From the NCBI GenBank assembly GCA_030148915.1, contig JASBSN010000021.1, positions 1 through 34,261 of the forward strand: DNA of 34,261 bases, given 5' to 3'. A program made the translations under genes and the position numbers. Under the pieces are notes generated by a model, which saw nothing but the letters and a program-made list of their open reading frames with translations, made no database searches and had not been told where the DNA came from. The stretch is from Thiogranum sp. (GTDB taxonomy: Bacteria > Pseudomonadota > Gammaproteobacteria > DSM-19610). How positions within the stretch are numbered: the first letter of the stretch is position 1; each line of letters opens with the position of its first letter. This document shows, in pieces, positions 1-34,261 of the stretch.

Positions 1-73
1 AGACCCAGCCCCGCTTGCGGGACTGAATCCGCCGGAGGATCTTGCTGTCAGTGCTGTCGATGTGCTTGCCCAT
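1..73 (-). CDS. AbiEi/DUF6088-like antitoxin, N-terminal fragment cut by window edge
   Basis: An ATG at 73 reads leftward without a stop to base 1, giving 24 residues that begin MGKHIDSTDSKILRRIQSRK and continue RGWV. This resembles the opening of DUF6088/AbiEi-type antitoxins: a basic winged-helix start with an ILxRI..RGRGWVF-like pattern. In type IV AbiE toxin-antitoxin systems the antitoxin is a DNA-binding autorepressor, and its partner AbiEii is a nucleotidyltransferase toxin, usually encoded immediately downstream, which here would lie left of the window. A perfect inverted repeat just upstream (80-109) fits autoregulation. The ribosome binding site is weak. The assignment rests on 24 residues, so it is tentative. 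Confidence 0.5.
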   Translation of the reverse strand, partial: MGKHIDSTDSKILRRIQSRKRGWV

Positions 74-79
74 ATCTTG

Positions 80-109
80 TGAAAGAAATATATATACGTT
101 TTTCTTTCA
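80..109. promoter_or_regulatory. Perfect 9-bp inverted repeat upstream of the antitoxin-like gene
   Basis: TGAAAGAAA (80-88) and TTTCTTTCA (101-109) form a perfect inverted repeat around a 12-nt AT-rich spacer. It begins 7 nt upstream of the ATG at 73, so it overlaps the expected promoter. On the minus strand a TTGAAA and a TATATA-rich run lie inside it. AbiEi-type antitoxins are known to repress their own promoters through inverted repeats, so an operator is the simplest reading. Confidence 0.5.
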
Positions 110-195
110 AAAGTAAAGTGATATGCAGGGCTGCTATCGGGCTGTACACCCATTTCCTATTGTTTTTACAAAAGAATTCTGGAATCGAGAAGATT

Positions 196-216
196 CGCCC
201 CGCACGAGGCGGGGCG
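196..216 (-). terminator. GC-rich hairpin after the 226-891 gene
   Basis: CGCCCCGC (196-203) pairs with GCGGGGCG (209-216) around a 5-nt loop, starting 10 nt past the stop codon of the minus-strand gene ending at 226. The downstream minus strand (AATCTTCT) is only mildly T-rich, so it may be a weak intrinsic terminator or a 3'-end stabilising hairpin. Confidence 0.45.
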
Positions 217-225
217 CGAAAGTGA

Positions 226-891
226 CTACGCGTCGATGGGCCGGAATACCTCATCCAGATCGATGCGGGCCGGTTCTACCGATGGTTCGACGACATACGC
301 TTTCGAGTGGCTGCCGTCGGATTGCGTGATGTCACACAGATCCTCCGGCGCCTGCCCCTCGATATCGTAATCGACGACGGCGACCGCGGGCGAGGCCGCC
401 GGCCGATCGGCAATCACCGCTTGCACGATGCCGCCTTCCATGACGACGGCAAGTCGCGAGCAGCGCGGACTCGACTCGGGACGATCCGTCTCCAGACCTG
501 CTCCAGACGCCTGAAGCGCCGCCTGGTAGGCGCGATCCAGGTCCTCCCAGTCGATGCTCCCGCCCCGCTCTTCACCGCGGCGGTAGGCCTCGATCAGCAG
601 ACGGACAACTTGAAAAGCCACATCCCGGCGGCGAATCGCTTTGACACTCGCATCGGGTTCCGGCCAGTCACCGCATACCTCGTCCTCTACGGTAAACTCG
701 AGCGGAACACCGGCATCACCCTTTTCCTCGAAGTCATCGTAGAGCAGCGGAACTTCCGCCGAGTCTTGCCAGATATCGCCCTGGTCGAACAACTCACCGG
801 CCTTGGCGATGGCGGCTTCCCGGCTTTCGGCCTCGATGCCGACCATAACCCTGTGTTCGTAGGGCAAGGTGTATTGAATGATGTATCTCAT
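226..891 (-). CDS. Conserved ICE-associated hypothetical protein (221 aa)
   Basis: I do not know a function. The start chosen is the ATG at 891 (protein begins MRYIIQYTLPYEHR), because GGAG lies 7 nt upstream; an open frame 45 nt longer has no support. The N-terminal part (about residues 1-75) is acidic with alternating strands. A middle helical segment contains EAYRRGEERGGSIDWEDL. The C-terminal part ends in a hydrophobic/acidic module (VVDYDIEGQAPEDLCDI). There is no signal peptide or membrane segment. This type of protein is, from memory, common in PFGI-1-like elements next to DUF6573 and RadC genes, as here. It carries one of the shared leader hairpins (931-961) 40 nt before its start. 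Confidence 0.75.
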   Translation of the reverse strand: MRYIIQYTLPYEHRVMVGIEAESREAAIAKAGELFDQGDIWQDSAEVPLLYDDFEEKGDAGVPLEFTVEDEVCGDWPEPDASVKAIRRRDVAFQVVRLLIEAYRRGEERGGSIDWEDLDRAYQAALQASGAGLETDRPESSPRCSRLAVVMEGGIVQAVIADRPAASPAVAVVDYDIEGQAPEDLCDITQSDGSHSKAYVVEPSVEPARIDLDEVFRPIDA

Positions 892-930
892 GATGGTTCT
901 CCGTATGTTCGATCCGTTGGAGAGACCATC

Positions 931-961
931 CCCCATCAGGGAGAAGATCTCCCCGATGGGG
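931..961 (-). repeat. ICE leader hairpin copy 1
   Basis: A nested palindrome: CCCCATC (931-937) pairs with GATGGGG (955-961), and inside it GGGAGA pairs with TCTCCC around an AGA loop. It sits 40 nt before the start codon at 891, in what would be the mRNA leader. TTGG follows at 962 on the plus strand, a flank shared with copies 3 and 4. Confidence 0.7.
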
Positions 962-1021
962 TTGGTTGTGAACTCGAGTCATAGACCCGATTGAATTGAA
1001 ATTGCGCTGTTGAAACGCTTT

Positions 1022-1450
1022 TCAGTCCTCATGAGGCAAGAGGATGGTAATCACGGGTTCACCTTGATCACCCGGGCCGACGATCAGTTTCAACGTCGTC
1101 CGCTCCGCCTTTGTCGACCGCCTGTCGCGAGGTACCCGGTAGAGCTCGAACAGCAACCGGTCGCCGAAACCCGAGCGGGTCCGGATCGCGTGGGACGCCA
1201 TGAAGAGCACGTCCCACAAGCGGCCTGACTGGTCTTGATGGACTTGCTTGTCGCTGTCGTCCTCTGACCAGGCCACGCAATCGGCCCAAGCAGCGGAAGT
1301 CACGGCCACCGGCCATTTGAATCCGGCCTCCTGTGCCATGCTACCTGCGTCGATCAGCACACCATCTTCGATGGCCTGGGCGCGGGTATAGGCGGAGATA
1401 ACCTCACCGAAAAACGATTCGGCGCTGCGATCATTTGAAGAGCTGGACAT
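1022..1450 (-). CDS. DUF6573 family protein
   Basis: A 142-aa protein of unknown function, matching the DUF6573 family: a FFGEVISAYTRAQAIEDGVL start, then the pattern AGFKWPVAVTSAAWADCVAW, and a C-terminal LKLIVGPGDQGEPVITILLP ending. These are the segments I recognise from this family, which is found in plasmids and ICEs. The start at 1450 is fixed by AGGAGG 7 nt upstream; a longer open frame to 1636 runs into the neighbouring radC gene and is not credible. It is soluble, with no membrane segment. It follows radC in the same direction and has its own leader hairpin at 1494-1527. Confidence 0.88.
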   Translation of the reverse strand: MSSSSNDRSAESFFGEVISAYTRAQAIEDGVLIDAGSMAQEAGFKWPVAVTSAAWADCVAWSEDDSDKQVHQDQSGRLWDVLFMASHAIRTRSGFGDRLLFELYRVPRDRRSTKAERTTLKLIVGPGDQGEPVITILLPHED

Positions 1451-1493
1451 GGTGTTCCTCCTATTTGGAATCGACACCGGGTCGCACCTCCTT

Positions 1494-1527
1494 CCCAACC
1501 GGGAAAGAGCAAGCTTTCCCGGCTGGG
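1494..1527 (-). repeat. ICE leader hairpin copy 2
   Basis: CCCA-a-CCGGGAAAG (1494-1507) pairs with CTTTCCCGG-c-TGGG (1514-1527) around a 6-nt loop. This is the same nested architecture and outer CCC/GGG pairs as the copies at 931, 2076 and 2595. It lies 43 nt before the DUF6573 start codon. Confidence 0.7.
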
Positions 1528-1532
1528 TTTGT

Positions 1533-1551
1533 GAAAAACAGCAACGGCTGT
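1533..1551 (-). terminator. Possible short intrinsic terminator after radC
   Basis: On the minus strand ACAGC-CGTT-GCTGT is followed directly by a T run and overlaps the radC stop codon. The stem is only 5 bp, so termination would be weak. Confidence 0.35.
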
Positions 1552-2042
1552 CAGAGCAAGCCCCGTTCAGCGAACGACACGCTCTCATCCGCCGACACCA
1601 CGAAGTGGTCGAGCACGCGCACATCGACCAGTGCAAGCGCCTCTTTCAGCCGACGGGTGAGCATTTCGTCCGCACGGCTGGGCTCCGCGACTCCGGAGGG
1701 GTGATTGTGGAAAAAGACCATGGCGGCCGCATTCACCTCCAGGGCGTGTTGCACGACGACACGCGGATGGACCGAGGCACCATCGATCGTGCCTTGAAAC
1801 AACTCGCGCACAGCGATGATCCGATGCCGGTTATCCAGGAACAGACATCCGAATACCTCGTTGCGGTACTCGGCCAGGCGCAGACGCAGGAAATCTCGCG
1901 TCTCGGCCGGACTGCTCAAGGTCTTCCCGGCGCGGTGTTTGATCGACAACAGCTTCATCGCCAACGTCACCACTGATTGCCTCTCCGCGTCGTTGAGCTC
2001 CGACGGTTTCAGACCGGTGAACCGGTCTTCCGTATCGTTCAT
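1551..2042 (-). CDS. radC: RadC family protein (JAB/MPN domain)
   Basis: A 163-aa short RadC of the type carried by mobile elements, lacking the helix-hairpin-helix N-terminus of chromosomal RadC. The MPN/JAB domain spans about residues 45-163. The metal-binding pattern H-x-H-x7-S-x2-D is intact: HNHPSG at 112-117, S122 and D125. An upstream Glu is also available (e.g. E80). RadC was once linked to DNA repair, but that role is not well supported. In elements it is a frequent companion of conjugation and replication genes. The start at 2042 has GAGGAG 7 nt upstream. A leader hairpin copy precedes it at 2076-2102. Confidence 0.92.
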   Translation of the reverse strand: MNDTEDRFTGLKPSELNDAERQSVVTLAMKLLSIKHRAGKTLSSPAETRDFLRLRLAEYRNEVFGCLFLDNRHRIIAVRELFQGTIDGASVHPRVVVQHALEVNAAAMVFFHNHPSGVAEPSRADEMLTRRLKEALALVDVRVLDHFVVSADESVSFAERGLL

Positions 2043-2075
2043 GAGTGATCTCCTCGCATGGACGGGGAGACCAGT

Positions 2076-2102
2076 CCCGCGGGGGAATGATTCCCCGTTG
2101 GG
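2076..2102 (-). repeat. ICE leader hairpin copy 3
   Basis: GGGGAA (2082-2087) pairs with TTCCCC (2091-2096) around TGA, enclosed by CCC (2076-2078) and GGG (2100-2102), and followed by TTGG. It lies 33 nt before the radC start codon. The downstream minus-strand flank TGGTCTC-CC is also found after copy 1. Confidence 0.7.
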
Positions 2103-2111
2103 TTGGAAGGT

Positions 2112-2136
2112 GGTCGGATAACAGCGTTATCCGACC
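2112..2136 (-). terminator. Perfect 11-bp hairpin after the DUF3577 gene
   Basis: GGTCGGATAAC (2112-2122) and GTTATCCGACC (2126-2136) are perfect complements around a 3-nt loop, 10 nt beyond the stop codon at 2147. No T run follows on the minus strand, so it may be a Rho-assisted terminator, an mRNA 3' protector, or a protein-binding palindrome. Confidence 0.5.
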
Positions 2137-2146
2137 GGATGTGAAT

Positions 2147-2551
2147 TTACGCAGCGCTTTCTTGCTCCGTGAAGAACGACTGGCCGTCGACCTTGGCCCA
2201 TGACACGCGAAGCAACCGGGCCTTCAGACTGACACCAGTCTCGCCAGCCTTGTCGCCGTTCTTGAAGGTGAAGGGTTCCGCATACAGATCACTGAGCGTG
2301 AATCCGATGAGCACCTTCAACTTGCCCTCCACGGCCGACTTGAGCTGGCGCACTATTTCCTGCGCCTTCTTGCCGGACACGGGACACTCGAAATGCGTGT
2401 ACTGGACGTTGTCGACACTGCCGCGAAGGGCTGCGATGGTGACACTCAGAAAAGGTGTACCCTCTTCCGGCGTCACCTCCCAGACACGGTGGAGATAACC
2501 GATGCCGTTGGTGTGAAGATCGAAATACTTGGTACTTTCGTTGTTGGACAT
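2147..2551 (-). CDS. DUF3577 (STY4534-family ICE replication) protein
   Basis: A 134-aa soluble protein. The opening KYFDLHTNGIGYLHRVWEV, the segment FLSVTIAALRGSVDNVQYTHFECPV and the GVSLKARLL...WAKVDG ending match DUF3577, annotated in SPI-7/PFGI-1-type elements as the STY4534 family. The family is assigned to ICE replication by gene context; its biochemistry is unknown to me. The start at 2551 has AAGGAG 8 nt upstream. It carries leader hairpin copy 4 upstream and a perfect 11-bp hairpin downstream, so it may be transcribed as a single-gene unit. Confidence 0.88.
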   Translation of the reverse strand: MSNNESTKYFDLHTNGIGYLHRVWEVTPEEGTPFLSVTIAALRGSVDNVQYTHFECPVSGKKAQEIVRQLKSAVEGKLKVLIGFTLSDLYAEPFTFKNGDKAGETGVSLKARLLRVSWAKVDGQSFFTEQESAA

Positions 2552-2594
2552 AGCGCTTACTCCTTCGGGTTGATTTCGTCCGGAGCAAGCGCGC

Positions 2595-2622
2595 CCCTGA
2601 CGGGAAGGCTTCCCCGGCAGGG
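2595..2622 (-). repeat. ICE leader hairpin copy 4
   Basis: CCCTG (2595-2599) pairs with CAGGG (2618-2622), and the inner GGGAA (2602-2606) pairs with TTCCC (2610-2614) around GGC; TTGG follows. It lies 43 nt before the DUF3577 start. Same design as the copies at 931, 1494 and 2076. Confidence 0.7.
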
Positions 2623-2634
2623 TTGGTGGATGAC

Positions 2635-2733
2635 GGAAACGATGACGTTTCCTTGAAGCGGGACCGAGGCTTTCGCCACGGCGCCTGTTGCACGGTCCTA
2701 AGGCGCCTTGTTTGTCACTGAGACCGCAGTGAC
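2635..2733. repeat. Three further inverted repeats downstream of parM
   Basis: In the gap between parM and the DUF3577 gene are GGAAAC/GTTTCC (2635-2652, 6-nt spacer), GGCGCCT/AGGCGCC (2680-2707, 14-nt spacer) and GTCACTG/CAGTGAC (2714-2733, 6-nt spacer). The last is a perfect hairpin 15 nt past the parM stop and may end that transcript, though no T run follows. The others could be operators or part of a partition or replication site. Confidence 0.5.
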
Positions 2734-2748
2734 CACGTATAAAACCTG

Positions 2749-3771
2749 TCAGGCCACGTCCGACTCTTCGCAGACGTATTGCAGATACTTCAGCATCCCG
2801 CGCGCGTTGGCGAAGGCCGGATGTTCGGCGATCGCCTGATTGGGGAACCAGTCGGCGATATGCTCCGCCAGTGCGACAGTGCCGCCACCGACGAACAGCA
2901 CCCGGTCCAGCTCGATGCCCAGGCCGAGTTGCCGGCGGGTCTCGGCATAGAGTCGTTCCACCAGCTCACGCTTGGCGATGTCCACCAGTTCGGTGACATC
3001 GTGATCCTTCCCGTGCAGGCGCACGACACCGCGTTCGACGGCGTGTGACACGAGCTGTTCACCCACGTTCTCGAGATCGAAGCGTTCCTGGATACCGTTG
3101 GCCACGTGCTGTTTCACGTCCAACATGCCGCCCTGCAGCGAACCCGATGAGGCGTGAATCACGCCCTGGTCCTTCACGACCACGTAGTCCGTGGTGCGCC
3201 CGCCGATGTCCACGATGGCGATCGGCACCGACAAGCGTTCTTTGTCGAGGATGGCATCCTTCTCCTTGGTGACGATGACGTAGTCGTACCATGCGGCCAG
3301 CGCCTCCGGGATCACCTCGTGGAACGCAATGGCGGCCGGCAGCCGCTCAGCCTTCGGGTGCACCGCTTGCTTCAGGCTGAGGCGCTTTTTCTCGATGGTG
3401 TCGCGACGCTGTTCGCCGTTCTTCCTGTAAAACGCGCTGACGGGGAGCCCAGAGATCGCGTGAATGGAGCGGCCCGCCATACCGGCTTCCTGGAGGGCAT
3501 GTTGGACGATGACACGGTTCAGGCCCGAAGTCGGGTAGCCCTCGAAATGCGTCGGCGCACCGTCGACGGCGCCCACCGAATAGACCGCCCCTTCGGTTTC
3601 GTACTCGAAGATGCGCTGCCGACCATCGTGGATCCAGGTGACGCCGGACTTGCCGACCCTGGCCCGTGAGGGAATGGCAATCAGCCTGCCATCCGGCAAG
3701 GCCACCTTGGTAAAGGCATAGCCGTCATCGAGTCCCACTTGGATGGGCGACACCGTATTGGATTCGGTCAT
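2749..3771 (-). CDS. parM: ParM/StbA-family actin-like segregation ATPase
   Basis: A protein of about 340 aa with the actin-fold motifs of plasmid ParM/StbA proteins: phosphate 1 motif VGLDDGYAFTKVAL near the N-terminus, phosphate 2 motif PIAIVDIGGRTTDYVVV mid-protein, a GSLQGGMLDV segment, and an adenosine motif VLFVGGGTVAL near the C-terminus. ParM polymers push replicated DNA copies apart in plasmids. Two adjacent ATGs exist (3774, 3771); I chose 3771 because GGAGG is then 7-8 nt upstream. The small gene ending at 3814, 42 nt upstream, is probably its DNA-binding adaptor. ParM beside a ParB gene in one element implies two segregation-type functions, or a ParM used while the element is circular. 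Confidence 0.85.
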   Translation of the reverse strand: MTESNTVSPIQVGLDDGYAFTKVALPDGRLIAIPSRARVGKSGVTWIHDGRQRIFEYETEGAVYSVGAVDGAPTHFEGYPTSGLNRVIVQHALQEAGMAGRSIHAISGLPVSAFYRKNGEQRRDTIEKKRLSLKQAVHPKAERLPAAIAFHEVIPEALAAWYDYVIVTKEKDAILDKERLSVPIAIVDIGGRTTDYVVVKDQGVIHASSGSLQGGMLDVKQHVANGIQERFDLENVGEQLVSHAVERGVVRLHGKDHDVTELVDIAKRELVERLYAETRRQLGLGIELDRVLFVGGGTVALAEHIADWFPNQAIAEHPAFANARGMLKYLQYVCEESDVA

Positions 3772-3813
3772 CATTTCTCCTCCGTTCTTGTCTCGTCTCT
3801 TATGCAACCAGCA

Positions 3814-4188
3814 TCAGCCGATCACTTTTCTTAAACCGGCGAAGCGCTTACCCTGCCCCGCCGCGGTGTTCGCTTCGACCGCCACCGGTGTCATCTTGGT
3901 CGCCGTGTCCGGCGAAGCCACAGGTTGTGCCAACCAGGCGGCAAACGCGGTTCGCGGTTGCCTCGTCGACACGCCTTGTGGTGGTCTCATCGGTTGTAGA
4001 TCAACCTCATCCTGCACTACCCGCAGCGATTGGCATTCCTGGCGAAAGCCCTGGACCAGGAGCCCGCGCAACCACTCCTGACGCCGAGTTTCCGGAATAC
4101 GCTCCAGTCGGTTCAGGATCAGCGCCTCGAACGCCACCCGCGGGTCGAGCTGCAGGTTGATGCGTTTGCCTTCTGTCGACTTAGCCAT
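3814..4188 (-). CDS. Small StbB/ParR-like partner of ParM (putative)
   Basis: A 124-aa protein directly upstream of parM and in the same direction. The N-terminal segment KRINLQLDPRVAFEALILNRL resembles a ribbon-helix-helix opening (basic strand then helix) as in plasmid adaptor proteins. It is followed by a helical stretch (RRQEWLRGLLVQGFRQE) and a Pro/Ala/Thr-rich, probably flexible C-terminus. In plasmid segrosomes the adaptor binds centromere repeats and nucleates ParM filaments. The role here is inferred from position and general shape only. The start at 4188 lacks a strong ribosome binding site. Confidence 0.65.
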   Translation of the reverse strand: MAKSTEGKRINLQLDPRVAFEALILNRLERIPETRRQEWLRGLLVQGFRQECQSLRVVQDEVDLQPMRPPQGVSTRQPRTAFAAWLAQPVASPDTATKMTPVAVEANTAAGQGKRFAGLRKVIG

Positions 4189-4263
4189 ACGGCTTCGGCC
4201 CTACCGGCATTGACCGTGTCGTCGCTGGAGTATGGCGGGCAAGGCGTTGCATACCAGAGGAAA

Positions 4264-5073
4264 CTACATGCTCCCGACGAGGTCGTTTCCCGGCGTGGCA
4301 CTATCCGCTCTTGGTGTGGAATCACCGGGCTTGAGACGGAGATGCTTGGCCGCCTCTTCGGGGAACCGGACTTTGCGGGGTGCCAGCGGTGCCTGATGTG
4401 CTCCGTTCATGACATCTTCCGGGACTTCGCCCATGACCTGGCGGGCGCGACTCGCGTTGGCGGTGCCTTGCTGAAGTGCCGATCGATCGACGTTGAGGAA
4501 GTGATAACCTTGCGGCACCGCGAACGCGCCACGGATTTTGCGCGCACACGCATTGAGCAATCCCTCCATCGCTACACCACTCAGCAGTCCCACATGGTGG
4601 CCGGTCAACAACGTGCGCACAAACTTGTCGTACTCGGCGATCAACTGAGCGCCTCGGTAGGCGTAGGGATTGGCGAACTGGAGCGCGATCCGGAACGGCT
4701 TCATCGACTCCGCCACGGCCACTTCCAGGGCAGTGAGCTGTTCGAGCTGCGCGTCCAACACCCCCTGTTCTTTCTGGACCAGGTTTCGCGCCCGTTCGAG
4801 TGCCTCGTCCACCTTGACTAACCACCAATCGGCATAGGGATCGTCATTGCGTGCCGCTTGCCAGATCACACGCAGCCGATCGGCGAATCCCACCAGCCCG
4901 ATGATCGTCGGTTTGTCAGCGTTGCCGTTGCGCCCCCGGATCAGCCGTTGTGCCTGACGCGTCTGGACTGTCAGCCATACCTGCCCGCGCAGCGCTCCCG
5001 GCCCGGCATCGACGCTCGCTTCTTCCGGATTGTGCTCGGCTCGCTGTCGTGGCTCTGACTTTCCGAAACTCAT
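4264..5073 (-). CDS. PFL_4669-family integrating conjugative element protein (TIGR03761/DUF1845)
   Basis: A 269-aa protein recognised by LTVQTRQAQRLIRGR near residue 35, GLVGFADRLRVIWQAARNDDPYADWWLVKVDEAL, and the central FANPYAYRGAQLIAEYDKFVRTLLTGHHVGLL segment. These are the hallmarks of the PFL_4669 family found in PFGI-1 and related ICEs between the STY4528-like gene and single-strand-binding or topoisomerase genes. Its molecular function is unknown. It is predicted cytoplasmic, with no signal peptide. The start at 5073 has GAGGGA 8 nt upstream. The usual downstream neighbours (DUF3158, ssb, topB) are replaced here by the parM pair. Confidence 0.88.
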   Translation of the reverse strand: MSFGKSEPRQRAEHNPEEASVDAGPGALRGQVWLTVQTRQAQRLIRGRNGNADKPTIIGLVGFADRLRVIWQAARNDDPYADWWLVKVDEALERARNLVQKEQGVLDAQLEQLTALEVAVAESMKPFRIALQFANPYAYRGAQLIAEYDKFVRTLLTGHHVGLLSGVAMEGLLNACARKIRGAFAVPQGYHFLNVDRSALQQGTANASRARQVMGEVPEDVMNGAHQAPLAPRKVRFPEEAAKHLRLKPGDSTPRADSATPGNDLVGSM

Positions 5074-5205
5074 GTGGCATATCCCTCATCCAGGTGAATG
5101 AGTCTCCCATCAATCCATGGCGAGTGCCGACCGACAAGGATTTATTCCTGCACGGTTCGACGCGGTTGACACCGAGAAACGATGATCGGGGAGAGAATGC
5201 TGAGA

Positions 5206-5224
5206 GTGGTTACACTGTAACCAC
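5206..5224. promoter_or_regulatory. Perfect 8-bp palindrome in the gap before the PFL_4669 gene
   Basis: GTGGTTAC (5206-5213) and GTAACCAC (5217-5224) are perfect inverted repeats around ACT, in the 168-nt gap between the STY4528-like stop (5242) and the PFL_4669 start (5073). No T run follows, so an operator or a weak terminator hairpin are both possible. Confidence 0.4.
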
Positions 5225-5241
5225 GTGGTCCCGATGATGCG

Positions 5242-6501
5242 TCAAACCGAATCGTCGTCGGTCCGTGGACGCACCGGCAGGTTGAGCGATTTGCGTAGCT
5301 CAGAGAGCTGTTGTTGACCTGAGGCGTTGGAGCTTTCGCGACGTTTCGCTTCCACCAGGCTTTGTTCCTTTTGCTTCAGGGACCTCAAGCGCACCTTCTC
5401 CCGCTCGATGCGTTCGTCGCGCACCTTGATGCCGAGGTTTGGCACGAACTCGCCCTTGTTTGAGGCGCGACAGAGGAAATGTAGGAAGCGCATTTCATCG
5501 TACACCGGCTTCATGCCCTTCTGTTCCGAACGAAACCTGCCTTCGAGCTCATCGAGGATGGGCTGGCGTACAGCTGCGGGTACGGATTTCAAATAACGAT
5601 CCGCCAGTTCGCGCTGGTTGTCTGAGAGTCGCTTGGGGTAGATTAGGGACGATTTCCCCTCTGCGTGGCCGCTAATTTTAATATCTTCAACGTGTTCTGT
5701 AGTAGTAGTTTTACATATATAACTACTACAACTACCCGACTTTGAATTTTGTGGGTTCGAAATTTGGAGCCCTGTTCCATCCATCTTTGAATTTTGGTCC
5801 CGGTGATCCGCGCCGCCTTCCCCGACCACGTTGCGCAGACGTGTCATCACCGTTGCGCTGAATGCGAAATAGCGCCGCGGTGAATCCTGCTGGATCGCCT
5901 CCGCCGCCTGCAGGCGACGTTCGAGCGGATGGCCTTGAGCGCAGATATCGATCCCCTCCTGGATGTCCTCGTCGATGGTATCCAACACCCCCTGGGCGAC
6001 CAGGCGCACGCGGGCATGATGATGCCCGAGCGACTGCTGCAGAAACTTCATATAGTCCGGGTCCAGATGCAGAGCATCTACCAACGGCAGGGGTTCGTCG
6101 TGCAGCGCATAGACGTTGCCACGAAAGCGACCACTCGCCTCCCGCAGCCGCGCACACAAGGTCAGCCAACGGGTGGCGCGCAGGATGGCGACCGCCCGGG
6201 AGATAGTCGACGTGGAGGAAACGTTGGTTTTCCTGGCGAGATACTCGTAACTGGGAAAGGCTGTGCTGCCGCCGGTCACCTGGGCCTGCAGCATGATGAC
6301 CATCCACACCAGCTTGTCCACGGGTTCGAGCACGGGATCTTGCACCACCAGCGTGGGAAACGCCTGATGCCGGTTCCCCATGAACAGCATGGTATCAGTG
6401 TGCGTGCTACCCGAATCCTGTTGTGCACGCTCGATAGTCGCCTGTATAAGTGCATCCAGTGCGTGGGTCTCGGGTCGGAGTCCGCGAGAACCCTCACCCA
6501 T
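5242..6501 (-). CDS. STY4528-family ICE/pathogenicity-island replication protein
   Basis: A 419-aa protein. The N-terminal half contains MGNRHQAFPTLVVQDPVLEPVDKLVWMVIMLQ, then a winged-helix-like region (FPSYEYLARKTNVSSTSTISRAVAILRATRWL) typical of Rep-type initiators and of the STY4528 family. The C-terminal half has PKRLSDNQRELADRYL followed by a charged helix (about 340-400) likely to form a coiled coil. STY4528-type proteins are assigned to replication of PFGI-1/SPI-7 elements. The start overlaps the DUF2857 stop by 8 nt, indicating translational coupling. An AT-rich linker (coding bases about 5690-5800) differs from the GC-rich surroundings and holds direct and inverted repeats. Confidence 0.85.
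   Translation of the reverse strand: MGEGSRGLRPETHALDALIQATIERAQQDSGSTHTDTMLFMGNRHQAFPTLVVQDPVLEPVDKLVWMVIMLQAQVTGGSTAFPSYEYLARKTNVSSTSTISRAVAILRATRWLTLCARLREASGRFRGNVYALHDEPLPLVDALHLDPDYMKFLQQSLGHHHARVRLVAQGVLDTIDEDIQEGIDICAQGHPLERRLQAAEAIQQDSPRRYFAFSATVMTRLRNVVGEGGADHRDQNSKMDGTGLQISNPQNSKSGSCSSYICKTTTTEHVEDIKISGHAEGKSSLIYPKRLSDNQRELADRYLKSVPAAVRQPILDELEGRFRSEQKGMKPVYDEMRFLHFLCRASNKGEFVPNLGIKVRDERIEREKVRLRSLKQKEQSLVEAKRRESSNASGQQQLSELRKSLNLPVRPRTDDDSV
5702..5796. repeat. AT-rich repeat patch inside the replication gene
   Basis: GTAGTAGTT (5702-5710) and AACTACTAC (5721-5729) form a perfect 9-bp inverted repeat around an AT-rich loop. CTTTGAATTTTG occurs twice, at 5740-5751 and 5785-5796, 45 bp apart. 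At the protein level this is a Ser/Thr/Asn-rich linker with a repeated QNSK. It may be simple linker coding or a built-in replication or regulatory site. Confidence 0.5.
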
Positions 6502-7102
6502 CCGAACACGCTCGCTCCGCAGGGTCGTGATTGCTCCGGCCCGTTAGATCACCGTATTGATTCCAGCGTTGCGTCAAGTTCCATATGGCCCGCATCGAGA
6601 CGCCGGTTTCACGGTGGATGGCAAGATATTCGTCCGGCATGAGCGGACCGTCGTCTTCGCGGTCCGCCCGTTGCACCCAGGCATTCCAGAGCTTGTGCGT
6701 GCTCGCTTCATCGGGTTCCGCCGGCCGGCCGACCGAGGGATCGACGGTGAGTATACGGCGCAGGCGCGTGTATTCGCGGGAACCCAAGCCAAAGAGCGTT
6801 TGCATCATCTCCAACGGCGCGTCGGCGGCGATGAGCACTTGTTGCAGTTCCTCGGATTCGCGCTGCCGGCGCATATGCTCGATCATGGGCCAGTACACGT
6901 CCCGATTGAGAACGATGTCCAGGCAATGGGCGCGCAAGGACTCGACGCGGTAGAGATCGGCCAGGTTCATCTCGCGCAACGCCTCGATTTCGCGCGGGCC
7001 GAAGTTCATGTTGCGCAGTGCGGCTTGATCCCCTTCGGCCAGGCAACGGATCGCGTACATCAGCACGGCCGTGGTCAAATCGGATTCCTTGGTCCCGTCC
7101 AT
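6494..7102 (-). CDS. DUF2857 domain protein (STY4526-like)
   Basis: A 202-aa protein beginning MDGTKESDLTTAVLMYAIRC. Features are an early helical region (GDQAALRNMNFGPREIEALREMNLADLYRVESLRAHCLDIVLN), then PLEMMQTLFGLGSREYTRLRRIL and a C-terminal WNLTQRWNQYG. This pattern, and the position directly after the PFGI-1-type ParB gene, fit DUF2857; the function is unknown but the middle part could be a DNA-binding helix pair. I chose the ATG at 7102, 5 nt after the parB stop; a longer open frame inside parB is a shadow. The stop overlaps the start of the STY4528-like gene. Confidence 0.85.
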   Translation of the reverse strand: MDGTKESDLTTAVLMYAIRCLAEGDQAALRNMNFGPREIEALREMNLADLYRVESLRAHCLDIVLNRDVYWPMIEHMRRQRESEELQQVLIAADAPLEMMQTLFGLGSREYTRLRRILTVDPSVGRPAEPDEASTHKLWNAWVQRADREDDGPLMPDEYLAIHRETGVSMRAIWNLTQRWNQYGDLTGRSNHDPAERACSDG

Positions 7103-7107
7103 CGCGC

Positions 7108-8691
7108 CTATTCCCAGAGCCGGACCTGCGCGGCCTGCGCTGCACGGTGAATGCGACGGTAGGTATCCATCAGGTTGAGAAGATCCTGCCAGTCCTGGTC
7201 GCCGAGCTGACGCCACAGCCGATAGCCGGTATGCCCCGGGTCCAGCGTCCAGACGCTGTTGAAGAGCAGGCCGGCATCCTGGTTCTCGAGCGCCTGGCGC
7301 AGGATCGAGTCGTCGGACAAAGTGGCGATGACGGCATCCAGTGGTGCCACGGTCATCTCCGCACAAGCCGCCAGGTGCCACCACAACATAGAGACCTGGC
7401 CGAGCGTGTCGGCGTCCAACTGATCGGCCAACGAGGAATCCGGTACGTCGCGGAGAATGAATCCGAGTCCTTTGCCGGAGAGTGGCACAACGAGGTCGCC
7501 TATCCCATTGCGTTGCGCAAGACGCGCGGCCAGCGTCCATGCCCGGGCACGCAATGATTTAAGGTCCGTGGCACGGGGTTGGCTGAGCGTGATGGCACTC
7601 TCGCTAGAATCCGCCTCCGACTCCCTCAGGGTATCCGGCGGCTCCTCTGAGTGTTGCTCCGATGCATCGGGCGGGATGACAAGCGAGGGGCGTTGCGGCG
7701 GAAACGCTTCACCCTTGGATACCGTATCCGTGTTGTTACCGTGTGAGTCACCAGGTCTCTTGTCCTTGGCAGCACTTTTTGCTTTTGTCGTAATGGCTTT
7801 AGGAGAAGGCGCTCTTTCTTCTGGTGTATCAGCGCCATGGTTATCATCAGGAATCGGGGTTTCGATCTCACGTCCTGACAGCTGCGCGTCCAGTTCGACG
7901 CGAATGGCCTGGATGCTCACCTCGAGTTCTTCTGCAATCTCAATCTCAATGGCATTGCGCAACAGTTCGAGATCCCACTCGGGACTGTCGTATCGTTCAC
8001 ATAAGGCGGTGAACACCGCATCGAAGGATGCGTCATCACCCAGCTTGCGCTTTTTCCAGAGGGCGCGCGCCGCTCTGTCCAGCGCACGGAGCCGCTCCAC
8101 TTGCGGCCGACCAAGACCCGACTTCAGCGCCTTGGGAATCACCGGGAGCAAGGTGTGAACCGCATAGCCCATCTGAGAGATCAGTCCGTGGCTCAAGCTA
8201 TAGCCGCTGTCTCGGAGTATCGTTTCGAGACGGCGCTGTGAAAGATCATCGATGCCCATCTCCTCTTCCAGGAGTTCCTTGGCCTCGAAAACGGCCTGGG
8301 CCTTATCGATGAAACTCAGTCCGCCGCGCAGATCGTTTTCCCTTAAATGTGCCAGCAGCACATCCGACTCTTCACGCCACGGTTTGAACAGGCAATCAAC
8401 CCACTGGAATCGCTCGTCGCCCGTTTCCTGGTACAACGCCTGCAGGATGTGCAATCGCGTGTTGCCGCCGGCGCCGACGACGTAGTCGGTTTCGCCGGGT
8501 CGACACGTAACCACCAAGTGCTGGTCCATGCCACCGGCACGGATGGAGGCCTTGATGCGGTCGTATTCCGGATTCTCACTGCGCCGCGGATTGCGTTCAT
8601 AGGGCTTGATACGACGCACATCCAACATGACCATCGTGGCCGCGTCACGTTTGTTCGGTTCCTGCATGGCGCTAGAGTCTGGGATAGCCAT
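7108..8691 (-). CDS. parB: ParB-family protein, PFGI-1 class (TIGR03764)
   Basis: A protein of about 527 aa. The N-terminal ParB/sulfiredoxin-like domain (about residues 20-110) shows VRRIKPYERNPRRSENPEYDRIKASI, then VVGAGGNTRLHILQAL and LLAHLRENDLRGGLSFIDKAQAV. A helix-turn-helix-like segment (LSQRRLETILRDSGYSLSHGLISQM) and GLGRPQVERLRAL follow. A long acidic/Ser-rich linker (about 300-390) leads to a C-terminal domain ending RLWE. This matches the ICE PFGI-1 ParB class. The start is uncertain: the ATG at 8691 or 8667, neither with a good ribosome binding site. Coupling to a 55-aa reading frame ending at 8672 is possible. The usual upstream parA and dnaB genes are absent; an integrase lies there instead. 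Confidence 0.88.
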   Translation of the reverse strand: MAIPDSSAMQEPNKRDAATMVMLDVRRIKPYERNPRRSENPEYDRIKASIRAGGMDQHLVVTCRPGETDYVVGAGGNTRLHILQALYQETGDERFQWVDCLFKPWREESDVLLAHLRENDLRGGLSFIDKAQAVFEAKELLEEEMGIDDLSQRRLETILRDSGYSLSHGLISQMGYAVHTLLPVIPKALKSGLGRPQVERLRALDRAARALWKKRKLGDDASFDAVFTALCERYDSPEWDLELLRNAIEIEIAEELEVSIQAIRVELDAQLSGREIETPIPDDNHGADTPEERAPSPKAITTKAKSAAKDKRPGDSHGNNTDTVSKGEAFPPQRPSLVIPPDASEQHSEEPPDTLRESEADSSESAITLSQPRATDLKSLRARAWTLAARLAQRNGIGDLVVPLSGKGLGFILRDVPDSSLADQLDADTLGQVSMLWWHLAACAEMTVAPLDAVIATLSDDSILRQALENQDAGLLFNSVWTLDPGHTGYRLWRQLGDQDWQDLLNLMDTYRRIHRAAQAAQVRLWE

Positions 8692-8839
8692 TGGCGGCAC
8701 TATATAGGTCAGCCAGTTCGGGAGACATTCCCAGGAGAAGTGACGCGATAGTGGGGTCTTTACATGCGATGTCCCGAACATGGCTCAAATTCTGCTGGTT
8801 CACGCTGGACAGTTCGATTTTCACCACTTTCTCCTTCAT
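8672..8839 (-). CDS. Small 55-aa protein, weakly FlhD-like (putative)
   Basis: An ATG at 8839 opens a 55-codon frame that ends in TAG at 8672, overlapping the start of parB. A purine-rich GGGAAGAAG lies just upstream. The segment ACKDPTIASLLLGMSPELAD fits, without gaps, the spacing D-x3-A-x3-LG-x3-E-x-A seen in the dimerisation region of FlhD-type regulators; some ICEs (SXT family) carry FlhD/FlhC homologues. The protein is half the usual FlhD length, so it would be a truncated relic or a different small protein. Existence and identity are both uncertain. Confidence 0.4.
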   Translation of the reverse strand: MKEKVVKIELSSVNQQNLSHVRDIACKDPTIASLLLGMSPELADLYSAANGYPRL

Positions 8840-9100
8840 GAACTTCTTCCCTGCGGATGTTAGTGGTCTGGACAGAAATGAACGTCTCCGAAAGCACGTC
8901 CCAGTAGAACCGCTTTCATTCTTGATTCGTCACCTTGCGGGCGGTATGCCCCTCAATTGTGAACTAGGTCGGTTGGAATGATGGCGTACGGGGGCAAATA
9001 TGCGGAAAGGTCGCTGCTGAATGCGGGGTTTCGAGCTAATTCCCTTGCGGCCAGGCCAATACAATCACTGCATCGAAAACGATGAAGCCATGGCACAAGT
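8840..9100. other. Gap between the parB side and the excisionase-like gene
   Basis: About 260 bases with no convincing gene on either strand. A TACAAT at 9059-9064, 37 nt before the ATG at 9101, could be a -10 element for the excisionase-like gene, but I see no good -35. PFGI-1-type elements normally have dnaB and parA before parB; I see no recognisable remnant of either here. Confidence 0.5.
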
Positions 9101-9367
9101 ATGAATCAGATCGAAATGCTTTTGGATGCGATCAACAACCTATCCCCACGCATCCCGATTACAGTGGACTTATGGTCTGTGAAAGAAATTGCCGCATATT
9201 TGAAACGCTCCGAAGCAGTCGTTCGTGACCGCATCACCGCCCTCCCCGGATTTCCTCAGGCCATCAGGCTGCCGGTCGCCGGCAGTAAACGCCGTGGGCA
9301 GCCCTTATGGAAAGCAAAGGAAGTGATCGCCTGGACTGAGAAACACCAGGAGAATCGAGTCGCCTAG
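9101..9367 (+). CDS. Excisionase/AlpA-like DNA-binding protein
   Basis: An 88-aa protein with a winged-helix or MerR-like fold: LWSVKEIAAYLKRSEAVVRDRI (helix-turn-helix, about residues 25-46), then FPQAIRLP and RRGQPLWKAKEVIAWTEKHQ, the usual wing and C-terminal helix of AlpA/Xis-type proteins. Such proteins are recombination directionality factors or activators of integrase. It is convergent with the integrase gene; the two stop codons overlap within a CTAG at 9364-9367. That pairing supports a role in excision of the element. Family membership is a pattern call, and it could also be a regulator of unknown target. Confidence 0.75.
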   Translation: MNQIEMLLDAINNLSPRIPITVDLWSVKEIAAYLKRSEAVVRDRITALPGFPQAIRLPVAGSKRRGQPLWKAKEVIAWTEKHQENRVA

Positions 9368-10350
9368 TCAAGCTTGTCGGACAGGTCTTTCACCGACGGC
9401 GCGTAGTAAACGTTCTGCAACACCCGAAGATCACGGTGCCCGCTGATCCGGGCCAGCTCCATCACATCAAAAATCTTCGCCATCCGCGTCAACGCCTCGC
9501 GACGCGTATCGTGGAAATGCAGATCTTCAATGAGTGCGCGTGCTTTCGCTTTGCGGAACAGCGCATCCAGACTGGCCGTCGCTACACAGAACACGGTGTC
9601 CTCTTCGCCGGTCAGGGATCGTAGCTGTTCGATGATACGACGCGCCTCGGCCGACAATGGCACGTCCCGCGCATAGCCATTCTTCGTCTTCGGCAAATGT
9701 ACATGCCGCTTATTGACATGCTGCCATTCCAGGCTGCAGATCTCGCCCGCGCGCATCGCCGTCTCGATCGCAAAGAGATAGGCCGCGCCGACGCGCGCCG
9801 ATGCTGTGTCCGGTGGCGCTTCCCGCGAATAGCCCAGCGCATGCAGTAGTTTCTCGATCTCATCCGAGGCCGGCCGCCGGGTACGCGCCGCCGTAGGCGG
9901 TGGCCGCCTCACATCGCTGACCGGGTTGACGCGCAACCATCCCCACTCGCGCCGCGCTACCGAACAGGCGTGCGAGAGAATCGTCATCTCTCGTTCCACG
10001 GTCGAGCCGGAGACTTGCTTCAAGCGCCGGTCGCGCCAGGCAGCGATATCCGTCGGCGCGAGCATGCGCAACGATACAGCCGCGATGGGATCACGCAGAA
10101 TGACGTTGATCATATTCTGCTCCCGGACAGCGCCACGCTTGTTCGAACTGACCTCGCGACTGTAACGATCAAGCAGGTCGCGGAACGGCTTATTCGGCAC
10201 CTTCCCGGCCGAATCTTCCCGCAACTTGGTCTCTTCTTGTGCGGCCCAGGCTTGGGCTTCTAGCTTGGTGGTGAACGTCGCCGACGTGCGCGTGCCTTTA
10301 ATGCAAACCTCTACTCGCCAACCGCCGCTCCGCTTTCTGAATGTCGCCAT
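9364..10350 (-). CDS. int: Tyrosine recombinase/integrase of the element
   Basis: A 328-aa phage-type integrase. It has an N-terminal arm-binding part (MATFRKRSGGWRVEVCIKG), a SAM-like core-binding domain (about 50-150) and a catalytic domain. The catalytic set is complete: R200 (AMRAGEICSLEW), K221/K223, H280-x2-R283 (HDTRREALT), H305 (GHRDLRVLQ) and Y315 or Y316. The start at 10350 has AGGGGG 6 nt upstream; a 60-nt longer frame runs through the operator-like repeats and is not favoured. It lies next to the 3' end of tRNA-Leu, the classic target of such enzymes, so it probably integrated this element there. Confidence 0.93.
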   Translation of the reverse strand: MATFRKRSGGWRVEVCIKGTRTSATFTTKLEAQAWAAQEETKLREDSAGKVPNKPFRDLLDRYSREVSSNKRGAVREQNMINVILRDPIAAVSLRMLAPTDIAAWRDRRLKQVSGSTVEREMTILSHACSVARREWGWLRVNPVSDVRRPPPTAARTRRPASDEIEKLLHALGYSREAPPDTASARVGAAYLFAIETAMRAGEICSLEWQHVNKRHVHLPKTKNGYARDVPLSAEARRIIEQLRSLTGEEDTVFCVATASLDALFRKAKARALIEDLHFHDTRREALTRMAKIFDVMELARISGHRDLRVLQNVYYAPSVKDLSDKLD

Positions 10351-10365
10351 GTATGACCCCCTTGA

Positions 10366-10395
10366 TTTACGCCAATGGCGTAAATTTGGCGTAAA
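10366..10395. promoter_or_regulatory. Three TGGCGTAAA half-sites at the integrase promoter
   Basis: TTTACGCCA-A-TGGCGTAAA (10366-10384) is a perfect palindrome. A third half-site TGGCGTAAA lies at 10387-10395, 11 bp (one helical turn) from the second. The group sits 16-45 nt upstream of the integrase start codon and just downstream of a possible minus-strand -10 (TATGAT, 10399-10404). It could be an operator for autorepression or excisionase control, or arm-type sites. Confidence 0.6.
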
Positions 10396-10528
10396 CGGAT
10401 CATACAACAAGTCGGAAAAAGAGGGAAAACGCTGACCGGAGAAAGTACCTAAATCTTAATAAGTTGCTGTTTTTAAGCAAAAAGTATCGAAAAGTGGCCT
10501 AAAGCTGTAAAAGGTTGATTTTCAATAA

Positions 10529-10551
10529 TGGTGCCCGGGGCCGGAATCGAA
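10529..10551. other. Probable attachment site at the tRNA-Leu 3' end
   Basis: The tRNA gene is intact through its encoded CCA, and the integrase is the first gene beyond that end. Tyrosine integrases commonly recombine in the 3' half of tRNA genes and rebuild the tRNA with the incoming copy. The matching direct repeat must lie left of the window, so the exact core cannot be defined here. Confidence 0.5.
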
Positions 10552-10615
10552 CCGGCACGGTGTTGCCACCGAGGGATTTTAAGTCCCTTGCGTCTACCAA
10601 TTTCGCCACCCGGGC
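10529..10615 (-). tRNA. leuZ: tRNA-Leu (UAA)
   Basis: On the minus strand the acceptor GCCCGGG (5' end at 10615) pairs with CCCGGGC before the discriminator A and encoded CCA (10529-10531). The anticodon loop CTTAAAA reads UAA. The long variable arm (CGGTGGCAACACCG) and the T arm GGTTCGATTCC are typical of Leu. It is third in the Gly-Cys-Leu run behind pgsA, the same order as E. coli glyW-cysT-leuZ. It abuts the integrated element. Confidence 0.97.
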
Positions 10616-10623
10616 GCAAAACA

Positions 10624-10697
10624 TGGAGGCTGGGCCCGGAGTCGAACCGAGGTACACGGATTTGCAATCCGCTGCATAGCCACTCTGCCACCCAGCC
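10624..10697 (-). tRNA. cysT: tRNA-Cys (GCA)
   Basis: Acceptor GGCTGGG starts at 10697 and pairs near the encoded CCA at 10624-10626. The anticodon stem-loop CGGATTGCAAATCCG gives GCA, and the T arm is GGTTCGACTCC. It lies 8 nt upstream of tRNA-Leu and 71 nt downstream of tRNA-Gly. Confidence 0.97.
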
Positions 10698-10719
10698 AAA
10701 AAGGAGACCCCCAGAAGCG

Positions 10720-10746
10720 AAAAAACCCCGGCCGAAAAACCGAGGT
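10720..10746 (-). terminator. Terminator-like hairpin between tRNA-Gly and tRNA-Cys
   Basis: On the minus strand ACCTCGG pairs with CCGGGGT (one T-G pair) and six Ts follow. It may attenuate readthrough from pgsA/tRNA-Gly into tRNA-Cys, or act as a processing signal in the tRNA precursor. Confidence 0.5.
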
Positions 10747-10768
10747 GATACGTCTGGGTCGGCATATT

Positions 10769-10844
10769 TGGAGCGGGAAACGAGATTCGAACTCGCGACC
10801 CCAACCTTGGCAAGGTTGTGCTCTACCAGCTGAGCTATTCCCGC
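10769..10844 (-). tRNA. glyW: tRNA-Gly (GCC)
   Basis: Acceptor GCGGGAA starts at 10844 and pairs with TTTCCCGC before TCCA; the encoded CCA is at 10769-10771. The anticodon stem-loop CAACCTTGCCAAGGTTG gives GCC. The D arm has AGCTCAGCTGGTAGAGC and the T arm GAGTTCGAATCTC. First of the three tRNAs downstream of pgsA. Confidence 0.97.
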
Positions 10845-10903
10845 ACTTTCGAGACCGGCTATTGTAGGGATGTCACGCGCGCTGTCAATACTCTCCTGAG
10901 TAT

Positions 10904-11470
10904 TCAGGAATTTTCCGGCGCGAAGAGCACCGGCCAGGCGGCGCGCAGATACATCACCATCGACCAAAGGGTCAACGCCGCGGCGATATAGAGCAGTACC
11001 ACGCCGGTATCATGGGTCGGCAGCACCCCTAAATCCTCTCGATAAAGCAGCAACAGGAGGGCTGTCATCTGCGCCGTGGTCTTGATTTTGCCGATCACCG
11101 ATACCGCTACCTGGGTGCGTTTGCCGATTTCCGCCATCCATTCGCGTAACGCGGAGATGGCGATCTCACGGCCGACGATCACCACGGCGGGAACCACGAA
11201 CCAGGGCGTGGGGTTACTCTGCACCAACATGATCAGGGCGACCGCCACGATCAGTTTGTCGGCGACCGGATCGAGGAAGGCGCCGAACGGGGAAGACTGT
11301 TCCAAGCGCCGCGCCAAATAGCCGTCAAACCAATCGGTCAGCGCCGCCAGGCCGAACACCGCGGTGCTCAGCAGGTGGGCCCACGGATAAGGCAGGTAGT
11401 ACACCAGCATGAGCACAGGAATCAGCGCGATTCTCAGCACCGTCAATATATTGGGTATGGTCCAAGGCAT
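10904..11470 (-). CDS. pgsA: CDP-diacylglycerol--glycerol-3-phosphate 3-phosphatidyltransferase
   Basis: A 188-aa integral membrane enzyme that makes phosphatidylglycerol phosphate from CDP-diacylglycerol and glycerol 3-phosphate, the committed step to PG and cardiolipin. The CDP-alcohol phosphotransferase signature D-G-x2-A-R-x8-G-x3-D-x3-D is complete: D49, G50, A53, R54, G63, D67, D71. About four to six hydrophobic segments are visible, and the length matches the family. It starts 12 nt after the uvrC stop and is followed by tRNA-Gly, as in enterobacteria. Confidence 0.96.
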   Translation of the reverse strand: MPWTIPNILTVLRIALIPVLMLVYYLPYPWAHLLSTAVFGLAALTDWFDGYLARRLEQSSPFGAFLDPVADKLIVAVALIMLVQSNPTPWFVVPAVVIVGREIAISALREWMAEIGKRTQVAVSVIGKIKTTAQMTALLLLLYREDLGVLPTHDTGVVLLYIAAALTLWSMVMYLRAAWPVLFAPENS

Positions 11471-11482
11471 GCAGGTACGGTC

Positions 11483-13318
11483 TCAGTTGTCGCCGTGAAA
11501 GGTATCATAGATCTGTTGAGCCAGCGCCTGGCTGACCCCCGGCACCTTGCGCAGGTCTTCCACGCCGGCCCGCGCCACTTCCTGCAGACCGCCAAACTGT
11601 TTGAGCAGGTTCTGGCGCCGGCGCGGCCCGATGCCGGGGATACTCTCCAGCGCGGATTCCCGGCGCACCCGCGCCCGCCGCTGGCGGTGCCCGGTAATGG
11701 CAAAGCGATGCGCCTCATCGCGAATCTGCTGAATCAGGTGCAGCGCCGGTGAAGCGCCATCGAGCTCCAGGGTACGCTTCTGTGCCGGGACGTGCAGCAG
11801 CTCCAGGCCGGGGCGGCGCTCCGGACCCTTGGACACCCCAACCACCAGAATCTCCTCGATCTGCAGCTCCTCGAGCACCCGGCAGGCCACGCTCACCTGG
11901 CCTTTACCGCCGTCGATAAACAACACGCCCGGCAGCCGCGCCTCGGCTTTCTTCAACCGGGTATAACGTCTCAGCAGCGCCTGTTCCATCGCCGCGTAAT
12001 CATCGCCCGCGGCGATGTCGCGTATATTGAAACGGCGGTAATCCGATTTGCGCGGTCCTTCGCGATCGAACACCACACAAGAGGCCACCGTCCCTTCACC
12101 CTGCGTGTGGCTGATATCGAAACACTCCATGCGCTCCGGGACTTCCTCCAGTCGCAGGGCTTCCTGCACCATCAGCAGGCGCTGGCGCATGCCGGCCTGA
12201 CTGCCCAGGCGCGCGCTCAGCGCCTGTTCGGCATTGGCGACACCGAGCGCCAGCCAGCGGGCCTTTTCGCCGCGCACGCCGTGGCGCAGGGTGACCTTGT
12301 GGCCGGCGCGCTCACCCAGCACTTGCTGTAACAGTGCCGCGTCCTGCAAGGCGTGACTGGTGAGCAGCGTCGCCGGCACCGGGCGTTCCAGGTAGTACTG
12401 GGCGACGAACGCCGACAGCACGTCTTCGGCTGCACTGTCAGCCGGGATGCGCGGAAAGAACAGTTTGTTGCCGAGGTTGACGCCATGGCGAACAAAAAAC
12501 ACCTGCACGCAGGCCACCCCCGCCGACAGCACACAAGCGAGTATATCCAGATCACCGTGTTCGCCGCTCACGTATTGAGTTTCCTGCACGCGGCTGACAC
12601 TGGCTATCTGGTCGCGGTAACGGGCCGCATCTTCATAGTCCAGGCTGGCGGCGGCCGCTTCCATGCGCGCGGCCAGTTCATCGTTCAAGACGCTGCTCTT
12701 GCCCTCCAGAAACAGCTGTGTATGGCGCACGTCTTCGGCATAGTCGGTATCGCTGATCAGACCCACACACGGCGCGGTGCAGCGCTTGATCTGGTACTGC
12801 AGGCAAGGCCGGCTGCGGTTGGCGAAGAAGCTGTCCTCGCACTGCCGCACGCGGAAGGTTTTCTGCAGCAGGTGCAGGGTTTCGCGCACGGCGCCGGCGC
12901 TGGGATAGGGCCCGAAATAACGGCCTTTTTTTCGTTTGGCGCCGCGGTGCGTGGCCAGACGCGGATAATTATCTTCGCTGCTCAGATAGATGAACGGATA
13001 ACTTTTATCATCGCGCAACAGCACATTGTAGCGCGGCCGATGCTTCTTGATCAGGGTGTTTTCCAGAATCAACGCTTCGGCTTCGGTATGCGTCAGGGTG
13101 ATTTCGACGCTGGCCATCTGTTGCATCAGGGCGCGGGTTTTCGGCGCCAGCCCGGTGCGGCGAAAATAACTCGAAACGCGTTTTTTCAGGTTGCGCGCCT
13201 TACCGACGTAGAGGATCCCGCCGTCGCTGTCGAGCATGCGATAGACCCCCGGGCGCGAAGTGAGGGTGCGCAAAAAGTCCCCGGGGTTGAATTCCGTGCT
13301 GTGGGCTGCCGTGTCCAT
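11483..13318 (-). CDS. uvrC: UvrABC system protein C (excinuclease subunit)
   Basis: A 611-aa nucleotide-excision-repair nuclease that makes both incisions around a lesion in complex with UvrB. The N-terminal GIY-YIG domain is clear (RPGVYRMLDSDGGILYVGKARNLKKRVSSYF, about 18-50). Four Cys around 160-190 (CEDSFFANRSRPCLQYQIKRCTAPC) form the usual cluster site. A UVR motif (LDYEDAARYRDQI) sits near 210. The RNase H-like part has ECFDISHTQGEG and FIDGGKGQ. A C-terminal helix-hairpin-helix pair (LESIPGIGPRRRQNLL, LRKVPGVSQALAQQI) ends the protein. It lies 14 nt after the uracil-DNA glycosylase stop and 12 nt before pgsA. Confidence 0.97.
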   Translation of the reverse strand: MDTAAHSTEFNPGDFLRTLTSRPGVYRMLDSDGGILYVGKARNLKKRVSSYFRRTGLAPKTRALMQQMASVEITLTHTEAEALILENTLIKKHRPRYNVLLRDDKSYPFIYLSSEDNYPRLATHRGAKRKKGRYFGPYPSAGAVRETLHLLQKTFRVRQCEDSFFANRSRPCLQYQIKRCTAPCVGLISDTDYAEDVRHTQLFLEGKSSVLNDELAARMEAAAASLDYEDAARYRDQIASVSRVQETQYVSGEHGDLDILACVLSAGVACVQVFFVRHGVNLGNKLFFPRIPADSAAEDVLSAFVAQYYLERPVPATLLTSHALQDAALLQQVLGERAGHKVTLRHGVRGEKARWLALGVANAEQALSARLGSQAGMRQRLLMVQEALRLEEVPERMECFDISHTQGEGTVASCVVFDREGPRKSDYRRFNIRDIAAGDDYAAMEQALLRRYTRLKKAEARLPGVLFIDGGKGQVSVACRVLEELQIEEILVVGVSKGPERRPGLELLHVPAQKRTLELDGASPALHLIQQIRDEAHRFAITGHRQRRARVRRESALESIPGIGPRRRQNLLKQFGGLQEVARAGVEDLRKVPGVSQALAQQIYDTFHGDN

Positions 13319-13332
13319 AGACCGGCATTATA

Positions 13333-13986
13333 TCAGGGCGCGGCGTCGATCAGCTCCCGCGCGCGACCGATAACGGCGCGAAACATCTCGGTGGTCAAGC
13401 GCCTGGTCTGGGTGTTGTAGCGGCTGCAGTGATAGGAATCGAGCAGCAGGTGACCCTCGAGCCGATGTTCCGCGGCATGCGCAAACCGGTGCGCCGACAA
13501 GGGTTTTGCGTGCGCCCGCAAGACCGCGTCGTGGGCGATTTTACCCAGCGCCAGAACCACTGCCGAGGGCGGCAGCTCGCGCAGCTCGGCTTGCAAAAAA
13601 GCGTTGCAGTTGCGAATTTCGGCGCTAACCGGCTTGTTTTGCGGTGGCAGGCATTTTACCGCGTTGCAGATTCTGCAGCCGGATAATCTCAGGCCGTCGT
13701 CCGCGGATTCCCCCAGCGGGTGATTACTGAAACCAAAATCATAGAGCGTCTGGTAGAGCAGAACGCCGGCGTAGTCCCCGGTAAAAGGCCGACCGGTGCG
13801 GTTGGCGCCATGCATCCCCGGGGCCAAGCCGACGATCAGCAGCGGGCTTTTGCGCGCACCGAACGAGGGCACCGGCGCGGCGTGATAATCCGGATGCTCC
13901 GCCGAGACCTGCTGAAGAAAAGCGCTCAACCGGTGGCAGCGCTTACAGTCCGGGTCGAAGGTGGCCTTAGCCCTGCTCGCGCACAT
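13333..13986 (-). CDS. Uracil-DNA glycosylase, family 5-like (UDGb)
   Basis: A 217-aa Fe-S uracil-DNA glycosylase. Motif 1 is GLAPGMHGANRTGRPFTGDYAG (about 53-74), the family 5 (UDGb) pattern GLAPxxHGANRTGR rather than the GEAPG of family 4. The four likely cluster Cys are in CKRC near residue 20, and in CRICNAVKC or the later NCNAF. A motif 2-like DSYHCSRYNTQTRR lies near the end, where HPSPLN-like sequences sit in the superfamily. The enzyme removes uracil, and in family 5 also other deaminated bases. The start (13986) overlaps the NHL gene by 20 nt and uvrC follows after 14 nt, so repair functions are co-transcribed. Confidence 0.88.
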   Translation of the reverse strand: MCASRAKATFDPDCKRCHRLSAFLQQVSAEHPDYHAAPVPSFGARKSPLLIVGLAPGMHGANRTGRPFTGDYAGVLLYQTLYDFGFSNHPLGESADDGLRLSGCRICNAVKCLPPQNKPVSAEIRNCNAFLQAELRELPPSAVVLALGKIAHDAVLRAHAKPLSAHRFAHAAEHRLEGHLLLDSYHCSRYNTQTRRLTTEMFRAVIGRARELIDAAP

Positions 13987-15409
13987 TGACTATCTCGGTA
14001 TGTCGCGAGTGCAGATTCAGCGCCACGATCCGATGCTGGTTGGTATCGGCGATGAATAAGGTATTACGGTACAGACTCAGGCCGCCCGGTTCGTTCAACT
14101 GGGTGCCGATCTTGAACGTGCTGACCTGGCTGGTACGCACGTCGATGCGTTTGATTTTGGAATTATAGGTATCGGCGAGCCACAATGCGTTACGCTCTTC
14201 GTCGACGGCGATCCCCAGCGGGTGCTGCAGCCGCGCTTCGCGCCCGACACCGCTGCGATCGCCGAAATCGAACAAGCCCTTGCCCACCAGGGTGCTGACA
14301 ACGCCGCGATTGATCTCGATTTCACGCACCGCGGAAGTCTCGGCATCGGCGACGAACAGGCGGTCACCGAGGGTCGTGAGTCCCGAGGGCTGGGCAAAAC
14401 CGGCGCTGTCGAGCTGACCGTCGACAATATCCTCGCGCCCGGATCCGGCATAGCGTTCAATCGCCTGGTGATTGAGGTTCATGCGCCAGATCTGGTGCTG
14501 ACCGGCCATGGCGATGTACAGATTGCCGTCGTAGTAACTCAGATCCCAGGGCGAGTTCAACTCGGCCTCCTGAGGATCGCGGAAACGATCGGCGACATAG
14601 CGGCCCTGGTTGCCGGTCCCCGCCAGCGTCATAACGTCGCCTGATTTGAGGTGGATGCGACGAATGGCGTGGTTGTCGGTATCGGCGATGTAGAGGAAAT
14701 CGCCGACAACCACCAGGCCCTGGGGGTTATTGAACATGGCCTCGGTCTCCCGACCGTCGAGCAGGCCCGCCGCACCGCTACCGAAGACGCGCCGGATGCG
14801 CCCGTCGTGTTGGGTTTCCAGGACCCGGTGGCGCCCGCTATCGGCGATATACAGACTGCTGCGCGTAGCCAGCACTTTACCGGGGAAGCTCAGCGCGGCG
14901 GCGGCCTCGGGTTGTAACGCCAGCGCCACCGGCGCCCCGGCCAGGGCACCCTTGGCCGCGGCCGCTTGGGTGTGCTGGCTGATCAACTCATCGAGCTGCT
15001 TGCGCCGGCCTTCACCGCGCAGCACGCCGACCACATAACCCTCGGCGTCGATGAAAATGATCGAGGGCCAGGCCTTGATACCGTAGGCCCGCCAGAGCTG
15101 GAAACTTGGGTCGTTGGCGACCGGATGGCGGATATGGTAACGATTGACCGCTTTTTGTACTTGCGCCGGATTGCGTTCGTTTTCGAACTTGGGGGAATGG
15201 ATACCGATGACCGTGAGTGTATCCGGATACTTGTTTTCCAGATAGCGCAGATCGGGCAACACGTGCATGCAGTTGATACAGCACGAGGTCCAGAAATCCA
15301 GTACCACCACCTTGCCGCGCTGGCCGGCGAGCGTCAGGGGCCGCTGGACGTTGAACCAGTCCAGATTGGTGGGCAGTTCAGGCGCCCGAATGCGTGCTGC
15401 GTCGTTCAT
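13967..15409 (-). CDS. Thioredoxin-like/NHL-repeat protein (NHLRC2-like)
   Basis: A 480-aa protein with an N-terminal thioredoxin fold (about 10-150) carrying C44-x-x-C47 in WTSCCINCMHVLP, the cis-Pro-type segment AWPSIIFID, and then at least five NHL repeats of the form LYIADSGRHRVLE, LYIADTDNHAIRRI, LYIAMAGQHQIWRM, LFVADAETSAVREI, LWLADTYNSKIKRI and LFIADTNQHRIVAL, forming a six-bladed propeller. The architecture matches human NHLRC2 and bacterial homologues of unclear function. No signal peptide is visible, so it is probably cytoplasmic. It heads the run NHL-UDG-uvrC-pgsA, overlapping UDG. Confidence 0.87.
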   Translation of the reverse strand: MNDAARIRAPELPTNLDWFNVQRPLTLAGQRGKVVVLDFWTSCCINCMHVLPDLRYLENKYPDTLTVIGIHSPKFENERNPAQVQKAVNRYHIRHPVANDPSFQLWRAYGIKAWPSIIFIDAEGYVVGVLRGEGRRKQLDELISQHTQAAAAKGALAGAPVALALQPEAAAALSFPGKVLATRSSLYIADSGRHRVLETQHDGRIRRVFGSGAAGLLDGRETEAMFNNPQGLVVVGDFLYIADTDNHAIRRIHLKSGDVMTLAGTGNQGRYVADRFRDPQEAELNSPWDLSYYDGNLYIAMAGQHQIWRMNLNHQAIERYAGSGREDIVDGQLDSAGFAQPSGLTTLGDRLFVADAETSAVREIEINRGVVSTLVGKGLFDFGDRSGVGREARLQHPLGIAVDEERNALWLADTYNSKIKRIDVRTSQVSTFKIGTQLNEPGGLSLYRNTLFIADTNQHRIVALNLHSRHTEIVNVREQG

Positions 15410-15521
15410 CAGTGTCCCCGTCCTGGAGGGCGCCCAATGGCTTCAGTGCGCCGATATTACCATCATCGAAAGCGAAATCGCTGAACTGGTTCATGATTTG
15501 GCCACAAACACGGCGGTATGA

Positions 15522-16202
15522 TTAACCGGGCAAGCTGACCAGCCCGTAGCGCATCGCCAGGTGCATCAGCTCAACGTCGGTGTTGGCCTGCAGCTTGTCG
15601 AGCAGGCGGTTGCGGTAACTGTTGACGGTCTTGCGGGTCAGGCAGAGCTCGCGCGCCATGGCCGCCGCCGAGCGCCCCGCAGCGACCAGCAGCAGAATTT
15701 GCAGCTCCCGGTGGGTGAGACCGTCAAACGGGGTTGCGCTTCGACCGGGCATGCGCCGCTCCGCCAGTTTCTGCGCCACTGATTTACTGACATAGCGTTG
15801 GCCACCCATCACCGTGTCGATGGCGACAAACAGCTCCTCCGGCGCACAGTTGCCGTTGAGCAGACCCGCGACGCCGGATTGCAACAGGCGTTCCTGCACA
15901 ATCAGGTCCGAGGGGTCGGTGAGTATCACCACGCGCATATTGCTGAACTGGCGTTGTACCTTGCGCACGCCATCGAGCACGTCCACCCTCTCGCCGGGCA
16001 GATTGACCAGCATCAGCTGCGGCAGCTGGATTCTCGCGCACCGGATAGCCTCAGCGAAACCGGCCACACTGGCACAGACCACCAGATACCCCGAGTCGGT
16101 CAAAACCCGCTCGATACCGGTGCGCACCAGCTGTCGGCTGTCGACCAGCAACACCTCGACCGGCCGGTCCGCCGCATGGACAAAGGATCCTGAAACCGCC
16201 AT
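15522..16202 (-). CDS. NarL/FixJ-type response regulator with degenerate receiver
   Basis: A 226-aa protein: receiver-like domain (about 12-130) and C-terminal LuxR-type helix-turn-helix (LTHRELQILLLVAAGRSAAAMARELCLTRKTVNSYRNRLLDKL). The receiver lacks key residues. Only one acidic residue is left at the pocket (LLVDSRQ). The phosphoacceptor position in LMLVNLPGE is Asn. The conserved Lys is missing (GLLNGNC). It probably works without phosphorylation. The start is the ATG at 16202; a GTG at 16208 is possible. A paralogue with an intact receiver lies just upstream in the same direction (gap 97 nt). Confidence 0.9.
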   Translation of the reverse strand: MAVSGSFVHAADRPVEVLLVDSRQLVRTGIERVLTDSGYLVVCASVAGFAEAIRCARIQLPQLMLVNLPGERVDVLDGVRKVQRQFSNMRVVILTDPSDLIVQERLLQSGVAGLLNGNCAPEELFVAIDTVMGGQRYVSKSVAQKLAERRMPGRSATPFDGLTHRELQILLLVAAGRSAAAMARELCLTRKTVNSYRNRLLDKLQANTDVELMHLAMRYGLVSLPG

Positions 16203-16299
16203 AGCCACAACTGTTGCCTAGGTAAGTGTGTTGGACTAACGGCCGATGGAGGGGTTTCTTGAGCAGTCGGGCGGACCCTTTTATTTGCTTTTCATGGAC

Positions 16300-16959
16300 C
16301 TAGGCGTCCATTGCGGTGCCGACCACGCCGTGTCTGATGGCCAGGCGGGTCAACTCGACATCGTTGCCCACACCCAGTTTGTCAAACAAGCGGTAACGGT
16401 AAGTGCTGACCGTTTTCGAACTCAGGCACAGGCGCTCGGAAATGGCGTGCACGGTATGCCCCTGGGCGACCAACATCAACACCTGCACTTCGCGACCCGA
16501 GAGGCGGTCAAACGGCGACTGCTCGTTGCCGGGCAGCATCGATAGCGCCATCTGCCTGGCGATATCGGCGCTGAGGTAACGCTCGCCGCGCGCCACCACC
16601 CGCGCCGCATCGGCGATTTCTTCGATCGTACAATGTTTGGTGAGACAGCCCGAAGCGCCCGCCTCCAGGTACTGTGATTGCAGCGGGTCGTCGACATGAC
16701 GCGTGACCACGACAACGGCTGTAACGGGGACGGCGCGCGCGATGCGCCGGGTGACTTCGAGGCCGCCGATGCCGGGAATACGCGCGTCCATCACCACCAC
16801 ATCCGGCTTCAGATCACGTGTCTGGGCCACCACCTCGTCGCCGGTGGCCGCCTCGCCGATGACGTAGAGGCCGGCAACATCATCCAGCAGGCGCCTTAAC
16901 CCACAGCGCACCAGTTCCTGGTGATCCGCCAGTACAATTCTGATTTGCTTTTGCTTCAT
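16300..16959 (-). CDS. NarL/FixJ-type response regulator (UvrY/GacA-like)
   Basis: A 219-aa response regulator with an intact receiver: acidic pocket in IVLADHQE, phosphoacceptor D in VVVMDARIPG, T in VVVVTRH and K in GCLTKH. The C-terminal helix-turn-helix reads LSGREVQVLMLVAQGHTVHAISERLCLSSKTVSTYRYRLFDKL. This is the UvrY/GacA/NarL type, and in E. coli uvrY also lies next to uvrC. No sensor kinase is in the window. I chose the ATG at 16959 (protein MKQKQIRI) after an AAGGATCGAGGG stretch. Which signal it answers cannot be read from the sequence. Confidence 0.92.
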   Translation of the reverse strand: MKQKQIRIVLADHQELVRCGLRRLLDDVAGLYVIGEAATGDEVVAQTRDLKPDVVVMDARIPGIGGLEVTRRIARAVPVTAVVVVTRHVDDPLQSQYLEAGASGCLTKHCTIEEIADAARVVARGERYLSADIARQMALSMLPGNEQSPFDRLSGREVQVLMLVAQGHTVHAISERLCLSSKTVSTYRYRLFDKLGVGNDVELTRLAIRHGVVGTAMDA

Positions 16960-17185
16960 AACCCTCGATCCTTGTGGTTTGAGTAAAACCGCTGACAAGA
17001 CCGTTCGTCCCGAACAGTCAGTGATAACGGCGGCCAGGCCATATTCCCAACATGAGTCATTAATTGCTGGTGAATTCGGTGGTTAGGCACGCCTCCCAGA
17101 TTAAAGTGGTACCCTAAACGCGCCCTAAGCCCGGCCTGACGACAGGCGTGCTTTCTTAACATGATGGTTATCGGTGCCCTGTGTA

Positions 17186-17275
17186 TGGCGGAGAGGGTGG
17201 GATTTGAACCCACGGAGGACGTGAATCCTCGCCAGTTTTCAAGACTGGTGCTTTCAACCGCTCAGCCACCTCTCC
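17186..17275 (-). tRNA. tRNA-Ser (UGA)
   Basis: Acceptor GGAGAGG starts at 17275 and pairs with CCTCTCC before GCCA; the encoded CCA is at 17186-17188. The anticodon stem-loop CCAGTCTTGAAAACTGG gives UGA. A long variable arm (GAGGATTCACGTCCTC) and T arm GGGTTCAAATCCC are typical of Ser. Confidence 0.97.
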
Positions 17276-17280
17276 GGCGA

Positions 17281-17314
17281 TAAGTGGGCAAGGATAAACG
17301 AATTTGCCCACTTA
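17281..17314. repeat. Perfect 11-bp inverted repeat beside tRNA-Ser
   Basis: TAAGTGGGCAA (17281-17291) and TTGCCCACTTA (17304-17314) are perfect inverted repeats around a 12-nt spacer, starting 5 nt before the tRNA 5' end. It lies where the tRNA promoter or leader is expected. It may be an operator, a leader hairpin for tRNA processing, or an end of older mobile DNA. Confidence 0.45.
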
Positions 17315-17427
17315 GTGGAAGCCTAAGAGCACTCACAGCCACGGGAACTTTTCCCCCTATCCCCTCGTCAAAGTGTTAAATTTGCGTTAATCTTTCTACC
17401 ACTGTTTGTAATGAGGTAAGACATACC

Positions 17428-18096
17428 ATGAATCGATTGTCCGATACTGTTATCCGCACCCGTCCCGCCGTACTGGGTGTCAACAAGGTTATTCGGAACA
17501 CCTATATTCTCTTATCGATGACGCTCCTGTTCAGTGCGCTGACCGCCGGTGTCTCGATGGCCATGAACCTGCCCCATCCCGGCATGCTGCTGACGATGGT
17601 CGGTTATTTTGGTCTGCTGTTCCTGACCAGCAAATTCCGCAACAGCGCCATGGGCCTGGTCTTCGTGTTCGCCCTGACGGGCTTTATGGGTCTGACACTC
17701 GGACCGATTATCAGCCTTTACCTGCACATGCCCAACGGGTCGCAGCTGGTCATGACCGCACTCGGGGCCACCGGCCTGATTTTTCTCTCGCTGTCGGGTT
17801 ACGCGCTGACCAGTCGCAAGGATTTCAGCTTCATGGGTGCTTTCCTGATGGTGGGCATTCTGGTGGCGTTCCTGGCCGGTCTGGCGGCGATGTTTTTCAG
17901 TATGCCGGGGCTGTCGCTCGCCGTAGCGGCCATGTTCGTGCTGTTGATGTCGGGGCTTATCCTTTATCAGACCAGCCAGCTGGTGCACGGTGGTGAAACC
18001 AATTACATCATGGCCACGGTCACCCTGTACGTCACTATCTACAACCTGTTTCTCAGTTTGCTGCAATTGCTGGGCGCTTTCAGCGGCGACGACTGA
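17428..18096 (+). CDS. Bax inhibitor-1/YccA-family membrane protein
   Basis: A 222-aa inner-membrane protein with seven hydrophobic segments: NTYILLSMTLLFSALTAGVSMAM, GMLLTMVGYFGLLFLTS, MGLVFVFALTGFMGLTLGPII, LVMTALGATGLIFLSLSGYAL, FMGAFLMVGILVAFLAGLAAMFF, SLAVAAMFVLLMSGLILY and IMATVTLYVTIYNLFLSLLQLLG. This is the BI-1 (UPF0005) layout of YccA/YbhL. YccA is known to interact with and restrain the FtsH protease; for this homologue that is inference. GAGG lies about 11 nt before the ATG, and a strong intrinsic terminator follows the stop. Confidence 0.93.
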   Translation: MNRLSDTVIRTRPAVLGVNKVIRNTYILLSMTLLFSALTAGVSMAMNLPHPGMLLTMVGYFGLLFLTSKFRNSAMGLVFVFALTGFMGLTLGPIISLYLHMPNGSQLVMTALGATGLIFLSLSGYALTSRKDFSFMGAFLMVGILVAFLAGLAAMFFSMPGLSLAVAAMFVLLMSGLILYQTSQLVHGGETNYIMATVTLYVTIYNLFLSLLQLLGAFSGDD

Positions 18097-18120
18097 AACT
18101 CGCACGCCGCCCCTCCCCGA

Positions 18121-18152
18121 TCCCCGCGGCCGCAACCGCGGGGATTTTTTTT
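18121..18152 (+). terminator. Intrinsic terminator of the BI-1 gene
   Basis: TCCCCGCGG (18121-18129) pairs perfectly with CCGCGGGGA (18136-18144) around a 6-nt loop and is followed by eight Ts. It starts 24 nt after the stop codon at 18096. It ends transcription from the left; the minus-strand cluster to its right has no T run on its side. Confidence 0.93.
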
Positions 18153-18155
18153 ATC

Positions 18156-19505
18156 TCAGTCTGTCAGATAGCCGCCGAGGCCGAACTCCGCCAGCGGCTC
18201 GACATAATAGCTACCCTGCGCCTCGGAGCACGCCAGCGTCTGCAACAGCTGTCGTTCCGCCGCCTGTTCGACACCCACCGCAGCCAGGCGCTTGCCGGTC
18301 TGGCCGGCTAACGCAGCCGTGCCGGCAGTCAGGCCCCGGGCCATGGCGTCCTCGGGCAAACGCCGGACCAACGCCGGGTCGAGTTTGATTAAGCCGATCG
18401 GCAGACGCACCAGTTCGGCCAGCGGCAGCCCGCCCGAACCGAAGCGATCCACCGCCAGGTTGATACCGAGCTTGCTCAATTCGGACAGCACACGCCGCGT
18501 TAGAGCGCTGTCCCTGAGCAGCACGGATTCTGCAAACTCCAACTGCAAACAGCCCGGAGCCAGGCTGCTTTCATACAGCGCGTCGAGCACCGAGAGCATG
18601 AACCCCGGGTCGGCGAGCTGGCGGAAAGATATATTGATGCAGCTACGCAAACCGGCCTGGCCACTGTCGATCAAGCGGCGCGCGCTGGCGCACGCCTGGA
18701 CGAGAAGCTGTTCTCCTACCGGTACAATCAGCCCGCTCTCTTCGAGCAGCGACAGAAACATCGCCGGAGGCAGGCAGCCGCGCTGCGGATGGCGCCAGCG
18801 CATGAGTCCTTCGACTGCCCGTACGCGGCCATCGTCCAGCCCCACGACCGGCTGATAGTGCAGCACAAATTCATCGTTTCGATAAGCCCGGTGCAGATCC
18901 CGGCTCAACTCTAAGCGCTGCATGGCCGCCCGCCCGATCCGTTCCGGCAGGATCCGATAACTCCCCCGGCTATCGAGCAGCGTCTGTTCGAGGGCCGCTT
19001 CGGTAGCCAGCCAGACCCGCGCGACCGCCCTGCTATCCCCAGGCAGCAGACTCGCGGCCATAGTCGGCAGCAGACTCGCCATCGTGGCGTGCTCCGGGCG
19101 GAAGCAACCCGCCAGGGTGGAATTCAATTTCTCCATCATCACCGGCACCGCCGATGACTCTTTGACATCCTCGAGCAGCAGGGCGAATCTCCCCTCTCCC
19201 AGACTGCTCAAGCTGTCAACGCAACGGATACAACTGGCCAGCCGATGCAACAGAAATCCGCCCGTTTCCTCCTCCCCGTTTTCCCCGGCACTGTACTGTT
19301 GTGGCGTAAACTGCAATAAGACGAACACCGCATAGGTCTGATTGCGCGCGGCGCGGCGCATCGCCGTATCGAGACGATCGCGCAACTGAGCGAGGCTGCA
19401 CAGACGCCCGCCTCTGCGCAGCACGTTCAGCGCGCTGTCTTCCGGCGGCGGTTGCGTAAAGATAGACTCTATCTCCTGCCAGAATGCGCTCTCCCTGAAC
19501 TCCAT
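18156..19505 (-). CDS. Degenerate GGDEF-EAL protein downstream of luxI
   Basis: A 449-aa soluble protein. The first half holds a diguanylate-cyclase-like fold in which the GGDEF position reads GEGRF in SLGEGRFALLLED, so cyclase activity is unlikely. The second half (about 200-449) is an EAL domain: EGL in RAVEGLMRWRHP, Asn in INISFRQ, Glu in LQLEFAES, Lys in GLIKLD, and Gln in EAQGSYY. The metal pair DDFGTG reads DRFGSG, and the AEGVE Glu reads AVGVE, so phosphodiesterase activity is probably lost or weak. It may sense c-di-GMP or bind a partner. I chose the ATG at 19505, 4 nt after the previous gene. Confidence 0.88.
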   Translation of the reverse strand: MEFRESAFWQEIESIFTQPPPEDSALNVLRRGGRLCSLAQLRDRLDTAMRRAARNQTYAVFVLLQFTPQQYSAGENGEEETGGFLLHRLASCIRCVDSLSSLGEGRFALLLEDVKESSAVPVMMEKLNSTLAGCFRPEHATMASLLPTMAASLLPGDSRAVARVWLATEAALEQTLLDSRGSYRILPERIGRAAMQRLELSRDLHRAYRNDEFVLHYQPVVGLDDGRVRAVEGLMRWRHPQRGCLPPAMFLSLLEESGLIVPVGEQLLVQACASARRLIDSGQAGLRSCINISFRQLADPGFMLSVLDALYESSLAPGCLQLEFAESVLLRDSALTRRVLSELSKLGINLAVDRFGSGGLPLAELVRLPIGLIKLDPALVRRLPEDAMARGLTAGTAALAGQTGKRLAAVGVEQAAERQLLQTLACSEAQGSYYVEPLAEFGLGGYLTD

Positions 19506-19509
19506 CGGC

Positions 19510-19923
19510 TCAGCCTGTCCGTTCCATGGGCGCGTGATATTCAAACACAAACGCGTCGAGCGCCTCGTCCGGTGTCACGGAGCCACCCCCTTCTCCCGCG
19601 CCAGCAGCAATTTTTCTGCCACAACACAACTCCAGTACGCCGTTGGCATTCCACTGCACCCGGCACGGTGCGGGGCGGCCGCCCTCGGCAAATAGAACGC
19701 CTATTGCACGCAGTGACTGGAGAAATTCCTTTTCGTCCCCACCCATCCCCGCGCCGTCGATCAGCACCCAGTCGACAGGTTGCTGAATCCGCTCGATGGC
19801 CGCACTGATGTCGTGGCTGTCACCGCTGCAATAGGTAACCCGGCAACCACCGCGCGGAGCCAATGGCAAGTCGCTCTCGGCGCGTGGTCGTTGACTGAGT
19901 ACAAGAATACGCTGTTGCTTCAT
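19510..19923 (-). CDS. Small receiver-like protein between luxI and the EAL gene
   Basis: A 137-aa protein that I cannot assign to a named family. The outline resembles a shortened response-regulator receiver: a first strand RILVLSQRP, a second strand CRVTYCSG, then helix DISAAIERIQ, and DWVLIDGAGMGGDEKEFLQSLR, where the Asp is placed like a phosphoacceptor. The first acidic pair and the helix 1 region are lost, and the C-terminus is Gly-rich (AAGAGEGGGS). It starts 10 nt after luxI (ATG at 19923) and ends 4 nt before the EAL gene, so it is in the quorum-sensing operon. It could be an adaptor for that protein. Confidence 0.6.
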   Translation of the reverse strand: MKQQRILVLSQRPRAESDLPLAPRGGCRVTYCSGDSHDISAAIERIQQPVDWVLIDGAGMGGDEKEFLQSLRAIGVLFAEGGRPAPCRVQWNANGVLELCCGRKIAAGAGEGGGSVTPDEALDAFVFEYHAPMERTG

Positions 19924-19933
19924 GCCGGATCGA

Positions 19934-20557
19934 TCAAGCGGCCTGATGAACAATATCGCGCCCGTGTGGATAAACCACCTCGGCGAACTGGTGGTTTATA
20001 TCGACCCAGCAGGCCACGGTCAGCACCCTGCCGACTTTTTGCGCGCGGCCGTCGCCCAGCCGTCTGATCGGCAAGCCGGTGCGCTTCAACAGGCGTTCAA
20101 GCGCGACGCTGATGACCGTGACGAACTGGGTCAACCGTCGCTCCACGGCAAACTCGTAAAGGCTGCGGATCATGCCCATGGTGACGCTGTTCAACGGTGC
20201 CTGATGCGTCGTCTCCTCGCCGCTATCGGCATCCACGGCAAACCGGCTAAGCTCCCAGATACGGGAATCGCACGGCGCCGACTCGCTCTGCAGAAGTTGT
20301 GGAAAGGTATCCTTGAGCATGTAGTCGCCGGTCGTCGGCATCAGTCGCCAGCAGCCTTCGATGGCGCCGGTGGGGCGCTTGGCCAGCATGTAAACGGGAT
20401 TCATGGTATCGAACAGGTCGAACTCGAGATTATCCCGTGTATCCACATCCCATCCAAGCCGGTTGCAGAACACCCGGTGCCTGAAAGCGAACATGCCACG
20501 CAGCGTCAGCGCGTCAAATCCCGGCAACTCACCACCCGCCAAAATGATTTCGCTCAT
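19934..20557 (-). CDS. luxI: Acyl-homoserine-lactone synthase (LuxI family)
   Basis: A 207-aa autoinducer synthase that joins the acyl group of an acyl-ACP to S-adenosylmethionine and releases an N-acyl homoserine lactone. The invariant residues appear in order: R26, F30, W36 (FRHRVFCNRLGW), D47 and D50 (EFDLFD), R71 (GCWRLMPTTGDYML), E102 and R105 (WELSRFA). The start at 20557 has GGAGGAG 6 nt upstream. It is preceded by the LuxR-type gene in the same direction and by a lux-box-like site at 20616-20635. The acyl-chain length of the signal cannot be read from the sequence. Confidence 0.95.
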   Translation of the reverse strand: MSEIILAGGELPGFDALTLRGMFAFRHRVFCNRLGWDVDTRDNLEFDLFDTMNPVYMLAKRPTGAIEGCWRLMPTTGDYMLKDTFPQLLQSESAPCDSRIWELSRFAVDADSGEETTHQAPLNSVTMGMIRSLYEFAVERRLTQFVTVISVALERLLKRTGLPIRRLGDGRAQKVGRVLTVACWVDINHQFAEVVYPHGRDIVHQAA

Positions 20558-20615
20558 GACTTACTCCTCCATGCAAAAGACACGGAGCAGTAAATCGTTA
20601 ATTGGCGAAAGAACG

Positions 20616-20635
20616 TACTGTCAGATATTACAGGT
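20616..20635 (-). promoter_or_regulatory. lux-box-like LuxR binding site upstream of luxI
   Basis: The minus strand reads ACCTGTAATATCTGACAGTA, a 20-bp element with the CT-N12-AG spacing of lux-type boxes and 14 of 20 bases identical to the Vibrio fischeri lux box. It is centred about 68 nt upstream of the luxI start codon, which allows the usual placement near -42 of a promoter. A TAACGAT-like -10 lies near 20594-20600. It suggests positive autoinduction by the adjacent LuxR. Confidence 0.75.
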
Positions 20636-20664
20636 ACAGCGAAGCGTGGCAGCGGCTGTCGGCG

Positions 20665-21411
20665 CTACTGATTGAACTGCGGCTCGATGATCCCCAGAGA
20701 AACCGCCCTGGCCACCGCCTGTTGACGGTTGTTCACACCCAGCTTGCCCTGAACATTTTGCAAATGGAAGGTCACCGTGCGCTCCGCAATGCTCAGAATC
20801 TGCGAGGTTTCCCAGGCCGTCTTGCCTTCGGTCGCCCAGAGCAGGCATTCTTTTTCGCGCTGGGTCAGATCGACTTTTGACAGGGCCACCACATCGGCGT
20901 CGAACACCCGCCGTACCGCTTCGTGCAGGTAGGCGGTAAACAATTGCCCCAGCGGCAGCACACGCTGGATACAGGTTCGGGACTGCGGACCGGTTTTGCC
21001 GCTGGCGAAACTGAGCATGGCAAAATCGCCCTGCGAAGTATGGATCGGGAAACTCACGCCGCTGTTGATGCCGAAATCGCGCGCTTCACTCATAAACCGG
21101 CGAATTTCCGCGCGGCCGCCGGTAAGCATGTCATCGTCCCAGGCCATCGGCGTTATGTTCTGGGCGCAGTACTGAACCGTGGGGTCAATAACCATGTAAT
21201 TGTTGGCGGTATAATGCTCGCGCCACTCTCTGGGATAGCCACTGATAAAAATAAAATAGGGTTTGACGAACGAGGTCGGGATACGCGCACCGTAAATGAA
21301 GCGCTCAAAGCCATGCTCCTGGCAAACGCCCGCGCAGATCGTGTGCAGCCGGTCCACGCTCTCGGCCTCGGCGAGCGCGTCGATTACCTCAAGCGAATTC
21401 GTGGCGTCCAT
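20665..21411 (-). CDS. luxR: LuxR-family acyl-homoserine-lactone receptor/regulator
   Basis: A 248-aa quorum-sensing regulator. The autoinducer-binding domain (about 15-165) has the pocket residues at family positions: W63 and Y67 (YPREWREHY), D76-P77 (VIDPTVQ), W91 (PMAWDDD) and Gly in DFGINSGVSFPIH. The C-terminal domain (about 185-248) is a LuxR helix-turn-helix, LTQREKECLLWATEGKTAWETSQILSIAERTVTFHLQNVQGKLG. It lies 107 nt upstream of luxI in the same direction. The minus strand shows TTGGCA and TTCTAT spaced by 17 bases upstream of the start, a possible promoter. Confidence 0.94.
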   Translation of the reverse strand: MDATNSLEVIDALAEAESVDRLHTICAGVCQEHGFERFIYGARIPTSFVKPYFIFISGYPREWREHYTANNYMVIDPTVQYCAQNITPMAWDDDMLTGGRAEIRRFMSEARDFGINSGVSFPIHTSQGDFAMLSFASGKTGPQSRTCIQRVLPLGQLFTAYLHEAVRRVFDADVVALSKVDLTQREKECLLWATEGKTAWETSQILSIAERTVTFHLQNVQGKLGVNNRQQAVARAVSLGIIEPQFNQ

Positions 21412-21662
21412 CGAGCCCCCGACGTTCTTATAGAATCAGCATCCGGCGTACCTGCCAAAACGGACGTTTAGTACAAAAGTATAGGGAGCCGGCGAGGAAA
21501 AGGAAATACGCGACATTACGCACGCGCGGCCAGCGCGGAACCGTCAATACTTCGACGTTGACGGGCCGCCGCGGGCACCCTCGCCGACCGATTCCGTTCA
21601 GGATGTCCGAACGGCCTGTTACACTGTAGCCTTGTGAATTTCACTGCATTGGACCTCGTCGT
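21412..21662. promoter_or_regulatory. Divergent control region between luxR and pepN
   Basis: About 250 bases without a gene. CCGTTC (21594-21599) and GAACGG (21609-21614) form an inverted repeat upstream of a TACACT (-10-like, 21620-21625) on the plus strand, a plausible pepN promoter. On the minus strand a TTGGCA-N17-TTCTAT pair precedes luxR. I see no second lux box. Confidence 0.35.
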
Positions 21663-24335
21663 ATGACCGACATTGTCGGAGATTCCGCCGCCGCTTCCGC
21701 GCCGCGCACGGTTTACCTGAAAGACTACCAGCCGCCGCTCTACCTGATCGAAGCCGTCGAGTTGCGCGTTGAGCTGGACCCCTCACAAACCTGCGTATCC
21801 AGCCGCCTGCGGGTCAGACATAACCCCGCGCAGGCGGTCGCCGGACAGCCCCTGATACTGGACGGCCAGGACCTGGAGTTGGTCTCCGTGTCTGTGGACG
21901 GGCAGCGGCTGAGCGACGACCGCTACCGGCTCGACGACGAGCACCTGGAATTGCCCGCGCCGGACGATGGCGCGCTGGTGGAGATAAACACCCGTATCGC
22001 ACCGGACAAAAATACCGCGCTGGAAGGGCTCTATGTCTCCGGCGGCATGTTCTGTACGCAATGCGAAGCCGAGGGGTTTCGCCGCATCACCTATTTCCCC
22101 GATCGCCCGGACGTCATGGCGCGTTTTACCACCACGCTGGTGGCCGACAGGCAAAGCTGCCCGGTACTGCTGTCCAACGGTAACCCGGTGGGCGGCGGCG
22201 AGCTTGACGACGGGCGTCACTGGGCCACCTGGGAGGACCCCTTTCCCAAACCCAGCTACTTGTTTGCGCTGGTGGCGGGCAGCCTCTACTGCCAGCAGGA
22301 TCGGTTCATTACCGGCTCGGGGCGCGAGGTGACGCTGAAAATCTATGTCGAGCCGAGCAACAGCGCTAAATGCCAGCACGCCCTGGATTCGCTGAAACAG
22401 GCCATGGCGTGGGACGAGGCGACCTACGGGCGCGAATACGATCTGGATATTTTCATGATCGTCGCCGTGGACGATTTCAACATGGGGGCGATGGAGAATA
22501 AGGGGCTGAATATTTTCAACTCGGCCTGCGTCCTGGCCAGCCCCGAAACCGCCACCGACGCGGACTACTACAACATCCAGAGCATTATCGGTCACGAGTA
22601 TTTCCACAACTGGTCCGGCAACCGCGTGACCTGTCGCGACTGGTTTCAGCTGAGTCTCAAGGAAGGCTTTACGGTGTTTCGCGATCAGGAATTCAGCGCC
22701 GATCTGAATTCACGGCCGGTCAAGCGCATTGCCGATGTCAACGTGCTGCGCGGCCATCAGTTCGCCCAAGACGCCAGCCCCATGGCCCACCCGGTGCGCC
22801 CCGACGCGTACATGGAGATCAGCAATTTCTATACGGTCACGGTCTACAATAAAGGCGCCGAAGTGGTACGCATGCTGCGCACTCTGATCGGCGCCGCCGG
22901 CTTTCGCAAGGGCTGCGATCTTTACTTCGAGCGCCACGACGGCCAGGCCGTCACCACCGATGATTTCGTCGCCGCCATGGAAGACGCCAACCACCTCGAC
23001 CTCGGCCAATTCCGGTGGTGGTACCAACAGGCCGGCACGCCGGTGGTCCGGGCCATGCCCCACTACGACGCGCAGCAACAGTGCCTGCAACTGACGCTGG
23101 AGCAATCCACGCCACCCACCCCGGGCCAGAAAGACAAACTGGCGCTGCACATCCCGGTGGACCTCGCGCTGCTGGATGCCGGTGGCAAGCCGCTGCCGGT
23201 CACGCTGGAAGGTGAAACGCCCAATGGCGACACCCACCGTATCCTGGCTCTGCGCGAAGCCCGTCAGGTGTTCCGTTTCACCGGTATCGCCCAGCCGCCG
23301 GTGCTATCGCTGCTGCGTGGCTTCTCCGCGCCGGTCAAATTGGTGATCGAACGCAGTAGCGAAGAACTGGCCTTTTTGTTTGCCCACGACCCCGACCCCT
23401 TCAACCGCTGGGACGCCGGCCAGACGCTGGCGATCAACACGCTGCTGGCGCTGGTCGCCGCTCACCGCGAGGGCGCGGCGCCGAGTCTGGAGCCGCGCTT
23501 TGTCAGCGCTTTTCAGGCCACACTGGAACACCCCGACCTCGACCCCGCGTTGATCGCCCAGGCGTTGAGCTTACCCGCCGAGTCCTATCTCGCCGACCAA
23601 TGCGAGCGCGTTGACGTAGAGGCCATTCACGCGGCGCGCGAGTTTGTCCGCCACACGCTCGCCCGGCAGTTACAGGACGGATTCGCCGCCCGCTATCAGC
23701 GCTACGATCACCCGCAACCCTATCGCTTCGACGCCGAGGCGATGGGACAGCGCTCGCTGAAAAACCTCTGCCTGGCGTACCTCGCCGAGACCGGCACGGG
23801 TGAGGCCCGCGAGCGCTGCCTGCGGCAGCTGCAAACAGCCAACAACATGACCGACTCGCTGGCGGCCCTGGCGACACTGGCCGAACACGACTGGCCGGAA
23901 CGCGAAGCGCAGCTGGAGCAGTTCTACCAACAGTGGCAACACGACCCGCAGGTGGTGGATAAATGGTTCGCCATTCAGGCCGGTTCGCGTTTGCCCGAGA
24001 CCCTCGCGCGGGTCAAGGCCTTAATGCGCCACCCGGCCTTCCGCCTGACCAATCCGAACAAGGTGCGCGCGCTGGTGGGGCGTTTTTGCATGGGTAATCC
24101 GGTGCGTTTCCACGCCGCCGACGGCGAGGGCTATCGCTTTCTGGCCGATCAGGTGATCGAGCTCGACAGCATCAATCCGCAGATAGCCGCACGCCTGGTC
24201 AGCGCGCTGAGTCGCTGGAAACGCTTCGATGCCGCCCGCCAGGCGCTGATGCGCGAGCAACTGGAACGCATCGTCGAACGGGCCAAGGTGTCGCGGGACG
24301 TGTTCGAAATTGTTTCTAAGAGTCTCGGCCGGTAA
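21663..24335 (+). CDS. pepN: Aminopeptidase N (M1 family)
   Basis: An 890-aa zinc aminopeptidase that trims N-terminal residues from peptides in the cytoplasm. Exopeptidase motif GAMEN (about 275-279), zinc motif HEYFHNW (about 311-317) and the second zinc ligand Glu 19 residues on, in SLKEGFTVFRDQEFS (about 334), are all present. The length equals the E. coli PepN class (about 870-890), with the gammaproteobacterial C-terminal helical domain. The ATG at 21663 follows a weak ribosome binding site. The reading frame is intact. Confidence 0.97.
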   Translation: MTDIVGDSAAASAPRTVYLKDYQPPLYLIEAVELRVELDPSQTCVSSRLRVRHNPAQAVAGQPLILDGQDLELVSVSVDGQRLSDDRYRLDDEHLELPAPDDGALVEINTRIAPDKNTALEGLYVSGGMFCTQCEAEGFRRITYFPDRPDVMARFTTTLVADRQSCPVLLSNGNPVGGGELDDGRHWATWEDPFPKPSYLFALVAGSLYCQQDRFITGSGREVTLKIYVEPSNSAKCQHALDSLKQAMAWDEATYGREYDLDIFMIVAVDDFNMGAMENKGLNIFNSACVLASPETATDADYYNIQSIIGHEYFHNWSGNRVTCRDWFQLSLKEGFTVFRDQEFSADLNSRPVKRIADVNVLRGHQFAQDASPMAHPVRPDAYMEISNFYTVTVYNKGAEVVRMLRTLIGAAGFRKGCDLYFERHDGQAVTTDDFVAAMEDANHLDLGQFRWWYQQAGTPVVRAMPHYDAQQQCLQLTLEQSTPPTPGQKDKLALHIPVDLALLDAGGKPLPVTLEGETPNGDTHRILALREARQVFRFTGIAQPPVLSLLRGFSAPVKLVIERSSEELAFLFAHDPDPFNRWDAGQTLAINTLLALVAAHREGAAPSLEPRFVSAFQATLEHPDLDPALIAQALSLPAESYLADQCERVDVEAIHAAREFVRHTLARQLQDGFAARYQRYDHPQPYRFDAEAMGQRSLKNLCLAYLAETGTGEARERCLRQLQTANNMTDSLAALATLAEHDWPEREAQLEQFYQQWQHDPQVVDKWFAIQAGSRLPETLARVKALMRHPAFRLTNPNKVRALVGRFCMGNPVRFHAADGEGYRFLADQVIELDSINPQIAARLVSALSRWKRFDAARQALMREQLERIVERAKVSRDVFEIVSKSLGR

Positions 24336-24397
24336 ACGCTTGAAAGCCCCGACCGCGAACCCCATATACACTCCGAGCCGTTGCAGGAGTGAGCACC

Positions 24398-24835
24398 GTG
24401 AGTCAATCGAAACACCTGGTATGCCCGCATTGCGATGCGGTCAACCGTATCCCTGAAGATAAACTGGCGCATCACCCGACCTGTGGTCGTTGCAAAGAAG
24501 CGCTGTTTACCGGCGCGCCGCTGGAGCTGACCGATCAGAGCTTCGACAAGCATCTCCGGCGTAACGACATCCCCCTGGTGGTGGATTTCTGGGCGCCCTG
24601 GTGCGGACCGTGCAAAATGATGGCGCCGCATTTCAAGAGCGTGGCGGCAGAACTGGAACCCGCTGTGCGCTTTGCTAAATTGAACACCGAGCAGGCACAG
24701 CGCGCGGCGGCGCAACACAACATCCGCAGCATTCCAACCGTGGCCATTTTTCGTAACGGTCGCGAAGTCGCCCGCCAGGCCGGCGCGCTGGACGCCGCGC
24801 GACTGCGCCAGTGGATACAATCGCAGCTACGCTGA
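24398..24835 (+). CDS. trxC: Thioredoxin 2 (zinc-binding type)
   Basis: A 145-aa thioredoxin with an N-terminal zinc module of two CxxC pairs (CPHC about 9-12, CGRC about 29-32) and the active site WCGPC (about 67-71), the TrxC arrangement. Later residues RSIPTVAIFRNG carry the cis-Pro. It reduces cytoplasmic disulfides, and in E. coli trxC is induced by oxidative stress. I chose the GTG at 24398 because AGGAG is 8 nt upstream; an earlier GTG at 24389 overlaps that AGGAG. It lies 62 nt after pepN in the same direction. Confidence 0.93.
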   Translation: MSQSKHLVCPHCDAVNRIPEDKLAHHPTCGRCKEALFTGAPLELTDQSFDKHLRRNDIPLVVDFWAPWCGPCKMMAPHFKSVAAELEPAVRFAKLNTEQAQRAAAQHNIRSIPTVAIFRNGREVARQAGALDAARLRQWIQSQLR

Positions 24836-24905
24836 GCGAGGGGGACTTTGTGCACCGGAGCCGGCGTACCGCACTCAGCGCGACGGTGTCCGCTCCTCGT
24901 TCACG

Positions 24906-25886
24906 TTAGCCGGGTTCGGGCACCCGCCCTAACGCACCTTCCAGCACCTCGGGCCCCGCGCCCCCACGGTGGGCCTGCTCACTAAGATAGCGGCGCCAGG
25001 CCCTGGCCCCCGGCCGCCCTTGAAACAGACCGTGCATGTGCCGGGTTATCTGATGCAGGCGGGTGCCGCGCTGCAACTCCTGCTCGACATACACCAGCAT
25101 GGCCTGAACCACCTCATGTCGGGTGCGAGGCAGGGCTGGCGCGGGCTGCATTAAGGACCCAAGCGCTGTTACCAGTAGCCAGGGGTCATGATACGCAGCG
25201 CGGCCCAGCATTACCCCGTCAACCTGTTGCAGGTGTTCGGCCACCGCGGCGACCGTGCCGATACCACCGTTGATCTCTACCTTCAGGGCGGGGAAATCAC
25301 GTTTCAGCCGGTAAACCCGTGCATACTGCAGGGGCGGCACTTGGCGATTCTGTTTCGGACTCAGGCCCTGCAACCAGGCCTTGCGGGCGTGGACGATGAC
25401 CCGCTCCACCCCGGCCTCGGCCAGCGCGGCGACAAAGGCCACCAGCGCGCTGTAACTGTCACGCTCGTCAACCCCCGTACGGCACTTCACGGTTACCGGG
25501 ATCGACACCACCTCACGCATGGCGCGCACACAATCGGCGACCCGATCGGGCTCCAGCATCAGGCAGGCGCCGAAGCGCCCGGATTGCACCCGGTCGCTCG
25601 GGCAGCCGACGTTGAGATTCACCTCGTTATAGCCCGCCTGCGCGGCAAACCCGGCACAGCGCGCCAGCTCCCGAGGCTCGCTGCCGCCAAGCTGCATGGC
25701 CAGCGGATGCTCGCTGGGGTGGCAGGCCAGCAGCCGCTCACGATCGCCGTGCAGCAGTGCGGCGGTCGTAATCATTTCGGTATACAGCCGCACCGGCGGT
25801 GCGACCTGGCGGAGGAAGTAGCGGCAGTGACGGTCGGTCCAATCCATCATCGGCGCCACGGACACGGGGCAGGCAGTCGCTAACAT
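24906..25886 (-). CDS. dusA: tRNA-dihydrouridine synthase A
   Basis: A 326-aa FMN enzyme that reduces uridines in the tRNA D loop. The DusA pattern is clear: SVAPMMDWTDRHCRYFLR near the start, YTEMITTAALLHGDRERLL, PLAMQLGGS, the catalytic Cys in NEVNLNVGCPSDRVQSGRFGACLM (about 92-115), VTVKCRTGVDE, and the phosphate-binding INGGIGT and GVMLGRAAYHDPWL. Length and motifs match DusA better than DusB or DusC. It is transcribed towards trxC, with the two stops 70 nt apart. Confidence 0.95.
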   Translation of the reverse strand: MLATACPVSVAPMMDWTDRHCRYFLRQVAPPVRLYTEMITTAALLHGDRERLLACHPSEHPLAMQLGGSEPRELARCAGFAAQAGYNEVNLNVGCPSDRVQSGRFGACLMLEPDRVADCVRAMREVVSIPVTVKCRTGVDERDSYSALVAFVAALAEAGVERVIVHARKAWLQGLSPKQNRQVPPLQYARVYRLKRDFPALKVEINGGIGTVAAVAEHLQQVDGVMLGRAAYHDPWLLVTALGSLMQPAPALPRTRHEVVQAMLVYVEQELQRGTRLHQITRHMHGLFQGRPGARAWRRYLSEQAHRGGAGPEVLEGALGRVPEPG

Positions 25887-25979
25887 GACGAGTATTTTAG
25901 GGCTACTGCGGTTAATTTTGTAACCATCATTGCAGCGACCTTACTAATACCCTCCTGTCTCTATGTATACTGCCCGACC

Positions 25980-27461
25980 ATGACCGCCGCAAACGACCAG
26001 AAAACGCCAGCCTCCATTTTTGACAGCAGCTTGACGCTGCCAGCGATACTATTGCTTGCCGCCATTCTCAGGCTGCTCTATATCGGTCACCACAGTTTTT
26101 GGCTCGACGAACTGTTTTCGCTCAAATTCGCGAGTTACCGCTTTGCCGATCTGCTGCGCGAGGTTGGCAGTTTCGATAATCATCCTCCCACCTACTATCT
26201 GCTGCTGCATTTCTGGATACGGATTTTCGGTGACTCCGAAATTTCGCTGCGTATGCCTTCGGCGATTTTCAGTTTCCTTTCCGTCTATTTCACTTTCAAA
26301 GCAGGTGAACTGTTGTTTGACAGACAGGTGGCGTTGGTCGCCGCGCTGCTCCTGGCGCTGTCAGGATTCTCTATTTTCTATGCCCAGGAAGCGAGGATGT
26401 ACAGCCTGTTGGCGTTTGCCTCGGTACTGTCTGTCTATTTTCTTCTGAAGTTTCTGCATCAGCAGACACGCCGGAGTCTTTTTAACCTTATCTGGTCAAG
26501 TACCCTTCTCGTCTATACGCATCTGTACGGGCTGTTTATTATTATCGCTGAGAATATTTACATGCTTGCGCTCTTATATGGGGCCGGAAACAGGATTTCA
26601 GGGCTATCACTGAAAAAGTGGCTGACGGTCCAGGGAGTCATTGTTCTGCTGTCTCTGCCCTGGCTCGGACTGCTAGGCAACCGCGTGCTGAATATCGGCA
26701 AGGAAGGTTTCTGGACGCAGGCCCCTACCGTGGGTTCAGTGATAGAAACATTTGCAGCCTTTTCCGGGACACACGGCGCATTGGCCTTTTGGGTTGCCAT
26801 GATGTTGCTGGGAGCCCTGTACGGATTCCCTGACAGGACCGGTATTGGCCTCAAGGTGTTACGCGCCCGCGCCAAGCGAAACGATGGGGGGCCGGTGTTG
26901 CTGGCGTTGTTGCTGGTACTTTCACCGATAGTGCTCCCGTATATTATTTCAATAATTACCACACCGATTTACATCATCAGATGCACTATCGCGGGCCAAT
27001 TCGCCTTTCTCCTGCTGGTGGCAAAAGGTGTTACCAGTCTACGTTGGGCAGGTTTGCGCGCCCTTGTACTCGGCGTGCTTGTCGCAGTATCGGTGGCGCC
27101 GCTTTTGAAAGACGGTTATGTGCACCATAACGCGACAAACTTCCGGAAGATTGTGGGTTATCTGGCGTCAAATGCCGGTAGCAACGACAAAATAGTCCTT
27201 TGCAATTATTCTCATCTGATTTGGCCGTTCAACTTCTACGCTAAAAAGCTGGGGATAAAAAATGACATTGGCGTCTTCGACACTACGTCAACAATAGCCG
27301 AGCTATTGAAAAAACAGAAAGTCTGGTATGTTGGGTTGACCCAGCGAAAACAGCAGTGTGAGCCGGCACTGCAGACGCTGACGGACACCTACACGAGAGT
27401 GAGTCCAGAAGAACTTTCCGCCACCAACATCCGGCTGTACGCTTTTGGAAACAATCGATAG
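25980..27461 (+). CDS. GT39/ArnT-like polytopic glycosyltransferase
   Basis: A 493-aa membrane protein with about ten to twelve hydrophobic segments. After the first, an acidic motif SFWLDELFSLK lies on the periplasmic loop, as the catalytic Asp-Glu of GT-C fold enzymes of the ArnT/PMT type. The segment NHPPTYYLLLHFWIRIFGDSEISLRMPSA is the usual family signature. Such enzymes move a sugar from a polyprenyl-phosphate carrier to a lipid, glycan or protein acceptor. The next gene, 12 nt away, encodes a GT2-GtrA protein that would make and flip that carrier-linked sugar. Sugar and acceptor are not predictable. Confidence 0.85.
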   Translation: MTAANDQKTPASIFDSSLTLPAILLLAAILRLLYIGHHSFWLDELFSLKFASYRFADLLREVGSFDNHPPTYYLLLHFWIRIFGDSEISLRMPSAIFSFLSVYFTFKAGELLFDRQVALVAALLLALSGFSIFYAQEARMYSLLAFASVLSVYFLLKFLHQQTRRSLFNLIWSSTLLVYTHLYGLFIIIAENIYMLALLYGAGNRISGLSLKKWLTVQGVIVLLSLPWLGLLGNRVLNIGKEGFWTQAPTVGSVIETFAAFSGTHGALAFWVAMMLLGALYGFPDRTGIGLKVLRARAKRNDGGPVLLALLLVLSPIVLPYIISIITTPIYIIRCTIAGQFAFLLLVAKGVTSLRWAGLRALVLGVLVAVSVAPLLKDGYVHHNATNFRKIVGYLASNAGSNDKIVLCNYSHLIWPFNFYAKKLGIKNDIGVFDTTSTIAELLKKQKVWYVGLTQRKQQCEPALQTLTDTYTRVSPEELSATNIRLYAFGNNR

Positions 27462-27473
27462 CGAACACTGGAT

Positions 27474-28583
27474 GTGAAAACGGTAATAATACTTCCGACG
27501 TTCAATGAACGCGCCAACATCGCCAGCATAATAGAGGCGTTACAGCATGTATTCATGGATATCGATCATGACATGCATATTCTGGTGGTGGACGACCGTT
27601 CACCGGACGGAACGGCTGAGGTGGTGCGGAGCCTGCAAGCTGATTGGCGCAATGTGCATTTAATAGAAGGCAGGAAGGTAGGATTGGGCGCCGCTTACAT
27701 CCGGGGCATGCGCCATGCGTCGACCGCGCTCCGGGCTGATGTGGTCTTTGAGATGGACGCCGATTTTTCTCACCGCCCGCAAGACGTGCCGCGACTGTTG
27801 CGGGAGATCGAATCCGGCGCCGATTTTGTCATTGGCAGTCGATATGTAACAGGCGGCAGTATTCCGAAAGACTGGAGCAGACTGCGTCGCCTGAACTCCA
27901 GGGGCGGTAATATCGCCGCGCGCTACATCGCCGGGATATCGGGGATAAAAGATTGCACAGCCGGATTCAGGGCGATTCGGACATCGCTTCTGAGGCGTAT
28001 AGATTTCACTGCGCTGCGGGTTGACGGTTATGCTTTTCAGGTCGCCCTTCTGCACGCAGCGCTGGAACAGGGGTGCAGCATCAAAGAACTGCCGGTTGAT
28101 TTCATCGAGCGCGAGCGTGGCGAGTCAAAGCTCGGATTATCGGACATTTTTGAATTCATAAAAAATGTGTGGTGGATCCGGCTTCGAAGTTCCAGAACTT
28201 TCATGAAATTCGCTGTCGTGGGCGCCTCGGGAATTATTGTAAACCTGGGGTTCTTCACCCTGTTCATGATGCTCGGCCTCAACAAATACATTGCCTCGCC
28301 CATCGCCATCGAACTGTCTATCGTATGGAATTTTCTGTTCAACAACTACTGGACATTTCGCGGGCGAAAAACGCATGACCGCACGCGCGTGCGCGGCGTG
28401 AAGTTCAACCTGGTATCGGTTCTGGCGCTGGGGCTGAGTTACGCGACCTTTCTGGCTTTATCGTTCAGTTTTCCCACCGTACCTCCCCAGATCCACCAGT
28501 TAATTGGGATTTTACCCGCCACCCTGGTCAACTACTTTCTGAATGCCTATTGGACCTTCAAGCAGATCAAGCCTGTACAGTAA
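27474..28583 (+). CDS. GT2 polyprenyl-phosphate glycosyltransferase fused to GtrA
   Basis: A 369-aa protein. The N-terminal GT2 domain (about 1-230) is of the dolichol-phosphate-mannose-synthase type: PTFNERANIASIIEAL, DDRSPDGTAEVVR, DADFSHRPQDVPRLL, GSRYVTGGSIPKDWS and KDCTAGFRAIR. The C-terminal GtrA domain (about 240-365) has four membrane helices (KFAVVGASGIIVNLGFFTLF, YIASPIAIELSIVWNFLFNNYWTF and two more), and is thought to flip the sugar-lipid carrier. The fusion is known in bacteria. The start is a GTG at 27474 with a weak upstream GGAT. It forms an operon with the preceding glycosyltransferase. Confidence 0.92.
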   Translation: MKTVIILPTFNERANIASIIEALQHVFMDIDHDMHILVVDDRSPDGTAEVVRSLQADWRNVHLIEGRKVGLGAAYIRGMRHASTALRADVVFEMDADFSHRPQDVPRLLREIESGADFVIGSRYVTGGSIPKDWSRLRRLNSRGGNIAARYIAGISGIKDCTAGFRAIRTSLLRRIDFTALRVDGYAFQVALLHAALEQGCSIKELPVDFIERERGESKLGLSDIFEFIKNVWWIRLRSSRTFMKFAVVGASGIIVNLGFFTLFMMLGLNKYIASPIAIELSIVWNFLFNNYWTFRGRKTHDRTRVRGVKFNLVSVLALGLSYATFLALSFSFPTVPPQIHQLIGILPATLVNYFLNAYWTFKQIKPVQ

Positions 28584-28715
28584 TACGGGAACGGGCCGCT
28601 AGCGAGGCGTAAACCTGCCGACAACCGCGGGAGAGGACACACTACATTCTGGACAATACAGGCCGCTAACCCCCGTAGTGCCGTTTATCATCAGCCATCA
28701 CAAGGAGAGTCTGCG

Positions 28716-30242
28716 ATGAATCTGCTCGACGGCGGCTTCATGGTGCGTGCGCTGGAGATTGTCTCGACCCTGTTCGTGATTGCGCTCGGGCTGCTGTGTG
28801 TCTCGGTGCTGGTCATGTACGTCGTCGACGTCACCCAGACGCGCCAGGCGATTCGTCGCAACTACCCGGTTATCGGTCGGTTCCGCTACGTCTTCGAAAC
28901 GCTGGGGGCGTTTTTTCGTCAGTATTTTTTCGCCATGGACCGCGAGGAAATGCCCTTCAACCGCGCCGAACGCTCCTGGGTATACCGCGCCGCCAAAGAC
29001 CTGGATAACACCACCGCTTTTGGCTCGACGCGCACGCTGTCGCCGCCCGGCACGATACTGTTCGTCAATTGCGCCTTCCCCACCCTCGGCACCGACGCCG
29101 CCGAGGTGGCCGCGGTTACCATCGGCTCGGGCTGCCGGACCCCCTACACCACCCGCTCCTTGTTCAATATCTCCGGTATGAGCTTTGGGGCGATTTCCCG
29201 GCCCGCGGTGCAGGCCCTGTCGGCCGGCGCCGCCCGAAGCGGCTGCTGGCTCAACACCGGTGAAGGCGGCCTGTCGCCCTACCACCTGGCCGGTGGCGCC
29301 GACCTGGTGTTCCAGATCGGCACCGCCAAATACGGCGTGCGCGACGAGCGGGGGCGGCTGAGCGACGCGAAACTGCGCGCCCTCGCCGCCCACCCCCAGG
29401 TCAAGATGTTCGAAATCAAGCTCAGCCAGGGCGCCAAACCGGGCAAAGGCGGCATCCTGCCAGGGCTCAAGGTGACGGCGGAAATCGCCGCCATCCGCTG
29501 CATCCCACCCGGCGAGGACTCCATCAGTCCCAACCGCCATCCGGACATCAACTCGGTGGCCGATCTGCTCGATACGGTGCACCGCGTCCGCGAGGTGACC
29601 GGCAAGCCGGTCGGCTTCAAGGCGGTGATCGGTGCCTACGGCTGGCTGGACGATCTGTTTGCCGAAATCAACCGCCGCGGCGTGCAGAGCGCGCCGGATT
29701 TTATCGCCATCGACAGCGCCGACGGCGGCACCGGCGCGGCACCGATGAGCCTGATGGACTATATGGGGCTGCCGATCAAGGAGAGCCTGCCGCTGGTGGC
29801 GGACAAATTGGAGGAATACGGCCTGAAAAAGCGCATCCGCCTGATCGCCTCCGGCAAACTGATCACGCCGGCCGAAGTCGCCTGGGCGCTGTGCGTGGGC
29901 GCGGATTTCATCAGTTCAGCGCGTGGTTTTATGTTCGCATTGGGCTGTATACAGGCGCTGCACTGCAATAAAAACACTTGCCCGACCGGCATTACCACCC
30001 ATAACCCCCGCCTGCAAAAGGGCCTCAACCCGACACTCAAGTCCGAGCGCGTCGCCAGCTATGTGCGCAACATGGTCTACGAAGTCGGGGTTATCGCCCA
30101 CTCCTGCGGCGTGCGCGAGCCTCGGCAGCTGCGGCGTTTTCACGCGCGTATCGTCGGCGATGATGGTTACTCCAGCGCGCTGCAGGATATTTATGCGCCA
30201 GCGGAGGCACCCTCCACCGATGTTATATCGCGCACCGGCTAG
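28716..30242 (+). CDS. FMN-binding glutamate-synthase-family protein
   Basis: A 508-aa protein with one or two N-terminal hydrophobic segments (MVRALEIVSTLFVIALGLLCVSVLVMYVV) and a glutamate-synthase central/FMN domain: SFGAISRPAVQALSAGAARSG, NTGEGGLSPYH, KLSQGAKPGKGGILPG, FIAIDSADGGTGAAPMS and the cluster motif CNKNTCPTGITTHNPRL (from about residue 417). It lacks the amidotransferase and other domains of true GltB, so it is not a full glutamate synthase. This short, membrane-tethered family has no firmly assigned reaction. The start has GGAGAG 8 nt upstream. The adjacent genes give no clear clue. Confidence 0.9.
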   Translation: MNLLDGGFMVRALEIVSTLFVIALGLLCVSVLVMYVVDVTQTRQAIRRNYPVIGRFRYVFETLGAFFRQYFFAMDREEMPFNRAERSWVYRAAKDLDNTTAFGSTRTLSPPGTILFVNCAFPTLGTDAAEVAAVTIGSGCRTPYTTRSLFNISGMSFGAISRPAVQALSAGAARSGCWLNTGEGGLSPYHLAGGADLVFQIGTAKYGVRDERGRLSDAKLRALAAHPQVKMFEIKLSQGAKPGKGGILPGLKVTAEIAAIRCIPPGEDSISPNRHPDINSVADLLDTVHRVREVTGKPVGFKAVIGAYGWLDDLFAEINRRGVQSAPDFIAIDSADGGTGAAPMSLMDYMGLPIKESLPLVADKLEEYGLKKRIRLIASGKLITPAEVAWALCVGADFISSARGFMFALGCIQALHCNKNTCPTGITTHNPRLQKGLNPTLKSERVASYVRNMVYEVGVIAHSCGVREPRQLRRFHARIVGDDGYSSALQDIYAPAEAPSTDVISRTG

Positions 30243-30314
30243 CCGGGCCGGGGTGGTAGATCCGCCGCGCGGCCGTTATTATCCTCCCCGGAGCCATTAA
30301 TCAGAGACCTCACC

Positions 30315-31307
30315 ATGAGCGGTAAAATACTCGTCACCGGGGGTGCCGGCTATATCGGCAGCCACGTCGTACGCCTGTTAAGCGAAGCCGGCCGGCCGGT
30401 GGTAGTGCTCGATAACCTGTCGACCGGCTTTGCCGACGCCGTGATCGGCGCCGAGCTGGTGGTCGGCGATACCGGCGATCAGGCGCAGGTCGCCCGGGTG
30501 CTCGAGGAGCACGCCGTGGACACGGTGTTGCACTTCGCCGCCCACACCATCGTGCCCGAATCGGTGGAAAACCCTCTCAAATATTACGCCAACAACACCT
30601 GTTGCACGCGTAATCTGCTGGCCTGCTGCGCCACGGCTGGCGTGAAACATTTTATTTTCTCGTCGACCGCCGCGGTCTATGGCATTCCCGCCGGCCCGGA
30701 GTGCAGTGAAGACAGCCCGCTGGCGCCGATCAATCCCTACGGCACCTCGAAACTGATGAGTGAAATGATGCTCCGTGATCTGGGCCTGGCCAGCGACATG
30801 CGCCACGTGATCTTGCGCTATTTCAATGTCGCCGGCTCCGATCCCGGCACCCGCATCGGCCAGTCCACCGAAAAAGCCACGCTGCTGATCAAAGTGGCCG
30901 CCGAGGTCGCTGTCGGGCGCCGCGAACAACTCTATGTCTTCGGCACCGACTACCCGACCGCCGACGGCACCGGCGTGCGCGATTACATCCACGTCGATGA
31001 CCTGGCCGATGCGCACATCAAGGCATTGGATTACCTGCAACAGGGTGGCGCTTCCACCACCCTGAACTGCGGCTACGGGCACGGCTACAGTGTGCGCGAA
31101 GTGATCGATGCGGTGAACCGCGTCAACGGGGCGCCCATCAAGGTCAGCGAGGAAGTACGCCGCGCCGGCGATCCGCCAGCGCTGATCGCCCGCGCCGACA
31201 AAATCCGTGACACGCTGGGGTGGGCGCCGAAGCACGACGATCTCGATTTTATCGTCAAGACATCGCTGGATTGGGAACGCAAACTGCAACAGAAAAAAGC
31301 CGGATAG
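30315..31307 (+). CDS. galE: UDP-glucose 4-epimerase
   Basis: A 330-aa extended short-chain dehydrogenase/epimerase. The NAD-binding motif GGAGYIGSH lies at residues 9-17, DNLSTGF follows near 38-44, and the catalytic Ser/Tyr-x3-Lys set appears as SSTAAVYG and YGTSK. FNVAGSDP, VFGTDYPTADGTGVRDYIHVDDLADAH and NCGYGHGYSVREVI are GalE-type signatures. It interconverts UDP-glucose and UDP-galactose (or the HexNAc pair), supplying surface polysaccharides, in keeping with the glycosyltransferases about 2 kb upstream. Preferred substrates are not certain. Confidence 0.94.
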   Translation: MSGKILVTGGAGYIGSHVVRLLSEAGRPVVVLDNLSTGFADAVIGAELVVGDTGDQAQVARVLEEHAVDTVLHFAAHTIVPESVENPLKYYANNTCCTRNLLACCATAGVKHFIFSSTAAVYGIPAGPECSEDSPLAPINPYGTSKLMSEMMLRDLGLASDMRHVILRYFNVAGSDPGTRIGQSTEKATLLIKVAAEVAVGRREQLYVFGTDYPTADGTGVRDYIHVDDLADAHIKALDYLQQGGASTTLNCGYGHGYSVREVIDAVNRVNGAPIKVSEEVRRAGDPPALIARADKIRDTLGWAPKHDDLDFIVKTSLDWERKLQQKKAG

Positions 31308-31405
31308 CTGACCCGGCGGCTACGGCTGGATCCGTCTCACCGGAGCGCTACCGCTGCGCAGGCATAATACGGGCCGCTCGATCTGGTTGAGCGCGCCCCG
31401 CTCCG

Positions 31406-32479
31406 TCAGGCCAAAGCCTGCGCCTTGCTCCCGCGTCGCCGGCGTACCGCCTGGGCCAGAGTTTGCAGTAACGGCAGTGTGTCTTCCCAGCTGATACAGG
31501 CATCGGTGATGCTTTTGCCGTAGTCGAGCGCACTGCCGGGGGCCTGATCCTGGCGGCCCTCGTGCAAATGGCTTTCGATCATAGCGCCCATAATGGCGCG
31601 GCAGCCGCCGCCCACCTGTGCCGCCACGTCTTCGCCCACCGCCAGCTGACGCCGGAACTGCTTGGCGCTGTTGCCGTGGCTGAAATCGATCATCACCTGC
31701 GCGCGCAAACCGGCGGCCTGAAGCTGCGAGGCCGCGCTCGCCACGCCCTCGGCGTCATAGTTGGGCGCCCGGCCGCCGCGCAGAATAATGTGACAGTCCT
31801 CGTTGCCGGCGGTCGAGAAAATAGCCGAATGTCCGGCTTTGGTCAGCGACAGAAAATGGTGCGGCTGGGATGCCGAGCGGATGGCGTCGATGGCCACTTT
31901 CAGGGTGCCGTCGGTGCCGTTTTTGAACCCTACCGCGCACGACAGACCGGAGGCCAGTTCACGGTGCACCTGACTCTCGGCGGTGCGCGCGCCGATCGCG
32001 CCCCAACTGATCAGATCCGAGACATACTGGGGCGACATCAGGTCCAGGTACTCGGTGGCTGCCGGCACGCCCAGATCGTTGATGTCGAGGAGCAGTTTAC
32101 GCGCCAGGCGCAGACCCTTGTTGATCTGAAAACTGCCGTCCAGGTCCGGATCATTGATCAGGCCTTTCCAGCCGACCGTGGTACGCGGCTTTTCGAAATA
32201 CACCCGCATGACGATCAACAACTCGTCCTGCAGGTCCGTACGCACCTCCGCCAGCCGTCGCGCGTATTCCAGTGCCGCCTCGGGATCGTGGATGGAACAG
32301 GGTCCGACAATCACCAGCAGCCGGTCGTCCTCGCCGTGCAACAGGCGATGAATCGCCTGCCGCGCATCGTGGGTGGTGCGGGCGGCATTGTCGGTGATCG
32401 GGAACTCGGCGTGCAGCTCCGCGTAGGGGACCACCTCCTGAATGTCCACGATCCGAAGATCGTCGGTTGCGTATGACAT
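31406..32479 (-). CDS. aroG: 3-deoxy-7-phosphoheptulonate (DAHP) synthase, class I
   Basis: A 357-aa enzyme for the first step of the shikimate pathway, condensing phosphoenolpyruvate and erythrose 4-phosphate. Class I (AroF/G/H) signatures are evident: LLVIVGPCSIHDPEAALEYA, RVYFEKPRTTVGWKGLINDPDLDGSF, INKGLRLARKLL, EYLDLMSPQYVSDLISWGAIGARTAESQVHRELASGL, VGFKNGTDG, HIILRGG, IDFSHGNS and SITDACISWEDT. Metal ligands Cys, His, Glu and Asp lie within these. Which aromatic amino acid inhibits it cannot be decided here, so the symbol is only for the class. Confidence 0.95.
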   Translation of the reverse strand: MSYATDDLRIVDIQEVVPYAELHAEFPITDNAARTTHDARQAIHRLLHGEDDRLLVIVGPCSIHDPEAALEYARRLAEVRTDLQDELLIVMRVYFEKPRTTVGWKGLINDPDLDGSFQINKGLRLARKLLLDINDLGVPAATEYLDLMSPQYVSDLISWGAIGARTAESQVHRELASGLSCAVGFKNGTDGTLKVAIDAIRSASQPHHFLSLTKAGHSAIFSTAGNEDCHIILRGGRAPNYDAEGVASAASQLQAAGLRAQVMIDFSHGNSAKQFRRQLAVGEDVAAQVGGGCRAIMGAMIESHLHEGRQDQAPGSALDYGKSITDACISWEDTLPLLQTLAQAVRRRRGSKAQALA

Positions 32480-32600
32480 GTTGATTTTTCGAGAATTTAT
32501 AATCAGTTCGGGCTATCCCAAAAGGATTATACACGAATCTCAGGCGCCGGTTTTCAGCCGTTGCGTACCTGCTGGTTACCCCCTGGCTGGCCGGACCGGT

Positions 32601-33047
32601 TCAGGCTGCGGTCGCACGCTGCGCTTTCATTTCCTTCTCATAGGCACCGGACAGATTCTGCTTCTGCTCCTCACTCAGCACCTTGCCGGCGAGTTGAAAC
32701 ACCTCGTGTTCCTCTTCGTTCAAGTGATGGTGCACTTTGTCCGCCAGTTGCTTGGCTACGGTGAGCCAGCCGGGCGAGCTGTACTCGGTGGTTTCCAACT
32801 GCTCGATCAACTCATCGAGTTCGTGGTGCTCGGAGATACTGTGGCGCGCCTTCTCCTGCGTCAGATCGTCTTCCATCAACGGAATGTAGAAACAGCGCTC
32901 CTCGGCCGCCGAGTGACTGGCCAGCTCCGTCTTGACCAGTTGGAAAAGCTGATCCCGCGAGCCACTGTCACCGTGGGTCTGCACCAGTTTTTCCATCAAC
33001 TCGCGTTGTCTGTCGTGATCAGCCCGCAGGCTTTCAAAAATGTTCAT
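32601..33047 (-). CDS. Hemerythrin HHE-domain protein
   Basis: A 148-aa helical cation-binding protein. Candidate di-iron ligands are placed as in HHE domains: H11 (RADHDRQRE), H45 and E49 (SHSAAEE), H74/H75 (SEHHELDEL), H107/H108 and E111-E113 (HHHLNEEEHEVF). Such proteins bind O2, NO or iron, and some repair iron clusters or buffer oxidative stress. The ATG at 33047 is chosen. It is a single gene, not linked to its neighbours. Confidence 0.9.
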   Translation of the reverse strand: MNIFESLRADHDRQRELMEKLVQTHGDSGSRDQLFQLVKTELASHSAAEERCFYIPLMEDDLTQEKARHSISEHHELDELIEQLETTEYSSPGWLTVAKQLADKVHHHLNEEEHEVFQLAGKVLSEEQKQNLSGAYEKEMKAQRATAA

Positions 33048-33267
33048 GGCATTGTCTCTCTCTGTGTTGTTGTGTGTAATGTGCAGGAGCTACCTCGGCG
33101 CTGCGTCGCACCGAAGGAGAAGACCGAGTACGGGACTGCTGTCATCGGAAGGGAATACAGATAGTTAGTGAGCAGCCTAAACCTCCCAGTGATTTAGCGC
33201 CGTCAGCTGAGCGCGTACTGCCTTGTCAGATGAGACTTACAAGAGCAGTCTAACGTCGCCGCCCCTT

Positions 33268-34158
33268 CTAGAACAGGCATTTCAACTGTTCGTTGATAAA
33301 CTCAATGAACAGTCTCACCTTCACCTGCTGATAGCGGCGATCCTGAAACACGGCATAGATCCCCGCGCTGCCACACACATAATCCGGCAGAACCTGCACC
33401 AGTCTCCCCGCCTTTAAATCGTCCGCAACCAGAAAATCCGACAACACGCCGATACCCGCGCCGCTCAATAAAAACGAACGCACGGCGTCGGCGTTGTTGG
33501 TTCTCACGCGGCCCTTTACCTGAATCTGCTTCTGCGTTCGCTTCCTCAAAAACGTCAAGTGTTGGGGCGTCGGCAACAGGGAAAATATGATCCAGTCGTG
33601 ATCTGCGAGTTGCTCCGGCTTTTCCGGTACGCCGTTGCGCTCCAGGTAGTCCGGCGACGCACACACCAGCCGCGGCGACTCGCCGATCTTGCGTGCCAGC
33701 AGTTTCGAGTCCTTAAGCCACCCGACACGAACCCCAACGTCGACGCCCAGGCTCACCATGTCCACGACCTGATCCTCCAGCAGGAGATCGACATCCAACG
33801 ACGGATGCCGGCGCATGAATTCGGCCAGCAAGGGTGCGATAAACCGGCTGCCGAGAACCACCGGGCAGGCTACCCTCAATGTACCCGAGAGCTGATCCTG
33901 CAGTTTGCCTATCCAATGCGTAACCTCCTCGGCCTGCGCCACGATCCGTACACAACCCTGGTAGTAGGTCTCCCCGATCTCGGTAAGACTCAAACTGCGC
34001 GTCGTGCGATGCAGCAGACGCACGCCGACGCTTTTCTCCAGCAACGCGATATGCCTGCTGACCGAAGATTTCGCCATGCCGAGCCGCCGCGCCGCCGCGG
34101 AAAACCCCCCGGCCTCCACCACGTGAGAGAAAATCACCATCCTCCGGAGATCGTCCAT
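33268..34158 (-). CDS. LysR-family transcriptional regulator
   Basis: A 296-aa regulator. The N-terminal winged helix-turn-helix (residues 1-60) reads MVIFSHVVEAGGFSAAARRLGMAKSSVSRHIALLEKSVGVRLLHRTTRSLSLTEIG. The C-terminal substrate-binding domain (about 90-290) has GTLRVACPVVLGSRFIAPLLAEFMRRHPSLDVDL and DMVSLGVDVGVRVGWLKDSKL, close to the CrgA/AaeR branch. The ligand and targets are unknown; LysR proteins often control a divergent gene, which would lie right of the window. GGGAGGA lies upstream of the ATG at 34158. A dyad at 34174-34192 is a candidate operator. Confidence 0.93.
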   Translation of the reverse strand: MDDLRRMVIFSHVVEAGGFSAAARRLGMAKSSVSRHIALLEKSVGVRLLHRTTRSLSLTEIGETYYQGCVRIVAQAEEVTHWIGKLQDQLSGTLRVACPVVLGSRFIAPLLAEFMRRHPSLDVDLLLEDQVVDMVSLGVDVGVRVGWLKDSKLLARKIGESPRLVCASPDYLERNGVPEKPEQLADHDWIIFSLLPTPQHLTFLRKRTQKQIQVKGRVRTNNADAVRSFLLSGAGIGVLSDFLVADDLKAGRLVQVLPDYVCGSAGIYAVFQDRRYQQVKVRLFIEFINEQLKCLF

Positions 34159-34173
34159 TTCATTCCTCCCGAT

Positions 34174-34192
34174 TGTTCGAAATACTAGAACA
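34174..34192. promoter_or_regulatory. Candidate LysR operator dyad
   Basis: TGTTC (34174-34178) and GAACA (34188-34192) are inverted around a 9-nt spacer and contain a T-N11-A core of the LysR type. It lies 16 nt before the regulator start codon, in the gap to a possible divergent target. Confidence 0.45.
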
Positions 34193-34261
34193 CACAGTTA
34201 CCACTTATGCGTATTGTTGTCATGTACCTTCGCTTCTAGAATCCCGTCTCAGATGGCACAG

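Follow-up and report, generated by a model that had tools for sequence, protein, structure and literature searches.

The locus described here lies on the minus strand of the window, by which we mean the whole 34,261-nucleotide stretch of Thiogranum sp. DNA analysed, and comprises four genes in the order luxR, luxI, a gene with a 137-residue product (here termed SML) and a gene for a GGDEF-EAL protein, with a lux box between luxR and luxI. The intergenic gaps are 107 nt (luxR to luxI), 10 nt (luxI to SML) and 4 nt (SML to the GGDEF-EAL gene). Minus-strand coordinates and Pfam matches agree with a preliminary description of luxR, a lux box, luxI, a receiver-like gene and a GGDEF-EAL gene in one direction, and the two short gaps that it placed after luxI are correct. 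The flanking genes are on the plus strand: an aminopeptidase-N-like gene, pepN (21663-24335; named from its own sequence, without a family search), on one side and a gene of the Bax1-I family, bax1 (17428-18096), on the other.

The quorum-sensing genes and their lux box

The product of luxR (20665..21411, minus strand) is an SdiA-like transcription factor of 248 aa carrying the Pfam domains Autoind_bind (E 5e-40) and GerE (E 2e-18); these domains, the adjacent luxI and the lux box are the attributes of a LuxR-type receptor, with AHL binding being predicted. Orthologues found beside luxI in relatives are 60-85% identical, and that of the genome G008 is truncated. The 207-aa product of luxI (19934..20557, minus strand; Autoind_synth, PF00765, E 6e-38) scores 130.6 bits against a cut-off of 24, and its key residues R26, F30, W36, D47, D50, R71, E102 and R105 are invariant in an eight-sequence alignment, as befits a LuxI-type AHL synthase; it was the sole match to Autoind_synth found in the genome. 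Identity to its nearest named relatives, in Thiogranum MAGs, is 76-81%, and to plasmid-borne relatives below 60%; a LuxI search of genome contigs retrieved only Thiogranum MAGs and Vibrio loci, the latter having no SML.

The lux box, ACCTGTAATATCTGACAGTA (20616..20635, minus strand), is equalled in score by 0.6% of shuffles of the same intergenic region. In the family, all ten genomes with this luxI have a lux box ahead of it, at 55-58 nt upstream of the luxI ATG, and at six loci of other families the distance is 19-68 nt. Single-locus shuffle fractions are at most 0.0085 at the fifteen loci other than G010. There the lux box, at 57 nt, was read by eye in the sequence; it shares nucleotides with the stop codon of luxR, which led the script to another site of poor quality. 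A candidate -10-like hexamer, TTTACT (20589..20594, minus strand), follows 21 nt after the lux box, a spacing of the class II LuxR type; it was read by eye from aligned sequences, in which relatives have TTAACT, TCTACT or TGTACT in the equivalent place. The pattern CTGT-N8-ACAG is also the core of LexA sites. An SOS box was weighed as the identity of the luxR-luxI site, and a lux box is favoured because several sites in the family have GATC centres and because of the location between luxR and luxI. Genome-wide, the strict lux-box pattern retrieves three sites, including this one, and a control pattern none. The two others suggest SOS boxes, being LexA-like in sequence, one of them just upstream of an integrase gene, and we claim no wider lux regulon.

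The genes luxI, SML and GGDEF-EAL are likely to form one AHL-driven transcript, although the Shine-Dalgarno sequences ahead of the latter two, being weak or missing, count against this reading. An insensitive scan from luxI to the end of the GGDEF-EAL gene gave no match to a promoter or a minus-strand terminator. Both co-transcription and the response to AHL are properties that we infer.

Conservation and gene neighbourhoods of luxI and SML

We searched 20 genomes of the genus and family, several of them incomplete MAGs, scoring presence by a detection threshold of E <= 0.001. This luxI occurs in 10 of the 20, and SML matches occur in exactly those 10, in every case directly after luxI, once (G008) as a deletion fusion, luxI::SML. 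Nine of these genomes have the GGDEF-EAL gene next after SML (SML-EAL gaps, -11 to 16 nt); in the tenth, G007, the contig ends inside SML. In G008, a closed genome, luxR is truncated and an in-frame deletion fuses residues 1-60 of luxI with the C-terminal portion of SML. The GGDEF-EAL gene there is intact despite the broken luxR and luxI, so that it may be driven by a separate promoter or its product may serve a separate role. Among genomes without the lux genes, pepN directly adjoins bax1 in G005, and an unrelated gene of tetR type (judged from sequence) lies between them in G009; the four genes are therefore gained or lost together. The order, whose conservation among relatives was a check set beforehand, is retained in nine further luxI-bearing genomes of the family, the one ending in SML included. 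In the closest pair (G014-G004), Nei-Gojobori dN/dS is 0.05 for LuxR, 0.07 for LuxI, 0.10 for SML and 0.09 for the EAL gene; synonymous sites are saturated in the remaining pairs. The EAL gene is under purifying selection, and it and SML diverge faster than luxR and luxI.

A sample of 369 genomes of the class revealed the same LuxR/LuxI type in several further gammaproteobacterial families, with varied genes downstream. In G156 and G220, luxI and SML are followed by a GGDEF-EAL gene with full EAL motifs (after a gap of about 250 nt in G156); in G308 by a response regulator of NarL/GacA type; and in G326 and G099, SML alone comes after luxI. A divergent SML-like gene and a PAS histidine kinase follow luxI in G287. 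In G354, luxI precedes a short Cys-rich gene whose product ends in LEYHMP, and genes for a histidine kinase and a receiver protein come next. In G258, luxI is followed by a single in-frame ORF containing a second LuxI-like domain and SML, then by genes for a sigma-54 activator and for a sigma factor resembling FliA. SML, not the GGDEF-EAL gene, is thus the constant companion of this luxI, and the gene behind SML varies by family. In a tree of GGDEF-EAL proteins, the clade of the Thiogranum family (support 100/100) is separate from the G156 and G220 pair (100/99); since an AU test does not reject a single clade (p 0.60), we do not claim independent recruitment behind luxI in different families.

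SML and the GGDEF-EAL protein

SML (19510..19923, minus strand) matches no Pfam or NCBIfam family. Profile-profile comparison with receiver domains (hhalign) gave probabilities of 86% with the family alignment and 92% with a wider alignment, against 0.3-0.4% for the controls LuxI and EAL compared with SML. The structure model of the window SML is poor (pLDDT 44). An AF2 model of the SML homologue of G326, from another family, has a pLDDT of 70 overall and about 80 over the first 80 residues, and displays a beta-alpha receiver topology; the Foldseek matches listed for it are nearly all receivers (best E 1.7e-3) and include 3m6m_D, the REC domain of RpfC solved with RpfF. From the homologue model and the profiles, SML is predicted to have the CheY-like alternating beta/alpha fold of REC domains, although below Pfam detection, and the earlier term "receiver-like" is upheld at the level of fold. 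The acidic pocket of REC domains was not found in the family alignment, where strand 1 is not followed by a pair of Asp residues. After strand 3, at the place of the phospho-acceptor, the residue varies (D, N, E, P or Q). Conservation is strongest in a C-terminal V-F-E-Y-H-A-P stretch, giving the 137-aa window protein its FEYHAP tail. We therefore regard SML, whose members range from 125 to 153 aa, as a predicted pseudo-receiver. It appears to be rare, since another sample, comprising 379 high-completeness genomes, yielded strong matches in only five; outside Gammaproteobacteria we found weak matches only, nearly all to the receiver half of the profile and in longer frames.

The GGDEF-EAL protein (18156..19505, minus strand; 449 aa) matches EAL with E 1e-52, and its closest solved structure is the GGDEF-EAL region of MorA (4rnh, E 1e-89). 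It has no PAS domain and no membrane or HAMP part. The GGDEF domain falls below the Pfam cut-off (13.8 versus 23.8 bits), with LGEGRF at the motif position, and the motif is lost in 9/9 orthologues, none of which has the GG(D/E)EF of a cyclase. Within the EAL domain, all nine orthologues keep E175, the Arg of ExLxR, N233, E265, the first Asp of DDFG, K316, E355 and Q372; in all nine, R, Q or H stands in place of the second DDFG Asp, and V or C in place of the Glu equivalent to RocR E352, leaving none with the two DDFG Asp residues and the E352 Glu of an active EAL phosphodiesterase. By comparison, 24 of 24 GGDEF-EAL proteins from the same and related genomes keep every catalytic residue checked, including both of those lost here. 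The first DDFG Asp of PA3825 is a ligand of metal M1, and the second of M2 (PMC5301497); in TBD1265, an Ala mutant of the E352 equivalent has no phosphodiesterase activity, and mutating the second Glu (RocR E355) has no effect (PMC12943098).

This residue pattern fits a protein that can no longer catalyse but whose substrate site is mostly retained. We predict that both domains are catalytically dead and that the protein may still bind c-di-GMP; a receptor role of the LapD/FimX kind is possible, the centre being predicted dead and ExLxR kept. Enzymatic c-di-GMP output is unlikely, since none of the nine orthologues has a full catalytic set in either domain, and the signal probably leaves through protein binding, not through making or breaking c-di-GMP. 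A predicted operon headed by a lux box and containing a synthase, an adaptor-like protein and a degenerate GGDEF-EAL protein, as originally proposed, is supported. The accompanying proposal that AHL feeds a c-di-GMP output is unlikely in the enzymatic sense, given those losses, and only an output through binding or protein-protein contact is plausible.

Proposed mechanism, alternatives and related systems

The best explanation, to which we assign a probability of roughly 60%, is a self-amplifying AHL operon with an SML adaptor and a dead, binding-only EAL protein. AHL-bound LuxR would activate the lux box, so that luxI, SML and the GGDEF-EAL gene are transcribed together and, at quorum, the levels of signal, adaptor and GGDEF-EAL protein all increase. 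The last would neither make nor cleave c-di-GMP and would act by binding, most likely to c-di-GMP as LapD/FimX-type receptors do, to partner proteins, or to both. SML would most likely dock to the neighbouring operon product, here the GGDEF-EAL protein and in different families different regulators. The gene order, conserved lux box, two-residue catalytic loss, SML fold, purifying selection and gain or loss as a block are computed observations; c-di-GMP binding by the EAL protein and any contact made by SML are what we infer.

A different role for SML, which we consider unlikely though deserving of attention, would be to act on the synthase, the pseudo-receiver binding LuxI and tuning AHL production while the EAL protein forms a separate output. 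SML follows luxI whichever gene is next, and the RpfC REC domain has been proposed to sequester the DSF synthase RpfF (PMC3744752), the very pair represented by 3m6m_D among the listed Foldseek matches; that match is, however, unspecific, since receivers match many solved complexes. The single in-frame ORF of G258 likewise joins a LuxI-like domain to SML, but this domain is a second, divergent copy, and a LuxI-SML interaction is only putative.

Control of the downstream genes by AHL could itself be doubted if they had an internal promoter, or if the operon were decayed and the EAL gene drifting beside luxI. Retention of the EAL gene in G008 with broken luxR and luxI points this way, as does the faster change of EAL and SML than of luxR and luxI; against it stand the conserved tight spacing, the gain and loss as a block, the constraint on the EAL gene, whose dN/dS of about 0.09 between the closest relatives indicates purifying selection, and the lack of a promoter match in the region by the insensitive scan, and we judge it improbable. 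More improbable still is that the GGDEF-EAL protein remains an active phosphodiesterase by which AHL lowers c-di-GMP directly. Seven catalytic positions are invariant, and the luxI-linked proteins of G156 and G220 have full EAL motifs, but mutation of the E352 equivalent abolishes TBD1265 activity (PMC12943098) and none of the nine orthologues retains the M2 metal ligand (a role assigned in PMC5301497), which has given way to R, Q or H; we reject this reading on the catalytic residues.

The binding-only operon has partial counterparts elsewhere. In Nitrospira, a lux box common to nspI and a divergent GGDEF/EAL gene drives the latter, and AHL-responsive reporters for two overlapping lux-box regions gave 197- and 14-fold induction (PMC8553950). 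The NspR1/NspI system thus resembles ours in having a GGDEF/EAL gene controlled, here by prediction, from a lux box beside luxI; it differs in that its GGDEF/EAL gene is divergent from nspI, whereas that of the window is third, behind luxI and SML, and has a dead EAL centre, and in that the passages of that account consulted mention no small receiver-like gene. The earlier statement that AHL usually acts on c-di-GMP through separate loci consequently does not mark a clean novelty, and neither does an adaptor within an AHL transcript: in CinI-CinS (Rhizobium leguminosarum) and MmaI-MmaP (Methylobacterium fujisawaense), a small gene directly downstream is co-transcribed with the AHL synthase, and its product binds the regulator PraR and alters swarming (PMC10790750). 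SML is likened to these by description, with no homology claimed, as a small gene directly behind luxI (co-transcription being predicted here); MmaP has 59 aa, as against a pseudo-receiver of 125-153 aa with its tail. RpfF/RpfR (Burkholderia) and RpfF/RpfC (Xanthomonas) similarly connect a signal with a GGDEF-EAL protein or, alternatively, with a receiver domain for which binding to the synthase has been proposed (PMC3703271, PMC3744752), but their signal is a fatty acid (DSF/BDSF) rather than AHL, and RpfR is an active phosphodiesterase that senses the signal through a PAS domain, absent from the window protein. LapD and FimX are GGDEF-EAL proteins with a dead EAL, FimX being without the DDFGTG motif (PMC5301497); the lost residues differ from those of the window protein, for which ligand binding is predicted, and LapD has the membrane/HAMP part that it lacks. 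We found no description of the Thiogranum operon in the open-licence literature; an earlier account elsewhere is possible.

Direct AHL control of a GGDEF/EAL gene (in Nitrospira) and synthase-linked small adaptors (CinS, MmaP) are therefore already known. The novelty lies in combining a pseudo-receiver constantly paired with the synthase, output genes that vary, and an EAL domain that has been disabled selectively. Tentatively, and with considerable doubt, we extend this to a gammaproteobacterial type of AHL operon, in which SML as constant synthase partner would couple the circuit to exchangeable neighbours (dead or intact GGDEF-EAL proteins, a response regulator, a histidine kinase or a sigma-54 activator), providing a post-transcriptional arm whose EAL version would read c-di-GMP without metabolising it. 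Circuits of the LuxR/LuxI kind are commonly depicted as purely transcriptional; a conserved pseudo-receiver linked to the synthase, followed by a signalling gene that can be exchanged, would amount to an output arm at the protein level, testable with four genes in E. coli, and the selective loss of two EAL residues predicts a reader of c-di-GMP made on AHL command, not a c-di-GMP enzyme.

Variant arrangements of luxI and SML in other genomes

The closed genome G008, from the Thiogranum family, carries a luxI::SML fusion (L032, 7124-7564) in which, through an in-frame deletion, codons 1-60 of luxI run on into the C-terminal portion of SML, the pseudo-receiver protein; at this same locus the EAL gene is intact and luxR is truncated. 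In G258, a genome from another gammaproteobacterial family, an SML domain shares one ORF (L113, 5970-6977) with a second, divergent LuxI-like domain, and genes for a sigma-54 activator and for a FliA-like sigma factor come after it. Directly 3' of luxI in G354 (L116), likewise from another family, lies a short Cys-rich ORF with CxxC pairs, whose C-terminal end (VLEYHMPCNKK) presents an SML-like tail without the receiver part; a histidine kinase gene is found downstream. Two distant LuxI-like synthase matches, lying within about 1 kb on the same strand, occur without SML on contig 38 of G029 (L035).

Response regulators adjoining the lux locus

Two GacA/UvrY-type response regulator genes, arranged in tandem on the minus strand (15522-16208 and 16300-16998 of the window), are kept next to the lux locus. 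The former regulator and three orthologues bear N or S in place of the phospho-acceptor Asp; the latter and its orthologues have D or E at that position.

A recombinase gene with a LexA-like site

On contig 77 of G000 (L153, 506-545), a LexA-like CTGT-N8-ACAG site stands immediately 5' of a tyrosine recombinase gene, whose product is possibly an integron-type integrase.
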